DNA of 64,000 nt from Sporolactobacillus sp. THM19-2 (lineage in GTDB: Bacteria > Bacillota > Bacilli > Bacillales > Sporolactobacillaceae), in the NCBI RefSeq assembly GCF_004153195.1, contig NZ_SEMC01000001.1, positions 1 through 64,000 on the forward strand, given 5' to 3'. This document shows positions 1 to 64,000 of this stretch, one piece after another (position 1 is the first letter of the stretch; every line of letters begins with the position of its first letter). Below the pieces are notes generated by a model. It was given only the letters and a program-made list of their open reading frames with translations, searched no databases and had not been told where the DNA came from. A program made the translations under genes and the position numbers.

Positions 1-60
1 AAACCCTTCGTAAGTACATGCCTATATTATATTACAGGTGAGTTTCAACATCAAGCATAG

Positions 61-121
61 TTATCCACAGATGTGTGCCTATGGATAACTTTTGGATGAC
101 CTATTATGCACATGTGGATAA
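61..121. promoter_or_regulatory. Cluster of three DnaA boxes
   Basis: Two perfect DnaA boxes (TTATCCACA at 61-69 on +, and 113-121 on -) flank a third with one mismatch (80-88 on -, TTATCCATA). Three boxes in 61 bp, next to an AT-rich stretch at 22-34, is far denser than chance. No dnaA, dnaN or plasmid replication gene is visible nearby, so this is more likely a DnaA titration or regulatory site, or the edge of an origin outside the window, than a complete origin. Confidence 0.6.
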
Positions 122-219
122 TTTAAATAAATCCCTAGAACAAGGGATTCTTTTAATCGCTCACTTGAAAGATTGTGCCTACAACTGTCGAAGTCGAGTT
201 TAACTAAATTTAGTTTACG

Positions 220-426
220 ATGAACAGATATCACGGAAAGCCCATGGTGCAACGGGTAGCACGGCACGGGAAACACAGTGGTGAGCACTTCCCGGGCTGC
301 TCGGGATTCCCGAAATGCAGATACACAGAAAAGGAGAAGTTCTCTAAGGAAGTAGATGAGGCTTCAATTATTTGGAAGCTGGGAATTCCTCGACTTGGTC
401 AGGTTAATAAAATCCTGAAAACATAG
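220..426 (+). pseudogene. Zinc-ribbon remnant (topoisomerase/NERD-type C4 finger)
   Basis: The reading frame keeps the second half of a C4 zinc ribbon: KPMVQRVARHGKHSGEHF followed by PGCSGFPKCRYT. This is the pattern seen at the C-terminus of topoisomerase I/III and of NERD-domain proteins, where it is normally preceded by CPxCG. Here the first cysteine pair has been lost (NRYHG stands in its place), so zinc could not be bound. The remaining 68 codons match nothing I recognise. I read it as the decayed 3' end of a larger gene. Confidence 0.45.
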
Positions 427-555
427 GGTTTTTACAGTGGCAGATGTGGATCTGAAACATGCGACTTTTAAGCTGCTTTGAGTTCATAGTTCAGTGCGGG
501 ATATCATTCAGAAGATGTTTCTTGTGAGTGATCGTTTAACTACTTTTACCCGGGT

Positions 556-2676
556 TTATGGGATTGCAGCACGAGAAACATCCTCGTGGAGGAGCTGTAT
601 ATTTTTCAGCACGCTTCTCGATGTCTCACAGAGGGCGGTTATCGATTTGGCTTCCTGACCGGATAATTGATAAACAATATCCTGGAAGAGCAGGGCGGTT
701 TCATCGAGAATATCGGAGGCAGCAGTGTTGTACAGGGCGACATAAGAATAGTTGTTGGAATCAAAGATTGCCTGATCTATAAAGGGTTTATACTGCTGAA
801 TGAGCGCCGGTACATTAGCTTTTAAATGGTTGATTCCGGTCCGAAGCCCTTCAATTGTATTTGCAAATTCGTCGAGCGGTTTTAATGCCTGTTTGACCTG
901 CAACCGTAGCCTGTCGTCCCAGTCGGTAAATAATCCAATCAAGATGGCGGGCGGACTGGAGTACCAGACGCCATAACTCGCCGCTTTAACTGTAGCAGAG
1001 GTGGCCTCTGTAATTGTTTCTAAAGCCCATAAATGCCCGGTAAGAAGAGTGGACAATGGAGTGATTGCCCTGTTAATCGAGGCGGATAAACGGGTCATTG
1101 ATCCATTGAGATGCCGTTCTTTGGTATTCATTCCATAAGGTAAATCGCTGGATGACTTCAGCTGAGTATGATCAGCCGTCGGGATCGTGACAGATCCGCT
1201 TTGCAGGGAACCCTGATTGATTCCCTGAGCAAGAGACTGATCTGCCGATTGAAACTGATCACCAACGGCCTGGACCTGCTTCTGGAATTTAACGAGCTGC
1301 GCCAATAACTGATCTTTGTTCTGCCCGACAATTTGGAAATGATTATAGAGCTCATCGACAACGGCATCGGCAAGCCCTCTTGCTTCATCCGCCAGAAGGC
1401 GAGGGATGACCTCCCTGGTAAATTTATCTGCAAAATTGACTAAATCATCGATTTCCATTTTTACATTCCGTAAAATTTTTTGAGCCTCACGCAGTTGATC
1501 GCCGACATGAAAGGTTCTAATGGTCATATATTCCAGCAGTTTATCCGGACGATTTTTAACCGTTTTTTCAATATAAAGGCAATATGTTTCCGCCTGAGAT
1601 AACAAATGGATCAGGTGGTCGATGATTCCTTTTGTCACATACCCGCCTGTTGTGATCCCTTTGAACCAGGATGTATTGCCGAAGCTGTTTTCGAGAATAT
1701 CTTCGAATTTGCGTTGAAGCTCATTCAGCCGCGCAGGCATACGAGCCTTGACGTCGATGACAATTTCGGTGGCATGATTGATGTATTCAACCACATACCC
1801 AATTCGGCCAATGACTCCGTTTTTCAATGCATCCGACAAGGCGGTTATGCTCTCCTGGTTAATGCTGATCCTTTCCCAGGAACCGCTTCGATAAAGTGGC
1901 TCTCCGCTCCAGATACTCGTCACAATATGATCGTCCGCCGCAATATAGATCTTTCCATAGCCGGGTTGTCCTTCAATCCCCACATTGATCGACTGATTGT
2001 CCGGGCTGTCACCGATATACCCGGTGTGGTTTGAGCCAAATGCCCGGGAGAAATGGGGAATCCCATTGTTGATCCGATAAATGTTTCCGGGGAATCGATC
2101 GTTTAAATTGAGTGCTTCTTCGCCACGTGTCAGTCCATCGTACTTGCTGAAATAGTTGGTTACGTTGGCATAATTCTGATCAGCTTTAACCTGTCCTTCG
2201 GGTAAAATCGCAGGATTCAGTGTTACCGCTTTCACCTCAGGGTAATGAACACCCACCGTATTCGCTAAGGCTCCGCCAAGCGAATTTCCGCAGACGGATT
2301 GAACCCCATATTTTTCGTTCATATCTTCAAAATAGTCACGTGCAGCTTGTAATTGCGCGGGATCATAGTTGCTCAGGAGCTGGACATTGGTGAGCATATC
2401 CTGAATGCCATATTCTGATTTCATTTGAGTACCCTGGTAGACGATGGTAAATTCTCCAGATTTGATATTTTGTACAGTCATGGCGTTGAGACCGGTTTTT
2501 AATTCTGATCCATCTTCTTTAATATCAATAATATCAATAACTCTGTAATTTTTCCCGTTAACTTTGACAATATCAGCATCATCATAGTGTTGGTAAGCAT
2601 GGAATCCGGCTAACTCTACTAAATCTGGCTCAGTAGTTTTATTTACCTCAGCTACTTTCTGAACTATTATTGGCAT
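556..2676 (-). CDS. TslA-like lipase toxin, reverse-domain T7SS substrate (SA1320-like)
   Basis: The 706-residue protein has an alpha/beta-hydrolase (class 3 lipase-like) domain at the N-terminus. The nucleophile elbow GNSLGG lies at 130-135 (Ser132), preceded by the FTIVYQGTQ strand. From about residue 340 to the end it is almost wholly helical and rich in Gln and Leu, like an LXG/WXG-type secretion domain. There is no signal peptide. Enzyme first and helical targeting domain last is the layout described for Staphylococcus TslA, a phospholipase toxin exported by the type VII system. A DUF1672-like lipoprotein gene ends 47 bp upstream on the same strand, matching the TslA-TilA toxin/immunity pairing. 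I see no TlaA/TlaB-like small helical partner genes and no T7SS machinery in the window. Lipase activity is inferred from the motif only. Confidence 0.75.
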   Translation of the reverse strand: MPIIVQKVAEVNKTTEPDLVELAGFHAYQHYDDADIVKVNGKNYRVIDIIDIKEDGSELKTGLNAMTVQNIKSGEFTIVYQGTQMKSEYGIQDMLTNVQLLSNYDPAQLQAARDYFEDMNEKYGVQSVCGNSLGGALANTVGVHYPEVKAVTLNPAILPEGQVKADQNYANVTNYFSKYDGLTRGEEALNLNDRFPGNIYRINNGIPHFSRAFGSNHTGYIGDSPDNQSINVGIEGQPGYGKIYIAADDHIVTSIWSGEPLYRSGSWERISINQESITALSDALKNGVIGRIGYVVEYINHATEIVIDVKARMPARLNELQRKFEDILENSFGNTSWFKGITTGGYVTKGIIDHLIHLLSQAETYCLYIEKTVKNRPDKLLEYMTIRTFHVGDQLREAQKILRNVKMEIDDLVNFADKFTREVIPRLLADEARGLADAVVDELYNHFQIVGQNKDQLLAQLVKFQKQVQAVGDQFQSADQSLAQGINQGSLQSGSVTIPTADHTQLKSSSDLPYGMNTKERHLNGSMTRLSASINRAITPLSTLLTGHLWALETITEATSATVKAASYGVWYSSPPAILIGLFTDWDDRLRLQVKQALKPLDEFANTIEGLRTGINHLKANVPALIQQYKPFIDQAIFDSNNYSYVALYNTAASDILDETALLFQDIVYQLSGQEAKSITALCETSRSVLKNIQLLHEDVSRAAIP

Positions 2677-2723
2677 TAAGTTATTCCCCCTACCGGATAA
2701 TTATTTTTCTACTTCTATTATTG

Positions 2724-3653
2724 CTAATTCTTTATAATCTCGTTAGGGACTCCCCGTTCTAATGTATTCTCTCTTGCCGCTCTTCCAGTTCTTTTACCAA
2801 TACGATTATCATGAAGGAGTATGCTATAGCTACCTGGTGGCAAGTTATCCATCTTCTCAACATCGGAAACTATATTTTTAAAAATATTATTGTCTGGTTT
2901 TGTACCTGGTTCTTTCATAAACAGTTGCAGCGTCACAAAAATTAAGGTTGGATCGAGATTTACATTTGTTAATGCTTTTTTCCATTCCTCGCGGGTCCAA
3001 TCTGGATTTGTAAGATACATTTCAGTTAAATTGGCTTCAAATGCATCATCTGTAATGTTTATATAATAATAGGGTGTACTAAATCCATGACCTCCTACTT
3101 TTTTCACAGCCTCATCTCTCCTGCCTACAACAGGATTTTTCGATATAAATTCTTTTAAATAGTTATCCAGATTTTGAATTTCAGTATTATAAACCATTGC
3201 ATAAATTCCACTAATTATATCGCCTTCAACCTGACCTTCTTGCGACCAAACCTTGTCAGTCAACACTTTATTTGAGGCGACATCGATTGGAACAACCGCA
3301 AATGTGTAAAAATGTGGCTCACCCACCGATTCAACAAATACCGTGACACCGTCAATATTCCCGACCAGGTTATGAACGATCACTTCGGTTTTATATTTCT
3401 CTCTAAAAAACTTTTCCACTGCATGAACGACTTCATTTCGATGGGCTTCGGCTATTTTATCGGTTTCTACTCCACCTTCAAGATCATAACCCTGACCGGT
3501 GTAGTCCTGGACACGGGCAAAGACATTTTCATTTTGTTCATTCCGATTTTCTCCGGTGATCGAATTTGGATCGTTTGTCTGATTCATAAACGAGCAACCT
3601 CCCAGTAATAACGATATACATATAATTGGCGTTAATATTTTTTTGTGTTTCAA
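2724..3653 (-). CDS. DUF1672-like lipoprotein, probable immunity protein (TilA-like)
   Basis: The protein starts with a lipoprotein signal peptide (positively charged MKHKK, hydrophobic core, lipobox LLGGC, Cys20), so it should be anchored outside the membrane. The mature part contains VQDYTGQGY, VFVESVGEPHFYTFA and VWSQEGQVEG, blocks I associate with the DUF1672 family. Staphylococcal TilA, the lipoprotein that neutralises the lipase toxin TslA, is as I recall of this type. It lies directly upstream of the lipase gene and is probably cotranscribed. The start is a TTG eight bases after GAGGAGG, with a cre-like box about 35 bp further upstream. Immunity function is inferred from family and position. 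Confidence 0.75.
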   Translation of the reverse strand: MKHKKILTPIICISLLLGGCSFMNQTNDPNSITGENRNEQNENVFARVQDYTGQGYDLEGGVETDKIAEAHRNEVVHAVEKFFREKYKTEVIVHNLVGNIDGVTVFVESVGEPHFYTFAVVPIDVASNKVLTDKVWSQEGQVEGDIISGIYAMVYNTEIQNLDNYLKEFISKNPVVGRRDEAVKKVGGHGFSTPYYYINITDDAFEANLTEMYLTNPDWTREEWKKALTNVNLDPTLIFVTLQLFMKEPGTKPDNNIFKNIVSDVEKMDNLPPGSYSILLHDNRIGKRTGRAARENTLERGVPNEIIKN

Positions 3654-3686
3654 AGTGGGATCCTCCTCAGATGAGGTCTGCAGATA

Positions 3687-3700
3687 TGTAAGCGATTACG
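3687..3700. promoter_or_regulatory. cre-like CcpA box upstream of the lipoprotein/lipase genes
   Basis: TGTAAGCGATTACG fits the catabolite-responsive element TGWAANCGNTNWCA with a single mismatch at the last base. It sits about 35 bp upstream of the TTG start of the DUF1672-like gene, so it could couple toxin and immunity expression to carbon status. Confidence 0.45.
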
Positions 3701-3859
3701 AATATGAAACAATTGTAGAACATTATGTGAAAGATGTGTATTGTCAGCTCATATTCTCATCAAAAATCAGTCTATAGAACTATGGGGGAAGGGAGGTCAA
3801 AAGTAACGAATTGAGGAATTAGTCCAGGTAACATTGGTAACATTAGCTGCAATATGCCA

Positions 3860-4085
3860 AATGAACACCCACCGTATTCGCTAAGGCTCCGCCAGGTGAA
3901 TTTCCGCAGACGTATTGTACACCGTATGCTTTATTCATATAGCCACGTACGGCTTGTAACTGTGCGGGATCATAGTTGCTGAGGAGCTGGGCATTGGGGG
4001 AACATATCCTGCATGCCATATTCTGATTTCATTTGGGCGCCCGGTAGACGATGGTGTAGTCGCCTGTTTCGACGTTTATCGTCAT
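3860..4085 (-). pseudogene. Decayed second copy of the TslA-like lipase core
   Basis: This stretch aligns almost base for base with 2244-2481 of the intact lipase gene, the part encoding the region around the active-site elbow. Relative to that copy it has a 9-nt deletion, a 1-nt insertion in a G run near 3996 and a 1-nt loss near 4035, so the frame is broken. The elbow is kept as GNSPGG: the catalytic Ser codon survives but Leu has become Pro. Nothing of the helical C-terminal part or of a second immunity gene remains. It is either a relic of a tandem toxin array or a leftover recombination cassette. Confidence 0.8.
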
Positions 4086-4341
4086 TATTTGGAGTGGTAA
4101 AATGAAAATATTGAGTGAAATTCAGATGAATTCAAATTCAATAGACAATGTATGAAAAAATATCTCAAGTAGTTTGTTAATGCATAAGTGCAGAGTTTTG
4201 GTTTGTTGAACTTTATATGTAAGCTTTTAAAAAAATTGATGAACTACGCGGCCGTAATAGAACAACTGCTATGATCATAATTCAACGACTTTGATGCTGA
4301 ACAAGGCGAACCATTATACTAACAATAAAGAGGTTACAGAA

Positions 4342-5061
4342 ATGGACAAAAATTCTGATGAATTTTTAAGTGCCTTTAATCGAATTGAAAAACAATGCAA
4401 CAATATATTGAAAACAACATCATATATACCGTTTTCACACTTGATAGATGAAGCTGCTAAGCAAAATAAGGTTGTGAAGTATTATGAAAAGCCATTAAAA
4501 GCATTTGCTGATCTTCGTAACGCGATCGTGCACAATGAAATAGAACCGGGATATGTTCTTGCCGAACCACATGATTCAGTTGTTAAAAATATTGTGGAAA
4601 TAGCAAAGAAACTCAAATCGCCAGAAATTATTGGCAATGTAATCCACCAGAAGATCAGCTCATTTTCTACAGAAAATGAGCTGGATGATGTACTTACAGA
4701 AATTGAACATAATAATTTTACCCAATTTCCTATCTTTTCACATAATGGATTTGAGGGACTTCTTACTGAAAACGGTATCACGTATTGGTTAGCTGCAAAT
4801 ATGAAAGAAGATATTATTTCATTATCCGAAACGAAGGTAAAGGATATTTTGTCTTGTGAAGAGAGTAAAGAAAATTATCGGTTTATTAATCGAAAAACTC
4901 CCATCTATGAAATTGAAGGATACTTTCAAAAATTTATTAATAACGGTCAAAACAATGGTTGTTTGCTAATCACGAACGATACTAAGCGTGTAAAAGAAGC
5001 AAAAGACATTTTGGGTATTGTGACCCCTTGGGATTTAACCAAGATAAATAAGCTTAAGTAA
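4342..5061 (+). CDS. HEPN-motif/CBS-domain protein of unknown function
   Basis: The N-terminal 110 residues are helical and carry LRNAIVHN (Arg59, His64), which fits the R-x4-6-H signature of HEPN domains, many of which are RNases or toxins. The rest resembles a CBS pair: FTQFPIFSHNGFEGLLTENGITYWLA and, near the end, GCLLITND and ILGIVTPWDL. CBS pairs usually bind adenine nucleotides, so this could be a nucleotide-gated HEPN protein. I chose the ATG at 4342 because AAAGAGG lies eight bases upstream; an ATG at 4291 lacks a ribosome site. The gene is AT-rich and stands alone beside toxin remnants. Neither RNase activity nor a target can be shown from sequence. Confidence 0.6.
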   Translation: MDKNSDEFLSAFNRIEKQCNNILKTTSYIPFSHLIDEAAKQNKVVKYYEKPLKAFADLRNAIVHNEIEPGYVLAEPHDSVVKNIVEIAKKLKSPEIIGNVIHQKISSFSTENELDDVLTEIEHNNFTQFPIFSHNGFEGLLTENGITYWLAANMKEDIISLSETKVKDILSCEESKENYRFINRKTPIYEIEGYFQKFINNGQNNGCLLITNDTKRVKEAKDILGIVTPWDLTKINKLK

Positions 5062-5748
5062 AAATTTGTCAATTGCAGTAAACCTGAATTTTGCTTGCAT
5101 ACGTAATGGCTCAGGGCTACGAGCGAAATGGTAATCACACCCAAGTTTCTGGTTTTGAACCTAAACTTGGAGAGAATCCTCAGGGTCTCTCTGCGCTTTT
5201 AAACTTTTTACGAACGCCCCTTCTATTTTCGACGGGTTTTGGATGATTTTCAGGTCACGTGTTGTCTGAATATTATAATTACCGAAAAACGGGATTGGTT
5301 CAGCAAACCCTACATAAGCTGATGCTGGCTTTTTTCCTCTTCCTCGTAAACACCGTTCATGACTCAAGCGGGCCCGATCATTTGAAAGCAGTGCCTCACT
5401 ATTGTATAGTGTAAATGAAACAATTTTTCATTTGTTAATCTGCGATTGAAAATATTTCTTTGGCAGCATTCATATTTCATGATCATATCAGTCCGTATGA
5501 TCGTGCCCATTTCGATTTATCCCTCCTGGTTTTCTTCTGAAGCAAGCGCCAGCCAAAACAATTTCACAAGATTTGAGTTATAAGCATTTTTTCTGCACGA
5601 TACTCTGTTGATCCGATTCGTTAAGAACCCTGAATGGGTACTCTTTGCCGGGAAGGGCAAAAAGGTCTTCAATTGTGGATCACACTCGCCATTTTGTCTG
5701 AGTGTCTAATAAATAAGGAGGAATCTCACAATCTACAATTCTTTATCA
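5062..5748. other. 687-bp gap with no confident gene
   Basis: The only open frames are short and lack ribosome sites, including a 68-codon frame at 5161-5367 on the minus strand that I do not recognise. A weak stem (TTTGCC/GGCAAA, about 5644-5663) precedes the permease but has no U-run. I recognise no known riboswitch. The strong AAGGAGG at 5715-5721 belongs to the downstream permease. Confidence 0.5.
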
Positions 5749-7470
5749 TTGGAGAAGGGGAATGAACAGGAAGAGATACTGGAGAGCATACCTGAGCAGG
5801 ATAAACCTGTATCAAAGTATAAAGCGCAGAAACTGTCTTACTTTCTTGGGTTGTATGGGGGCGAGCACGTCTCCGGAACGGAATTTGTCGTTGGCGCCAG
5901 CCTGGTTTTATGGGGCGTCAGTATCGGCGATGTCATTCTTGGCTTGATTATCGGGAACGCGCTCGCAGTCCTGACCTGGGGGCTGATCTGTGCACCGATT
6001 GCCACCAGCACCCGGCTGACGGTTTACGCTTATCTGAAAAAAATCGCCGGTCCCTGGATGCAGAAAATCTATAATATTGTAAATGGAATCTTATTTGTTT
6101 TCTTTTCCGGAGCGATGGTCACCATCTCTGCGTCGGCGATCCGTGTGCTGTTCGGTCTGCCGCCGCAGACGCACTGGTATCCGACCAATGCCGGCTTTGT
6201 TGTACTCGTGCTCTGTGTTGGTTTCATTGTCTCGACGATTGCGGCTTTCGGATTTAAATCGGTGGCGCAGTTTTCATCTGTCTGCGCGCCGTGGCTGCTA
6301 TTGATTTTCATCGTTGGAGCCATCATCGGTGTCGCACAGATTGTGACTCTGGTTCCGGGATTTGACCACATTGGTTCGTTCTCCGATTTTCTCAGCCTGG
6401 CCAATCAGTACATCTGGGTCATCGACTCGGAAAACAGTCAGGGGCTGAGTATCTATCACGTGATCGCCTACGCGTGGCTGTCAAATATGATTGCGCATGG
6501 TGCGCTCAGCGATATGGCCGTGCTGCGGTTTGCCAAAAAAAGTTCCTATGGATTCGCGTCAGCGGTCGGCATGTACTTCGGGCACTGTCTGGCCTGGATC
6601 TGCTGCAGCATCATGGGGGCGTCTTCCGCCTTGTTACTGCAACAATCGATTACACAAATTGATTCCGGAGCAGTGGCCTTTTACACACTCGGTTATACTG
6701 GCATCATCGCCGTGCTGATTGCCGGCTGGACCACATCAAACCCGAATATTTATCGGGCGGGGCTCGCTTTTCAGACGATTTTCACTCAGTTTAAACCGCG
6801 AAAAGTGACTTTCTGCACGGGCCTGATGATGACGGTTGTCGCCTGTTTTCCGTTTGTCTTTACGAAACTGCTCGACTTCACCACCTATCTGGGTATTATC
6901 GTTGCTCCAATCGGCGCCATTGTCGTTGCCGAGCACTGGATTTTTCAGCCAATCGGTATGACCCGTTTCTGGTCCCTTTATAAGGGTTCCAGACTGAATG
7001 TACCGGCATTTGCCTCATGGATGCTGGCCATTGCCCTGTCCCTCGCCATGAATTACTTTAATGTTCTTCATCTCTTCTTTCTTCCGGCTGTTTCCTGGAT
7101 TGCGGCTCTGTTCCTTTATATCGGTCTGGCAGCAATCGGAGGAGCAAGGGAAAAATATCCCGAAGAACAGGCACTGGATGAGGAGATCACAAAAAGGGTC
7201 ATCCACGAACAGGATAAAAAGGCGCTTAAAGAACAGGAAATACGTAATAAGAAAGTCACGGCGTCCCCTGCCGGATGGATTACGGGGATTATTGGTATAT
7301 TGGCTATTGTCGACCTGGCTGCGATCATGGTACTGTCGATTGGCGTCTTCGTTGGATCCGTCGACTTTACAGCTTTCAGAAACATCAGTTTTGGCCTGAC
7401 GATTGCCTACTTTATTTTTGCGATCATTTGGATCCGCCGGCATGAAAGGGCGAGCCAGGCGAATTCCTGA
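5749..7470 (+). CDS. NCS1-family nucleobase/cation permease
   Basis: A 570-residue polytopic membrane protein with about 12 hydrophobic segments. The N-terminus (SYFLGLYGGEHVSGTEFV, then GVSIGDVILGLIIGN) is typical of the NCS1 family (cytosine, purine, allantoin, hydantoin or thiamine-precursor uptake); the substrate cannot be told. An internal hydrophilic stretch rich in Lys and Glu (residues about 470-505) precedes the last two segments. The TTG start at 5749 has no ribosome site within range. The only good one, AAGGAGG at 5715-5721, is nine bases before an in-frame ATC (5731), and no in-frame ATG occurs for about 100 codons, so the start is unusual. A strong terminator follows the gene. 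Confidence 0.85.
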   Translation: MEKGNEQEEILESIPEQDKPVSKYKAQKLSYFLGLYGGEHVSGTEFVVGASLVLWGVSIGDVILGLIIGNALAVLTWGLICAPIATSTRLTVYAYLKKIAGPWMQKIYNIVNGILFVFFSGAMVTISASAIRVLFGLPPQTHWYPTNAGFVVLVLCVGFIVSTIAAFGFKSVAQFSSVCAPWLLLIFIVGAIIGVAQIVTLVPGFDHIGSFSDFLSLANQYIWVIDSENSQGLSIYHVIAYAWLSNMIAHGALSDMAVLRFAKKSSYGFASAVGMYFGHCLAWICCSIMGASSALLLQQSITQIDSGAVAFYTLGYTGIIAVLIAGWTTSNPNIYRAGLAFQTIFTQFKPRKVTFCTGLMMTVVACFPFVFTKLLDFTTYLGIIVAPIGAIVVAEHWIFQPIGMTRFWSLYKGSRLNVPAFASWMLAIALSLAMNYFNVLHLFFLPAVSWIAALFLYIGLAAIGGAREKYPEEQALDEEITKRVIHEQDKKALKEQEIRNKKVTASPAGWITGIIGILAIVDLAAIMVLSIGVFVGSVDFTAFRNISFGLTIAYFIFAIIWIRRHERASQANS

Positions 7471-7487
7471 TCATTAGCTATCGACAA

Positions 7488-7525
7488 AAACGGCTTTCCC
7501 GGTTTTATTTCCGGGAAAGCCGTTT
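7488..7525. terminator. Bidirectional rho-independent terminator
   Basis: Perfect 15-bp inverted repeat AAACGGCTTTCCCGG / CCGGGAAAGCCGTTT around an 8-base loop, with A and T runs at its feet. It lies between the convergent permease and DnaC-like genes. Confidence 0.85.
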
Positions 7526-7548
7526 CCTATGCTCCGGTTCGCCAGGCT

Positions 7549-8361
7549 TTATTGTTTATCATCCTCGATAAAGCGTGCAAGGCGATAGCTGTAGTCACCG
7601 TCTAAGTGGACAAGATCCGCTTTGGACATATTCTCCAGAAAACGGTCGATAATTTTAGGACCGTAATCGAGATAGAGTTCTGAGATTGATCGATTTGTCG
7701 TTACCAGCAGACTTTTCGATAATCGCGCATTGAGTATGGCGAACATGAGCTCTTTTGTCCATGGCGTAATCCCTTCTGCACCAACATCATCCAGAATGAG
7801 CAGATCGGCATCTGCGATGAATGTCATGAGTTCGCGCTCTGTGAGCGTACTTTCTTTCGCCCAGGTTGATTTAAAGATGAGCTTTAGAGCCGGGACATCA
7901 ATAAATAAGCACATTTTATGATACTTCTGGTCAAGCAGTTTACTGATTCCTACGGCCAAATGCGATTTGCCCAGGCCGGGTTTGCCGTAATAAATCATTC
8001 TCGCCGGCTTATTTTCTCCTATCTTTTTAACAAATGCAATAGCCTGTTCGACCGCATGGATCTGTGACGCATTCTGGACAGAAAAGTTTTTTAGCGTCGC
8101 CTGTTTTAAGGCATCGTTGATCGTCGACAGTTCGGAAAATCGTTCACGCTTGATTCTGTCGGCCTCCTGTACCGCCTGCTGAGACAACGAGCAGTCACAA
8201 TGCTCGGTGATCGTCGTCCATGAACCTTTTCGTGGCCCGCCGACCATGCGCATTTTATAAACATTCAACGCTCTGCCGCAATTGCGGCAATGCGTGACAT
8301 CGACTAAGGTTCGCTTCAAATCAATGCCGTCTGCATTAAAGAGATCAGCTATGCGACGCAT
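7549..8361 (-). CDS. DnaC/IstB-like AAA+ ATPase (helicase-loader type)
   Basis: A 270-residue protein with a Walker A motif YGKPGLGKSHLA (about 125-136), Walker B LLILDDVGAE and sensor LLVTTN, in the arrangement of the DnaC/DnaI/IstB family. The first 60 residues have CRNCGRAL and CDC, four cysteines that could hold a zinc, as in DnaI. It is shorter than Bacillus DnaI (about 310 residues) and is not beside dnaB, so it may be a phage- or element-derived helicase loader. No insertion-sequence transposase of the IS21 type is adjacent, which argues against IstB. ATP-dependent loading of a helicase or primosome component is family knowledge. Confidence 0.75.
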   Translation of the reverse strand: MRRIADLFNADGIDLKRTLVDVTHCRNCGRALNVYKMRMVGGPRKGSWTTITEHCDCSLSQQAVQEADRIKRERFSELSTINDALKQATLKNFSVQNASQIHAVEQAIAFVKKIGENKPARMIYYGKPGLGKSHLAVGISKLLDQKYHKMCLFIDVPALKLIFKSTWAKESTLTERELMTFIADADLLILDDVGAEGITPWTKELMFAILNARLSKSLLVTTNRSISELYLDYGPKIIDRFLENMSKADLVHLDGDYSYRLARFIEDDKQ

Positions 8362-8781
8362 GATAACACCAGCCTTTATGAGATGGATTAACGCTGCACA
8401 TATTTCTTAGCTTATTATTCCCCCGAAAGACGCGCGCACTTCGAACGATGGAGCCGAAAGCTGGCGACGCGTGCGGCAGCAAAAAAGTAATCAGAGAGAC
8501 GATGGATAGATCGCGAGGGGAGAGGGCAGTGCCATATCCTGCTTCAGCGCTGCATCGTTCAGCTCTTCTTGCCACTGTCCGGGCAATGGGGAGGAAAGCA
8601 GATGCAGGCGTTCCCTATGCCTCAATACGAGGTCGTCCTGATCTCTTCGGCCACCGATGATACGGGTTCGCCCCTTGCCATCCGTTCGCGTATAGCCATC
8701 TTTTCTCCATCTGTATAGATTAATAGCTGCAGTGCAAGGGCAGTGCAGCCAGATTTTTTCCTGGATCACTTGCTATTTTAG
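8362..8781. other. Gap with no convincing gene
   Basis: The region holds two opposed open frames (8448-8660 + and 8491-8769 -) without convincing ribosome sites or recognisable domains. The minus-strand frame is Arg-rich (WRKDGYTRTDGKGRTR) and could be a remnant, but I would not call it a gene. Confidence 0.4.
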
Positions 8782-8796
8782 TGATAACCATTATCA
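8782..8796. promoter_or_regulatory. Fur-like box 1
   Basis: TGATAACCATTATCA matches the 7-1-7 Fur consensus TGATAATNATTATCA at 13 of 14 defined positions. It is about 315 bp upstream of the ABC ATPase gene. PerR and Zur boxes are related, so the regulator is not certain. Confidence 0.6.
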
Positions 8797-8963
8797 ATTG
8801 CAAGGGCGGGTCAGCAAAGAAGAGAAAAATAGTTTAGTGAAAATCAGTACCCTTTTCATTTTGCTCAGGGTTTGTGTTTGAAGATTAATTGTTTATCAGC
8901 CACCTGAATAGTCACAAAACTGTCATGGATAATACGTGCTCGGGGGAGGATATTGATTGAAAG

Positions 8964-8978
8964 TGAGAACCATTATCA
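8964..8978. promoter_or_regulatory. Fur-like box 2
   Basis: TGAGAACCATTATCA matches the 7-1-7 Fur consensus with two mismatches and shares AACCATTATCA with box 1. It lies 134 bp upstream of the ABC ATPase start and fits iron control of that gene. Confidence 0.6.
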
Positions 8979-9111
8979 CTATAATTTTAAGTATACATGT
9001 GATGAAAGTCACAATGCGCTGAGAGCAGTTCATGATGTTCAATCCATTTATATTAAAAATACAGTGATCGACGATATAGAAACAAGAGAACTATAGAAAA
9101 GAGGGAAAATC

Positions 9112-11142
9112 ATGGAGGAAAAAGCTTTACTCAAAATTGAAGATTTGCATCTTTCTTTTGACACGTATGGCGGCGAAATTCAGGCTATTCGCGGAGTGAA
9201 TTTGTCACTTCGAAAAGGTGAGATACTCGGCCTCGTCGGTGAATCCGGCTCTGGAAAATCAACACTGGCAAAGGCAATTATCGGCTTGCTTCCTAAAAAT
9301 AATACACGAATTAAGAAAGGGCGTATACGGTACAAGGGATTAAACCTGGCCGGGGCGAAAGAGCATGTCCTGCAAAGTGTTCGCGGACGAGGGATTTCGA
9401 TGATTTTTCAGGATCCCATGACTTCATTGAATCCGACGATGAAAGTCGGCAATCAAATTATGGAGGCTGTGAAGACGCATCAGAATCTTTCGGGCACTGA
9501 AGCGAAAGAGAAGGCTTTGCAGCTGCTACAACGGGTCGGAATCAAGGATGCCGATCTGCGAATGAAACAGTATCCGCATCAATTTTCCGGTGGCATGCGG
9601 CAGCGAGCGATGATCGCGATTGCATTGGCCTGTAAACCCGATATTTTGCTTGCTGATGAACCCACAACAGCGCTTGATGTCACTGTTCAGGCACAGATTA
9701 TCGAACTGCTGAAGGATATTCAAAAAGAGAACGGCATGTCCATTATTTTTATCTCGCATGATCTCGGTGTGATTGCGAATGTGGCGGACCGGGTAGCCGT
9801 CATGTATGCGGGAAAGATCGTTGAGATCGGCACATCAACGGATATTTTCTATCATTCCAGGCATCCCTATTCGTGGGGGCTGCTCAGTGCAACACCCAGT
9901 CTGGAAACAACTGGTGATGCACTATACACCATACCAGGCTCTCCGCCGAATCTGCAGCAACCCATTCAAGGTGATGCGTTTGCACCGAGAAATAAATATG
10001 CCATGAAAATCGATCAGATCAAACAACCACCGATGTTTCGGGTTTCCGATACTCATTTTGCCGCAACCTGGTTACTGCACCCCGAAGCGCCATCCGTAGA
10101 TGTGCCGGAGGAGATTCGCATGCGCATGCAGCAGGCCGGGAGTAAGCAACGACTCGAACACAAGGAAGATGAAAAAATAAAGCACTCAGGCAAAGTCATG
10201 CTTGAGGTCAATCATTTGAAGAAAACCTTTTTAAATGGGAGAAGCCCGTTGCACGCCGTTGATGATCTTTCACTCAAACTGTATCAGGGAGAGACTTTTG
10301 GCCTGGTCGGTGAATCGGGATGCGGCAAATCGACCCTGGGACGAACCATCATGGGCATCTATAAAGCGTCGGGCGGCAACATACGGTTGGAAGATCAGTC
10401 GATTGGCAATCATCATGGCAAACAAATGAAACGTGCGTTCCATCAACAGGTGCAGATGATTTTCCAGGATCCCTACTCTTCGTTAGACCCGCATTTAATC
10501 ATTGGTCAAATTATCGCGGAAGGAATAGTCCTGAATAATCTTGCAAAATCCAAAGAAGATTTAGAACAGCAGGTTGCCGAACTTCTTACAACGGTTGGTC
10601 TGGAACCGGGCTTTGCCAGACGCTATCCGTATGAACTTTCCGGTGGTCAGCGTCAGCGCGTGGGTATCGCCCGGGCACTTGCCGTTAAACCGGAGCTGAT
10701 TATTGCTGATGAACCTATCTCTGCTCTGGATGTTTCCATTCAGGCCCAAATTGTCAACTTATTAAAGAAGTTACAAAAAGAACGCGGACTCACACTTTTA
10801 TTCATCGCTCATGACCTTTCCATGGTCAAGTATATAAGTGATCGGATCGGTGTGATGTACGCGGGCAAGATCGTCGAACTCGCGCCGGCAGATGATCTGT
10901 ATCAATGCCCGCTCCACCCATATACAAAGGCATTGATTTCGGCGATCCCGCAGGCGGATCCACTTCGCGAGCAGCATAAAAAAAGATTGATCTTTCAGCC
11001 GGATCGTCAGAAGACAGGAGAGACAGCGAAGAAGAGACTGCGCCAAATCATTCCCGGACATTTTGTCTCCTGTGACGAGAGTGAAGTATCCGTATTGAAG
11101 GATAAGTATGAGCGGTTATCTCAGTCTAAAATACGGGGTTAA
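9112..11142 (+). CDS. Fused double ABC ATPase, oligopeptide/dipeptide/nickel type
   Basis: One 676-residue chain holds two complete ABC ATPase domains of the DppD/OppD and DppF/OppF types. The first has Walker A GESGSGKST, signature FSGGMRQR and Walker B ILLADEPTTALD. The second has GESGCGKST, LSGGQRQR and LIIADEPISALD. Each is followed by the family's C-terminal tail (RHPYSWGLLSATPS; LHPYTKALISAIP). It should energise import of peptides, nickel or metallophore complexes, but no permease or binding-protein genes are adjacent. The two Fur-like boxes upstream suggest a role in metal or metallophore uptake. The ATG follows a GAGGG ribosome site. Fusions of this kind are known in the family; the orphan position is unusual. 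Confidence 0.85.
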   Translation: MEEKALLKIEDLHLSFDTYGGEIQAIRGVNLSLRKGEILGLVGESGSGKSTLAKAIIGLLPKNNTRIKKGRIRYKGLNLAGAKEHVLQSVRGRGISMIFQDPMTSLNPTMKVGNQIMEAVKTHQNLSGTEAKEKALQLLQRVGIKDADLRMKQYPHQFSGGMRQRAMIAIALACKPDILLADEPTTALDVTVQAQIIELLKDIQKENGMSIIFISHDLGVIANVADRVAVMYAGKIVEIGTSTDIFYHSRHPYSWGLLSATPSLETTGDALYTIPGSPPNLQQPIQGDAFAPRNKYAMKIDQIKQPPMFRVSDTHFAATWLLHPEAPSVDVPEEIRMRMQQAGSKQRLEHKEDEKIKHSGKVMLEVNHLKKTFLNGRSPLHAVDDLSLKLYQGETFGLVGESGCGKSTLGRTIMGIYKASGGNIRLEDQSIGNHHGKQMKRAFHQQVQMIFQDPYSSLDPHLIIGQIIAEGIVLNNLAKSKEDLEQQVAELLTTVGLEPGFARRYPYELSGGQRQRVGIARALAVKPELIIADEPISALDVSIQAQIVNLLKKLQKERGLTLLFIAHDLSMVKYISDRIGVMYAGKIVELAPADDLYQCPLHPYTKALISAIPQADPLREQHKKRLIFQPDRQKTGETAKKRLRQIIPGHFVSCDESEVSVLKDKYERLSQSKIRG

Positions 11143-11234
11143 ATCATGATTGAGTGCCTGATAAAGATCGTGGTGAAAAAAAGAGCTCACACGCCTGCTC
11201 CTGCCTGCTGAATCAGAAAGGAGAATCGTTATCG

Positions 11235-11480
11235 ATGACTGCACGTTCAAAACACGATTCCGAAATGATTGAAATATGGGATGATGTCGTTCGGATCAGG
11301 GATCTTGTGCTCGCGATTGCGATCAACAGCATAACAACATTAGGCGGTTATTTTGCCGCACCGGACCATGCGCCAATGCCACTCTTATTTGGCTTAATCG
11401 GAGCGGTGATCGGGTTTATGATTTGCTCACTTTTCATTAAACCAAAACGCATTTTTGAAAAGTCGGAAAGGAAGAAATAA
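11235..11480 (+). CDS. Small two-helix membrane protein, TctB-like partner
   Basis: An 81-residue protein with two hydrophobic segments (about 25-42 and 50-69) and a basic C-terminus (KPKRIFEKSERKK). It ends three bases before the TctA-like permease gene and is surely cotranscribed with it. In tripartite tricarboxylate transporters a small membrane protein (TctB) accompanies TctA, so I infer a similar partner role; sequence likeness to TctB is not obvious. The ATG at 11235 has AAAGGAG eleven bases upstream; a GTG at 11154 would overlap poorly ribosome-served sequence. Confidence 0.6.
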   Translation: MTARSKHDSEMIEIWDDVVRIRDLVLAIAINSITTLGGYFAAPDHAPMPLLFGLIGAVIGFMICSLFIKPKRIFEKSERKK

Positions 11481-11483
11481 CGG

Positions 11484-12833
11484 ATGGATCTGGTTCTTTT
11501 AGCCGAAATGATCGTTGCAGCGGTTGCAGCTGCACTTTTATATACAATTATTGGCATCATCCCGGGGACGGACGAAACGGCCGTTCTGGTTCCCGTCACA
11601 CTGATCTTAGTGCTCGCCGGTGTTCAACCCGTCGTTGTCCTCTGCTTTTTTATCTCAGCTGTGATTGCCAATAACTTGATGGATGCGGTACCTGCCGCCG
11701 TTGTCGGAATTCCCGGCGGCGTTATGGCAAGTCCGCTCGTTGGTCATGCGCTGTTACTTAAACGAAAGGGGATGGCCGACCAGTCGCTGCGCAAAATGGC
11801 CGGGGGTTCACTGATCGGCGTACTGGTCAGTGTTCCGGTCAGTCTGCTGCTTGCAAGAAGTCTGATCCCGCTTGCCGAAGCCATTAAAGCGTACGCCAAC
11901 CCGCTCTTCTTTGCCGGCGCCGTTTTACTTGCCTTGCTGAGTAAGAATAAGGTACTGGCACTTGCCTCCATTCTCCCTTTCACACTGCTCATTGAAGGGC
12001 TGCGCTATCTCTATTGGGGCATCGGCATTGTACCAAAGGGAACCACGGTGTTCATTTCGTTCTTTCTCGGCATTACGATTGGGCCGATCATCCTGACTCT
12101 GTTTGAGCTCCTGAATAAAGAGAAAAGAGAACAGATGAAGTGTGATCAGCCGCGCAGGATTACCCTTCAGAAAGTGCCCTTCGAATGGAAATCGCTCAAT
12201 CCGTTTCACGCGTTGAAAAAGCAGGAATGGGTCACAAGCGCCGGAGCGTCATTGGTCAGCTGTTTTACTTTTATTCTCAGCCCGGTCGGGATGACGACAC
12301 TTCTTGGCGAACTCTTTTCAAAACGAACGCAGGATCCGGTTGAACGGTCGGTACTTGCAATTACAACGATGAATGCACTGGCAAACGCGACCTATCTTTC
12401 CGGGACGCTGATCCCGCTGATCGCGTTAGGCATCCCCCTTTCTCCGGTTGCCATAGGTCCTGCTCATGCGCTGTTTGACGCGCCGCCAGTCTTTACTGCA
12501 ACCCGCAATATGCATCATATCCTTTCACAGGCCGATTTCATCTGGGCGACAGTGATTGGCGCCGGCGTTGCACTCATGGTCACGTATACGCTGGCAATCA
12601 AATATGCGCAATCAATTTGTGCCTTTGTGTTTAAACGGATTCCCCACGAAGCCATCCTCGGCCTGTTTTTCGCTTTCGTTCTCCTGCTTGCGTATATGGA
12701 TGCGGGTTGGATGAATATCGGCGGCGTTATGCTGATTGGACTTTTTTCCGGACTGCTTCACCGCTGGGGTGTGGGTTACGGGATATTATTCATGGTCCTG
12801 TATGCGGCGCCATGGCTCGTTTTGGTATTCTGA
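11484..12833 (+). CDS. TctA-family transporter permease
   Basis: A 449-residue, highly hydrophobic protein with ten or more membrane segments. The early GIIPGTDETAVLVP stretch and the later repeat-like TTLLGELFSKRT / LIPLIALGIPLSP resemble the two halves of TctA, the large permease of tripartite tricarboxylate transporters. Typical TctA is about 500 residues. No periplasmic-type binding protein (TctC) gene is nearby, so this may be a binding-protein-independent carrier or use one encoded elsewhere. The substrate is unknown; carboxylates are a family-based guess. Confidence 0.7.
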   Translation: MDLVLLAEMIVAAVAAALLYTIIGIIPGTDETAVLVPVTLILVLAGVQPVVVLCFFISAVIANNLMDAVPAAVVGIPGGVMASPLVGHALLLKRKGMADQSLRKMAGGSLIGVLVSVPVSLLLARSLIPLAEAIKAYANPLFFAGAVLLALLSKNKVLALASILPFTLLIEGLRYLYWGIGIVPKGTTVFISFFLGITIGPIILTLFELLNKEKREQMKCDQPRRITLQKVPFEWKSLNPFHALKKQEWVTSAGASLVSCFTFILSPVGMTTLLGELFSKRTQDPVERSVLAITTMNALANATYLSGTLIPLIALGIPLSPVAIGPAHALFDAPPVFTATRNMHHILSQADFIWATVIGAGVALMVTYTLAIKYAQSICAFVFKRIPHEAILGLFFAFVLLLAYMDAGWMNIGGVMLIGLFSGLLHRWGVGYGILFMVLYAAPWLVLVF

Positions 12834-12956
12834 TCAGGATCCGTTCCGGGGGCTGCGCCCGAAACATTCGCCGTGCTGATGCGCACAGGGTGCAGGATGG
12901 ATCACTGACCGGCTCTTTTATTTTTGCCAATGAACCAGATTCAGGAGGTAACGAAG

Positions 12957-13538
12957 ATGGACGTGTTAAAAGATCTTTTTAATCAAATAAAAGCAGATCC
13001 TGAAAATATTCGTTTCACAAATAGAAACATCGATCCGCTCTACTATGCCGCTCCAACAGCAAAGCTGTTGATCATCGGGCAGGCTCCGGGTGAGATCGCG
13101 CAGAATACAAAGATAATATGGAATGATCGAAGTGGCGTGCGGTTACGGGAATGGATGGGTGTATCAGACGATACTTTCTATCATTCGGGGAAAATTGCCG
13201 TGCTTCCGATGGATTTTTATTTTCCCGGCAAAGGGAAGAGTGGCGATTTGCCGCCGAGGAAGGGATTCGCGGCAAAGTGGCATGATCCAATCATCAGGGC
13301 GATGCCGGACATCGAGTTAACTTTATTAGTCGGCTCCTACGCACAAAAGTACTACCTGAAGACGCATTCAAAAATGACATTAACTGAAATTGTTAAAGAT
13401 TATCGCCGTTATTTACCTGACTATTTTCCATTGGTTCATCCGTCACCACGAAACACTATTTGGATAAAAAGAAATCCCTGGTTTGAGGACAGCGTCTTAC
13501 CGGATTTGAAGAAATTGATTAACCGGATTTTATCGTAA
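12957..13538 (+). CDS. Uracil-DNA glycosylase family protein
   Basis: A 193-residue protein of the uracil-DNA glycosylase superfamily. Motif 1 is IIGQAPGEIAQ, and the motif-2 region is PLVHPSPRN near the C-terminus, where the His-Pro-Ser loop inserts into DNA. The central block RSGVRLREWMGVSDDTFY and GKGKSGDLPPRKGFAAKW is shared by a Firmicutes subgroup that is often annotated but little studied. It should remove uracil or a related base and leave an abasic site. AGGAGG eight bases before 12957 fixes the start. The next gene, 66 bp downstream, encodes a UvrC-like nuclease, suggesting a combined base-removal and incision role. Confidence 0.8.
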   Translation: MDVLKDLFNQIKADPENIRFTNRNIDPLYYAAPTAKLLIIGQAPGEIAQNTKIIWNDRSGVRLREWMGVSDDTFYHSGKIAVLPMDFYFPGKGKSGDLPPRKGFAAKWHDPIIRAMPDIELTLLVGSYAQKYYLKTHSKMTLTEIVKDYRRYLPDYFPLVHPSPRNTIWIKRNPWFEDSVLPDLKKLINRILS

Positions 13539-13604
13539 ATCCGAATCGAACCGTCTATATGTGCTGATTCAACCGACAGATGATGAAATGCGGAGGTGAA
13601 ATAG

Positions 13605-14699
13605 ATGAATCAGGTGATTCGAGATAAACTTTCCTTGCTTCCGAAACAGCCCGGTTGTTATCTGATGAAGGATTATCGTGGTACGGTCATTTATGTTGGA
13701 AAAGCAAAGATCTTAAAGAGACGCGTACACTCTTACTTCATCGGCAAACATAATCCAAAGACGGAGAAATTAGTGAGTCAAATTGTTGATTTTACGTTTA
13801 TCGTGACTGCATCTAATGTTGACGCACTCATTCTGGAAAATAATTTAATTAAAAACTATCGTCCTAAATACAACATTTTGCTGAAAGATGATAAAAGCTA
13901 TCCTTATATAAAAATAACGGATGAGCGCAATCCAAGGCTCATCATTACTAGACAGGTAAGCAAAGATAAGGGAAAATATTTCGGCCCCTTTCCCAATGTA
14001 AGTGCCGCTAATGAAACAAAAGCATTGCTGGACCGTCTCTATCCACTAAGACGGTGCCCGCTTACCGCGCGGCGCCCCTGTCTCTATTACCAGATTGGCC
14101 GATGCATTGGGTGTTGTGCCAGAGAAGTAAGCGAAGAAGAATATCGCCAGGTAACGCGTAAAATCGTTCATTTTTTCCATGGCGGGTTCAGAGCGGTTGC
14201 GCGAAAATTAAAAGAAGAGATGCGGGAGGCCTCGGATCGTTTAGACTTTGAGAAGGCCCGGGATCTCCATGATTTGATCTCTTGTATTGAAGCGACGATG
14301 GACAGGCAGTGCATCAATAACCTGGATTTCGTCGATCGCGATGTGTTCGGTTTCGCTTTTCAGAAAAGCTGGCTATGCGTGCAGGTTTTCCATATTCGCT
14401 GCGGGAAATTAATACAGCGCGCAGCTTCATTCTTTCCCGTGTATGCTGAGCCGGAAACGGGTATTCGTACTTATCTGGGACAATTTTATTTAGGCCATCG
14501 CCATATCAGGCCAAAAGAAATCTTAATGCCGGAATTGGATGATGATAAAACGATCCAGGAATTTCTGGGCATCCGTTTGATCCATCCCAAACGGGGCACG
14601 AAAAAGAATCTTGTACAGATGGCCTGCCAAAATGCACGCATCGCGTTGCAAAATAAGCTGTCATTATCGAAATTGGAATCAACGGGCATTAAGAACTGA
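13605..14699 (+). CDS. UvrC paralogue truncated to its N-terminal half
   Basis: The 364-residue protein follows UvrC from its first residues (LPKQPGCYLMKD, VIYVGKAKILKRRVHSYF) through the GIY-YIG nuclease domain (about 12-95), the DDKSYPYIKIT and YFGPFPN blocks, a Cys-containing segment (CIGCC), the UVR segment (about 195-230) and on to the KKNLVQMACQNA region. It stops at a normal TGA just where UvrC would begin its RNase-H-like second nuclease and helix-hairpin-helix domains. Full UvrC is about 590 residues. It could therefore make only the 3'-side GIY-YIG cut, like Cho. The frame is intact and well started, so it looks like a functional paralogue rather than a pseudogene. Confidence 0.8.
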   Translation: MNQVIRDKLSLLPKQPGCYLMKDYRGTVIYVGKAKILKRRVHSYFIGKHNPKTEKLVSQIVDFTFIVTASNVDALILENNLIKNYRPKYNILLKDDKSYPYIKITDERNPRLIITRQVSKDKGKYFGPFPNVSAANETKALLDRLYPLRRCPLTARRPCLYYQIGRCIGCCAREVSEEEYRQVTRKIVHFFHGGFRAVARKLKEEMREASDRLDFEKARDLHDLISCIEATMDRQCINNLDFVDRDVFGFAFQKSWLCVQVFHIRCGKLIQRAASFFPVYAEPETGIRTYLGQFYLGHRHIRPKEILMPELDDDKTIQEFLGIRLIHPKRGTKKNLVQMACQNARIALQNKLSLSKLESTGIKN

Positions 14700-14730
14700 T
14701 TATTGCCCGTTCAAAGGGGGCATCTGGGTT

Positions 14731-15588
14731 ATGTCCTGTTCTCATATAAAGAGTAAAACCCTCTCTTCAAACAGAGGGGATGCAAAGCAATTAATGGAAG
14801 CCTTTATCGCATCCGGTGCGTATAAACGGCTAAAAGAACTTGAAAGGGAAGGGAAGGCACTTCGAGATCGTGTGCGCTGTTGTCTCAGCAGTGGTGAATC
14901 AAGAAGGTACGAAATTGGCAGTCATCTGGTGGCGAAGTTCATTCCTAAAAAAATTTATCAATATGATTACACTGGACTTAATGAGTATCTGTATAATCTT
15001 GGATTACTCCAGAGGCTGACGATACTGACCAGTCGCAATTTGAATAAAGACCAGCAACTGCTGGACTTATTTGAACCGTACCACTTAACTCCGGAATATT
15101 ATGTGAAGCCCTCTTTTAATCGGGCGGGGCAGGAACTGATAAAGAGTGAGCAAACACCTGAAGTGAATTTGACTCTGAACGATGCGGCAATAAGAATCAG
15201 CCGAAATCGCAGTCATTTAAAAGCCGTAAAAGCTGAGTATGACAAGCTGAAGGATGAATTGGCCAGATCCAGTCAATTAGCTGTGGAAAAGAAAGTGACC
15301 TATAAATATGGCTCATTATCCCTTCTTCGAAAACCCCTGCGTTATCGGTTCACGCATCGTTCAAATCAAAGGATGATTCATGCGTTAATTGAATTTGGGA
15401 AACCAGACTTTGATGGCATTGAGCATTACATGTTTAAAGGAATCATTAAAAAGAGCGAATTTGAGGCATTCAGGAAGCTTAAGGATATTCGATTAGATTT
15501 TGTTATTCTTGACTTGGATGATGAGGCGAAGATGCAGAATTATTTCCACCGAAAAAGGGCCAGGCATTTACTCTTTTTGAATGAGTGA
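14731..15588 (+). CDS. Uncharacterised protein downstream of the UvrC paralogue
   Basis: I do not recognise this 285-residue protein. It is basic and mostly helical, with a likely coiled coil around residues 165-200 (NRSHLKAVKAEYDKLKDELA). It has no signal peptide or membrane segment. There is one aromatic-rich block (KKIYQYDYTGLNEYLYNLG) and a basic C-terminus (YFHRKRARHLLFLNE), which could contact nucleic acid. The ATG at 14731 is ten bases after AAAGGGGG and 31 bp after the UvrC-like gene, so the two are probably cotranscribed with the glycosylase. An earlier in-frame start (14611) would overlap the UvrC-like gene and lacks a ribosome site. Confidence 0.6.
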   Translation: MSCSHIKSKTLSSNRGDAKQLMEAFIASGAYKRLKELEREGKALRDRVRCCLSSGESRRYEIGSHLVAKFIPKKIYQYDYTGLNEYLYNLGLLQRLTILTSRNLNKDQQLLDLFEPYHLTPEYYVKPSFNRAGQELIKSEQTPEVNLTLNDAAIRISRNRSHLKAVKAEYDKLKDELARSSQLAVEKKVTYKYGSLSLLRKPLRYRFTHRSNQRMIHALIEFGKPDFDGIEHYMFKGIIKKSEFEAFRKLKDIRLDFVILDLDDEAKMQNYFHRKRARHLLFLNE

Positions 15589-15629
15589 ATGAGAAGGCCG
15601 TGACAGCTTTTTTTGATTGATAAGTGATT

Positions 15630-15672
15630 AACGCCCGCGACTCGCCACTTTAGTGGCGGGAGGTTCACTTTG
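15630..15672. repeat. Hairpin resembling an IS200/IS605 right end
   Basis: CGCCAC-TTTA-GTGGCG (15643-15658) followed by GGGAGGTTCAC has the look of the subterminal hairpin at the right end of IS200/IS605 elements. No tnpA or tnpB is present, so it would be a solo end. A transcription terminator for the preceding gene is a possible alternative, although there is no clear U-run. Confidence 0.35.
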
Positions 15673-15748
15673 TGAAAAAGAATCGAATCATGGGTGAATC
15701 TGGCTGTTCTAAAGCCTGAATGAATAAGACCATTGACGTTGAAAAAAA

Positions 15749-15895
15749 CGGTTTATAAGTGAAATCTGAGAAGTGTGCAGAAGTCGGCATGCCAGATGAA
15801 CTTATAAATAAGTTTGAAGAACGTCCCGACTTGAAAACAGCTTTTGCCGCCCTGACGTCAAGGCGGCAAAAGGGGAAATTAGACTTCGCACAAAA
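15749..15895 (+). pseudogene. Fragment of a ydeI-like gene
   Basis: The stretch encodes GMPDELINKFEERPDLKTAF and then AALTSRRQKG, clearly related to the segment at about 20500-20590 (MPEELNNKFEERPGLKTAF, EVLTPGQQK). It is only the middle of the gene, with no start domain, and it diverges after the RQKG block. Together with the larger remnant at 20106-20786 it lies in direct orientation on both sides of the phosphoribosyltransferase island. Confidence 0.65.
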
Positions 15896-15904
15896 ATAAA
15901 AGAA

Positions 15905-16045
15905 CAGGCATCAGTACGGAGCCACGTATCGCTCACAACTGAACCCGTTCCCTTGTCCATGGATTAGTCTGTCCATTTTGATGAGGTTTATTCAGGCATC
16001 AGACGGTGAACGTGGAGCGAGCAATTGAACTCGTTCCCTTGTCCG
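15905..16045. repeat. Imperfect ~53-bp direct repeat, two copies
   Basis: Copy 1 (about 15905-15958) and copy 2 (about 15993-16045) both start CAGGCATCAG and end in GAAC-C/T-CGTTCCCTTGTCC, with moderate identity between. The copies are about 35 bp apart. They may be remnants of a duplicated gene end; no function is evident. Confidence 0.45.
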
Positions 16046-16067
16046 ATTTTCATAGATTTTCTGGAAA

Positions 16068-16446
16068 CTACTTTACCAAACTCTGTCTTATTTCACGGAT
16101 TTTAGCGAAGAGCCGAAAGAGCTGGCTGGTGTCAGCGTAGTATCGATAGACAAAGAGGTAGTCATGATTACGCTGTTGAACCCTGCCCCGCCTGATTTCG
16201 CGAGAGATGGTACTACGACTGCGATGAAGCAGACGGCTGATTTCGGCTTTTGACTTACCAGCGTTCAAATACGCTTCAATTGTGCCTCTTTCTTCTGGTG
16301 TGAGTTGTTGGTAATGCTCGGCAGTGCTATTCTTAGATTGGGTCATGGAGATTTCCTTTCTTTAGAGTTTTGCCACTTTAAGTTTAGGTTTCCATGGCCT
16401 ATTTGTGTAATCTTGATGTGTTGCACTTAGATTTTAAATCCGGGTT
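16068..16446 (-). mobile_element. Truncated IS30-family element
   Basis: The minus-strand frame 16068-16346 encodes the first 92 residues of an IS30-type transposase: YQQLTPEERGTIEAYL, then the helix-turn-helix AEISRLLHRSRSTISREI. Everything after the DNA-binding region, including the DDE core, is missing. The start side keeps an IS30-like terminal sequence (about 16423-16446, GCACTTAGATTTTAAATCCGGG), while the other end is lost, so the element cannot move. Confidence 0.75.
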
Positions 16447-16512
16447 TTTAAATGAGTATACTCTTAGCTCATATCACCCTTCCATCAGTAACATAAATTA
16501 GTTATAATATAG

Positions 16513-16785
16513 GTGCAGGGAATATACGTTCGTTGTGTTGATGGCTTCATCTGGCCAAAATGTGGCTGCATCAAATTTTATGCGACCATGTCGGCGGCTT
16601 CCGCTTTATTTTTACCTCAAGTAGGGTCATCAAACACTTCTACCGTAGGAAATGTTATGGAAAAGACCCATACCCGGCCAGAGAAAATTGTTCTGGGCAA
16701 TTTATCTGGCGGCTAAAGATAATCGAGGTCTCTCGCCAGTCCTGCTATGCGTCAACACCAACTATCATGAGCTGACAGAATAATC
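16513..16785 (+). pseudogene. Decayed IS1595-type transposase
   Basis: Read across several frames, the DNA spells the N-terminal zinc-ribbon region of an IS1595-family transposase: WPKCGCIKFY, then GNVMEKTHT, then a frame change to AKDNRGLSPVLLCVNTNYHEL. At least two frameshifts separate these blocks and the catalytic part is gone. It differs from the intact IS1595 element at 18601-19716, so it is an independent, older insertion. Confidence 0.6.
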
Positions 16786-16915
16786 AGGTGAATTATTGAT
16801 AGTTTCCTATATGTGGATATTAATGATCAAACTGGGACGACTGCTATTCTATTTTGAATCTATCTTTAATATTTTCAAAATGTACTCACATTGCTGAGAA
16901 GCGGAGAGAATATCG

Positions 16916-17488
16916 ATGAATGTATCTATTAATCCTGAAAAAGTCGAAGGATTTTGGGATGAAGGCTATACTTTAGATAGGCATACTAAATATAGTACGT
17001 GTATTGGATACGATGATAACGGACACCCTATGTTTGACACAATAAGAACAGGACTGGGTGAGGTTCTTTATAAGTTTAAATATCAGGGGAACCACGAAAA
17101 GCTAAATGATATCATGGAATTTGTTGTTCCTTTTCTGAGAAAGTGGAATACATTAAGTTCAGTTGACTTTGTAGTTCCAGCACCTTTTTCTAAAAACAGA
17201 GTGTATCACCCAGCAAATGAAATAGCAAAACGGATCTCAGGGGTCATCGGCAAGCCATATGAAGATGTACTAAAAAAGACAACAAATACTGAATCAAAAG
17301 ATCTCACGGAGAAGAGTCAAATCAGGGGAACAATAGTTATAATAAAAAAGCCGAGGCGTCCACATAATATACTACTTGTTGATGATTTAATTGCTTCAGG
17401 AACTACTTTAAATGAGTGTACAAGAGTGTTAAAATCAAACGGATGCGATAAGATATTTGTCATTGCAATGACGAGAACCAATAAATAA
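16916..17488 (+). CDS. ComF-like phosphoribosyltransferase, partner of a SLOG protein
   Basis: A 190-residue type I phosphoribosyltransferase. The PRPP loop is ILLVDDLIASGTTLNE (about 152-167), and GEVLYKFKYQGNHEK and DFVVPAPFSKNR match blocks of the ComF family. Unlike ComF it has no N-terminal zinc ribbon and begins with a domain of its own (FWDEGYTLDRHT). The gene is AT-rich against its surroundings. GGAGAG eight bases before the ATG supports the start, and the SLOG gene follows after 22 bp, so they form an operon. PRTase plus SLOG/DprA-like partners occur in toxin-antitoxin or defence settings (compare PsyrTA/RqlHI, which adds a RecQ-like helicase). The substrate is unknown. Confidence 0.75.
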   Translation: MNVSINPEKVEGFWDEGYTLDRHTKYSTCIGYDDNGHPMFDTIRTGLGEVLYKFKYQGNHEKLNDIMEFVVPFLRKWNTLSSVDFVVPAPFSKNRVYHPANEIAKRISGVIGKPYEDVLKKTTNTESKDLTEKSQIRGTIVIIKKPRRPHNILLVDDLIASGTTLNECTRVLKSNGCDKIFVIAMTRTNK

Positions 17489-17510
17489 AGTTGAATGGAG
17501 GGTAAATTAA

Positions 17511-18047
17511 ATGAAGGTTTTTGTTGCAGGACCCAGAGCTATATCAAAGTTGAATAGCAATATTGTGTCGCGACTAAAAAATTTAATTGACCGCAACTTT
17601 ATGGTACTGGTTGGTGATGCAAATGGAATTGATAAAGCAGTCCAAAATTTTTTTAGCGAAAATAATTATGACAAAGTTCGTGTGTTTTCAAGCAATGGGA
17701 AAGTGCGTAACAACTTGGGGAATTGGAATGTTGAGTGTGTCAATGTACCAAGTGGGGTTAAAGGATTTGACTTTTACGCAGCTAAAGATATTGAGATGGC
17801 TAATCATGCAGATTACGGTTTTATGATATGGAACGGTAAGAGTAGGGGGACGTTCACTAACATAGTTAACTTAGTGAACCAGAGAAAAGACGTTTTAATT
17901 TACTTCACTCCACATAAAAAGTTTTATAAAGTAAGTACACCAGAAGCGATTAATCAATTGTTAAAGATTCGGGACCAGGAGCTAACTAATAATCCAGATA
18001 GAGCTTCTGAAATTAAAGCAACTAATGAACAAGTATCACTGTTTTAA
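17511..18047 (+). CDS. SLOG-fold (YspA/DprA-like) protein with C-terminal clamp-like motif
   Basis: A 178-residue Rossmann-like protein of the SLOG superfamily. It has FVAGPRAIS at the start, LVGDANGIDKAVQNFF (about 32-47), and ANHADYGFMIWNGKSRGTF (about 101-119), the order seen in YspA-type nucleotide-sensing proteins. The last residues are EQVSLF, a near-perfect fit to the QxxLF pentapeptide with which repair and replication proteins bind the DNA sliding clamp. A clear GGAGGG site precedes the ATG. With the upstream phosphoribosyltransferase it forms a two-gene unit in a graveyard of mobile elements. I infer nucleotide binding and possible recruitment to replication sites; the biochemical role is unknown. 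Confidence 0.75.
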   Translation: MKVFVAGPRAISKLNSNIVSRLKNLIDRNFMVLVGDANGIDKAVQNFFSENNYDKVRVFSSNGKVRNNLGNWNVECVNVPSGVKGFDFYAAKDIEMANHADYGFMIWNGKSRGTFTNIVNLVNQRKDVLIYFTPHKKFYKVSTPEAINQLLKIRDQELTNNPDRASEIKATNEQVSLF

Positions 18048-18600
18048 GACCAGTTATAAAAAAGCAATTGTCTCATTAATGATATTAAGATAGCAAATAA
18101 GTTTTGCAATATTTCTCCTCATAGCTTCGACAAAGCCTTATCAAATCAATGTTTTGACCACTATTAACCCCGAACACCGATATCAACAGAAAATCTAATG
18201 TATAAAATGAAACTTAAAATACTTCACCATGCATACATTTTGCAACAACACAGTTCCTTTTATTCTGGTTATTCGTTAGTAGAAATTTTTTGGTGAAAAT
18301 TCTTTTAGAACTTATGAGTCTTTCAGATGCAAAGAAGTTATGGAGGTTTACAGAATGCACGCGACGTCATCGCTGGAACAGCAGAATATCGAAAAGTACA
18401 TTTTTCAAATCTTGTGCGATGAACTGGGAATAAAGCTTTCAGCCAATCCGGTCGTCCATGTGGAGACGCAACGATTCAGCCGGATTTTTATTCTGAGGAA
18501 AACGGGATTATTGGCGAAGTGTATGCACACATTGGTTCATTAAAACCGCTGCAGCAGAAAAAGATGCTGGCAGACATTTTAAAAATGCTTCTTTTAGAAT

Positions 18601-19716
18601 GGCTGTGTTAATTTTTAATGTTGGTTTTTGCCAAATAGGAACAATTGTTCTATACTGTAAGTAAGGAACAAACGTTCGAGGTGATTCTCAATGGCATCCA
18701 TTCATGAGACATTGGCAATGATCCAGCAATTAAGTGAAACAGATAAAAATCGACTTCTTCAGGCACTTTCCCAACAAATGCAGGAATCCGTTAAATCCAA
18801 CGAACCGCTGATCAAGGATATCCGTGAGCGAAGAAACGAAGAAGGATTCCTTTGCCCAAATTGTGGTTCAAAGCGGGTCATTCGTTTCGGTACTTATTCT
18901 GTTCAAGGGGTGAAACGCCAAAGATACCGCTGCTCTCAATGCCATAAGACCTTCACTGATCTGACTCGGACGCCCCTGGAGGGGACCTGGTATTCGGATA
19001 AATGGATTCCGTTCATTGCAGGAATGATCGATGGACTGTCATTACGCAGACAGGTAGTGTCCCTTGAAATTTCTTTTCCTACCGCATTCCGCTGGCGTCA
19101 CAAGGTTTTAGCGGCTTTACAACGTCTCACTTCAAAACCGTTTAGCGGCATTATCGAGATGGATGAAACCTACTTTCTGTATTCTGAAAAGGGAACGAAA
19201 CAAACGCTACGACTGCCTCGAAAACGAGGTGGACATTCTGCAAAACGAGGCATCAGCCATGATCAAGTCTGTGTTTTAGTTGCACGTGATCGTCAGGGAA
19301 CCACCTATATGCACATGATGGGACGTGGTCGGCTATTAACGCGCCAGTTGGACAAAGCGATCAGTCCGCTCCTCTCAAGCGACAATGTGCTCTGCACGGA
19401 TGCCTGGCGTGCGTTTAACACTTATGCGAAAAATAAAAAACTGCCTCATTATCGATTTAAGTCGACCGAAAAAACACGTGTGATTAAAGGGATTTATCAT
19501 ATTCAAAACGCGAACAGTTACCATAGTCGGCTCAAACGCTGGATGATCCGCTTTAACGGAGTTGCGACAAAGTATCTTGACCATTATCTGGCGTGGTTTC
19601 ACTTTCTGGATCACATGGGATTTGAAAATACAGATCATACGGTCAGAACTATGATGGTGACGGCGTGTACCGCTTAAATTTTTATCGAGAAAACAACATT
19701 AGATTTAAACACAGCC
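18601..19716 (+). mobile_element. Complete IS1595-family insertion sequence
   Basis: The element is 1,116 bp long. Its ends are near-perfect inverted repeats: the left begins GGCTGTGTTAATTTTTAATG, the right (read inward) GGCTGTGTTTAAATCTAATG. It is flanked by an 8-bp direct duplication TTTAGAAT (18593-18600 and 19717-19724), the size expected for IS1595. The single transposase gene is intact, so the copy may still be active; identical target duplications suggest a recent insertion. Confidence 0.93.
18691..19677 (+). CDS. IS1595-family transposase
   Basis: A 328-residue transposase with an N-terminal zinc ribbon (CPNCGSKRVIRFG, then CSQCHKTF, residues about 55-90) followed by the DDE-like catalytic core: IIEMDETYF (first acidic residue), VLCTDAWRAF (second) and NANSYHSRLKRWM (third position region) as in IS1595 enzymes. 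Length fits the family. It starts with ATG behind a GAGGTG site. It cuts and joins the element's own ends and should make the 8-bp target duplication seen here. Confidence 0.93.
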   Translation: MASIHETLAMIQQLSETDKNRLLQALSQQMQESVKSNEPLIKDIRERRNEEGFLCPNCGSKRVIRFGTYSVQGVKRQRYRCSQCHKTFTDLTRTPLEGTWYSDKWIPFIAGMIDGLSLRRQVVSLEISFPTAFRWRHKVLAALQRLTSKPFSGIIEMDETYFLYSEKGTKQTLRLPRKRGGHSAKRGISHDQVCVLVARDRQGTTYMHMMGRGRLLTRQLDKAISPLLSSDNVLCTDAWRAFNTYAKNKKLPHYRFKSTEKTRVIKGIYHIQNANSYHSRLKRWMIRFNGVATKYLDHYLAWFHFLDHMGFENTDHTVRTMMVTACTA

Positions 19717-20105
19717 TTTAGAATAGATAACGCATCGTAAGTATCGAAAAATGATAGCGATCTGTGATGATACGGTATTTAAAGCAATCACTGGGAAGTC
19801 ATGGGGAGCTGCCTGTTTTAAAGCCTTCGATGTGGAGATTATAAACATTGATATCGGGACAAATAATCGGGAGTTATTAATGGCCGCTCAAAAAAGACAG
19901 TATAGATGATCAGGTGCATGAGTTTAACATTTTGAGAGCAGAGGTTTATTTCCAGATATCTTGAGTATTGAGTAGACCTGTCATTGAAGTCATTCGGCTG
20001 GATGGGACAAGGGATTTCGATTATCCTAAATAATATAAAAAAATTTGAGAATGACAGTTCCTGATGACCCGCCGATTGTAAAACTGAAGAGAAGGGTGCT
20101 TCTTG

Positions 20106-20786
20106 ATGACGGATAAATTGAACGCAAAAGTGATGATTTTTTAAACAAACCCAGCAAGTGGGCGGAATGCTATAAACGGTTGCGCATGATCGTTCTTGAC
20201 TGCGGGCTGACCGAAGAGTTTAAGTGGAAGCATCCGTGTTACACGTATGAGAGGAAAAACATCGTATTAATCCATGGAATTAAAGACTATTGCGCGCTGC
20301 TGTTCCACAAAGGGCGCTGTTAAGGGATCCGCAGGGGATTCTCATCCAGCAGACGGAGAACGTCCAGGCGGCGCGGCAGATTCGCTTCACCAGCGTTCAG
20401 AAAATCATTGAAATGGAAGCCATCGTGAAAACGTATATTCAGGAGGCCATTGAAGTTGAAAAGGCTGGTTTGGAAGTGAAGCTTAAGCAGCGTGCCGACT
20501 TCAGCATGCCAGAGGAACTCAACAATAAATTTGAAGAACGCCCTGGCTTGAAAACGGCTTTTGAAGTTCTGACGCCGGGACAGCAAAAACCATACATACT
20601 GTTTTTTTCTAAATGCCAAAAGATTTGCGATCCGAGTGTCAGAAATTGAAAAATATATCCCGGGAATTCTGAATGGCAAGGGATTAACCGATTGCGTATG
20701 CGGGCATTCGAAAATATCCGAATTGTTACGGATCTTCTTCGATAAAACGAATGACAGGCGGGACGGACCATCAGTTAGACGAATAG
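20106..20786 (+). pseudogene. ydeI-like (DUF1801/YdeI) gene with multiple frameshifts
   Basis: Reading across frames recovers a whole YdeI-type protein: DFLNKPSKWAECYKRLRMI, EEFKWKHPCYTYERKNIVLI, FHKGALLRDPQGIL, MPEELNNKFEERPGLKTAF, RVSEIEKYIPGILNGKGL and a Cys-containing tail (DCVCGHSK). At least four one-base losses break it (about 20131, 20317, 20620 and 20714). Protein and DNA are otherwise well kept, so the decay is recent. A second, smaller remnant of the same family lies at 15749-15895. Confidence 0.8.
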
Positions 20787-20844
20787 CCGCGGAGCCGGCC
20801 GGATCTATTCGACATCCGTACTGAACGGAAAAACGTTCCTCCAT

Positions 20845-22143
20845 TCACCCCTTTTCCAGTCCGCAGGCTTCGGCAAGCAGTTCGACCAGGTGGAGCGCCT
20901 GCATGCGGTCCTGCAGTCCTTCACGCTCTATTCCGGCTTTCATCTGCAACAGGCAGCCCGGATTGGTGGTCACGATCAGTTCAGGATCGCGGCTTTTGAC
21001 ATCAGCCATTTTGACGTCCAGAATTTTCATCGATTCGTCGAACTGGACGACGTTGTAAATTCCGGCGGAACCGCAGCAAAAGTCCGGATCGTGCAGTTCG
21101 CGGAAGTCGATGCCTTTGATCCGGCGGATGAGCTGTCTCGGTTCGTCCCTGACTTTCTGGACGTTGGTCATATGGCAGGAGGGCTGATAGGTGGCACGCT
21201 TACGAATTTCCTTATTAAACGGCAAGTCCAGCTTGGCAAGGAGAACGCTGATATCGATCGCGTGGTCGGCGAATGACTGAGCACGTATCTGCCATTCCGG
21301 GTCATCGGCAAACAGGGCCGGGTATTCATGGAGCAGGGCGCCGCAGCCACCGGCCGTGTTAACCACGTAGTCGAAGGCTTCCTGCTCGAAGGCTTCAATA
21401 TTTTTCCTGGCGAGTTCCCTGGCCTGATCATCACGCCCGCCGTGCAGATGGAGTGCACCGCAGCAGGTCTGTCCGTCTGCTGCAACCACGGTACAGCCGC
21501 CCAGCACAAGAAGTCTCATTCCCAGGTCGTTAATCCGATCGAATAGGGCATCCATGATGCAGCCGGTGAAGAAGCCGACTTTATAACGGGGCGCCTGTTG
21601 CGGTTCCAGCCTTTTCGGCCGCCTGCGACGGCGGACCGGAGCGGTTGCTGCCGGGAGGGTCCGCTCAAATGTAGCAAGCGACTCAGGCAGACTGTTCAGC
21701 AGGCCGGTCTTCTCAACCAGTCGGCGCACACCTGATTTTTGATAGAACCAGAGCAGCCCCGCACCGGTGCTCATCACCTTCTTTCTGGGAAAAACATGGT
21801 TGTAGAACAGATTTTCTTTGAAGACTTCCATCCGGGACTGTGAGGGCCTGTTATGCTCATGCAGGGCAAGTTTGGCCGATTCAAGGATCACTCCGTAGGG
21901 GACGTTGGTCGGGCACGCGGTCTCACAGGCGCGGCAACCGAGGCACAGATCGATCGGGTCTTTCAGCTCATCGAGTGAAATTTTGCCTTCGGCGGCCATT
22001 TTTACGAGGTTAATCCGGCCGCGCGGCGACTGGGTTTCTGTGCCCATGGTCTTGTAGGTTGGACAGGCCGGCAGACAGGTGCCGCACTGGATGCAGGTGA
22101 ACGTTTCATCATAGGCGAGTTTGTCTTTCGGATTCGGGTTCAT
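20845..22143 (-). CDS. glcF: Glycolate oxidase iron-sulfur subunit
   Basis: A 432-residue protein with two ferredoxin-type 4Fe-4S motifs, CIQCGTCLPACP (about 17-28) and CLGCRACETACP (about 67-78), followed by two cysteine-rich CCG domains (FFTGCIMD, TCCGALH; YQPSCHMTN, FCCGSAG). This is GlcF, which passes electrons from the flavin subunit GlcD to the respiratory chain during oxidation of glycolate or related 2-hydroxyacids such as lactate. Its ATG overlaps the glcD stop by four bases, so the two are translationally coupled. The segment at about 150-185 (RRRRRPKRLEPQQ) is an unusually basic linker. Confidence 0.92.
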   Translation of the reverse strand: MNPNPKDKLAYDETFTCIQCGTCLPACPTYKTMGTETQSPRGRINLVKMAAEGKISLDELKDPIDLCLGCRACETACPTNVPYGVILESAKLALHEHNRPSQSRMEVFKENLFYNHVFPRKKVMSTGAGLLWFYQKSGVRRLVEKTGLLNSLPESLATFERTLPAATAPVRRRRRPKRLEPQQAPRYKVGFFTGCIMDALFDRINDLGMRLLVLGGCTVVAADGQTCCGALHLHGGRDDQARELARKNIEAFEQEAFDYVVNTAGGCGALLHEYPALFADDPEWQIRAQSFADHAIDISVLLAKLDLPFNKEIRKRATYQPSCHMTNVQKVRDEPRQLIRRIKGIDFRELHDPDFCCGSAGIYNVVQFDESMKILDVKMADVKSRDPELIVTTNPGCLLQMKAGIEREGLQDRMQALHLVELLAEACGLEKG

Positions 22144-23549
22144 TGCGACAGCACCAGCTTCTGTCCGGGGGCAGGGAAAATTTTTGACGGGTTCAGTATG
22201 TTATTCGGATCCCAGGCCAGTTTAATCCGCTTCATCATATCCAGTTCAACCGGGCTCAGTTCCCAGGGCATATACGCACGTTTCATCGTTCCGATCCCAT
22301 GTTCACCGGACAGGGTGCCACCGAGGTCGATCGCCGCGTGGAAGATCTCTTCAATGGCTTTTTGCACCCGTTTCATTTCTTCACGGTTGCGCTTGTCACA
22401 GATGATGTTCGGATGGAGATTGCCGTCGCCGACGTGTCCGAAGACGACCAGATCAATTTTGTATGTGTTGCGGATTTCCTGAAGCCGGTGGCAGAATTCA
22501 GCAATTTTACTGCGGGGAACTGTGGCATCCTCTGATATTTTCGTTGGCTTTTTCGAGGCAATGGCCGGGGAGACCAGCTTGCGCGCTTTCCACAGCTTGC
22601 GGGCCTCCTCACTGGAATGGGCAATTTTTACCGAACGGGCGGCCATGTTTTTCGCAAGCGAGCGGATGCGTTCTGCTTCATCTGCCACGGCGGCGGGATG
22701 ACCGTCGAGCTCAATCAGAAGGATCGCTTCGGCATCGACCGGCAGATTCTGGGGCTGGTAGGCTTCAACCGCCCGTATAGATGCCTGATCCATCATTTCT
22801 ACTTTTGCCGGCAGGATACCTGACGTCAGAATCCGGGTCACGGTTTTCCCTGAGTCGACAAAATGGTCGAAGGTCAGCATCATTGTCTGTGTGGATAACG
22901 GACGGGGGAGCAGGCGCAGCGTCGCTTCGGTGATGATGCCGAGTGTGCCCTCCGAGCCGACGATAAGTTTGGTCAGATCATAACCGGTGACGTTTTTTAC
23001 CGTGCGGCCACCGGTCCGGATCACCTCACCTTGCGGGGTCACGACTTTCAGGCCAATGACGTAATCCTTGGTCACGCCGTATTTCAGGCAGCGCGGACCG
23101 CCGGAGTTTTCGGCCAGATTGCCGCCGATGGTGGAAAAGTGAGAGCTTCCCGGATCCGGGGGATACATCAGGCCGTATCTGGCAGCGGCATCATCCAGAT
23201 CGGCTGTGATCACGCCCGGCGAGACGACGGCAACCAGATCTTCACTGTCAATCTTTAGTGTCTTGCTCCATTGCGAAAAGTCCAGCACCATGCCGCCTTT
23301 GACTGGCAGCGGACCGCCGCTGAGGCTGGATGCCTGGCCTCTCGGTGTGACAGGGATGCGGAGCTGGTTCGCCAGCTTCATGACAGCGGACACTTCGTTT
23401 TCATTTTTCACCTGAAGGACCACATCGGGTTTATAGAAGCCAAATGATGCATCATAGCCATAGCTGACCAGATCTGCCTCTTTAGTTAAAATTCGTCCGG
23501 GTTTGATGATGCGACGCAGCTGTTGAACAATTTCAGTTTTCAGAACCAA
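22140..23549 (-). CDS. glcD: Glycolate oxidase FAD-binding subunit
   Basis: A member of the GlcD/D-lactate dehydrogenase FAD-linked family, about 469 residues. The FAD-binding part has VTPRGQASSLSGG and PPDPGSSHFSTIGGNLAENS; the C-terminal part has VFGHVGDGNLHPNI and LSGEHGIGTMKRAYM. It oxidises a 2-hydroxyacid to the 2-oxoacid and hands electrons to GlcF. I prefer the TTG at 23549, ten bases after GGGAG; a GTG at 23558 is also in frame but only one base from that site. A cre-like box lies just upstream, suggesting carbon catabolite repression. Confidence 0.9.
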   Translation of the reverse strand: MVLKTEIVQQLRRIIKPGRILTKEADLVSYGYDASFGFYKPDVVLQVKNENEVSAVMKLANQLRIPVTPRGQASSLSGGPLPVKGGMVLDFSQWSKTLKIDSEDLVAVVSPGVITADLDDAAARYGLMYPPDPGSSHFSTIGGNLAENSGGPRCLKYGVTKDYVIGLKVVTPQGEVIRTGGRTVKNVTGYDLTKLIVGSEGTLGIITEATLRLLPRPLSTQTMMLTFDHFVDSGKTVTRILTSGILPAKVEMMDQASIRAVEAYQPQNLPVDAEAILLIELDGHPAAVADEAERIRSLAKNMAARSVKIAHSSEEARKLWKARKLVSPAIASKKPTKISEDATVPRSKIAEFCHRLQEIRNTYKIDLVVFGHVGDGNLHPNIICDKRNREEMKRVQKAIEEIFHAAIDLGGTLSGEHGIGTMKRAYMPWELSPVELDMMKRIKLAWDPNNILNPSKIFPAPGQKLVLSQ

Positions 23550-23572
23550 TGGGATCACACTCCCTGATTTAT

Positions 23573-23586
23573 TGCAAGCGATTACA
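23573..23586. promoter_or_regulatory. cre box (CcpA) upstream of glcDF
   Basis: TGCAAGCGATTACA matches the cre consensus TGWAANCGNTNWCA with one mismatch (third base). It lies about 24 bp before the glcD start, probably downstream of the promoter, where CcpA acts as a repressor or roadblock. Confidence 0.65.
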
Positions 23587-23769
23587 AAACGGTCATTCTA
23601 TTCTTATCTTATTATTAAACGGCTGGCAAGTGATCTGCTCAGGCGCCAATTTTTTTCGTACGATTGACGTTTCACTTTATTATGAGCTATTGAGTACATA
23701 ACGATGACCAAACAATAAATGATCGTTTTTCCAGTGCGGTAATATCCTCAACTCGAACATCTGAAAGGC

Positions 23770-23802
23770 AAAAAAAAAACGCGGCTCCAGTCATTGGAGC
23801 CG
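23770..23802 (-). terminator. Rho-independent terminator of the MFS gene
   Basis: Stem CGGCTCCA/TGGAGCCG with a 5-base loop. On the minus strand it is followed by an uninterrupted run of nine to ten T, just after the end of the oxalate/formate-type carrier gene. Confidence 0.9.
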
Positions 23803-23818
23803 TGCCTGTAACATTCGA

Positions 23819-25075
23819 TTAATAAGCCTGTCTTTTGCGGTACTGTTCGCGCCGCTGTTCTTCTTTCCGGACAGCTGCCTTTTCTTCCGGGACATGGAGG
23901 GTGAGCGCGACGATGAAAGCCAGACTGCAGAGGATTGCAATCAGGTTGAACGTCGGGGCAAAGCCACCGAGCAGACCCGAAATAAAGGAGGCAGACAACC
24001 CGCCTAATCCGAATCCCTGATAGATGATGCCGTAGTTACGGGACTGATTTTTCAGTCCGAAGAATTCGGCCACGATCGTTGGAAAGATCGTGATGTTGCC
24101 GCCGAAGCAGAAGGCGACGAGCGAGACACTGATAAAGAACAGGACGGCGTTGAGCGTGACATGACTGATGACCACTGCGGCGATGGCTGTGATCAGCAGG
24201 GCACCGGCCACGACTTTCAGGCGGTTCATATAATCCGATGCCGCTCCAAGCACCAGCCGACCGGCCGTATTCAGCAGAGCGACCAGAGCAACGGCGTTGG
24301 CAGCGGTTGCGGCGTCAAGTCCGGCGAGGCTGATCCCAATGTTTGAGACACTGCCGATCATATACAGTCCGCTCATGCAGGCGGTAAAGAGAATGAAGAA
24401 CAGGAAGTAGGCTTCCTTGGTCTTCAGCATGTCTTTTACTGAATAATCACGTTCAGCAGTGGCTGTCTGCTGCGCACTCTTTTTTGCTTCGAGGACCGGT
24501 GCCTGTCTGACCAGAAGAAGTCCGGCTCCGAGCAGGACGAAGGAAATCAGGCCCCAGTACAGGAAAGCCAGGGAAACGCCCGAGTGTTCAATGAGAAACT
24601 GAAGAACATATTTAAACAGGACACTGCCGATACCGTAAGCGCCGATGGCAATACCGGAGACGAGTCCTTTTTTCTCCGGATACCACTGGATCGCATTCGA
24701 AAGCGTGGTCATATAGGCAATACCGTTTGCAGCACCGACAATGATGCCGGCGGTGATATAGAGCATCCACAGTTCAGTATCGAAGGCCGTGATCACAAGG
24801 CCCGCGCCCATGCCGATGGCGGACAGGGCCAGCAGACCGCGGATACCCAGCTTTTCCTGGATCTTACTGGCAGACAGCGTCGACAGGCTGAGTGCGAAGC
24901 TCATAATTGAAAACGTTGTGGCAACGGCTCCCACGTTCCAGCCGAATTTATCTTCCAGAGGCTGGTTGAATAAACTCCATGTATAGATCGTTCCTAATCC
25001 AATCATCACAATTACGGTGCCGATCAGGATCGGCCAGCGAGTGACCTGCATGTCATTTTTACGTTCTGCATCCAT
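23819..25075 (-). CDS. MFS transporter, oxalate/formate antiporter (OFA/YhjX-like) family
   Basis: A 418-residue carrier with 12 predicted membrane segments. The opening IGLGTIYTWSLFNQPLEDKF and the RNYGIIYQGFGLGGLSASFI segment are typical of OFA-family proteins, which move small carboxylates. The ATG at 25075 follows GGGGGAGA; an earlier in-frame ATG at 25114 has no ribosome site. A LytS/LytTR pair is encoded immediately upstream. In E. coli the OFA carrier YhjX is switched on by the LytS/LytTR pair YpdAB in response to pyruvate, so a pyruvate- or lactate-related role is a reasonable inference. The C-terminal tail is highly charged. Confidence 0.85.
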   Translation of the reverse strand: MDAERKNDMQVTRWPILIGTVIVMIGLGTIYTWSLFNQPLEDKFGWNVGAVATTFSIMSFALSLSTLSASKIQEKLGIRGLLALSAIGMGAGLVITAFDTELWMLYITAGIIVGAANGIAYMTTLSNAIQWYPEKKGLVSGIAIGAYGIGSVLFKYVLQFLIEHSGVSLAFLYWGLISFVLLGAGLLLVRQAPVLEAKKSAQQTATAERDYSVKDMLKTKEAYFLFFILFTACMSGLYMIGSVSNIGISLAGLDAATAANAVALVALLNTAGRLVLGAASDYMNRLKVVAGALLITAIAAVVISHVTLNAVLFFISVSLVAFCFGGNITIFPTIVAEFFGLKNQSRNYGIIYQGFGLGGLSASFISGLLGGFAPTFNLIAILCSLAFIVALTLHVPEEKAAVRKEEQRREQYRKRQAY

Positions 25076-25182
25076 TGAAATCTCCCCCTTATCCGAGGTA
25101 GGCACAGGCAGCAAGGCAGCTCTTTCCCTTGCCTTGTCTCTGTTTCAAGGGCCATCACTTGTTGTCTCATGCCTCAATTAGA

Positions 25183-25188
25183 ATTATA
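25183..25188 (-). promoter_or_regulatory. -10 element of the OFA carrier promoter
   Basis: A perfect TATAAT on the minus strand, about 110 bp upstream of the carrier ATG. No good -35 is found 16-18 bp further up, which is what one expects of an activator-dependent promoter, for example one served by the neighbouring LytTR regulator. Confidence 0.4.
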
Positions 25189-25252
25189 CCTGCGGAATTG
25201 CTTCAGAAAGCGATTTCATCATGAGATGCGGGTAGAGTGGAATGAATGACCG

Positions 25253-25993
25253 TTACAGATTCATAAGCTGCCGGAATGTTTTTGTATTGCTTCTGCTGAC
25301 CGGAATTTTGGTTCCCAGATCTTTTAACTGTACAAGATAGGTCTGGTTGAACCAGGGGATGATTTCGTGTATTTTACTCAGATTGACAAGATATGAGCGG
25401 TGGCAGCGGAAGAACTGGTCCTTTGGCAGCTGATCATATAATTCGGAAATACTTTTATTGATGATATAATGACTGTTTTTCGAGTAGACGTCGGTGACTT
25501 TCTCCTGAGCTTCGGCATAATAAATATCGTTGACGTCAGCGACAATGATTTTCTCGTCTTTTTTCAGATTGATCCGGACCGGGCCAGGTGAGGCTGCAGC
25601 TGCTTTTCCTGATTGAGCCGGCTGATGGTCCCGCCTCCAGGCTTCTTCAACTTTTTTCAGGACACCGGCGATCCGCTTCTCGTCATAAGGCTTGAGGATA
25701 TAGTCAAAAGCTTCCAGTTCAAAGGCCTGTGCGGCGTGTTCTTTATAAGCGGTGGTAAAAATAATATAGGGCGGCTTGCTGAATTTATGGATATTACTGG
25801 CGAGCAGCATGCCGTCTAAAGACGGAATGTTGATATCGAGAAAAATGACATCTGTCTCATGGCTCTGTAAAAATTTCAGAACGTCCAGTCCGTCTGAAAA
25901 GGTATCTGTGATGTCAATTGAACTGTAGGTTTCAATCAGATACTGGAGTTCTTCCATTGCCGGCTGTTCATCTTCAACAATAATCCCTTTCAT
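25253..25993 (-). CDS. lytR: LytTR-family response regulator
   Basis: A 246-residue regulator with a receiver domain (acidic pocket EDE near the start, phospho-acceptor Asp in VIFLDINIPSLDG, Lys in ILKPYDEKR) and a C-terminal LytTR DNA-binding domain (about 145-245; YYAEAQEKVTDVYS, FFRCHRSYLVNL). The linker is Ala/Pro-rich. It starts four bases after the kinase stop codon and is cotranscribed with it. LytTR regulators bind paired direct repeats; the promoter of the adjacent OFA carrier is the obvious candidate target. Confidence 0.9.
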   Translation of the reverse strand: MKGIIVEDEQPAMEELQYLIETYSSIDITDTFSDGLDVLKFLQSHETDVIFLDINIPSLDGMLLASNIHKFSKPPYIIFTTAYKEHAAQAFELEAFDYILKPYDEKRIAGVLKKVEEAWRRDHQPAQSGKAAAASPGPVRINLKKDEKIIVADVNDIYYAEAQEKVTDVYSKNSHYIINKSISELYDQLPKDQFFRCHRSYLVNLSKIHEIIPWFNQTYLVQLKDLGTKIPVSRSNTKTFRQLMNL

Positions 25994-25996
25994 CAC

Positions 25997-27631
25997 TTAC
26001 ACCTTCCTGATATCGAAATAGACCTGCGTACCGGGAGACAGACGGCGGATTACCAGCCCATTGCCGAAAACAAGTTTGACGCGCTGGTGGACATTTTTCA
26101 GACCAATTTTTTTCTCCGGCAGCTCGTCATGATACAGATTCTCGACCACTTTCGGATCGATGCCGGTGCCTGTATCTTCCACGCTGATCCGGATACTGTC
26201 CGCAAGGTCTTTAACGGAAATGGTGACCCGACCGGGTTTTCCTGATTTTAAAACCCCGTGTTTGATCGCATTTTCAACAAGCGGCTGGAGGATCAGGCAG
26301 GGAATTCTGACGTTCACATCGTCAACTTCATAGTTGATATTCAGACGGTCACCAAAGCGAGCTTTTTCAATCGCCACATAGTCGCGGACCTGACCGATTT
26401 CCTTCTTGATATCGATTAATTCTTCGGTATGGTCGAGATTATAGCGCATATAGTTCGCCAGTGTAATGATCAGCTCCCGGGCCTGATCCGGTTTTCGGCG
26501 TATCAGTGAGGCAATGGTATTCAGCGCGTTGAACAGGAAATGCGGATTAATGGAGGTCTGCAGGGCCTTGAGTTCCGCTTTGTTCGCCGCTTCCTTCATC
26601 TGTTCGAGACGTGAAATCTCCACCAGCGTCGAGATGATCTGTGACAGGCCGATGGCCATGGTTTGTGTGGCGTGGCTCATGACATAGGCTTTCTTATAGT
26701 AGATTTTAAGCGTTCCGATCACGCTTCCATTTTCTTTCAAAGGAATGATCAGCACATCCTGGATGCCGGGAATATGGTGTTCTTTTTCCAGGTGTGACAC
26801 GGTGATCTTTCCACTTCTGATGGCCTGCTTTGTAATCTCGCTGACCACATGACCACCGATCGGATAGCGTTCCTTGCCGAAACCGACATAGGCCAGCACA
26901 TGCTCCGTGTCGGTCATGGCCGTGGCATCGGCATGAATCTTGTCCTTGATAATGGTACAGATCTGTTTCAGTGATTCGCTGTTGATCTTTCTGAAATAGG
27001 GCAGGGTTTCATTGGCGATGTCCAGTGACAGTTTCGCCTGTCGTGACGCGATCCGCTCCTTTTCACCTTCGATACTCTGGATTAAAAGGACGATCAGGCC
27101 GATGTTCAGTTCTCCCATGATCATCGGAAAGGCGATCTGCGAGACGATACCTGAACCGACACCGGGACTGGTCATCAATAGGATCAGAACCATGGTCAGG
27201 ATTTCGCAGAACATGCCGGTTGCAATCCCGTAAATCCAGCGCATCGATTTTTTCACTTTGTTGTGAATCAGTCCGGAGACGATCCCGGCAACTGAACTGG
27301 TGATAAAACAGGGGAGAGCCGTCACGCCGTCGATATCTATCAGGTAGCGGTGCAACCCGGAGATCAGACCGGTCGTGATGCCGGGAATCGGACCGAACAG
27401 AATCCCGCTCGAAACGATGGTAATGATCCGTGTATTGACCAGTGAGCCGTCGACCGGTATCCCGGAATACGAACTGAATACGGCAAACGCAGTGAATATC
27501 GCGGTGATAACCATCATCTCAAAGCGTGAATGGCTTTCCTGCTGAAAAATTTCTTTAAATCGCGGAATACGGGTCAGTAAAAAGAGAAAGATCAGGAGCA
27601 GGGCAGCCCGCTCAAACAGGCGGATCAGCAT
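25997..27631 (-). CDS. lytS: LytS-type sensor histidine kinase
   Basis: A 544-residue kinase with an N-terminal 5TM-5TMR_LYT membrane sensor (about 1-190; IPVDGSLVNTRIITIVSSGI, GPIPGITTGLISGLHRYLID), a GAF-like domain (about 225-340), and a His-kinase core with the phospho-acceptor motif INPHFLFNALNTIASLIRR and ATP-binding motifs PLVENAIKHGV and DTGTGID. LytS, BtsS and YpdA homologues sense extracellular pyruvate. The ATG has no close ribosome site: the only strong one (GGAGGAGG) lies about 26 bases upstream, so the start or leader is odd. Downstream are its regulator and a carboxylate carrier. Confidence 0.9.
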   Translation of the reverse strand: MLIRLFERAALLLIFLFLLTRIPRFKEIFQQESHSRFEMMVITAIFTAFAVFSSYSGIPVDGSLVNTRIITIVSSGILFGPIPGITTGLISGLHRYLIDIDGVTALPCFITSSVAGIVSGLIHNKVKKSMRWIYGIATGMFCEILTMVLILLMTSPGVGSGIVSQIAFPMIMGELNIGLIVLLIQSIEGEKERIASRQAKLSLDIANETLPYFRKINSESLKQICTIIKDKIHADATAMTDTEHVLAYVGFGKERYPIGGHVVSEITKQAIRSGKITVSHLEKEHHIPGIQDVLIIPLKENGSVIGTLKIYYKKAYVMSHATQTMAIGLSQIISTLVEISRLEQMKEAANKAELKALQTSINPHFLFNALNTIASLIRRKPDQARELIITLANYMRYNLDHTEELIDIKKEIGQVRDYVAIEKARFGDRLNINYEVDDVNVRIPCLILQPLVENAIKHGVLKSGKPGRVTISVKDLADSIRISVEDTGTGIDPKVVENLYHDELPEKKIGLKNVHQRVKLVFGNGLVIRRLSPGTQVYFDIRKV

Positions 27632-27720
27632 TTCAGATGAAGATATCGTGACGATCCCTTCCTCCTCCGATATTATCTTCAGTTTAGCAGATTACAGCGG
27701 ATTTCGCCTGAAAAGCCGGG

Positions 27721-28728
27721 TCACATTCGGGCCGGAAATCGGGATAATCGTGGGATTCGGGTCTCGACAAGCGGTTCTGTAAACAGGCGTACCGGCCGGC
27801 TTGCAAGAAAATAGCAGAGCGCGACCGAGGCAAGAAACAGGAATCCGTATTGATAAAGATCTTTGATTTTTTCATATACAGGCAGCAGGACCACGAGTTT
27901 AATAAAGAATCCATGAAGCAGGTAGATGTACAGGGTATTCTTCCCGAGAGGGGTGAACGACATCTTTCTCCGCGGGATCAGCATCATGAAAGCAAGAATG
28001 GCGATGCAGGTAATGCCGTACATGGACAACCGTGTCAGTCCGCCACTGAGCGCGGAGAAGCCAAATGTATGATAAGAGGAATCAAACAGCACCCAGTCCT
28101 GAAGCGCTTTTGGAAAAACAAAATGTGTGGCTGCGTAAAGGGCGGCCAGAGTCAGTACACCCAGAGGTCTGCTCCATCTGAAACGAAGCAGTGCTCTGAA
28201 ATTTTCCGACTTCAGCAGATAGCCGAGATAAAAGAACGGGAAGAACGCCAGCGTACGGGAGGCACTGAATTCCGTACCGATCCCGTCAAAAAACCCGGCA
28301 CTGATACCGACCAGTACGGCGACGGGCAGACCGAATCGGCCGAGACGTGAGAAGGGGATCACCATCAGTTTCCAGAAAAGCATACTGATGAGAAACCAGA
28401 GTGTCCAGTGCGGCGTCACGAGACTGAAAGTGAAGTGGTCTTCGTAGCCCGTCGCGTAATAAAAAATGGAGTAGAGTAACTGAAAGATAAAGTAGGGAAT
28501 TAGCGTATGTCTTGCCACATGGCGGACATACCCAGGTTTATTAAAATGCTTTGAAAAGAAGCCTGAGATCAGGATAAATGCAGGCATGTGGAAGATAAAA
28601 ATGAACGTGTACAGCGAATCCACTACCGATATATTTGATTTCAATTGAGTCAGACTGTGACCAAAAACGACAAGCAGAATCAGAAAAAACTTTGCATTGT
28701 CAAAATAACTGCTTCTTTTCTTTGACAT
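27721..28728 (-). CDS. Membrane acyltransferase, family 3
   Basis: A 335-residue protein with about ten membrane helices. It opens with YFDNAKFFLILLVVFGHSL, the family 3 signature with the catalytic His, and continues with FHMPAFILISGFFSKHF and HWTLWFLISMLFWKL. Such enzymes transfer O-acetyl or similar groups to surface polysaccharides or other extracellular molecules. There is no C-terminal SGNH domain, unlike OatA. It stands alone between the LytS gene and a gene-free stretch, so the substrate cannot be guessed. Confidence 0.85.
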   Translation of the reverse strand: MSKKRSSYFDNAKFFLILLVVFGHSLTQLKSNISVVDSLYTFIFIFHMPAFILISGFFSKHFNKPGYVRHVARHTLIPYFIFQLLYSIFYYATGYEDHFTFSLVTPHWTLWFLISMLFWKLMVIPFSRLGRFGLPVAVLVGISAGFFDGIGTEFSASRTLAFFPFFYLGYLLKSENFRALLRFRWSRPLGVLTLAALYAATHFVFPKALQDWVLFDSSYHTFGFSALSGGLTRLSMYGITCIAILAFMMLIPRRKMSFTPLGKNTLYIYLLHGFFIKLVVLLPVYEKIKDLYQYGFLFLASVALCYFLASRPVRLFTEPLVETRIPRLSRFPARM

Positions 28729-28945
28729 CGTGCAATTTTCTCTCCTTTTTTCCCTGATATGAATAGAGTTTCGTATGCAGGTATTCCGGTGTAAGTCTTG
28801 TAATCAAGTGATAAATATTGTGCAATGTATTTGTAATAACTGTTACAGGTTAACGGACTGTGAATCGCCTGCAAACGTTATGATCACGCTTGCTGCAGCC
28901 CCATGAGTTCAACTGACAATCAGCGGGAGATGCGTGCGGGTTAAA

Positions 28946-28974
28946 ATGCAGGCGTTCTGTCGTAACGCCTGCAT
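28946..28974. repeat. Perfect 11-bp inverted repeat
   Basis: ATGCAGGCGTT and AACGCCTGCAT are separated by seven bases. There is no T-run on either side, so it is not a typical terminator. It could be an operator or part of a small RNA. Confidence 0.6.
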
Positions 28975-29291
28975 GAGCACGTCCTGTGTGCCCGAAACAC
29001 CTCCATTAATTGAAGTTTCACTAAATATTTTCATCGCTTTTAATGAGATAAAAAAGCCCCTTATGTTCTCTTTCAGAAGGCGCGTTTCGTGCGATCAGAT
29101 GAAGAGAAAACTAAGAAGCAAACTATGTTATAGCACATTAGAAAAGGAAAGAAAAGAGAAGTAAAACAGTTGCATTTATCAGATTTTCATGAGCTTTGAC
29201 TGCAAAAAGAGGAGTTCAGTCAGATCGGGGAAAGCGCGTGCTGTATCTGATCCGGTGACGATACAGAAGCCTTCTGTTATGTGGCGTATTC

Positions 29292-29340
29292 AGTCAGGCG
29301 CCCGGGTAATCCGTTCTCTTCGCCTGACTTGCTGACCCGG
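29292..29340. other. Potential H-type pseudoknot
   Basis: AGTCAGGCG (29292-29300) pairs with CGCCTGACT (29321-29329). Within the loop, CCGGGT (29302-29307) can pair with ACCCGG (29335-29340) beyond the stem. The geometry is that of an H-type pseudoknot. No gene follows closely on either strand. Confidence 0.3.
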
Positions 29341-29398
29341 CAGGAGTCTTGCGCCTTACGCTCAAATTCATGAAGGGTAAAATCAACATTTAGCGTGA

Positions 29399-29443
29399 AA
29401 AAGCGGAGCATCAGCCCGTTCAATGAGCTGATGCTCCGCTTTT
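29399..29443. terminator. Terminator after rpiB
   Basis: A perfect 17-bp inverted repeat (left arm AAAAGCGGAGCATCAGC, right arm its complement) with an 11-base loop. A and T runs make it work in both directions. It lies 13 bp beyond the rpiB stop. Confidence 0.9.
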
Positions 29444-29455
29444 CTATGCCCCTGA

Positions 29456-29926
29456 TCAGATTCCAGATAGTTTCTTCAGATGCTTTTCGGATATGGCTTT
29501 CACTTTTTTCACGCGTCGGACATATTTTTCCACATCGGTTATCGGATCGGTATGCATCCACACATTGACGATGTCAAGGGCAATGCCGGAACCGATAATT
29601 TTACCGCCAAGGCAGAGAACATTGCTGTCCGTATGCTGGCGGGCAAGTTTTGCACAGAACGGATCCTGGCAGACAGCTGCCGTCAGGCCATATATCCGGT
29701 TTGCAATCAGTGCACTCCCGTAGCCCACGCCGTCTACGAAGATGCCGCGTTCTGCTTCTCCGCGGGCAACCGCGAGTGAAGCCGGATAAACGTAATCGGG
29801 CAGATCACAGGATGCCTTGCTGCCTGTTCCAAAGTCAGTGACTTCGTGGCCCTGACTTTCCAGCCATTCTTTAATTTCCCCTTTCAATTCAAATCCTGCA
29901 TGATCACTTGCCATGGCAATTTTCAC
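29456..29926 (-). CDS. rpiB: RpiB/LacAB-family sugar-phosphate isomerase, atypical active site
   Basis: The 156-residue protein starts like ribose-5-phosphate isomerase B (MKIAMASDHAGFELKGEIKE, DFGTGSKASCDLPDY) and has the expected length. RpiB interconverts ribose-5-phosphate and ribulose-5-phosphate. The catalytic loop, normally ICGTGIGMSIAANK, here reads VDGVGYGSALIANR: the catalytic Cys is replaced by Asp65 and the GTGIGMS turn is rewritten. Either chemistry uses another residue (as in mycobacterial RpiB) or the substrate differs. The start is a GTG nine bases after GGAGG. A strong terminator follows; it seems monocistronic. Confidence 0.8.
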   Translation of the reverse strand: MKIAMASDHAGFELKGEIKEWLESQGHEVTDFGTGSKASCDLPDYVYPASLAVARGEAERGIFVDGVGYGSALIANRIYGLTAAVCQDPFCAKLARQHTDSNVLCLGGKIIGSGIALDIVNVWMHTDPITDVEKYVRRVKKVKAISEKHLKKLSGI

Positions 29927-30084
29927 TGTTCATGCCTCCAGTATGTTATTCATTCCTGATTTTTCCTTTCTATCATATCATCCTGCGGCTCGTCCTGCTG
30001 ATGCATGCCTTCTGTAGAAAGCCAGATGTCGCCAGAGGCCTTTTTTCTGAACCTCTTTTCTGCAAAAAAATTTATACCTTCTTA

Positions 30085-30120
30085 AAGTATGAAGAAAAGT
30101 ATGAAGAAAAGTATGAAGAA
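30085..30120 (+). repeat. Three tandem 12-bp repeats
   Basis: AAGTATGAAGAA occurs three times head to tail without mismatch, just upstream of the zinc-transporter promoter. Length is a multiple of three, and in one frame it reads YEEK, but I see no real gene covering it. Confidence 0.85.
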
Positions 30121-30138
30121 AAGATTCAAGGCATAGGC

Positions 30139-30167
30139 TTGACAAAGTAAATCGAAAACATTACCAT
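30139..30167 (+). promoter_or_regulatory. Promoter of the zinc importer operon
   Basis: TTGACA (-35, 30139-30144), 17-bp spacer, TACCAT (-10, 30162-30167). The -10 falls inside the first Zur-like box, so a bound Zur would block RNA polymerase. Confidence 0.65.
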
Positions 30168-30169
30168 TT
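30149..30169. promoter_or_regulatory. Zur-like box, upstream copy
   Basis: AAATCG, AA, ATTAC and ATTT of the Bacillus Zur consensus AAATCGTAATNATTACGATTT are kept, with about three mismatches. It covers the -10 of the znuACB promoter. Confidence 0.5.
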
Positions 30170-30179
30170 AGTGTACAGT

Positions 30180-30200
30180 AAATCGTAATAATTACGTTTT
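30180..30200. promoter_or_regulatory. Zur box, downstream copy
   Basis: AAATCGTAATAATTACGTTTT matches the Bacillus subtilis Zur consensus with a single mismatch. It lies just downstream of the -10, 35 bp before the lipoprotein gene, the classical place for zinc-dependent repression. Confidence 0.9.
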
Positions 30201-30234
30201 AACCATTTCCAGACAGAGGATCAGGAGGAGAAGC

Positions 30235-31137
30235 ATGCGGAGCTTAGCGGGGAAGTCTGTGCTTTTGTGCAGTGTACTGATTCTATTCACGGGTTTACTC
30301 GCAGGTTGCGGGAGCGGACGTGCCGGATCCGGCGGGTCGGACTCCCGAATACACATTGTCGCCGCAGAGGATTTCTATGGTGAAGTAGCAAAAGCAGTCG
30401 GCGGTGATTATGTTCATGTTACATCGATTATCCATCATGCGAGTGCTGACCCGCATGATTTTGAAATGACGCCGGATGTTGCACGAAAAGTGGATGGAGC
30501 TTCTGTCGTTCTTTATAATGGTGTCGGTTATGACGGCTGGATGGATGAGCTGGTAGATGCCGGAAGCCGTGATAAGAAAATCATACGTGTAGCAGAGGAT
30601 ATCCTGAAGAAGAAGAACGGTGATAATGAACATGTCTGGTACGATCCGGAGACCATGCCGAAACTGGCGGATTACCTTGCATCTGTTCTGTCAGACATTG
30701 ATCCGGATCATGCAGATGTTTTTAAAAAGAATGCCCAGGCATATCAGCAGGACATTCGGCCTGTGCGGGATCTGGTGCATCAGCTGAGTGAAAAAACATC
30801 CGGTCAGCGTGTCGATGTTTCGGAGCCTGTTTTTGACTATATGCTCGAAGCTCTGGGTTACAGGATCAGTAACAGTCACTTTAAGCAGGCGGTGGAAAAA
30901 GGAACAGATCCTTCTCCGCAGGACATCACAAAGATGAGAAAAGATATGGAAGAAAAGCGGATCGCCTTTTTCGTCAGCAATATTCAGGAGATGAGCCCGA
31001 CCGTTGAAAAGATGGTTGCCCTGGCAAAGCGGAATGATCTCCCTGTTGTGGAGGTTACGGAGACGCTCCCTGACGGAAAAGATTATAAAATGTGGATGCT
31101 GGATATATTAAAACAGGTAGAAAAGGCCCAGAAATAA
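30235..31137 (+). CDS. znuA: Zinc ABC transporter substrate-binding lipoprotein
   Basis: A 300-residue lipoprotein (signal peptide with lipobox LLAGC, Cys25) of the cluster A-I metal-binding family. Likely ligands lie in HHASADPHDFEMTP (about 67-80), EHVWYDPETMP (about 125-135) and NSHFKQAVEKG, the positions expected for His ligands; the last His region and VSNIQEMSP complete the site. There is no long His-rich loop, so it is closer to Lactobacillales/Bacillus AdcA-type proteins than to E. coli ZnuA. It captures zinc outside the cell for the ZnuBC importer. The Zur boxes upstream support zinc rather than manganese. Confidence 0.92.
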   Translation: MRSLAGKSVLLCSVLILFTGLLAGCGSGRAGSGGSDSRIHIVAAEDFYGEVAKAVGGDYVHVTSIIHHASADPHDFEMTPDVARKVDGASVVLYNGVGYDGWMDELVDAGSRDKKIIRVAEDILKKKNGDNEHVWYDPETMPKLADYLASVLSDIDPDHADVFKKNAQAYQQDIRPVRDLVHQLSEKTSGQRVDVSEPVFDYMLEALGYRISNSHFKQAVEKGTDPSPQDITKMRKDMEEKRIAFFVSNIQEMSPTVEKMVALAKRNDLPVVEVTETLPDGKDYKMWMLDILKQVEKAQK

Positions 31138-31163
31138 AGCGTGAACGAGAGGAGGAGATCTGT

Positions 31164-31934
31164 GTGAGCGGTCAATTGCAGGTGAAGGATCTGACGGTCG
31201 GGTTCGGTGGCGAAACGATTCTTGATCATTTGTCTTTTCAGGTGTCAGGTGGTGAACTGCTGGCGATTATTGGTCCGAACGGAGCCGGAAAGTCCACCCT
31301 GCTGAAAACCATCATCGGGATGATTAAACCCCGGGAGGGAACGGTAAAACTCCATGATAACAGGAGAAATGCAGCGATCGGCTACGTCCCTCAGTCACGG
31401 ATGATCGATGAAGAAACGCCGATTTCAGCGAAGGACTTTGTTTCTCTCGGTCTGTCGTCACGCTTCATCCCCTGGCTTTCAGCTAAAGAGCGCCTGACGG
31501 TAAAAAAAGCGATGATGATGACCGAATCGATTCATCTGGCCAAAAAATCGGTTGGGAGGCTGTCCGGCGGTGAGCGGCAGCGCCTTTTTATTGCTCAGGC
31601 CCTGGTTCGCCATCCGGATTTCCTGATGCTCGACGAATCAACGGCTAATCTTGATCCGAATGCCCAGGAACAGATGATGCAGCTGGTTCGTCGATTATGT
31701 AAAAATCAGGGTATTGCCGTTCTGTTTATCTGTCATGATCTGCATATGGTCCATGAATATGCTGATCAGGTTCTGTTCATGTCGCGCGGCCACTATGAAA
31801 TCGGCAGTGTGAATGAAGTACTTGGCGGGAAGGCCCGCGACTGGCTGTACCATGCGACGGATGAAGAAAAGCCGGAAAAGTCAGGACTGTTCAGAGAGAG
31901 AGAAGCCGGCCAACTGACCGATCGTATCTATTAA
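31164..31934 (+). CDS. znuC: Zinc ABC transporter ATP-binding protein
   Basis: A 256-residue ABC ATPase with Walker A GPNGAGKST, signature LSGGERQRL, Walker B LMLDESTANLD and switch His in VLFICHDLHM. It powers zinc import with the neighbouring lipoprotein and permease. The GTG at 31164, seven bases after GAGGAGGAG, is the likely start; an earlier in-frame ATG would lie inside the znuA coding sequence. Note Ser in place of Pro/Ala in the DES (usually DEP) Walker B, a harmless-looking variant. Confidence 0.92.
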   Translation: MSGQLQVKDLTVGFGGETILDHLSFQVSGGELLAIIGPNGAGKSTLLKTIIGMIKPREGTVKLHDNRRNAAIGYVPQSRMIDEETPISAKDFVSLGLSSRFIPWLSAKERLTVKKAMMMTESIHLAKKSVGRLSGGERQRLFIAQALVRHPDFLMLDESTANLDPNAQEQMMQLVRRLCKNQGIAVLFICHDLHMVHEYADQVLFMSRGHYEIGSVNEVLGGKARDWLYHATDEEKPEKSGLFREREAGQLTDRIY

Positions 31935-31959
31935 TCTCGTTTTCCCGGAGGATGGATTT

Positions 31960-32772
31960 ATGTTTCAATATGATTTTATGCAGCATGCCTTTGTTGCGGG
32001 GACACTCGTCGCCCTGATGTGTGGTGCAATCGGTGTTTTTGTCATCGCCCGCAATTTGTCATTTATTACGCATACCTTTTCGCACATCGGTTTTGCCGGC
32101 GCGGCATTTGCTGTACTAATCGGAATCAGCCCGCTGAGCGGGCTTCTGCTTTTTACCATGATCAGCGCGTTGTTCATCGGTCAGATGGGGGTGCGGATGT
32201 TCCGCCGCGATGCGTCAATCAGTGTGATTCTGAGCCTTTTTCTTGGGCTGGGTATTCTTTTTCTTTCTTTATCCAATAAGCAGGCAAACTTTACGACCAG
32301 CATTCTGTTTGGCAGTGTGATTGGGATCAATGTCCGGGATGTGCGTGAGATCGCCGTGCTGTCGTTTATTGTCCTGCTGCTGATTGCCCTGGGTTACCGC
32401 TGGCTGAAGTTTGATTCCTTTGATCAGACGGGGGCGGAAGCGGCAGGCCTTCCGATCCAGCTGATTTCCGTCGGCTTTCTGCTGCTTCTGTCGGTGGCTG
32501 TCAGTGTCACGGTGCAGATCATCGGGGCACTGCTTGTTTTTGCCCTGATGACCGTTCCGGCAGCAGCGGCCCGCTGTTTTGTCCGGTCGATTTTCGGGAT
32601 GATTATCCTGTCGTCGGCTCTGGCCGTTCTTGGTGTCTGGTTCGGACTCGTCATGAGTTACTACACCAATGCACCGGTCAGTTTCTTCATTACGAGTTTC
32701 GAAGCGGCCATGTATTTTATCGGACTCGGATTCAGACGTCTGTATGCGGAACGGAATGCCATGCAGGAGTGA
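31960..32772 (+). CDS. znuB: Zinc ABC transporter permease
   Basis: A 270-residue ABC-3 family membrane protein with about eight helices. Family blocks include VIARNLSFITHTFSHIGFAG near the N-terminus and LLVFALMTVPAAAARCF in the second half. It starts at an ATG behind GGAGG and lies 25 bp after znuC; a terminator follows 2 bp after its stop, closing the three-gene operon. It forms the membrane channel for zinc. Confidence 0.93.
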   Translation: MFQYDFMQHAFVAGTLVALMCGAIGVFVIARNLSFITHTFSHIGFAGAAFAVLIGISPLSGLLLFTMISALFIGQMGVRMFRRDASISVILSLFLGLGILFLSLSNKQANFTTSILFGSVIGINVRDVREIAVLSFIVLLLIALGYRWLKFDSFDQTGAEAAGLPIQLISVGFLLLLSVAVSVTVQIIGALLVFALMTVPAAAARCFVRSIFGMIILSSALAVLGVWFGLVMSYYTNAPVSFFITSFEAAMYFIGLGFRRLYAERNAMQE

Positions 32773-32774
32773 AT

Positions 32775-32802
32775 AAAGGACCGGCAGAATTGCCGGCCCT
32801 TT
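32775..32802. terminator. Terminator between znuB and cvfB
   Basis: AAAGG-A-CCGGCA pairs with TGCCGG-C-CCTTT around a GAAT loop, with T-rich sequence after it. The convergent znuB and cvfB transcripts both run into it; it slightly overlaps the cvfB stop codon. Confidence 0.85.
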
Positions 32803-33658
32803 ATTTCTCAACGAGATAACTCCACCCGTCTTTTTGAACTAATTTGCCTTCTTTCATCAGCTTTCCAAGGGCCTTTTTAAAATCACCTTTACTGATTGAA
32901 AAATGTTTGCGGATATCTTCCGGAAGGCTTTTATCCGTATAGGGCATGGTCCCACCGCGGCCCCTCAGATACTCCAGAATGCCAGCCGCATGCTGATCAA
33001 TCATCTCAAAGCTTCGCGGGAGCATGGAAAGCGTGATCCGCCCGTCTTTTATCCCGGTTACGCGGCCATGGAACGTGCGGCCGATCCGCATCTTCCTGTC
33101 GGATTCTCTCCGGTGAATGAAGCCCAGATACCCATCTTCGGTAATAAAATGCGCGCCGTCTGCCATCAGCCGGTACACGGTCGCTTCAGTTTCTTTATTA
33201 AAGAAACTTTCCGGAGCAGGGATCGAGATGACGTTCATGATCGACTCATTTGCCGGTTTTGCAAACAGCCTGTCTTTCTTATCCAGCATCAGACTCAGGT
33301 ACAGGCGGTCTCCTTTCTGTGGCCACTCATCGAGAGATTCCGGCAGATCATCCTTCGAGAACAGAATATCTTTATGAATGCCAATATCGACAAATACGCC
33401 ATATCGTTTATGCACGGAGACAACCGGTGCCCAGTCATAGATGCCGATTCTGATTTTCGGAATCGTCATCGTCGCTGCAAGACGTCCCTGATGGTCCTGA
33501 TAAAGGAAGACTTTCTGTTTTGCTTGTTCGTCCACCGGCTCGATGGCGTCATTCGCGTGCATCAGAATCTCCTGCCTGCCGTCGGTCAGAAAATAACCGA
33601 ACGGTGCTTTATGTGCCAGGTCAAGTGTCACAACCGTACCCGCTTTTAATGGTTCCAA
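32801..33658 (-). CDS. cvfB: CvfB/YitL S1-domain RNA-binding protein
   Basis: A 285-residue protein with tandem S1-type OB folds (e.g. VVSVHKRYGVFVDIGIHKDILF and FHGRVTGIKDGRITLSM) and a C-terminal winged-helix segment (DIRKHFSISKGDFKKALGKL). This is the order in CvfB (conserved virulence factor B) of Staphylococcus and YitL of Bacillus, which bind RNA and affect gene expression. The TTG at 33658 lies five bases after AAGGTGG; an in-frame GTG at 33667 overlaps that site and is less likely. Confidence 0.88.
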   Translation of the reverse strand: MEPLKAGTVVTLDLAHKAPFGYFLTDGRQEILMHANDAIEPVDEQAKQKVFLYQDHQGRLAATMTIPKIRIGIYDWAPVVSVHKRYGVFVDIGIHKDILFSKDDLPESLDEWPQKGDRLYLSLMLDKKDRLFAKPANESIMNVISIPAPESFFNKETEATVYRLMADGAHFITEDGYLGFIHRRESDRKMRIGRTFHGRVTGIKDGRITLSMLPRSFEMIDQHAAGILEYLRGRGGTMPYTDKSLPEDIRKHFSISKGDFKKALGKLMKEGKLVQKDGWSYLVEK

Positions 33659-33892
33659 CCTGTCCACCTTCTTTTCATCGGGCCTGCCTGTTTCTTAAAC
33701 TTTGCTATCACCCGTCTCATTATACCATGTCTGAGTCAGCCGGGCTTTAGGACGCAGGCGTTATCTTTTCGGCTGCTATGAAAATGGGGCGATTCACAGA
33801 GCGATTTTGCCGGATGTCCGGAATAGAATAGATAGAACCGATAGTTACAATATCTTTTGCGGATTGTCAAGAGCTGCAGCACAGATCATGCA

Positions 33893-33906
33893 TGAAAACG
33901 ATAACA
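33893..33906. promoter_or_regulatory. Perfect cre box upstream of odhAB
   Basis: TGAAAACGATAACA matches every defined position of the CcpA cre consensus TGWAANCGNTNWCA. It is about 30 bp upstream of the putative -35 and 157 bp before the odhA start. Confidence 0.75.
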
Positions 33907-33936
33907 AAAACACATCATTTCATAATATCGTAACAA

Positions 33937-33965
33937 TTTAAACTTCAGAAGCTCTATGCTACAAT
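33937..33965 (+). promoter_or_regulatory. Likely odhAB promoter
   Basis: TTTAAA (33937-33942), 17-bp spacer, TACAAT (33960-33965). The -10 is good and the -35 weak. A leader of about 90 nt would precede the odhA start. Confidence 0.5.
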
Positions 33966-34062
33966 AAATCTGCAAGCGGATATTCACAGTTTAGTCAAAT
34001 TATTGCTGATGTTTCGAACAAGGGGAAAGTGTGACTCAAATACTCTTAGGGAGCGATGTGCA

Positions 34063-36972
34063 TTGACGGCAAATGAGACGTTAGATCGCACAAATCCATG
34101 GCAAAGTTTTTCACGTCTGAATCTCGGTTATGTTGATGAACAGTATGATAAGTATCTTGATGATCCGGAAACCGTTGATCCGACCTTACGGCGCGTCTTT
34201 GATAAATGGGGCAGACCGAAAACGATCGACGGTGTTCCTGCCGCGTCTCACACGGTTCTGGACAATGAGGGAGCCGGAGATCCATTTGATCTGGATCAGG
34301 TGGTAGGTGCTGTCCGGCTGGCTGACAGAATCCGGGCATACGGGCACCTGCTCGCTCATGTCAACCCGCTCAGCGACATGCGCGTGATTGAAACACATTT
34401 AATGGATCTGGCTCAGTTTCATTTATCACCGAAAAAATTGAAAGCGATTCCGTCAAAAGTGATCTGGCCGGAAGCACCGGCGAACGTCCGGAATGCACTG
34501 GATGTGGTCGGCTATCTGCGGGATCTGTATTCCCGGTCTCTGGCCTATGAATTCAGTCACGTCCAGGATTTACGAGAGAAGAACTGGTTGAATCGGGCAG
34601 TTGAAAGTAAGCGCTTCCAAAATCCTGTTCCGGACAGGGAAAAAATAAATCTGCTTAAGCAACTGGTTAAAGTAGAAGCGTTTGAGCATTTTCTTCATAA
34701 GACGTTTGTTGGTCAGAAACGTTTTTCCATCGAAGGACTGGACGTTCTCGTTCCAATGCTTGATAAACTGATCCAGTTTGGTGTACATGACGGATCGCGG
34801 CAGGTTGTGATCAGTATGGCACATCGCGGCCGGCTGAGCGTGCTTGCGCATATCCTCGGAAAGCCTTATGAAAAGATTCTGGCAGAATTTGTCCATGCGC
34901 CGATCAAGAGCATGGTGCCTTCTGAAGGCTCAAAAGGGATCAATTACGGCTGGACAGGAGATGTGAAATATCATCTCGGTGCAGCCAGAGAAATCGATGA
35001 GGTCAATAAAAAATATCCGTTGCAGTATATGGGCGAAACAGATGACGACGGCATGTTTCAGGTTAAATTAACACTGGCGAATAACCCGAGTCATCTGGAA
35101 ATGGTTGATCCGGTCATAGAAGGATATGCCCGCGCCGCGCAGGATAATCGACTGAAAGAAGGCTATCCTGAGCAGGATACCGGCAAGGCGTTCCCCATCA
35201 TGATCCATGGTGATGCGGCCTTTACCGGTGAAGGCATTGTAGCGGAAACGCTGAATCTCAGCCGGCTGAGCGGATTTAATACCGGCGGCACGATTCATAT
35301 CATTGCGAATAACCAACTCGGGTTTACAACCAACCACGAAGACGGTCGCTCCACAGCCTATGCCAGTGATCTGGCCAAAGGCTATGAAATCCCGATCGTT
35401 CATGTCAATGCCGACGATCCGGAGGCCTGCCTGACAGCCATTCAGCTCGCCTTCGAATATCGAAAGACATTCGGGAAGGATTTTCTGATTGATCTCTGCG
35501 GATACAGGCGATACGGTCACAACGAATCCGATGATCCTTCCGCGACGCAGCCGATTCTATACCAGGAGATCCAGAAGCATCTGCCGGTTGCCCGGCTCTA
35601 TCAGGTCAAACTGGAAAGGGACGGGCTGGCAAATCCGGAAAAACTGAAAGATTATCAGAAGCACCTGAATGATAAGTTTCAGAAGATTTATCAGGCTGCA
35701 CGCGATAAAGAAAAAGATCTTAAGGAAATCCCTTTTCCTGATAAGCTGGCGCAGCCTTTAACCTATATCCGGACAGCTGTCCCGATTGAGACGCTGCGGG
35801 CACTGAATCAGGATCTGCTCGACTGGCCGGAAAGTTTTCATGTTTATCCCAAACTGGCGCGCATTCTCAGACGACGCGAAAAGGCACTGAATCCCGGGCA
35901 CCAGCTGGACTGGGCAACTGGCGAATCCCTTGCTTTTGCTTCCATTCTGAAAGACGGTACGCCGATCCGCTTTACCGGTCAGGATGTAGAAAGGGGCACA
36001 TTCGCCCAGCGTCATGCGGTATTTCACGATGTTAAGACGGGTGTCACCTACTCACCATATCATCATCTGAAAGGCGTCAGAGCAACTTTTGATATTCATA
36101 ACAGCCCGCTTTCTGAGACTGCGGTGATTGGGTTCGAGTACGGCTATAATGTGTTTGCGCCGGAGACTCTGGTCATCTGGGAAGCGCAGTTCGGTGATTT
36201 TGCCAATGTCGGCCAGGTCATGTTCGACCAGTTCGTGACGGCCGGGCGTGCTAAATGGGGTCAGAGGTCCGGGCTGGTACTTCTTTTGCCGCACGGCTAT
36301 GAAGGGATGGGGCCGGAACACTCCAGCGGTCGACTGGAACGTTTTCTGCAGCTGTCGGCGGAAAACAACTGGGTGGTTGCCAACCTGACAACGCCGGCTC
36401 AGTACTTCCATATTCTGCGCAGGCAGGCGGCGATTCTCAATACAGATGTCGTCCGTCCGCTTGTCATCATGACACCGAAGAGTCTGCTGCGTCATCCGAA
36501 AGCCACTTCTACTCCGACGGATCTGGCTGAAGGGCATTTTAACAGCGTACTTGAAGATCCGCTGACGAATGGAGATCCGGATCAGATCACGCGTGTGGCG
36601 CTGTGCAGCGGGAAAGTAGCCGTTGATCTTTCTGTCGAGATCGAAGCCTCCGCAAGCCGGCCGGACTGGTTGAAGATCCTCAGGGTGGAGGAACTGTATC
36701 CATTCCCGGAGAAAGATCTGCAGGCTTATTTCAGTCGCTACCGGAATCTGAATGAAATTGTCTGGCTGCAGGAAGAACCAAAGAATATGGGGGCCTGGAG
36801 TTATGCAGAGCCGCGGATCCGGAAAATTGCGCCGAAAGGCACCCGGCTCAGCTATATCGGCCGCCCGTCCCGCTCCAGCACGGCGACCGGCGAACCCAAA
36901 TTCCATAAACAGGAACAAAAAAGGATCATCAGTGAAACATTGCATAAAAATGAAAAAGCAGGGCAAGAGTGA
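34063..36972 (+). CDS. odhA: 2-oxoglutarate dehydrogenase E1 component
   Basis: About 969 residues, the family's usual length. The thiamine diphosphate-dependent E1 shows [52 protein letters not shown], the metal/ThDP-binding NNQLGFTT and the C-terminal RVEELYPFP. It decarboxylates 2-oxoglutarate and transfers the succinyl group to OdhB in the TCA cycle. I prefer the TTG at 34063, nine bases after TTAGGGAG; an in-frame ATG upstream (34003) has no good site. odhB overlaps or follows at once. The E3 gene is not here and is presumably shared with another complex. Confidence 0.95.
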
Positions 36973-36989
36973 TTCGGGAGGGGATCAGG

Positions 36990-38228
36990 TTGATTGAAGT
37001 AAAAGTACCGGAACTGGCGGAATCCATTACAGAGGGAACGATTGTCAAATGGCTGGTCGATGTCGGAAACAAGGTCAATCAGGGTGACGATATCGCGGAA
37101 ATTGAAACGGATAAAGTGAATATTCAGATCAGCGCGGAGCATGCCGGTGTTCTGAAAAAAATCGAAAAGAACGTTGACGATACCGTTGAAGTCGGCGAGG
37201 TTATTGCCCTGCTGGATGAAAATGGCGCTGAGGAGCCATCCGGGAATGCAGCCCCGGCGCAGCCTGAAGCAAAACCGGAAGCAGCAGTTTCTGCACCGGC
37301 ACCGGTAAAGAAGGAACAGCAGGCGCCTCAGCCTGCCGCTGCAGCAGGTGGTAATGTGGCGATTGCTTCGCCTGCAGCGCGGAAACTCGCGCGCGAGAAG
37401 GGCATTGACCTGAGTGCGGTTCACACTGCTGATCCGCTGGGCCGGCTCAGGGCAGAGGACGTGGCAAAACAGGCGGCAGCACCGGCACCGAAGCCGGCTC
37501 CTGCTGAAGATCCGACTAAACCGGTCGAACGGATTAAAATGACCCGTCGCCGTCAGACCATTGCTGGGCGGCTGGTTGCCGTGCAGCATGAAGCAGCGAT
37601 GCTGACGACATTTAATGAAGTCGATCTGACAAACGTCATGGCCATCCGCAAAAGACGGAAAGAAGCCTTTATCAAAGCGCATGACGTCAAGCTGGGCTTT
37701 ATGTCCTTCTTTACCCGGGCGGTGGTCGGCGCCCTGAAGAGTTTCCCGCTGTTGAATGCTGAAATCAGCGGCACCGATATTTTAGTTAAGAAATTTTATG
37801 ATATTGGGATTGCTGTTGCAACAGATCAGGGCCTTGTCGTGCCGGTTGTCCGTGATGCCGATCGGCTGACGTTTGCGGAAATTGAACATGAAATTAAGGA
37901 TCTTGCGGTCAGGGCGCGGACAAACAAGCTGACTCTGAGTGATCTTCAGGGGGGCACATTCACGATAACCAATGGCGGCACATTCGGTTCTCTCCTGTCT
38001 ACACCGATTATTAATGCACCGCAGGTAGGTATTCTCGGCATGCATGGGATTAAGAAACGTCCGGTGGCCGTGTCGACTCCGGATGGAGACAAAGTGGAAA
38101 TCCGTCCCATGATGTACATTGCACTGTCCTATGACCATCGCATTGTCGACGGCAGTGAGGCGGTCCGTTTCCTCGTTAAGGTGAAAACCCTGCTCGAGGA
38201 TCCTGAAACGCTCCTGCTTGAAGGTTAA
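36990..38228 (+). CDS. odhB: Dihydrolipoamide succinyltransferase (E2)
   Basis: A 412-residue E2 with one lipoyl domain (lipoyl Lys in [10 protein letters not shown], about residue 42), an Ala/Pro-rich linker, a peripheral-subunit-binding domain ([17 protein letters not shown]) and the catalytic acyltransferase domain ([10 protein letters not shown]; active-site YDHRIVDG). It accepts succinyl from OdhA and makes succinyl-CoA. The TTG at 36990 follows GGGAGGGG by six bases; its neighbour odhA also appears to use TTG. They are cotranscribed with a 17-bp gap. Confidence 0.95.
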
Positions 38229-38256
38229 GGTCAAATCCGTCCAGTTAAAAAAGTTG

Positions 38257-38272
38257 TATGATTTTCGTCACA
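38257..38272. promoter_or_regulatory. Fnr/CRP-like palindrome upstream of fnr
   Basis: TATGA-N6-TCACA, one mismatch from the Bacillus Fnr site TGTGA-N6-TCACA. Its centre is about 40-50 bp upstream of the -10 of the fnr promoter, fitting autoregulation. Confidence 0.5.
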
Positions 38273-38302
38273 CTTTTCACAAAAAAAGTGGAACGTTTTC
38301 CT

Positions 38303-38310
38303 GTATAATG
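38303..38310 (+). promoter_or_regulatory. Extended -10 of the fnr promoter
   Basis: TGTATAAT is a perfect -10 with an extended TG, about 90 bp before the chosen start. A -35 is not clear, which fits an activator site upstream. Confidence 0.5.
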
Positions 38311-38399
38311 AAAACAAGGGTTCCATGGGCAAAAGGTGTATCGTCAGCATACTGATCCATGACCTGGCGGGTACAACTTTGATTGAAGGTGTGATCAGA

Positions 38400-39122
38400 A
38401 TGGAAAGAACCTTAGATCCTGTTCAGGATCAGATGACCAATACAGCAATGTTTTCAGAACAAAACCTGGATCTATTGAAGAATATGATGACGGATGCGGC
38501 GTTTAGAAAGGGTTCCCACATTTACTGGGAAGGCGATGCGTCGGATAAACTCTACTATATGAAGTCGGGCCGGGTCAAACTGTACAAATCGGCTTTTGAC
38601 GGAAGAGACCTCGTGCTTCACTATTTCACACCGGGGGACTTATTCGGCGAGCTGGCCTGCCTCGGCAATGACGAACATGCCTTTACAGCAACTGCTGTGA
38701 CAGACTGCCAGATCGGCGTCCTGTCAGGAAGGGATGTGGAACCGCTGCTGCTGTCTAATCCGGGACTCAGCTTCGATTTTATGAAATGGATCGGACTGAT
38801 GGACAGATACACGCAGATTAAACTGCGCGATCTGCTCTTCTACGGAAAGAACGGCGCGCTGGCCTCTACGCTTCTGCGCATGGCACACGGCTATGGGGAG
38901 AAGAAAGAAGACGGCATCCATTACGTGATCAGTCTGACCAATTCAGACCTCGCGCAGCTGATCGGTTCCACACGCGAAACGGTCAACCGTATGCTTCAGG
39001 CATGGAAGCGGGATGGAGCGATTAATTATTACCATGGTTCCATCGTGATTAAAGATATTGGCTATATTAAAGCCATCTGCCACTGTGAAGATCGTTGTCC
39101 GATGAACATTTGCCGATTATGA
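38400..39122 (+). CDS. fnr: Fnr-type oxygen-sensing transcription regulator
   Basis: A 240-residue Crp/Fnr protein with an N-terminal cyclic-nucleotide-type beta roll (GSHIYWEGDASDKLYYMKSG, PGDLFGELACLG), the dimer helix IKLRDLLFYGKNGALASTL and a winged helix-turn-helix (LAQLIGSTRETVNRML). Like Bacillus Fnr, and unlike E. coli Fnr, the cysteines are at the C-terminus: CHCEDRCPMNICRL. With the Asp of RDLL these could hold a 4Fe-4S cluster that senses oxygen. The spacing between the second and third Cys is one residue longer than I recall for B. subtilis. GAAGGTG eight bases upstream supports the ATG at 38400; an in-frame ATG at 38325 sits almost on the transcription start. Confidence 0.88.
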   Translation: MERTLDPVQDQMTNTAMFSEQNLDLLKNMMTDAAFRKGSHIYWEGDASDKLYYMKSGRVKLYKSAFDGRDLVLHYFTPGDLFGELACLGNDEHAFTATAVTDCQIGVLSGRDVEPLLLSNPGLSFDFMKWIGLMDRYTQIKLRDLLFYGKNGALASTLLRMAHGYGEKKEDGIHYVISLTNSDLAQLIGSTRETVNRMLQAWKRDGAINYYHGSIVIKDIGYIKAICHCEDRCPMNICRL

Positions 39123-39144
39123 TAAAAAATTATGATAAAATAGG

Positions 39145-39179
39145 AAGAGGAGCGACCCTTTCGGGCGGTCGCTCCTCTT
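39145..39179 (+). terminator. Terminator after fnr
   Basis: A perfect 13-bp stem (AAGAGGAGCGACC and complement) with a 9-base loop, ending in TTTC. It lies 22 bp after the fnr stop. Confidence 0.88.
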
Positions 39180-39210
39180 TCATTCGATTAAATAATTCAG
39201 GTGATGCAAT

Positions 39211-40146
39211 ATGAAAAGATGGTTTAACCGCATCCTCTGTGCCCTGTTCTCCTTAGTTCTTTTAGCAGGCTGCGCGGAACCGGCCACAGAGGATACATAT
39301 TCGGACCGTTCTGCGTCTTCGGATGCTGCATCCGTGCAGCAGAATGAGTCCGGGGACCAAGAGGCGCAGAGTCAGCCGGCTGAAAGCAGCACATCGGAAG
39401 CAAAAAAGCCTCATGACGCCTCTTCTGCTGCAACTTCCAGGCAGGCGAAGGTGCCCGGTGTCCCGGCGAAAGTGGTTAAAGTGGTTGACGGGGATACCTT
39501 ACAGGTGATTTATGAAAAAAAGGTCACCACGATCCGTGTCCTTCTGATTGACACGCCGGAAACCCATCACCCACGGCTTGGGGTCCAGCCATTCGGTCCG
39601 GAAGCCAGTCAGCATGCAAGAGACCTGCTGCAGGGAAAAACCGTTCATCTTGAAGTGGCGGTGAACGGAGGACGTGATAAGTATAACCGCCTGCTTGCCT
39701 ATGTTTATGTAGACGGGAAATCTTTTGCTGAAGAGCAGCTTTCACGGGGTCTCGCCCGGGTGGCTTATGTTTACCCGCCCAATACGAAGTACGTGGATCA
39801 ATACCGTCAGGTGGAGGCTCAGGCCAGGTCGAAACATCTCGGCATATGGTCTGTTCCTGACTATGCCCGTTCCGACGGCTACCATCCGGAAGTGGTCAAG
39901 GGAACAGAAGCTTATGAGAGGGCGCAAAACAGTGGAGGTTCTTCTACTGCGTCATCCGGCGGCGGGAAAAATCAGTTCGCACCGGACGGGTCCGGTAATT
40001 GCGGCGGGGCAATCAAAGGCAACGCGTCCAGCCGCGGGAAAATCTATCATATGCCGGGCAGCGCCTATTACGATGTGACGAAAGCCGAGGCCTGCTTTAA
40101 AAGCCGGGACGCAGCAACAAAAGCCGGATTTCGCGCCGCAAAATGA
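39211..40146 (+). CDS. Thermonuclease-family lipoprotein with C-terminal sunset-type domain
   Basis: A 311-residue lipoprotein (lipobox LLAGC, Cys21) with a Ser/Ala/Gln-rich linker to about residue 75. The staphylococcal nuclease-like domain follows: VVKVVDGDTLQV, IRVLLIDTPETHHP, DKYNRLLAYVYVDG, with the Arg, Asp and Glu residues of the catalytic and calcium sites in place. After a Gly/Ser linker, the end (GKIYHMPGSAYYDVTKAEA, then CFKSRDAATKAGFRAAK) is a small Cys/Gly domain often joined to secreted nucleases. It should degrade DNA or RNA at the cell surface, for nutrition or DNA processing. Confidence 0.88.
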   Translation: MKRWFNRILCALFSLVLLAGCAEPATEDTYSDRSASSDAASVQQNESGDQEAQSQPAESSTSEAKKPHDASSAATSRQAKVPGVPAKVVKVVDGDTLQVIYEKKVTTIRVLLIDTPETHHPRLGVQPFGPEASQHARDLLQGKTVHLEVAVNGGRDKYNRLLAYVYVDGKSFAEEQLSRGLARVAYVYPPNTKYVDQYRQVEAQARSKHLGIWSVPDYARSDGYHPEVVKGTEAYERAQNSGGSSTASSGGGKNQFAPDGSGNCGGAIKGNASSRGKIYHMPGSAYYDVTKAEACFKSRDAATKAGFRAAK

Positions 40147-40208
40147 GTGGGCGGTGCCAGCAAAGAGTGGAAGCAGATCCTGGAAACGCCGACGCCCGGC
40201 CCGCTTTG

Positions 40209-40243
40209 CTGACTCCGAGGATGTAAAAATCCGGAGTCGGCTT
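40209..40243 (+). terminator. Terminator after the nuclease gene
   Basis: GCTGACTCCG-A-GGAT pairs with ATCC-GGAGTCGGC around a short A-rich loop, followed by TTTTG. Confidence 0.75.
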
Positions 40244-40263
40244 TTGCCGAAGACCGGATCGGG

Positions 40264-40536
40264 TTACTGCTGTTGCTGTTGTTTCTGAAGAACTTCTTCG
40301 TTGACCGCCTGATAAGCTTCATCAAGATGGCGTATCCGGCGAATCAGTTCGAAGTTCTTATTGATTTTGTCCTGAATAATGGCTGAAACGACGGAATGGT
40401 AATAGCTGTTCATGGACTGGACAGGAGTAAGCCGGTTTCCGTTTTTTTTAATTTGTTTTTTCAGCGCCTTTTTAAAGTAATCTACACTGAAAAGATGTGA
40501 ATCCATGTTGTGACACTCCCAATTCAGGTTTTTCAT
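40264..40536 (-). CDS. Small uncharacterised protein with poly-Gln tail
   Basis: A 90-residue basic, helical protein that I do not recognise. It has a KKALKKQIKKNGNRL stretch and ends in seven glutamines broken once (KQQQQQ), encoded by a run of cag/caa codons, a length-variable kind of sequence. Its ATG overlaps the stop of the B3/B4-domain gene by one base (TAATG), so translation is probably coupled. Confidence 0.55.
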   Translation of the reverse strand: MKNLNWECHNMDSHLFSVDYFKKALKKQIKKNGNRLTPVQSMNSYYHSVVSAIIQDKINKNFELIRRIRHLDEAYQAVNEEVLQKQQQQQ

Positions 40537-41204
40537 TAGCTGATGACGGACCAGGTGTTTTCGCCGCCGTGAATCTGGGTGAACATGCCGGCGACCCTGG
40601 CCGTCATTTTTTTTGCTTCATCTTCAGGCATGGAAGGACGAAGATAGGCGATCTGCAAAGCGTCTGTCGTCTGTTCTGTCACGCATGTCCGCCGCGAGTC
40701 GACCATCGGGCTTCCGAAGGCGCCCTTACTGTCTTTTGAGAGAATTTTATGATCCATATGCATCACTCTCCCATTTAAGCCGTCATATTGGTCATCATCG
40801 CTGCCGATGGTTATTTGAACGGGACCATGAATCTGGTTCAGGTCATAGATGCCGAAAGGAATGCTGTGCTGCACGCTGAAGAAGTTATTCAGGTCGACGG
40901 CCGAATGAATTCTGTGCGGTGCGCCGTCTCTTTTTATTTTCCTGAGCAGTGCTTCCTGTGACGGGCGATACCGTGACGGATCTGTTCCGCACCTTTTAAA
41001 GATTGCCCGCCATTCTCGGACTCCGGGGATATCAGCGATCGGACGGTTCTCAAGAGACAGCTGAATATTTTTGTAAAACAGAGGCAGCCGCCCGCTGATC
41101 AGTGGCGGCATCTCGGAAATGACAATATGATTGTAGCGGATACACCCGACCTTAAAGCCGGGGACCCGCTGCTCAAGTTTTTCAGAAACCGATAGTTGAA
41201 ACAT
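40536..41204 (-). CDS. B3/B4 tRNA-binding-domain protein
   Basis: A 222-residue protein formed by a B3/B4 domain, the fold found in the beta chain of phenylalanyl-tRNA synthetase. Recognisable blocks are WRAIFKRCGTDPSRYRPS, AVDLNNFFSVQHSIPFGIYD and CVTEQTTDALQI. Stand-alone copies are thought to bind or edit tRNA, but their role is not established. The ATG at 41204 is seven bases after AAAAGGAGG; a much earlier ATG (41411) would add 69 unrelated residues. It is the first gene of a two-gene unit with the poly-Gln protein. Confidence 0.8.
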   Translation of the reverse strand: MFQLSVSEKLEQRVPGFKVGCIRYNHIVISEMPPLISGRLPLFYKNIQLSLENRPIADIPGVREWRAIFKRCGTDPSRYRPSQEALLRKIKRDGAPHRIHSAVDLNNFFSVQHSIPFGIYDLNQIHGPVQITIGSDDDQYDGLNGRVMHMDHKILSKDSKGAFGSPMVDSRRTCVTEQTTDALQIAYLRPSMPEDEAKKMTARVAGMFTQIHGGENTWSVIS

Positions 41205-41494
41205 CACGCCGCCTCCTTTTACTTTCTGATTCAAGTGTACCACAAACGCGGACATGAGCTTTACAAAAATTACCGATTCAGATATTGTTAACAGCGCCCG
41301 GCAGGCAAGAAAGCCCGTGAAGGGATTCACGGAATGCATGCCGATAAGCCGGCCCTTTTTTATCAGAATCTCAGTGAGCATGCTCGCCACTTCAGTTGTG
41401 GGATGAATCACTGAGCCTGGACTCTATTTTGATTGATACTTTCTTATTTTTGTGACAAAAGCCTGAAAGGGCAAAGATCAGGGGGGAATGAATA

Positions 41495-42025
41495 GTGGGA
41501 AACGGAGAATCTCTCAGCGCCTGTACACTGGATACACCGGTCGGAGCGCTGACGCTTGTTATGTACGGCGACAGTCTCTGCCGGATTGCATTTGGCAATC
41601 TGAATGAAACAAGGCAGGATCTGATCAGCCGGGCCAGACGGATGAACCTGCCGGAAGATGTAAAAGTCGATGATGAAGCGTGTGCCCCTGCGGTCAGACA
41701 GATCAGAGAATATTTTGCGGGGACGCGTAGAGGATTTAATCTGAAGTTGATGCTGAAGGGCACTGATTTTCAGAAAAAAGTATGGGCGGCGCTTGCCAGG
41801 ATTCCTTATGGGCAAACGCGTTCATATAAGGAAATTGCAGAAAGCGCCGGCCGCCCCAAAGCCGTGCGTGCAGTAGGCGGGGCCAATAACAGGAATCCTC
41901 TGCCGATTGTCATTCCCTGTCACCGGGTCATTGGTTCAGATGGCTCCCTCGTCGGTTACGGTGGCGGTCTGGATTGCAAGAGAAAGCTGCTTCAGTTTGA
42001 AGAAAAAGAAAGCAGCAACAAGTGA
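41495..42025 (+). CDS. ogt: Methylated-DNA-protein-cysteine methyltransferase
   Basis: A 176-residue O6-alkylguanine repair protein. The acceptor site is IPCHRVIG (Cys at about 144), preceded by the DNA-binding helix region FQKKVWAALARIPYGQTRSY and AVRAVGGANNRNP. It takes an alkyl group from O6-alkylguanine onto its own Cys, a one-time reaction. It starts at a GTG behind GGGGGG. It has no Ada regulatory domain. Confidence 0.92.
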   Translation: MGNGESLSACTLDTPVGALTLVMYGDSLCRIAFGNLNETRQDLISRARRMNLPEDVKVDDEACAPAVRQIREYFAGTRRGFNLKLMLKGTDFQKKVWAALARIPYGQTRSYKEIAESAGRPKAVRAVGGANNRNPLPIVIPCHRVIGSDGSLVGYGGGLDCKRKLLQFEEKESSNK

Positions 42026-42091
42026 ATGATTCTGCCGGTTCATGAATGTGCTGCTCCTGACATAAATATGTGAGGAAAGCGGGGGATCTAG

Positions 42092-42994
42092 ATGGACTGG
42101 CGGACGATTCTTGAGGAACATGTTCGAACGGCATGTGGCAGGTGGATCACTGATGCACCTTGGACAGACTCGGTTATCGACATGTCCGAAAAAGCTGCTC
42201 ACGCAAGAAAAATACGCACCTTGAGTGAGCAGCAGGCGCAGATTGAAAAAGTTCTGGTTCATGCCCGTGTCACAGATCTTGAGGAAAAACGTGAGGATCA
42301 GGTCGTCTATTATACACTGCACTCCGAATGGCTGATCAGGCAGACGGGCGGGCTTTATCTGGAGGAACGCGTGGAGGACCGGGAGGCCGTTCTGCGCGGG
42401 TCACAGATTGCGCTTGATCGCCTGCGTCCGCTGCCTGAGGCGCACGCTTCGGCCAGTGCGAATCAGGAGGGCTCGCGTCAGGCTGAGCCAGAGATTTCCC
42501 GACCGGCATATGATCGGCTGAAGGCGGTCCGCTATGCGGAACTCTGGTGGAACAGGCGAAATCCTGATTATCCTCGAGTTGAAAATGACTGCACAAATTT
42601 TATTTCTCAGTGCCTGCATGCAGGAGGTATTCCCATGTGGGGGGCGCCGGTTCGAAGCAGAGGCTGGTGGCACAGCCGGACCAGCTGGAGCTACAGCTGG
42701 GCAGTGGCGAACAGCCTGCGCTGGTATTTAAGCAGAAGCGGGAATGTTATGAAAGCTGTTGAAGTGGACAGTGTGTATAAACTCGTTCCCGGCGACGTGA
42801 TCTGTTATGATTTCGAAGGCGACGGGCACTGGGATCATAACACCCTGGTCACGTCAATCGCTCCTTCCGGTTCACCGCTCGTGAATGCGCATACGTATGA
42901 TGCGCGGGCACGGGACTGGGCTTATACCGACTCACCTGCATGGACAGAACGGATCAACTATAAATTTTTCCGGATAGACGGTCAGAGTGACTGA
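42092..42994 (+). CDS. Amidase-like (Amidase_6) protein
   Basis: A 300-residue protein. The C-terminal half is an Amidase_6/papain-like domain: YAELWWNRRNPDYPRVENDC, TNFISQCLHAGG (catalytic Cys in DCTNF), and GDVICYDFEGDGHWDHNTLV with the catalytic His. These resemble spore- and wall-associated cysteine amidases of Bacillus. There is no signal peptide, so the protein may act inside the mother cell or spore, or be exported by another route. The N-terminal 110 residues are a charged, helical region I do not recognise. GGGGG six bases before the ATG. Confidence 0.8.
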   Translation: MDWRTILEEHVRTACGRWITDAPWTDSVIDMSEKAAHARKIRTLSEQQAQIEKVLVHARVTDLEEKREDQVVYYTLHSEWLIRQTGGLYLEERVEDREAVLRGSQIALDRLRPLPEAHASASANQEGSRQAEPEISRPAYDRLKAVRYAELWWNRRNPDYPRVENDCTNFISQCLHAGGIPMWGAPVRSRGWWHSRTSWSYSWAVANSLRWYLSRSGNVMKAVEVDSVYKLVPGDVICYDFEGDGHWDHNTLVTSIAPSGSPLVNAHTYDARARDWAYTDSPAWTERINYKFFRIDGQSD

Positions 42995-43138
42995 GCATGC
43001 GGCTGGATATGATATAATGAGACAGGTTTACTCAACAGAAGTATAGAATCGGCCGCTGACTGTGGCCGCTTTTTGCTTACTCTCAATGCTTACTGGAACA
43101 TGTTCCGGAAGATTGTGGTTTTAGAGGTGTTAAGGTTT

Positions 43139-43612
43139 ATGACTATTCATATTGTGCTCTATCAGCCTCAGATTCCGCCCAATACGGGTAACATCGCCCG
43201 TACATGTGCCGGGACACACAGCTCACTTCATCTGATCCGTCCGCTCGGGTTTTCAACTGATGACAGGCATCTGAAGCGGGCGGGACTGGATTACTGGCCA
43301 TCGGTTGATTTGCATTATTACGACTCGCTGGATGATTTTTTTGATCAGAACAGGCCTCGCGAATATTATCTTGTGGAAACGGATGGCAGCCGTCCATACA
43401 GTGCTTTTGATTATAGTAATCCGGCGAAGGATTATTACTTCTTCTTCGGACGTGAGACAACCGGTCTGCCCCGGGCTTTTGTTGCCGCGCACAGGGACCG
43501 GTGCGTCCGCCTGCCGATGACAGACAAAATCCGTTCGTTCAATTTATCCAATTCAGCGGCAATTATCATCTTTGAAGCCCTGCGTCAGCAGCACTTTCCC
43601 GGATTGTCCTGA
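43139..43612 (+). CDS. trmL: tRNA (cytidine/uridine-2'-O-)-methyltransferase TrmL
   Basis: A 157-residue SPOUT methyltransferase. It opens HIVLYQPQIPPNTGNIARTC and has DYYFFFGRETTGLP and LPMTDKIRSFNLSNSAAIII, the knotted SAM-binding motifs. TrmL (CspR) methylates the ribose of nucleotide 34 in some leucine tRNAs. I chose the ATG at 43139, just before the conserved domain and behind an AAGG site; an in-frame ATG at 43073 would add 22 unrelated residues. Confidence 0.92.
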   Translation: MTIHIVLYQPQIPPNTGNIARTCAGTHSSLHLIRPLGFSTDDRHLKRAGLDYWPSVDLHYYDSLDDFFDQNRPREYYLVETDGSRPYSAFDYSNPAKDYYFFFGRETTGLPRAFVAAHRDRCVRLPMTDKIRSFNLSNSAAIIIFEALRQQHFPGLS

Positions 43613-43654
43613 TTCACACTTTCCCTCATCACATAAGTTTCCCCTGAAAAAATG

Positions 43655-43699
43655 CTTATCCTGCTGCTGATTTCTGATGGATCAGACAGACCGGATAAG
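43655..43699 (+). terminator. Weak terminator-like hairpin after trmL
   Basis: CTTATCC pairs with GGATAAG across a 31-base loop that has its own partial stem, followed by TTTTAT. Less convincing than the other terminators in the window. Confidence 0.45.
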
Positions 43700-43727
43700 T
43701 TTTATATGAAAGATTGACCGCCTGCCG

Positions 43728-43735
43728 CATACACT
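43728..43735 (+). promoter_or_regulatory. Possible sigma-E-type -10 upstream of prkA
   Basis: CATACACT fits the sporulation sigma-E -10 (CATACANT) about 37 bp before the prkA start. The matching -35 is unclear. Bacillus prkA is known to be sigma-E dependent. Confidence 0.3.
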
Positions 43736-43771
43736 TTATTTACATAGGTGAATCTTTTCTGGGGGGATACG

Positions 43772-45667
43772 ATGAACTTTCTGGATAAACTGAAACAATT
43801 CCGCGATTATGAAGAGAAGCTGAAATGGGAAGGAACTTTTGCAGACTACCTGGAATTGGTAAAACAAAATCCTGTGATTGCTCAATCTGCACACTCAAGG
43901 ATCTACCAGATGATTGTTTCTGCGGGTGTGACAGAAAAAGACGGTCATAAATATTACCACTTTTTCGATGGCCAGATTTACGGCCTGGAAGAGGCGATTG
44001 AGCGGCTTGTTGAAGAATATTTCCATCCTGCGGCGAAACGGCTGGACGTCAAGAAACGGATCCTGCTGCTTATGGGACCGGTCAGCGGCGGCAAATCAAC
44101 CATTGTGACGCTGCTCAAACGCGGTCTGGAAAACTATTCCTGGACGGATGAAGGGGCGATTTATGCGATTAAAGGCTGCCCGATGCACGAAGATCCGCTG
44201 CATCTGATTCCGACCCATCTCCGCGAGGATTTCTTTCAGGAGACGGGCATCCGAGTGGAAGGCAACCTTTCACCGCTGAATGCGATGCGTCTGGAGAAGG
44301 ACTATGACGGGAAGATTGAGAAGGTGCCGGTTGAGCGCATCTTTCTGTCTGAAGACAAGCGTGTCGGAATCGGAACGTTCAGCCCTTCGGATCCGAAATC
44401 ACAGGATATTGCTGATCTGACCGGAAGCATTGATTTTTCCACGATTGCCGAATTTGGTTCGGAGTCTGATCCGCGGGCCTACCGTTTTGACGGAGAACTG
44501 AATAAAGCGAACCGCGGACTGATGGAATTCCAGGAAATGCTGAAGTGTGACGAGAAATTTCTCTGGCATCTTCTGTCTCTGACACAGGAAGGAAACTTCA
44601 AGGCCGGTCGGTTCGCCCTGATTTCGGCAGATGAATTAATCGTTGCCCATACCAATGAAACCGAATACCGTACCTTTATCAGTAATAAGAAAAATGAAGC
44701 CCTGCATTCCCGCATGATCGTGATGCCGGTTCCTTATAATCTGAGAGTTTCCGATGAAGAAAAAATCTATCAGAAACTGATTTCCGAAAGCGATGTGGCT
44801 GATGTTCATGTGGCGCCGCATGCGCTGCGCACTGCTGCGGTTTTCTCGATTTTAACGCGCCTGAAAGAATCCAAGAGCCGGGGGATTGATCTGGTTAAGA
44901 AGATGCGCCTTTACGATGGAGAGATCGTTGAAGGTTATCATGCGGCTGATATTAAGGAACTCAGGAACGAGTTTTCTGATGAAGGGATGGGCGGGATTGA
45001 TCCGCGCTATGTGATCAACCGGATCTCCTCAGCAATTATTAAAAAAGGTGTACCGTCGATCAATGCCCTGGACATTTTACGCTCGATCAAAGAGGGACTG
45101 GATCAGCATCCTTCCATTTCAGAAGAAGACCGGGAACGCTTCACCGGGTTTATTGCCACGGCCCGCAGGGAATATGATGAAATGGCAAAACGCGAGGTAC
45201 AGAAGGCCTTTGTCTATTCCTTTGAAGAATCTGCAAAGACGCTGATGGATAATTATCTGGATAATGTTGAGGCTTACTGCAATAGCAACAAAATTTTCGA
45301 TCCGATCACCGGGGACGAAGTGGACCCGGATGAAAAACTGATGCGCTCGATCGAAGAACAGATCGGGATTTCAGAAAATGCAAAAAAAGCCTTTCGGGAA
45401 GAGATCCTGATTCGCATCTCTGCCTATGCTAGAAAAGGGAAACGATTCAATTACCAGTCGCATGAACGGCTGAGGGAAGCCATTCAGAAAAAGCTGTTCG
45501 CCGATCTGAAAGATGTCGTTAAAATTACGACATCCAGTAAGACGCCCGACGAAACACAATTAAAACGAATCAACGAAGTGATTACAAGACTTGTTGATGA
45601 ATACGGTTATAATTCCACATCGGCAAACGAATTACTAAGATATGTAGGCAGTCTGCTAAACCGCTGA
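43772..45667 (+). CDS. prkA: PrkA, AAA+ serine protein kinase
   Basis: A 631-residue protein, the usual PrkA length. The AAA+ part has Walker A LMGPVSGGKSTIV and a long conserved core (GTFSPSDPKSQDIADLTGSI, RGLMEFQEMLKCDEKFLW), and the C-terminal third is the PrkA-type kinase-like domain. In Bacillus it is made in the mother cell and is needed for efficient sporulation; homologues (YeaG) act with YeaH/YhbH-type proteins in stress. The ATG at 43772 follows GGGGGG; an in-frame TTG/ATG upstream adds only eight residues. YhbH is encoded 1.5 kb away on the opposite strand. Confidence 0.95.
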   Translation: MNFLDKLKQFRDYEEKLKWEGTFADYLELVKQNPVIAQSAHSRIYQMIVSAGVTEKDGHKYYHFFDGQIYGLEEAIERLVEEYFHPAAKRLDVKKRILLLMGPVSGGKSTIVTLLKRGLENYSWTDEGAIYAIKGCPMHEDPLHLIPTHLREDFFQETGIRVEGNLSPLNAMRLEKDYDGKIEKVPVERIFLSEDKRVGIGTFSPSDPKSQDIADLTGSIDFSTIAEFGSESDPRAYRFDGELNKANRGLMEFQEMLKCDEKFLWHLLSLTQEGNFKAGRFALISADELIVAHTNETEYRTFISNKKNEALHSRMIVMPVPYNLRVSDEEKIYQKLISESDVADVHVAPHALRTAAVFSILTRLKESKSRGIDLVKKMRLYDGEIVEGYHAADIKELRNEFSDEGMGGIDPRYVINRISSAIIKKGVPSINALDILRSIKEGLDQHPSISEEDRERFTGFIATARREYDEMAKREVQKAFVYSFEESAKTLMDNYLDNVEAYCNSNKIFDPITGDEVDPDEKLMRSIEEQIGISENAKKAFREEILIRISAYARKGKRFNYQSHERLREAIQKKLFADLKDVVKITTSSKTPDETQLKRINEVITRLVDEYGYNSTSANELLRYVGSLLNR

Positions 45668-45719
45668 TCTTCAGATGGTGGAAAGCAGCGGCGTGCTTCT
45701 GAAAAGCAGGGGGCAGTCG

Positions 45720-46289
45720 ATGGACGGTGTGTGGAAAGAGACAGTGTCGTGGATAAAAGCAGTGGTGATCGCAGCGGTGATTGCTCTTCTCGTCCGCCAT
45801 TTCATTTTCAGCAATTATATGGTACGCGGCGAGTCAATGATGCCGACGCTTCAGGACGGCAATCGACTGATTGTGAATAAAATCGGTTACCGGATAAGTG
45901 AACCGCACAGATATGACATTATTGTTTTTCATGCCAGTGAAAATGTGGACTATGTCAAAAGAGTAATCGGCCTTCCGGGCGATTCGATCGTCTATCGGAA
46001 TGATACGCTCTATTTGAACGGTGAACCTGCAGAGGAAAACTATCTGAAAGCTTATAAAAATCACCTTCCTGACGGGACGAAGCTAACCGGTGATTTCAGC
46101 CTGAAAAGTCTGACCGGAAAAGCGCGGGTACCGGAGGGAAAATTGTGGGTGATGGGGGATAACCGGCAGAACAGTGAAGACAGTCGTGACTTTGGTTTTA
46201 TTGATGAAAAATCAGTCGTTGGGAAACTTGCCTTTCGTTACTGGCCATCGAGTGGGTGGGGGACAGTTCCTCTCCTCTGGACGAAGTGA
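45720..46289 (+). CDS. Type I signal peptidase (first of two)
   Basis: A 189-residue SipS/LepB-type peptidase with one N-terminal membrane helix (WIKAVVIAAVIALLVRHFIF). The catalytic Ser is in RGESMMPT and the Lys in DYVKRVIGLPGD; the late motif GDNRQNSEDSR is present. It releases exported proteins by cutting their signal peptides. The ATG at 45720 lies seven bases after AGGGGG. It follows prkA by 52 bp and may be cotranscribed. A close paralogue follows after a 176-bp gap. Confidence 0.92.
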   Translation: MDGVWKETVSWIKAVVIAAVIALLVRHFIFSNYMVRGESMMPTLQDGNRLIVNKIGYRISEPHRYDIIVFHASENVDYVKRVIGLPGDSIVYRNDTLYLNGEPAEENYLKAYKNHLPDGTKLTGDFSLKSLTGKARVPEGKLWVMGDNRQNSEDSRDFGFIDEKSVVGKLAFRYWPSSGWGTVPLLWTK

Positions 46290-46465
46290 ATCAGAGATCC
46301 CGGCAGCGCCTCAGAAGATCAGGCGCTTTTTAAATTTGAAAATAGTATGCAGCAATGCTTGTTTATCCTGTTTTTGTCATGTACATTAAAAGAGGTTAAG
46401 AAAATTTAGCAGAAGAATATGCCGTGTCAGCGACAGGGAATTGAAGATGAGGAGCCTAATCCTAA

Positions 46466-47029
46466 ATGAGTAAACAGAAAAAGAGAAATGAGGCCTGGGC
46501 ATGGGTCCGCGCAATCGGTATTGCGATCCTGGTCGTCATCATCGTGCGGAGCTTTATCCTTGGTAATTATATCGTTGACGGCCCCTCGATGATGCCGACT
46601 CTGTATAGCGGAGATCGCCTGATTGTCAATAAAATCAACTATAAGCTGAGTCAGCCGGACCGGTTTGATGTCGTGATCTTCCATGCAACAAAAAAGGACG
46701 ATTATGTCAAACGGATTATCGGTTTGCCCGGAGACACGATAAAGTATGCGAATGATCAGCTTTATATTAATAATAAACCGGTCAATGAACCTTTTCTGAA
46801 GACGTCGAAAAAGGAGCTGCTGAGCAGCCAGCTGACCTGGGACTATACCCTTGAGGGATTGACCGGAGTTGCGAAAGTACCGTCAGGAAAGTATTGGGTG
46901 ATGGGGGACAACAGGCAGAACAGTGTGGACAGCCGGATTTTCGGATTTGTCGATCAGGACCAGGTGGTCGGAAAAGTCGATCTGAGATACTGGCCGATGA
47001 ACCGTTTCGGTATCATACACAGTTATTAA
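46466..47029 (+). CDS. Type I signal peptidase (second of two)
   Basis: A 187-residue paralogue of the preceding gene with the same organisation: one N-terminal membrane helix (VRAIGIAILVVIIVRSFIL), catalytic Ser in DGPSMMPT, Lys in DYVKRIIGLPGD and GDNRQNSVDSR. The two differ throughout, so the duplication is old, as with SipS/SipT/SipU/SipV of Bacillus. ATG start. A terminator follows before the convergent yhbH. Confidence 0.92.
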   Translation: MSKQKKRNEAWAWVRAIGIAILVVIIVRSFILGNYIVDGPSMMPTLYSGDRLIVNKINYKLSQPDRFDVVIFHATKKDDYVKRIIGLPGDTIKYANDQLYINNKPVNEPFLKTSKKELLSSQLTWDYTLEGLTGVAKVPSGKYWVMGDNRQNSVDSRIFGFVDQDQVVGKVDLRYWPMNRFGIIHSY

Positions 47030-47127
47030 GTCTGACCATGTTAAGGGCTTTTGGTTCTGCATGAGTCCGACCATAACGAAAACCCGGCGCCGTCGCAGGC
47101 TTTGCTTTTCTAATCCCTTTTTTGCAT

Positions 47128-47161
47128 AAAAAGGCGCCCGGACACATCCGGACGCTTTTTT
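47128..47161. terminator. Bidirectional terminator between sip and yhbH
   Basis: A 15-base stem (AAAAAGGCGCCCGGA with its partner TCCGGACGCTTTTTT; one mismatch and one wobble) and a CACA loop, with T-runs in both directions. Confidence 0.88.
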
Positions 47162-47166
47162 AAGTT

Positions 47167-48324
47167 TCAGATGGCTGCCTGTTCGCCGTCTTTTTTAAAA
47201 AAGTATTTCATGGCGTGATAGACATCGCTTTTCTGTTTGAGAATAAAAGAATGGAAGGCATCGTTCTTTATTGTCCGGTAAGCACTCATCAGTGTGCTGG
47301 AACGATGATACGGATTGATTTCACCATATCCGAAAAAGTCCGTGACCTCCATGATCTCATTGACGAGACGGATACACTTCGGATTATCAGAGGAGAGGTT
47401 ATCTCCGTCTGAGAAGTGGAAAGGATAAATATTATATTTTGCGGGCGGGTAGGAGTCCTGGATCAGCTCCAGCGCTTTGATATAGGCCGATGAGCAGATG
47501 GTGCCTCCGCTTTCACCCTTGGAAAAGAAGTCTTCTTCACTGACGATGGTCGCTTCGGTATGATGCGCGATGAAACGAATGGTCACCTTCTCGTATCGTG
47601 TCCTGAGAAAGCGGGTCATCCAGAAGAAGAAACTTCTGGCGATATATTTTTCCCAGACCCCCATCGAACCGCTTGTATCCATCAATGCCAGCACGACCGC
47701 ACGGCTTTCCGGCCGAACAATGGTTTCCCATGTTTTAAAACGCAGATCTTCTTCACGGATCGGATAGATTTGCGCTTTGCCTGATTGAGCGTTTCGGCGG
47801 ATAGCAGATAAAATGGTCCGCCTTTTATCAATATTTCCCATCAGCCCTTTACGGCGAATATCTTTGTAGTCGATACTTTCAACCATAATATCCGGTTCCT
47901 GTTTCCGTTTCAGTTGTGGAAGTTCCAGTTCTCTGAAAAACAGATTCTCTATTTCCATCATCGAGACATTTGCTTCATAGTAATCAACGCCTGGTTTGTC
48001 GCCCGCCCCTTTTCCTTTGCCTGCGCTCTGTCCGGTTTTCTTACCTGGTGCTCTGGCAATCACGTCACCGACTTTACTGTTTCCTCTGCCCTGACCGACG
48101 TGTTTTGCTTTTTCGTAGTTATAATGAATTTTATATTCGTCAAGAGAGCGGATCGGTATTTTGGTTGTTTTCTGGCCGTCGGAAAGGATAATGCTTTCAC
48201 TGCTGATCAGATCGGGCAGATTGTTTTTTATAGCTTCTTTTACTTTTTCTGTGTGTCGCCGCTGATCCTGCTCACCTTTTTGATGAAGATCCCACTGTTC
48301 TTCGGAGACTAAAAAGTTCTTCAC
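47167..48324 (-). CDS. yhbH: YhbH, DUF444 sporulation-associated protein
   Basis: About 385 residues. The protein has the YhbH/YeaH pattern: [53 protein letters not shown], and a von Willebrand A-like domain with a MIDAS motif ([13 protein letters not shown]). In Bacillus yhbH belongs to the sigma-E regulon; in other bacteria its homologues form a unit with PrkA. The GTG at 48324 has GGGAGG eight bases upstream, while the ATG at 48330 lies only two bases from it, so GTG is more likely. A Gly/Lys-rich, flexible stretch lies at about 105-115. Confidence 0.92.
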
Positions 48325-48487
48325 ACACATTTCCTCCCTTTTTATCTGATATTTGCTGTTTCTTTGACCGGCAAAGGTGGATTATTTTAGTTTATGCGGC
48401 AAAGATGAAACTTTGCCTCTTTTCGGATGTCTCTGTCATTTTTCTCCGGACGGACCCCGCCTGTTTTTACGGGATAAAGGAAAACGT

Positions 48488-48571
48488 CAATCAGTGGGGG
48501 CGGGCGCACAGGACGTGCCGTGCAGGCGTTTGGCAGGATGCGGCGTATTTAGCCTGCGCCCTCACTGATTG
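48488..48571. repeat. Large imperfect stem-loop in the yhbH-HAD gap
   Basis: CAATCAGTGGGGGCG (48488-48502) pairs with CGCCCTCACTGATTG (48557-48571) with one wobble/mismatch. Inside, GCAGGC can pair with GCCTGC. The whole 84-nt element could be a structured RNA or a dispersed palindromic element. It lies in the 400-bp gap between divergent yhbH and HAD genes; no gene is visible there. Confidence 0.6.
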
Positions 48572-48734
48572 TTTGTTGAACCCACCGGGCTTCTGCGGAC
48601 CGTTAACCCTCGCCTGGCCTGTTCGTGTAAGATGTCGGAGAACATGCGCTTTTGCGAAGAATTTGCGTCTTTTCTTTCACAACCTGTCAGTCATGGTACA
48701 ATAAGCTGTAGAAAAAAATGAAAGGTTGAAATGT

Positions 48735-49409
48735 ATGATCAAAGCCATCGTGTTTGATTTTGACGGAGTCATCTTAGACAGTGAACGCATTATGTACCTG
48801 GTCATGCAAAACATGTTTGCCCAATATAATGTGGATCTTCCACTCAGCCTCTGGAGCCAGTCAATCGGCACACAGGACGGATTTGATTCACTGAATTATC
48901 TTCAGCACCAATGTCATAAGACGATTGATCGTAAAGATTTTTACGCCCGGAGGAATCAATTATTCAATAAAATGGTGGATCAGGAGGAAGTTCTTCCAGG
49001 GGTCCGGTCAATTCTTCAGCAGGCGGAGCAGCTCGGGCTGAAAGTGGGACTTGCCACCAGTTCGCGCGGTGACTGGCCGCGCCGTCATCTGAAGCGGCTC
49101 GGACTGACAGATTATTTCAGCACGATTAAATCATGGGATGATGTCGTCAGTGTGAAACCGGATCCGGAACTTTATATCCGCTCACTTGAGAGCCTGCAGG
49201 TGGCGCCGAAAGAAGCAATTGCGATAGAGGATTCCTTTAATGGCTCCCTCGCGGCCAAGAAAGCGGGCATGTACTGCATTGTTGTCCCGAACGCCGTAAC
49301 GAAACAAATGCCGTTCGGCCATGTGGACGGCTGTTTTAAATCGCTTCAGGATGTCTCAATTGAGAAACTGATCCATTATTTCACTCCTGATCAGGAACTG
49401 GAGAAGTGA
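48735..49409 (+). CDS. HAD-superfamily hydrolase (YhcW/beta-PGM-like)
   Basis: A 224-residue HAD phosphatase: motif I IVFDFDGVILDSE with the Asp nucleophile, motif II LATSSRG, motif III Lys in VSVKPDPELY and motif IV IAIEDSFNG. The helical cap lies at about 15-85. This is the subfamily of beta-phosphoglucomutase and Bacillus YhcW; the substrate is not known. The ATG at 48735 is ten bases after AAAGG. It is followed by phosphoglucomutase, so a sugar-phosphate substrate is plausible. Confidence 0.85.
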   Translation: MIKAIVFDFDGVILDSERIMYLVMQNMFAQYNVDLPLSLWSQSIGTQDGFDSLNYLQHQCHKTIDRKDFYARRNQLFNKMVDQEEVLPGVRSILQQAEQLGLKVGLATSSRGDWPRRHLKRLGLTDYFSTIKSWDDVVSVKPDPELYIRSLESLQVAPKEAIAIEDSFNGSLAAKKAGMYCIVVPNAVTKQMPFGHVDGCFKSLQDVSIEKLIHYFTPDQELEK

Positions 49410-49538
49410 GGCCCTGCCTGCCGGGATTTCACCTTTTTTCAGAAAAATGGCGAATGACCGCAGAGTTTGATCTATATTTGATATATAATAGAGACAGATG
49501 TGTCCATGAACAGGAAGATAGTAGATGAGGTGAACAGG

Positions 49539-51281
49539 ATGGACTGGAAAAAGGTTTATGAGAAATGGCATGCTGATAAGCACCTGGATCCTGATCTGAG
49601 AAAGCGTCTGGAAGCGATCGCAGACGATCCGGAAAAGCTGGAGGATTGCTTTTACAAGAATCTGGAATTTGGAACCGGTGGCATGCGCGGGGAAATCGGT
49701 CCCGGCACGAACCGGCTGAATCTGTACACAGTACGTAAAGCGACGGAAGGTCTTGCCAGATTTATCATGAACGCCGGCGAGGACGCCGTGAAAAGAGGGG
49801 TGGTCATTGCCCATGATCCGCGTCATTTTTCTGCGGAATTTACGCTTGAAGCAGCGAAGACGCTGGGTGCACATGGCATCAAAACCTACATTTTCGATGC
49901 CCTTAGGCCGACGCCAGTTCTTTCATTTGCCGTGCGCTATCTCCATACGTATTCCGGGATTGTGATCACCGCGAGCCATAATCCGCCGCAATACAATGGC
50001 TACAAGGTTTACGATGAATTCGGGGGTCAGCTTCCGCCAAAAGAAGCGGACGAAGTCATTAAGTTTGTGTCTTCTGTTGAGGATGAGTTGACGGTTAAAG
50101 TTGGAGACGAGCAGGAACTGAAGAAAAAAGGTTTGCTCAAGGTCCTTGGTGATGAAGTTGACACGGCCTACCAGGATCATCTGAAGACTCTGTCTCTTAA
50201 TCCGGACATCATTAAAAAAGTTGGTTCGGATCTTAAAATTGTCTTCACACCACTGCACGGATCCAGTTATCATCCCGTTGTGAACGGTCTGAAAAACTGG
50301 GGATTCACCAATTTCACGGTCGTCAGGGAACAGGCTGAACCGGATCCTGAATTCTCAACCGTCAAGTCACCGAATCCGGAGGAGCATGCGGCTTTTAAAA
50401 TCGCCAGGGCCTACGGAAAGAAACTGGATGCGGATATTCTGCTCGGTACGGATCCGGATTCCGACCGTCTCGGTGTCGTCGTAAAGAATGATGCGGGTGA
50501 ATATGTCGTCCTGACCGGTAATCAGACCGGTGCGGTTCTTCTGAATTATTTACTGACTCAGCGGAAAGAAAAAGGGACACTTCCGAAAAACGGAATCGTC
50601 GTTAAAACGATCGTGACCTCGGAAATCGGGCGGACGATTGCTGCCGCATTTGGCATCCCGACGGTCGATACGCTGACCGGATTCAAGTTCATCGGTGAAA
50701 AAATTCATCAGTATGAAGTCAGCGGGGCCCATACGTTCCTCTTTGGTTATGAAGAAAGTTACGGCTGCCTGATCGGTTCGTTTGTCCGGGATAAGGATGC
50801 CGTGCAGGCTGCCTTATTCGCGGCCGAAGCAGCTGCATACTACAAATCAAAGGGCAAGTCGATTTATGATGTGCTTCAGGAAATCTACCAAAAGTACGGC
50901 TATTTTAAAGAAGGACTGGAATCACTGACCCTGAAGGGGATCCAGGGCAAAGAAGAAATCAATGCCATTATGGATGATTTCAGAAACCACCCGCCGGTTG
51001 AAGCGGCAGGGGCTTCTGTCAGTGTAATTGAAGACTACAAAACATCCGTCAGGACCGATGCGAAAACCGGATCAAAAACAGCGATCACGCTGCCTGTATC
51101 CAATGTCCTGAAGTACAAACTGAAGGACGACTCATGGTTCTGCCTGCGTCCGTCAGGCACTGAACCCAAAATCAAGTTCTACTTTGGTGTCCGGGGCACG
51201 GATGCAGAAGACCGTGACCGGAGATTCACTGCACTGAAGAATGATGTGATGAATCGCGTGCACGGCCTGGTCAATAAGTGA
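49539..51281 (+). CDS. pgcA: Alpha-phosphoglucomutase
   Basis: A 580-residue enzyme, as long as Bacillus PgcA. It has [18 protein letters not shown] at the start, the phospho-serine loop [16 protein letters not shown], the metal site [12 protein letters not shown], the sugar-binding GYEESYGCL and the phosphate-binding [14 protein letters not shown]. It interconverts glucose-6-phosphate and glucose-1-phosphate for wall teichoic acid, glycolipid and glycogen precursors. The ATG at 49539 follows GAGGTG; an in-frame ATG 13 codons earlier is possible. Confidence 0.95.
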
Positions 51282-51360
51282 CAGGTCAGTTTTACGGATA
51301 TACTTTGCATAAAAGAAAGGCATTCGCGAAAGAAAAAGAGCCTGATGTCGGTCAGGATGT

Positions 51361-51396
51361 CACCTTGCCCGGCCCCGGGCAGCGGGTGCCTTTTTC
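51361..51396 (+). terminator. Terminator after pgcA
   Basis: CACC-T-TGCCCGG pairs with CCGGGCA-GCG-GGTG, followed by CCTTTTTC. It lies about 80 bp beyond the pgcA stop. Confidence 0.65.
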
Positions 51397-51438
51397 ATGG
51401 GTACTGTTCAGAAGGTCTTATGGATTCAGGAGGAATTT

Positions 51439-53016
51439 ATGACAGCAATAGAGCAGGAAATCAGGAGGCGGCGCACGTTCGCCATTATCTCGCACCCGGA
51501 TGCGGGTAAAACAACACTGACCGAGAAACTGCTGCTTCTGGGTGGAGCGATCCGGACCGCAGGGTCAGTCAAGTCGCGCAAAGCGGAGAAATTCGCAACA
51601 TCAGACTGGATGGAACTGGAAAAAAAGAGAGGGATTTCAGTGACATCAAGTGTGATGCAATTTGAATATGACGGCTATAAGATTAATATTCTGGATACAC
51701 CCGGTCATCAGGATTTCAGTGAAGACACCTACCGGACCTTGATGGCCGTTGACAGTGTGGTGATGATCATTGATGCGGCAAAGGGTGTCGAACCGCAGAC
51801 GATCAAATTGTTTAAGGTATGCCGTGACCGGGGTATTCCTATTTTTACTTTTATCAATAAACTCGACCGCCAGGGGAAAGATCCGCTTGAACTTTTTGAA
51901 GAAATAGAAAGTGTACTTGGCATTGAATCTTATCCGATCAACTATCCGATCGGTATGGGGCAATCGTTCCGCGGCGTCTACGACCGGCGTGAACATAAAA
52001 TTGAGTGGTATAACGATAAACGCGAACGCCAGGTCCAGCAACTCGGTGAAGTAGATGAGCTGACCGATATTCTGAAAGATACGATTGATGACTATACGCT
52101 CAGTCAGCTGGAAGAGAATCTGATGCTGCTGGACGAAGCGGGCAGCACGTATGATTATGAAGCGGTCAAAACCGGTAAGCAGACGCCTGTCTTTTTCGGC
52201 AGCGCGATTTCCAGCTTTGGTGTGCCGACTTTCCTTGAGCATTATCTGAAGATGGCACCGGATCCACAGCCACGTCAATCGAGCGGAGGACTCATTCAGC
52301 CGGATGACGCGTGTTTTTCAGGCTTTATTTTCAAGATTCAGGCGAACATGAATCCCGCTCACCGTGACCGTATTGCCTTTCTCAGAATCTGTTCGGGAAA
52401 GTTTGAAAAAGGCATGACGGTGTATCTCGACCGGACGGGGAAGCAGTTGAAACTTGCTCAGCCTCAGCAGTTTTTCGCCGACAGCCGTGAGCTGATCGAC
52501 GAAGCCTGGCCGGGCGACATTGTCGGGTTGTATGATACCGGCTTTTATCAGATCGGTGATGCCGTCTGCAGCAGTAAAGAGACATTCAATTTCGGCGCAC
52601 TGCCGCAGTTCCCTCCGGAGCATTTCGCCAAAGTTCGGGCGAAGAATGCAATGAAGCAGAAACATTTCCTTAAAGGCGTCAGTCAGCTTGCTCAGGAAGG
52701 GGCAATCCAGGTGTACAAGACGCCCTTTGAAGAAACGATCCTCGGCGTCGTCGGCACGCTGCAGTTTGATGTGTTTGTCTATCGGATGCAGGCGGAATAC
52801 GGTGTGACTCTCGATATTGAGCGCATGCCGCATCAGGTGGCAAAGTGGATTGTAAACCGCGACGACGCAGAAGCGCTCCGCCGCAATTCGAATAACCTGG
52901 TTGTTACGGACTATAAGGGGCGGCCGGTCATCATTTTTGAAAATGACTTCACGCTGCGCTGGTTCAGGCAGAAACATCCGGACGTTGAACTGAGGGATTC
53001 GAGTCATAATATGTAA
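51439..53016 (+). CDS. prfC: Peptide chain release factor 3
   Basis: A 525-residue translational GTPase with G1 ISHPDAGKTTLTEKL, G2 region around KKRGISVTSSVMQF, G3 LDTPGHQDFSEDTYRT and G4 FINKLDR. The YKINILDTPGHQ region and the later FSGFIFKIQANMNPAHRDR are typical of RF3, which removes RF1 and RF2 from the ribosome after termination. AGGAGG precedes the ATG at 51439 by seven bases. RF3 is scattered among Firmicutes, so its presence is mildly informative about lineage. Confidence 0.95.
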   Translation: MTAIEQEIRRRRTFAIISHPDAGKTTLTEKLLLLGGAIRTAGSVKSRKAEKFATSDWMELEKKRGISVTSSVMQFEYDGYKINILDTPGHQDFSEDTYRTLMAVDSVVMIIDAAKGVEPQTIKLFKVCRDRGIPIFTFINKLDRQGKDPLELFEEIESVLGIESYPINYPIGMGQSFRGVYDRREHKIEWYNDKRERQVQQLGEVDELTDILKDTIDDYTLSQLEENLMLLDEAGSTYDYEAVKTGKQTPVFFGSAISSFGVPTFLEHYLKMAPDPQPRQSSGGLIQPDDACFSGFIFKIQANMNPAHRDRIAFLRICSGKFEKGMTVYLDRTGKQLKLAQPQQFFADSRELIDEAWPGDIVGLYDTGFYQIGDAVCSSKETFNFGALPQFPPEHFAKVRAKNAMKQKHFLKGVSQLAQEGAIQVYKTPFEETILGVVGTLQFDVFVYRMQAEYGVTLDIERMPHQVAKWIVNRDDAEALRRNSNNLVVTDYKGRPVIIFENDFTLRWFRQKHPDVELRDSSHNM

Positions 53017-53043
53017 AAGGGCGGATTTCCGCCTTTTTTTTTA
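53017..53043 (+). terminator. Terminator after prfC
   Basis: AAAGGGCGGA-TT-TCCGCC stem followed by nine or more T, beginning right at the prfC stop. Confidence 0.88.
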
Positions 53044-53138
53044 CAAAGCGGAAAACAGTATGAGAAAGGCATTTTTGTAGGCCGTGCCGGTTATGGACAA
53101 ATAAAGTGGAATATTCGAAAGAGCGTAAAAATTGAAGG

Positions 53139-53250
53139 AATCAGCCTGATTGAGAGATATATCAGCCGATTTGGAGGTTTATCAGCCAATCTGGGGATTT
53201 ATCAGCCTATATCCAAGTTTTATCCGTCAATCAAATTTTTTATCAGCCGG
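53139..53250 (+). repeat. Tandem array of degenerate 20-21-bp TATCAGCC repeats
   Basis: Six consecutive units begin near 53139, 53160, 53180, 53200, 53221 and 53241, each close to TATCAGCCNATNTGGNGNTT. Period 20-21 bp, about two helical turns. There are no unique spacers of CRISPR type. The array lies upstream of a small membrane-protein gene. Confidence 0.8.
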
Positions 53251-53272
53251 AACGACGACAGGTCTTTTGTCC

Positions 53273-53617
53273 GTGAGATTACGTTCTGCTCAGTATGTGA
53301 TGATTGGGGTAACGATCCTGAATCTCTTATTCGTCTGTCTGACTCCTCTTCTCCTCTCCGGGGGGATGACAGAGTCTTCAGATCAGGTGGAGGTGGTTGC
53401 CCGGCTGACAGGGACAATATGCTCCATTCTCTTTCCTTCCCTTACGGCTATGCTGGGCTTCATCATGATCCTCATACCTGTCGCCGCCTATTTTCTGATG
53501 CGGCCTGATTTCCGGCCTTTTGTATGGATTCTTGTTATGGTGCTTGTTGCTGCGAATCTGATTGCGGTTTTACTGCTGCGTACCCGGGGCGTGCGCCTGT
53601 ATGATCATCTGGAGTAA
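53273..53617 (+). CDS. Small multi-helix membrane protein
   Basis: About 114 residues with three to four hydrophobic segments (VMIGVTILNLLFVCLTPLLL; ILFPSLTAMLGFIMILIPVA; WILVMVLVAANLIAVLLL). I do not recognise a family. The frame opens earlier (53150) but that part is made of the TATCAGCC repeats and is unlikely to be translated; I chose the GTG at 53273, though its ribosome site is weak and an ATG at 53300 is possible. A truncated sigma-factor gene follows after 23 bp. Confidence 0.5.
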   Translation: MRLRSAQYVMIGVTILNLLFVCLTPLLLSGGMTESSDQVEVVARLTGTICSILFPSLTAMLGFIMILIPVAAYFLMRPDFRPFVWILVMVLVAANLIAVLLLRTRGVRLYDHLE

Positions 53618-53640
53618 TAAGGAGAGGATTCGGTCCTGTT

Positions 53641-53880
53641 ATGATGTCTGATTTGGAGCTGATCAGCCTCGCACAGAAAAAGAACAGACAAGCCTTTGCA
53701 CAACTTTTTCGCAGGTACTATGCCTTTCTGTTTCACTATCTCCTGAAGCTGATTTTTGATCGCGAGACAGCGGAGGATATCGGAAGGAGAACGGAAAGGA
53801 TGGTAAACAGATCAGACGGTTCATTCAATGGATCGCCTCCGGAACGGTACCCGGCCTCATGGATCAAATGGCACGGGTGA
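53641..53880 (+). pseudogene. Truncated ECF sigma factor gene
   Basis: The first 45 residues (DLELISLAQKKNRQAFAQLF, RRYYAFLFHYLL, RETAEDIG) are the start of an ECF sigma factor's region 2, similar to SigY. Just where TAEDI should run into QE-F-LKAW, the frame turns into unrelated sequence. Regions 2.3 to 4, needed for promoter binding, are absent. In another frame the downstream part reads QIRRFIQWIASGTVPGLMDQ, which may be the tail of a second gene, suggesting a deletion that fused two genes. Confidence 0.6.
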
Positions 53881-53922
53881 CCGGCAGATGTGAAACATGA
53901 GGCTATTGCATGTAGACAAAAA

Positions 53923-53943
53923 CCTTCTCCATCACGGAGAAGG
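53923..53943 (-). terminator. Terminator of the DUF1259 gene
   Basis: CCTTCTCC-ATCAC-GGAGAAGG; on the minus strand it is followed by TTTTT. It lies about 45 bp beyond the stop of the DUF1259 gene. Confidence 0.75.
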
Positions 53944-53989
53944 AAAAAGAAATGCATCATGAAGGTCAGTACATATTACCCTGAGTGAG

Positions 53990-54400
53990 TCATCGAGATT
54001 TTTTAAAGAGGCCGGCTTCTACTGCGGCTTCAAAACTATTTCTGGCAAACTGGAATGGATCCCCTATATTTTCCCAGTGCATGTACATTAACCGCGGTTC
54101 ATCAAACAGCCAGTGATTATGAACAGCTGTTACGATCAGACCTCTTTTTCTTAATGCAGTCAGAAACGGATTGATTTCCTGTTGAAGAATAACCGATTCA
54201 CCTAAGTTAAGGGTTTCCCCTCTTTTACTGTTTTCAAACGAGAGGGCAAAAGGGAGTGCCAGAGGTGAACGGGTTCGGCGGTTCAGAATGGTCGCATTTA
54301 TATTTCTGAGCCGTTGAACCACACAGGCTGGAGTAGACGTAATCACTACTCCGCCAATAATATCTGCAAGTTTTTGACAGGTTGATGAGGTTGATGACAT
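53990..54400 (-). CDS. DUF1259 (LppY/LpqO-like) protein
   Basis: A 136-residue protein with the DUF1259 pattern: LNLGESVILQQEINPFLTAL, LRKRGLIVTAVHNHWLFDEP, RLMYMHWENIGDPFQFAR. Mycobacterial LppY/LpqO carry two such units; here there is only one and no lipoprotein signal. The function of the family is unknown. GGAG eight bases upstream supports the ATG at 54400; an ATG two codons earlier is also in frame. Confidence 0.75.
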   Translation of the reverse strand: MSSTSSTCQKLADIIGGVVITSTPACVVQRLRNINATILNRRTRSPLALPFALSFENSKRGETLNLGESVILQQEINPFLTALRKRGLIVTAVHNHWLFDEPRLMYMHWENIGDPFQFARNSFEAAVEAGLFKKSR

Positions 54401-54587
54401 ATACACATCTCCAATTCATTTTGATAGTGTATGGTATGTGAATGGAAGACAACCCGTCCGGGCAAATCAGTGTTATGTTATAAAAGGGTGAGTGTCTGAG
54501 ACTTATGACAGACCCTGCTCAGGCTCCCTTATCCCTGGCAGCGTTTTTTGATGCACTTCTGCTGAAATGTTTATACTTAAGCAAAAA

Positions 54588-54610
54588 AAAGCCGCCATCA
54601 CGGCGGCTTT
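54588..54610 (-). terminator. Terminator of metE
   Basis: GCCGCC-ATCAC-GGCGGC; on the minus strand the stem is followed by eight T. It starts 14 bp beyond the metE stop. Confidence 0.9.
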
Positions 54611-54623
54611 CGCATTTTGATCC

Positions 54624-56930
54624 TTATTTTCCAACTGTATTTTCGAGTTCCGCACGCACTTCACGGGCAGCTTCAACCATGTTTCTGAGAGCCGGAATCG
54701 CTTCTTCCGGTTTGCGCGTTTTCAGACCGCAGTCCGGGTTGATCCAGACGATTTTCGGATTGAGCACCTTCAGCGCACGTTCGGCGTAGGACTTCATTTC
54801 CTCAACGCTCGGAATACGCGGACTGTGGATGTCGTAAACGCCAAGTCCGATGCCTTTTTTATATTCAAAGTCTTCAAAAGTGGAGATGATTTCCCCATGG
54901 CTGCGGGCCGCTTCGATTGAAATCACATCGGTATCGAGTGCATCAATGGCACCGATGATTTCATCGAATTCCGAGTAACACATATGGGTATGGATCTGTG
55001 TATCATTATTAACGAATGACGTGGCGAGCCGGAATGCATATACGGCATCATGCAGGTACCCTGCCTTCTTTTCTTCCTTCAGGGGCAGCCCTTCGCGAAG
55101 CGCTGGCTCGTCGACCTGAATCATCCGGATATCTGCCTCTTCCAGGGCGTGTACTTCTTTTTTCAGTGCAAGTGCGATCTGATTAAATACAGTCGCCTGA
55201 CTGATGTCATTTCGAACGAAGGACCAGTTGTAAATTGTAACCGGACCGGTGAGCATGCCCTTAACCGGCTTTTTTGTCAGCGACTGGGCATAGGCACTTT
55301 CCCTGACCGTCATTGGCCCCCGCCAGGCGACATCGCCGAAAATCAGCGGCGGCTTGACGCAGCGCGAACCATAAGACTGTACCCAACCGAAACGGGTAAA
55401 GGCAAATCCGGCCAGCTTTTCGCCAAAATATTCGACCATGTCATTACGTTCAAATTCGCCATGAACGAGTACATCAATGCCGATATCTTCCTGAATGTCG
55501 ATCCATTTCGCTATTTCATCTTTAATAAACCGGTCATATTGATCCTGCGACCATTCGCCCCGGCGCAGTCTGCGACGCGCGAGGCGAACTTCTTTAGTCT
55601 GCGGAAAACTGCCGATGGTTGTGGAAGGCAGGGGAGGAAGCTTAAAAGCATCCGCCTGAATAGCCTGCCGCAGTTTCCAGGAACCGGGACGTGCCGGCAG
55701 TTCCTGGTCGAGATGACTCAGTTCCTTCTGCACCTCTTTATTGTTGCGGTGCACGGAAGTTTTCAGAGCAGAGAGTTCTTCATTGTTCTGCCGGAAAGCG
55801 GCGGCGGCAGAAGATGCGCCCTCGTTCAGCGCATGAGCCAGCACAACGACCTCGTCAAGCTTTTCATCGGCGAAGGACAGGGCACCTTTCAATACAGGAT
55901 CCAGTTCCCTTTCGTTTTTGACGGTTACGGGAACATGAAGCAGGCTGCACGATGGAGTGACCCAGAGTTTGTCCTTTCCTCCGACCGCATCGAGCAGGCT
56001 CTTCAGTTCACTGAAGGTCGCCTGCAGATCTGCTTTCCAGACATTGCGTCCGTCAATGACACCGGCGGCCAGCACTTTGTCCTGCGGGAATCCAAACGTC
56101 TTTACTGCTTGCAGATTGGCTTCTTTTCCGTAGATGAAGTCCAGTCCGATGCCGTCAACTGGCAGGTTGACAACGGTCTGATAGGCGTCAACTGCTTCAA
56201 AATACGTCTGAAGCAGGATCGACAGACCCGGTGTGCCCGCTTTAATCCTCTGATAGACGTCCTGGAAGACGGACACGTCCTCTTCCGGCAGCGTTTTTAC
56301 AAGAATCGGTTCATCCAGCTGCACCCATTCCGCTCCGGCAGCCCGTAATTCATTCAGGACCTGGATGTACAGCGGAATCAGTGCATCCAGGAGCGTCTGA
56401 AAGTGATCCCTGTCGTACCCCTTGGAAAGTTTAAGCAGGGTCACCGGTCCGACAAGAACAGGTTTGGCTGTGATACCGAGTTCTTCTTTTGCTTCGTTGA
56501 ACAAATGGAGCAGGCGATTTTCGGTAATAAACGGCTTCGTCTCATTACTGATTTCCGGTACAATATAGTGATAGTTGGTGTCAAACCATTTGGTCATTTC
56601 TGAAGCTTCCGCATCTTTGGTGCCGCGTGCGATTGAAAAGTAAGTCTCAAGGGAAACCTGCTTTTCTCCCGTGTTGAACCGCTCAGGAATCAAACCGAAT
56701 AAGACTGCGGTATCCAGAACGTGGTCATAGAAGCTGAAGTCTCCGACCGGAATCAGATCCACACCGATTTCTTTCTGCTTCTTCAGGTTATGCAGACGCA
56801 GCTTTTTCGTTGTTTCCAGAAACTCACCTTTGGAGATCTTTTTTGACCAGAACCGTTCCAGAGCTTTTTTCCATTCCCTTTTTTCTCCGATTCTCGGATA
56901 ACCGAGATTGGCACTCAATACATCTCCCAT
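54624..56930 (-). CDS. metE: Cobalamin-independent methionine synthase
   Basis: A 768-residue MetE. It shows the N-terminal [18 protein letters not shown], the folate-binding half, and the C-terminal catalytic zinc site: [12 protein letters not shown] with Cys, plus NPDCGLKTR near the end. It transfers methyl from polyglutamyl-5-methyltetrahydrofolate to homocysteine, making methionine without vitamin B12. Its leader carries a SAM riboswitch with its own terminator, so it is shut off when S-adenosylmethionine is plentiful. Confidence 0.96.
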
Positions 56931-56976
56931 GCTCTCATCCTCCCGTTTCTTCGTTTTTTCTCTAAAGGTGCAAAAT

Positions 56977-57138
56977 TAAAAGCCTCTCTGAACCAGAGAG
57001 GCTTAAACGTTCATCAGCACCCTCTTATTTCTCAAAACTTCCTGTTCGAAGTTTTGCTGGAATTGGCACCTTTTTCATAAAAGATTGAAAGGTTGCCGGG
57101 CTTCACTGGGCCAGTCCCTCCGCCGCTCTAAATAAGAG
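56977..57138 (-). promoter_or_regulatory. S-box (SAM-I) riboswitch and terminator upstream of metE
   Basis: On the minus strand the leader starts CTTATTTAGAG and has the conserved core GGAGGGACTGGCCC, TGAAGCCCGGCAACC and AAGGTGCCAATTCC, closing with AAATAAGAGG as the P1 partner. This is the classic S-box aptamer (about 57021-57138). Downstream, GCCTCTCTG / CAGAGAGGC (56982-57002) followed by TTTTAAT is the regulatory terminator. SAM binding should favour termination before metE. Confidence 0.95.
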
Positions 57139-57159
57139 TTACATTTTAAGTTTACAGAA

Positions 57160-57188
57160 ATTTTAGCATGAAACCGGGTATCCGTCAA
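57160..57188 (-). promoter_or_regulatory. metE promoter
   Basis: On the minus strand: TTGACG (57188-57183), 17-bp spacer, TAAAAT (57165-57160), about 20 bp before the riboswitch. Confidence 0.75.
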
Positions 57189-57302
57189 TGCCGGAAATGA
57201 ATTTACCACAGATGTAAACAATTGATTCTCAGGCGACGATAATAAAAATGTGTGTGTGTTTAACCACAGTCAATCCATGACGACAGACAAGCAGGTGGCA
57301 GC

Positions 57303-59165
57303 ATGAAGAAGGCAATGGAAAGATGGAAAAGTGAACTGAAAAAAGTGGACGTACACATCGATACTGATGATGAACGGTTACAAGTACAGATAAAATTGAT
57401 CGGGCTGACTGCTCTTGATCTTAGAATACTGAAATGGGCACAGCCGGGAATGAAGGTATGTTTCGGGCAAATAATGGATGACTTCATGAGGATGATTGAG
57501 GCGTTTCCGGAACTTAAGAGTCGGGAGGATCCCGGTGCATCAAAAATCCTGAAACAATTATTCTATGACCAGCTGGTCTTCATTTTCAGCGGGCAGATTG
57601 ATCGATCGGTTGTGCAAATATGCAGAAGGAAAGCGTCTATCCTTTTTACTCATAAAATGACTTCCTCTTACTATCTTGCCTGTCTCTCTCACCTGAGACA
57701 TCTGACGGCAGAGGCTGCCTTCCGAAAATGGAAAACCGTGTTTCAGCTGACACAGATTTTAACTTCTATGGATAAAATGATGAGTTTTGAACAGCAGCTG
57801 GTCATTGAAGCCTATCAGGCGTGCGTAAGAGAAGCGGAGAATCAGAAAGAAAAAGCCATGCGCTATAAGGCCTATCATGATACACTGACCGGTCTTCCAA
57901 ACCGCAGAAGTGCAGATGAGGCCATCCGTATGACCCTTGATTCGGCGCGCAGAAACAGCAGGACGTGCGCCCTGTTTACCATCAATATTGATCGATTCAA
58001 GATGGTGAATGAAGTATACGGCCGTCATTGCGGCGATCTCTTTCTTCAGACAGCTGCCCGGCGTCTGCAGCAGGCCATTAAGTCCTATGACACGAAGCTG
58101 TTCCGGATCAACAGTGATGAGTTTTGCGTACTCTTGCGCGATGATCTCAGCCGTGAAACGCTGGCTTCACTGGCCTCCCGGATGGTCGCCATTTCCGGTC
58201 AGGCATATATGATAAAAGGGCGGGAAATCTTCGCTACCGTCAGTGTCGGCATTGCCTGCTACCCGCGAGACGGAGAAAATGATTTGCATCTTCGAACGAG
58301 TGCGGAAGCCGCACTGAGAGAAGCAAAACAGGGGAAAACCGGCTTTTTCTTTTACAATAATGAACTGCATAACCGTCAGCTTCAGAAGGCGGGGATCGAA
58401 AATGATCTGCACAGCGCGTTACATAAAAATCAGTTTCTTCTCTATTATCAGCCCCAGATCCGATCAGGGGATCGGAAAATCATTGGAACAGAAGCCCTGA
58501 TCCGATGGAGCCATCCTCAATGCGGACTCGTTTCTCCGAACGGGTTTATTCCCGTCGCAGAAGAGACCGGGCAGATCCGTGAAATAGGGAACTGGGTCAT
58601 TCAGGAAGCCTGCAGACAGATGAAAGCCTGGCAGGATGCCGGCAGTTGCAAAATCCCTGTCTCGGTCAATCTCTCTTTCAGCCAGTTCCATGATGACCAG
58701 CTTCCTGAATACATCCGGCACGTGCTTCAGGCAAACGGACTGGACCCTCAGTATCTGATCCTCGAAATAACCGAATCCATGATGGCGGAGGATTTCAGAC
58801 ATTCAGCCCGGATGCTTCGTGAAATCAAAGATATGGGGATTAAAGTCAGTGTGGATGACTTCGGGACAGGTTACAGTTCACTCAGCTATCTGAAGCATCT
58901 GCCGGTCGATCGTATTAAGATTGATCGTTCATTTGTGACGGACATCGCGCAAAATAAGCGGGATAAAGCGATTGTGGCTGCCATTGTTGATCTGGCGGAA
59001 CATCTCTTAATTGAAGTCATTGCTGAGGGTATCGAAAATGAAGAACAGCTCCATGCCGTCGAGCAGTGCCGCTGCCGTGCGATCCAGGGTTTTTATTACA
59101 GCCGGCCGCTTTCATGCGGAGATTTCCAGCGCTATATGATGACCGGTGGCGGTGAGATTTCATAA
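57303..59165 (+). CDS. Globin-coupled-type sensor with degenerate GGDEF and EAL domains
   Basis: A 620-residue protein. Residues 1-175 are a protoglobin-like sensor related to the HemAT next door (shared MSFEQQLVIEAY end), but both heme-pocket residues are replaced: distal Tyr by Met62 and proximal His by Leu114 (a His lies three residues on). The GGDEF domain (about 190-355; HDTLTGLPNRRSADEA) has RINSDEF instead of RxGGDEF, so cyclase activity is unlikely. The EAL domain is intact (TEALIRW, EITES, VDDFGTGYSSLSYL, EGIENEEQ), so it is probably a cyclic-di-GMP phosphodiesterase. ATG start; hemAT follows. Confidence 0.88.
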   Translation: MKKAMERWKSELKKVDVHIDTDDERLQVQIKLIGLTALDLRILKWAQPGMKVCFGQIMDDFMRMIEAFPELKSREDPGASKILKQLFYDQLVFIFSGQIDRSVVQICRRKASILFTHKMTSSYYLACLSHLRHLTAEAAFRKWKTVFQLTQILTSMDKMMSFEQQLVIEAYQACVREAENQKEKAMRYKAYHDTLTGLPNRRSADEAIRMTLDSARRNSRTCALFTINIDRFKMVNEVYGRHCGDLFLQTAARRLQQAIKSYDTKLFRINSDEFCVLLRDDLSRETLASLASRMVAISGQAYMIKGREIFATVSVGIACYPRDGENDLHLRTSAEAALREAKQGKTGFFFYNNELHNRQLQKAGIENDLHSALHKNQFLLYYQPQIRSGDRKIIGTEALIRWSHPQCGLVSPNGFIPVAEETGQIREIGNWVIQEACRQMKAWQDAGSCKIPVSVNLSFSQFHDDQLPEYIRHVLQANGLDPQYLILEITESMMAEDFRHSARMLREIKDMGIKVSVDDFGTGYSSLSYLKHLPVDRIKIDRSFVTDIAQNKRDKAIVAAIVDLAEHLLIEVIAEGIENEEQLHAVEQCRCRAIQGFYYSRPLSCGDFQRYMMTGGGEIS

Positions 59166-59297
59166 ACAATATCGGAACACCGGAAATTGTCGCACTTCTG
59201 TCACAGGAAAAACGCTTTCTGACTCCCCGATAAAAGCAGATAACGGGATAGACTGTAATTAACTGCTATTATGCTCTGCAAGAGTGAAGAAGGAGAG

Positions 59298-60593
59298 ATG
59301 TTGAGAGAAATGCGTTTTCGAAAAAGACAGATTGAAAGCGACTGGCGGAGTGAAGCCAAAAAGGAAAGCGTCAGGATCCAGGTGCAGGATCAATCGGTAC
59401 GTGATAAGCTGAATATGCTGGATATGACGGCTGAGGACCTGCAGTTTCTGAAAGCAATCCGTCCTTTTGCTGAGAAGGACATTAAAGAGATGGCGCGAAA
59501 CTTTTATGCCAGCTTCTATCATATTGAACCGTTAAAACAGATTATTGATCGATACAGTTCGATTGAGCACTTGAGTCAGACCCTGTCCGTTCATGTGATG
59601 GAGTTTTTCTCAGGAACGATCGATGATGCCTTTATTGAACGCCGGTATCAGGTCGGGCAGATCCACTATCGGATTGGTCTGAAACCCGCTTATTATATGG
59701 GGACGTTCCAGAATCTGCAGAGAAGTCTGACCGATCTGATTTATACGATCACAAAGGATCCATCTGCTACCCGGCGCATGATCCATGCACTCAATAAAAT
59801 GATCAGTTTTGAACAGCAGCTCGTCCTTGAAGCTTATGACAGGGAATACGAACAACAGCTCAGACAGGAATACGAAGTGGGAAAAGACGATCTCAAAGCA
59901 GCTATTACAGGTGTCAGCAGTGATTTGAATAAGCTGTCCGGCAATACTCTGGAAACAGTAAAAAATCTGCAGGATCATTTTCAGTCGGTCAGAAAATCCG
60001 TCCTCAAGAGTATTCAGGAGGGCCGCCGTGCCCGGCTGAAAGCATCTGACGGCAGGAACCGGCTGGAGCATCTCTTTAAACAGGTCGGAAAGGCCGGTGA
60101 GTCTGTGAGAAATCTGGGAAATATGGTGCATGTACTCGAAACGTCCGGCCAGGAAATCAGCCGGGTTTCGCTGCTTGTTAAAAACATCTCGGAACAGACC
60201 CACATTCTGGCCCTGAATTCGGCGATTGAAGCCGCAAGAGCAGGAGAAAAGGGCAAGGGATTCCACGTCATAGCGGATGAAGTGAAAAATGTCGCTGAGG
60301 AAACCCATCAGGCGATGATCGACATATCGGATAGAACGGAGCACTCAACCCATGTTACTGAACGGGTCATCCGTTCCCTGAAGCAAACGACCCTCACCAT
60401 CGAGAACGGCATGAAACAATCCGGAGAAACCAGGCAGAAGCTTCAGGACATGATCCAGTTTGTTGATACCACCAGCCTCCTGTCTGAAGGCATCGGTAAG
60501 CATGTTGATGAACTCGTTCATCTGGCAGAGCAGCTGGCCGGCCGATCGGCATCGTTGAACCAGTCGGCGAATCAGCTGATGCAGAAGCTGTGA
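59298..60593 (+). CDS. hemAT: HemAT-type heme aerotaxis transducer
   Basis: A 431-residue soluble chemoreceptor. The N-terminal protoglobin (to about 180) keeps the distal Tyr70 (RNFYASF) and proximal His123 ([15 protein letters not shown]), the positions known in B. subtilis HemAT. The C-terminal half is an MCP signalling domain with its tip [20 protein letters not shown]. It binds oxygen and passes the signal to CheA. No membrane segment. The start is not fixed: ATG at 59298 lies close behind AAGGAG, TTG 59301 and ATG 59310 are alternatives; numbering from 59298 matches the Bacillus residues. A terminator follows. Confidence 0.9.
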
Positions 60594-60671
60594 CGGGTCA
60601 CTCCGAAGTTCGGGGCGATTCCCTGACCTCCTGACTGTTTTATACAATCAAAATCAGACCGAAAACAGGGA

Positions 60672-60703
60672 GATCATGCGAAAGGTTTCATGATCTTTTT
60701 TTT
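60672..60703 (+). terminator. Terminator after hemAT
   Basis: GATCATG pairs with CATGATC around a 10-base loop, followed by eight T. Confidence 0.88.
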
Positions 60704-60832
60704 ACTCTTTTTGTCATAAAAAGTGACAACATCATGACGGGAAAACCGATTGTTGGAAATGGATACGGTAATTTTGTACAATTAATTTATTGGTTGAAAT
60801 AGTCAGAACATATCGAGAAACGGGGAAACGCC

Positions 60833-61798
60833 ATGAACCAAAATTCTGATGCACATGATCTGATTTCAGAAATGATAAAAAATGTCGAGACGGTTGTGAT
60901 CGGGAAACATACGGCAGTGAAACTGATTACTCTGGCGATGCTTGCGGGCGGACATGTTCTGATCGAAGATATTCCCGGTGTCGGGAAAACCAGGCTGGTC
61001 CGTGCCATGGCCCGCTCAATCGGAGCGAAGTTCAAGAGAATTCAGTTTACCCCTGATCTCCTTCCTTCAGATATCACGGGACTTTCCATATATAATCAGA
61101 AAAGCGGTGAATTCGAATTTCGTCCGGGTCCGCTGATGGGCAACATCATCCTTGCAGACGAAATTAACCGGACGTCCCCGAAAACCCAGTCAGCACTGCT
61201 TGAAGGAATGGCGGAAGGCCGGATCACAGTAGACGGTGTGACTCGCCAGTTGCCTGAGCTGTTTTTTGTTATGGCGACGCAAAATCCGATTGAATATGAG
61301 GGCACCTATTCTCTTCCGGAAGCACAGCTTGACCGTTTCCTGCTTAAACTCTCTCTTGGTTATCCATCGAGAGAGAATGAACTTGAACTTCTCAACCGGA
61401 TGTCGGGGAAGGATCCGCTTGAGGATCTCCGTCCCGTTCTTTCAGTAGAAGATATTCTGGAGATGCGCCGTGAAGCGCAGCAGGTTTATGTCTCGGACGG
61501 GATTAAAAATTATCTGCTGGATATTATTACGGCGACGAGAAATCATCCCATGATTTATCTTGGCGTGAGTCCGCGGGGGACGCTCAGTATGATCAGCGCC
61601 ATCCGTGCCCGTGCTTTTATCGAGCAGCGTGATTTTGTCGTTCCGGATGATGTCAAAGCAGTCGCCCCTTATGTACTCAGTCACCGGCTGGTGATGAAAC
61701 CGGAAGCGGCTTATTCCAGTCTGACGGCAGAGACGGTCATGCACGAGATCCTGGATCATGTGAAAGTACCGGTGCGAGATAAGGAATCGGTTAAATGA
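60833..61798 (+). CDS. MoxR-family AAA+ ATPase
   Basis: A 321-residue MoxR ATPase: Walker A IEDIPGVGKTRLVRA, Walker B IILADEINRTSPKTQSALLE, sensor 1 FFVMATQNPIEYEGTY, and SPRGTLSMISAIRARAF near the end. MoxR proteins act as chaperones for partner proteins, usually von Willebrand or DUF58 proteins encoded next to them. It is the first gene of an operon matching Bacillus yeaC-yeaD-yebA; its stop overlaps the next start (ATGA). Confidence 0.92.
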   Translation: MNQNSDAHDLISEMIKNVETVVIGKHTAVKLITLAMLAGGHVLIEDIPGVGKTRLVRAMARSIGAKFKRIQFTPDLLPSDITGLSIYNQKSGEFEFRPGPLMGNIILADEINRTSPKTQSALLEGMAEGRITVDGVTRQLPELFFVMATQNPIEYEGTYSLPEAQLDRFLLKLSLGYPSRENELELLNRMSGKDPLEDLRPVLSVEDILEMRREAQQVYVSDGIKNYLLDIITATRNHPMIYLGVSPRGTLSMISAIRARAFIEQRDFVVPDDVKAVAPYVLSHRLVMKPEAAYSSLTAETVMHEILDHVKVPVRDKESVK

Positions 61799-62991
61799 CG
61801 CCTCTTCACATGTTCTTTCACCGTTTAACGCACAGCGCATGGTTACATTATGGTACCGTGCTTTTCGTCCTCGGTCTGATGTTTGCTTTTGCCCTGGCTC
61901 AGGGGAGCTTTATCAGCTGGTTTCTCTTTTATGTGTTTTTACCCATCGCTCTGTATATCACATTACTGATGTTCTATCCACGTCAGTTGATCCATCCGGT
62001 GAGAACTTTTCAAAATCAGCAGCTGCATGCCGGTGACACGCTGAAGATCAATCTGATTCTAAGCAGAACACATGCTTTTCCCTTTATCCTGCTGTCTGTT
62101 ACGGACGGGCCTGATGATTCAGAGGAAAGCGGGTCGGCAAAGGTTCACACCGGCGCGTCGTTCTGGTCCGGGAAAAGCGTGACCGTTCACTATGCCATTC
62201 CTGAGATCAGACGCGGAGAGCACCGGTTTTCTACTGTGCAGGTGAATATTGAAGATCCCCTTGGCTTTTTTAAACGGAAACTGATTCTGCCCTGTCCTCA
62301 GTCTGTTCTTGTTTTTCCAAAAATCAGTCAGATCCGGCTGAATGACCGAAGGATGGGAAACGTTGACCCCAGGTTTACCTCACAGGACATCGATCTGTCC
62401 CAATTCAGTGGCATAAGGGCCTATCAGCCCAATGACAGGATATCCTGGCTTGACTGGAAATCAACCGCGCGCAGCGGTCGGCTGGTAAGTAAGCAATTTG
62501 ATCGCGATCTGGAACGGCACGCCTCCATCGTTCTTGTGGTCAAAGACCATGATTCCGGTCCGGTGTTTGAACGCAGCATTTCTTTCACTGCATCGTTTGT
62601 GAAAATGCTGCTGTCGGCAGGATACACCGTGCGGCTGGCCTGCAGTAATCGTCAGGCACCGGCCTATTTACGGGGTGATGTAAAAAAGGGGATGCAGGAA
62701 GCAGGGAGACTGCTCGCCGGTCTGACCCGGCAGGATGCTCTGCGAACAGAAGATGTACAGCTTGCCGTGAATAGCAAAGTTGCCGGTTTTGCAGTCAGTA
62801 CGGATCCGGCCCTGGCGGCTGCCCTTATTGAGTTTGCCCGGGCAAAAAAACAGCGTCAGACCCTTTTTCTTGTCACCGATCGGCCGGGAGACGCTGATAT
62901 TGGCCGGTTTGCTTCCCCTTATCTTTCTCTTTTTGTTGTGGCACATGATCATTTTGACAGTCTGATTCAAGCGAGGGATAAAAATGGCTGA
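61795..62991 (+). CDS. DUF58-domain membrane protein
   Basis: A 398-residue protein with two N-terminal membrane helices (about 15-58), then a DUF58 region with the signature GIRAYQPNDRISWLDWKSTA followed by RSGRLVSKQFDRD. DUF58 proteins partner MoxR ATPases; the role is unknown but often linked to the cell envelope. It overlaps its upstream neighbour by 4 bp and its downstream neighbour by 8 bp, so all three genes are tightly coupled. Confidence 0.9.
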   Translation: MTPLHMFFHRLTHSAWLHYGTVLFVLGLMFAFALAQGSFISWFLFYVFLPIALYITLLMFYPRQLIHPVRTFQNQQLHAGDTLKINLILSRTHAFPFILLSVTDGPDDSEESGSAKVHTGASFWSGKSVTVHYAIPEIRRGEHRFSTVQVNIEDPLGFFKRKLILPCPQSVLVFPKISQIRLNDRRMGNVDPRFTSQDIDLSQFSGIRAYQPNDRISWLDWKSTARSGRLVSKQFDRDLERHASIVLVVKDHDSGPVFERSISFTASFVKMLLSAGYTVRLACSNRQAPAYLRGDVKKGMQEAGRLLAGLTRQDALRTEDVQLAVNSKVAGFAVSTDPALAAALIEFARAKKQRQTLFLVTDRPGDADIGRFASPYLSLFVVAHDHFDSLIQARDKNG

Positions 62992-64000
62992 TTCGTCAAA
63001 AAAATGGTCTCAGACTGTGATATATATACTGGCTGCAGTCATTCTCTGGCTGTGTGTGAAGCCAGTGACTGTCCTGACGATTCTCCGGTCGGAGACGCTG
63101 CTTTTTACTTTTATTGCGGGCCTGATGCTCCTTCTCTATTTTCGCCTTCCCGGCTGGATCTATCTGGCAGCCGGCGCGGGTATGATTTTTTTCAGCGTTC
63201 ATTTTTATTTCTTCAATGCTACACCGCTTTTTGCTTTAAGCTGGATCCGTGACGCCGCAGGAGATATTGTTCATAATGCGGCCCTGGTCTGGAATGGTCA
63301 GCTGTTCATTTTGTCCGATTTGTTTAGTGCGTTCTTATTCTTTGTCATGGTCTGGCTGATCTGCTTTACGGTCCGGTACTGGCTGAGAAACGGACATATC
63401 TTTCTGTTCCTCTTTCTGGCTGCTGTTGCACTTTCTGTTGTCGATACGTTTACGTTCTATGATGCGACCCTGGACATGATCCTTGTCACAGCCCTGGGTC
63501 TGGTCATTCTGGGTATCAGCAAATGGGTTGAACTGAAAAGCAGCGGGACGGGATCGAAAGCCTCTTTCAAAGCATGGGTTATGACGGTTTCAGCTGCTGC
63601 GGCAGGGGTCCTCCTGCTTGGGATACTTGCGCCAAAAGCCGAGGCTCAGTGGAACGGCCCCGCCCGATATCTTCAGAACATCGGATTCGGCAATATGAAC
63701 CAGAACGGCGCCTTTTTTTCAAATGGACAGAGGATCGGATATGATGCGGACGATACGGCGCTCGGCGGATCACTTTCTATGGATGATACCCCGCTTTTCA
63801 CAGCCTATGTGACCGGAACAGGAAATTACTGGCGTGTGTCTTCAAAAGAGACCTACACCGGCAAAGGCTGGGCGGATAATCATCCCTATTATGTTCCACT
63901 GATTCATTTTTCAGATGTATCCGATGCAATGACTCTTTTTGAAGAAAATACCGGAACGTCAAAGGAATCGGCCAGAATCACCTTTTCCAGTAACAGTCCT
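62984..64000 (+). CDS. Transglutaminase-like membrane protein TgpA, N-terminal part
   Basis: The open frame starts at an ATG at 62984 (MADSSKKWSQTVIYIL) and runs off the end of the window; 339 codons are seen. It begins with six or so membrane helices (to about residue 205), followed by an extracellular region (FTAYVTGTGNYWRVSSKETY, TGKGWADNHP). This is the layout of TgpA/YebA proteins, whose transglutaminase-like domain lies further on, beyond this window. Position after MoxR and DUF58 fits the Bacillus yeaC-yeaD-yebA order. Confidence 0.85.
   Translation, partial: MADSSKKWSQTVIYILAAVILWLCVKPVTVLTILRSETLLFTFIAGLMLLLYFRLPGWIYLAAGAGMIFFSVHFYFFNATPLFALSWIRDAAGDIVHNAALVWNGQLFILSDLFSAFLFFVMVWLICFTVRYWLRNGHIFLFLFLAAVALSVVDTFTFYDATLDMILVTALGLVILGISKWVELKSSGTGSKASFKAWVMTVSAAAAGVLLLGILAPKAEAQWNGPARYLQNIGFGNMNQNGAFFSNGQRIGYDADDTALGGSLSMDDTPLFTAYVTGTGNYWRVSSKETYTGKGWADNHPYYVPLIHFSDVSDAMTLFEENTGTSKESARITFSSNSP

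Follow-up and report, generated by a model that had tools for sequence, protein, structure and literature searches.

A mobile phosphoribosyltransferase–SLOG gene pair in Sporolactobacillus as a candidate toxin–antitoxin module with a predicted sliding-clamp-binding tail

The gene pair described here, from Sporolactobacillus sp. THM19-2, encodes a phosphoribosyltransferase (PRTase) followed by a small, probable SLOG protein, and it belongs to a patchily distributed, mobile bacterial module. Comparative sequence analysis suggests that the PRTase is probably a toxin and the SLOG protein its antitoxin, in a toxin–antitoxin or abortive-infection module. The SLOG protein ends in QVSLF, a tail that, judged by family statistics, probably binds the β sliding clamp, and this clamp-type tail is the new, testable part of the finding. 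For both to hold at once, that is, for the pair to be a mobile toxin–antitoxin or abortive-infection module whose SLOG protein docks on the clamp, we see a chance slightly short of even.

Results

An Intact Gene Pair in AT-Rich DNA

Within the window, by which we mean the whole 64,000-nucleotide stretch of DNA that was analysed, the two genes follow each other at a spacing of 22 bp (Table 1). Both reading frames are open, each gene is preceded by a ribosome-binding-like sequence read from the DNA, and the GC content is about 35% across positions 16800-18599 versus 41-58% in the remaining 600-base steps of 12000-23999, confirming the intact, AT-rich pair proposed in the first-pass annotation. 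That annotation also placed the pair between dead transposons. This holds on the 5′ side, where only a 92-aa remnant of an HTH_38-type transposase is left, but not on the 3′ side: the IS1595 transposase there, present in one copy in the genome, is a full-length ORF of 328 aa (197.9 bits, cut-off 75) flanked by inverted repeats, so that the element is not clearly dead. Ten window neighbours of the pair were scanned with Pfam; they comprise transport, repair, oxidase, and two-component genes and one gene without a match, with no defence gene among them. Because no credible copy was found in 57 related genomes, 13 of them of the same genus, the presence of the pair in THM19-2 looks like a strain-level acquisition. 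The one apparent relative outside the strain (G052, E 8e-4) was rejected as spurious, as it has internal stops and lies antisense to a nucleosidase-looking ORF. A promoter and terminator scan was uninformative, with 10 promoter-like sites versus 9.1 expected.

Three further features of the window were recorded. In a UvrC-like gene, the first ORF, with GIY-YIG, UVR, and UvrC RNase H domains, runs into an overlapping second ORF that lies in another frame and has no Pfam match; the gene is probably a frameshifted uvrC paralogue. The other two are RNA elements matched in Rfam.

Table 1. Coordinates of the gene pair and other features of the window
Feature	Position	Strand	Basis or remark
UvrC-like gene, probably a frameshifted uvrC paralogue	13605-15588		Pfam domains in first ORF
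PRTase, ComF-like core without zinc ribbon, predicted toxin/effector, 190 aa	16916..17488	+	Profile matches, tree
PRPP-binding loop ILLVDDLIASGTTL with acidic pair D156-D157, intact	17369..17410	+	Read from sequence
Ribosome-binding-like GGAGGG before SLOG gene	17497..17502	+	Read from sequence
178-aa protein, probably SLOG, predicted to act as antitoxin/sensor	17511..18047	+	Weak profile matches, conserved columns
C-terminal QVSLF, predicted β-sliding-clamp-binding motif	18030..18044	+	Read from sequence, family statistics
IS1595-type element, single-copy, full-length transposase ORF	18590-19727		Imperfect 38-nt inverted repeats, 76% complementary
Bacillaceae-1 RNA	48505-48567	−	Rfam
SAM riboswitch	57022-57138	−	Rfam

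A ComF-Like PRTase and a Probable SLOG Protein

The PRTase matches Pfam Pribosyltran at 30.0 bits (cut-off 26.3), and hhalign aligns it, over the PRTase part, with a 10-sequence ComF alignment (99.6%, E 4e-24). Its sequence contains no CxxC pair, in contrast to the conserved cysteines of ComF, and the initial description of a ComF-like PRTase lacking the zinc ribbon is thereby borne out. A role as the competence ComF was rejected on the missing zinc ribbon and on the match to TIGR00201 comF, which at 35.9 bits falls far under the cut-off of 233.55. Nor is the PRTase gene the comF of this strain, which had been raised as a possible objection: that gene sits on contig C50 and encodes a protein scoring 116.5 bits to TIGR00201, likewise under the curated cut-off. 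In the alignment of 54 PRTase sequences, D157 and G162 of the PRPP-binding loop are invariant and D156 is present in 90% or more.

The second gene encodes a probable SLOG protein. Across 61 aligned sequences, 19 columns are invariant. The match to Pfam DprA is weak (E 0.04), and hhalign returned E 0.002 against DprA (probability 13%, 133 columns) and E 0.0003 against a two-sequence YpsA alignment (probability 42%, 39 columns), with 0.21 for the ComF control. The Pfam YpsA model (PF06908), at E 10 or less, found the strain's own YpsA and not the window SLOG protein, and a search by sequence of solved structures gave no credible match (best E 0.2 and 1.1). The earlier assignment to YspA/DprA-like SLOG proteins is weakly supported by the profile matches to DprA and YpsA and lacks the Pfam YpsA match. 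The strain's own dprA and ypsA lie on contigs C61 and C58, and neither is the window gene.

The Pair Is Conserved, Patchy, and Mobile

Clustering at 85% identity reduced 130 SLOG-bearing loci, distant forms (L021-L024) included, to 102 non-redundant ones. In 72 of the 102, the SLOG gene adjoins an intact PRTase gene whose product reaches 150 aa or more, and the two genes overlap by 4 nt, stop on start, in 32 of those 72 pairs under a first-start-codon rule. The PRTase and SLOG distance matrices are correlated (Mantel r 0.80), none of 2000 permutations reaching as high a value. Conserved adjacency in other genomes, which the first-pass annotation had suggested looking for, is thus found, and the pairing of PRTase and SLOG is not accidental.

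SLOG relatives were detected by tblastn in 98 plasmid records, the nearest being that of Listeria innocua pLI100 (53%), which has a PRTase directly upstream. An alignment-based scan of the GTDB collection yielded 322 SLOG relatives; the best 80 of these 322, which were examined, span 15 named phyla by record titles, with many metagenome bins and one unplaced record. Among viral contigs (IMG/VR), an alignment scan gave 25 loci, a single-protein scan gave no SLOG match, and no SLOG match was found in 50,697 phage records at E 0.01. Occurrence is patchy, with 6 and 7 positive genomes in two samples of 398 each, the centre genome being counted in both. Collectively, these data define a patchy, mobile bacterial module. 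In the plasmid records, the genes are mostly annotated as 'ComF family protein' and 'hypothetical protein' or 'addiction module antidote protein.' An unannotated pair is also carried by L014, a Neisseria gonorrhoeae entry of 2.17 Mb that is listed among the plasmids but is probably a chromosome.

Intact PRTases Are Accompanied by SLOG Genes, but SLOG Genes Often Stand Alone

When loci were collected from the SLOG side, the best 80 of the 322 genome loci comprised 54 with an intact PRTase, 10 with a partial one (that of L067 may have been truncated by the start of its contig), and 16 with no PRTase ORF, so that 26 of these 80 SLOG genes lack an intact partner. Among the loci with no ORF, remnants of the PRTase persist in other frames, clearly at L033 and L045 and weakly at L084. 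The 25 viral-contig loci included 22 with an intact PRTase, one with the PRTase in an overlapping frame (L123), one cut by the contig end, and one lacking it. Collected from the PRTase side, 19 of 19 viral-contig loci had the SLOG gene (one PRTase being partial), most of them lying on contigs also found from the SLOG side. In the two samples of 398 genomes, SLOG accompanied the PRTase in 10 of 10 loci scoring at least 178 bits, a set that includes the strain's own genome and the centre genome of the second sample; two matches at about 82 bits without SLOG, open frames of 250 and 254 aa, are ComF-looking. Plasmid records with a PRTase covering >80% of the query carried SLOG in 51 of 52 cases, many of them near-copies. 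In Agrobacterium vitis the PRTase appears to be split by an IS5-type element and the SLOG frame is open. The one record of the 52 without SLOG, a Xanthomonas perforans plasmid (L215) searched for 2.5 kb to each side, has a PRTase that is itself divided between two frames.

Thus, an intact PRTase without SLOG was never found in the sampled viral, genome, and plasmid loci. An intact PRTase that is never alone and a SLOG protein that often is are what one would expect if the PRTase is harmful, although the size of the asymmetry is inexact and inflated, because the SLOG-first sample is biased toward good SLOG proteins. The same pattern bears on a different explanation, in which a ComF-like and a DprA-like protein form a plasmid or phage metabolism or DNA-entry pair that aids establishment of the element. 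ComFC and DprA do act on incoming ssDNA, and of the 98 plasmid records, 55 are classed as conjugative; however, the window copy sits on a 406-kb contig amid metabolic genes, with only IS-type genes directly beside it, and decay of the PRTase while SLOG stays does not fit a joint role in uptake. We regard this explanation as improbable.

A Clamp-Type Motif at the C-Terminus of the SLOG Protein

The bacterial clamp-binding motif has been described as QL[S/D]LF or, more broadly, QxxLF, and Bacillus subtilis PolC carries QLSLF at its C-terminus (PMC12309361); transposases also bind the clamp via C-terminal copies of the motif (PMC4549789). The QVSLF end of the window SLOG protein fits the QxxLF type near the chain end. 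Among its relatives, the Listeria form ends in QIKLF, the Anoxybacillus form in QLKLF, and Clostridia forms in QACLF, QVCLF, or QICLF; QITMF, QIQMF, QSSLF, and QMSLL are further tail ends. The strict motif, Q..[LMI]F no more than 4 residues from the C-terminus, occurs in 27 of 102 SLOG proteins versus 3 of 884 other ORFs from the same loci, some of which may not be genes (Fisher p 2.6e-25), and in none of 113 PRTase ORFs, a set that contains fragments and near-copies. Anywhere in the tail it is found in 30 of 102 SLOG proteins (mean 2.1 and maximum 9 in 2000 shuffles), and a relaxed form is present in the last 13 residues of 39 of 90 unfused SLOG proteins (mean 3.6, maximum 11, 2000 shuffles).

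The motif is neither universal nor exclusive. As the strict C-terminal form is absent from 75 of 102 SLOG proteins, among them those of all 12 Acidobacteriota loci, clamp binding cannot be universal; the strict motif is missing from the whole tail in 72 of 102. One of the three control ORFs with the motif is itself a SLOG, a DUF1273 (YpsA-family) protein on a Planktothrix plasmid (L021:5540-6070) that ends in QLNLFD and fits the strict pattern. The relaxed pattern is matched by one of two ShosA examples, that of L163, through a QVEMM close to the end of the chain. The tail is therefore not exclusive to the pair family. The strain's own YpsA has no clamp-type pattern at its end.

Two other functions of the tail were considered. 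A C-terminal degron might account for an LF end; however, 6 of 11 SLOG proteins of at least 250 aa hold the motif inside the chain, behind the core (QADLL, QQSLL, QPSLL, QASFF, QASFL, and QSAFL; shuffle mean 0.97, with 0 of 2000 reaching 6), and a purely C-terminal degron is thus disfavoured. The second is that the tail plugs the active site of the PRTase and has no relation to the clamp, the two genes then forming a plain toxin–antitoxin pair. Antitoxin tails often hold the toxin, and the SLOG protein, conserved elsewhere, varies most in this tail. The relaxed motif is present in 29 of 65 unfused SLOG proteins with an intact PRTase versus 10 of 25 without one. Of these 10 motif-keeping proteins, 5 lie by PRTase remnants (of which there are 10 among the 25) and 1 is the single case at a contig end, as the plug would allow. 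The remaining 4 come from the 14 loci with no trace of a PRTase, including one beside hsdM (L027), a number that only 1 of 2000 shuffles reaches (mean 0.35). Retention of the motif in SLOG proteins without a PRTase argues, on these small numbers, against PRTase binding as its only role. Two further observations tell against the plug: the DinD-adjacent SLOG proteins end in QMSLYDG, and the tail pattern agrees with the published clamp consensus (PMC12309361). We consider a plug that has nothing to do with the clamp unlikely, and clamp binding remains the preferred reading of the QVSLF tail.

Antidote-Type Fusions and Genomic Neighbours

Several SLOG proteins bear a C-terminal HTH. In one Agrobacterium and one Xanthomonas form it scores 83 and 91 bits to TIGR02684 ('addiction module antidote protein,' cut-off 53.7), and HTH_37 was found in 3 of 19 SLOG proteins. 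In A. vitis T60/94 (L018:3992-4922), the HTH gene is separate behind the SLOG gene; it is fused in relatives. These fused forms had escaped the first-pass annotation, as had the clamp-like tail and the occurrence of DinD, R-M, and AbiE genes next to SLOG.

The neighbours of relatives are varied. At two loci from two genomes of a single genus (L004:591-1424 and L005:2021-2878), SLOG lies directly behind dinD (NCBIfam 430 bits, cut-off 242) and the PRTase is absent. The PRTase-less SLOG gene of Anoxybacillus (L027) is divergent from hsdM/hsdS, and by eye two further such SLOG genes (L030 and L032) are divergent from the same hsdM-like ORF. At L046:4073-9639, again without a PRTase, SLOG is flanked by a DNA methylase gene and an ORF of 1019 aa, which are presumably the mod and res genes of a type III R-M system; at L042, also without one, it lies behind AbiEii. 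Plasmid copies occur near CBASS, R-M, ParA or ParB, and recombinase genes. A SLOG variant on rhizobial plasmids (L022-L024), which has neither a PRTase partner nor the QxxLF tail, is near a DUF2493 gene. A PADLOC scan, covering 80 of 182 listed neighbour ORFs in loci L027-L079 only and having no matched control, gave matches at E 1e-10 to type I, II, IIG, and III R-M, Cas1, JetAB, AbiEii, and PD-T4-6.

Such neighbours would also suit a nucleotide-signalling defence system without toxin–antitoxin logic, in which a modified nucleotide produced by the PRTase serves as a signal, or the SLOG protein itself produces or senses such a signal. SLOG proteins, including those of the YpsA clade, have been proposed to be nucleotide sensors or enzymes (PMC6459960). 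However, no constant third gene was seen in the loci read, and a PRTase that is never alone, a SLOG protein that often is, and an antidote-type HTH on the latter are better matched by an antitoxin. Signalling alone is, in our view, quite unlikely.

Discussion

The conflict system proposed in the first-pass annotation is upheld to the extent that the pair is conserved, mobile, and most likely a conflict module. In the mechanism that we favour, the PRTase would be the effector, using PRPP through its intact DD loop, and, by analogy with the PRTase domain of RqlH, would harm nucleotide or DNA metabolism when uncontrolled. The SLOG protein encoded downstream would bind and restrain the PRTase and act as the sensor. 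In the lineage of the window and in many others, the Q-x-x-L-F tail may dock on DnaN and so place the complex at replication forks, where a change, for example when a phage seizes replication or a fork is damaged, could release the PRTase. In the lineages whose tail is followed by a fused HTH of the antidote type, autoregulation is probably added. More speculatively, the relatives may form a family of replisome-tethered guards, in which a clamp-bound SLOG protein holds the PRTase, seizure or collapse of the fork frees the effector, and the clamp is the guarded host part, with SLOG adjoining DinD, AbiE, or R-M genes instead in other genomes; we think this broader proposal possible but doubtful.

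Placement among Known PRTases

In PADLOC the window PRTase scores 56.9 bits to PsyrT and 39.6 to ShosT, and the PsyrT model matches 54 of 54 family PRTases. These scores were rejected as proof of a PsyrT or ShosT identity, since three ComF controls reach 29-50 (PsyrT) and 33-51 (ShosT). No PADLOC model matches the window SLOG protein, ShosA (searched to E 1) and PsyrA included, and the ShosA model finds 1 of 19 family SLOG proteins (best E 0.0026) versus 2e-64 and 4e-61 for two true ShosA proteins. The finding singles out a widespread module whose window SLOG protein PADLOC leaves unmatched. A tree was built from 54 PRTases, representing 36 of the 72 family pairs, 15 ComF-like proteins, 2 ShosT, and 1 PsyrT. 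The family PRTases fall on one side of a branch (SH-aLRT 89), apart from housekeeping ComF, and group with the PsyrT domain (SH-aLRT 92), and ComF and ShosT fall together; this placement is unsure because of long branches, that of the sole PsyrT among them, and because few inner branches (9 of 51) are starred.

Comparison with Known Systems

A gene pair of a YpsA-branch SLOG and a PRTase is said to appear in Burroughs 2015. In print, one YpsA branch of SLOG proteins is described as pairing with PRTases (PMC6459960), and the pairing itself is therefore not new. The gene-pair arrangement and the probable SLOG type are the same as in the window, and that branch may be the same family as the pair studied here; in the text of that source, 'clamp' and 'antitoxin' each have 0 mentions.

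A closely similar published arrangement is ShosTA, in which DprA homologues act as antitoxins (PMC9122126). The first-pass annotation took a helicase-less pair of a PRTase and a DprA-like protein to be of an undescribed kind, a claim that finds no support, as ShosTA is already such a pair. A search of 200 genomes with the ShosT model recovered mostly PRTases that, judged by length and score, look like housekeeping ComF, together with two real ShosTA examples (L163 and L179), and in both a PRTase gene lies upstream of a DprA-type SLOG gene in a two-gene unit without a helicase. The differences are that ShosA is a full DprA-type protein (the PADLOC ShosTA models have 237 and 303 positions), to which the window SLOG protein has no match, that ShosT falls beside ComF among the PRTases of the tree, and that neither ShosA example has a strict QxxLF end. 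Protection against T7 and lambda is provided by a P2-hotspot system made up of DprA and a PRTase (PMC9122126), and the suggested cue for ShosTA is an intermediate of replication or recombination (PMC10732053).

PsyrTA and RqlHI share with the pair the order of the genes, toxin first and antitoxin second, and the PRTase domain that is nearest in the tree, albeit through one PsyrT sequence on a long branch. RqlI, moreover, is an antitoxin with a C-terminal HTH, as seen in some SLOG proteins of the pair family; toxicity of RqlH requires its PRTase domain with an intact PRPP pocket and is countered by RqlI, and the PRTase domain by itself is not toxic (PMC4670107). In contrast to these systems, the pair has no helicase, its PRTase being a 190-aa stand-alone ORF rather than a fusion to a RecQ-like one, and its SLOG protein is much smaller and without a PsyrA match. 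A link between a toxin–antitoxin system and the sliding clamp also exists for the Rosmer toxin RipA of Streptococcus pneumoniae; there, however, the toxin acts on the clamp, whereas here it is the putative antitoxin that would dock (PMC12795458). Most likely, then, the pair works like ShosTA and PsyrTA yet constitutes a separate family, and, if the proposed docking on DnaN is true, the tail would provide a concrete sensor hypothesis for PRTase–DprA modules (ShosTA, PsyrTA, and RqlHI).
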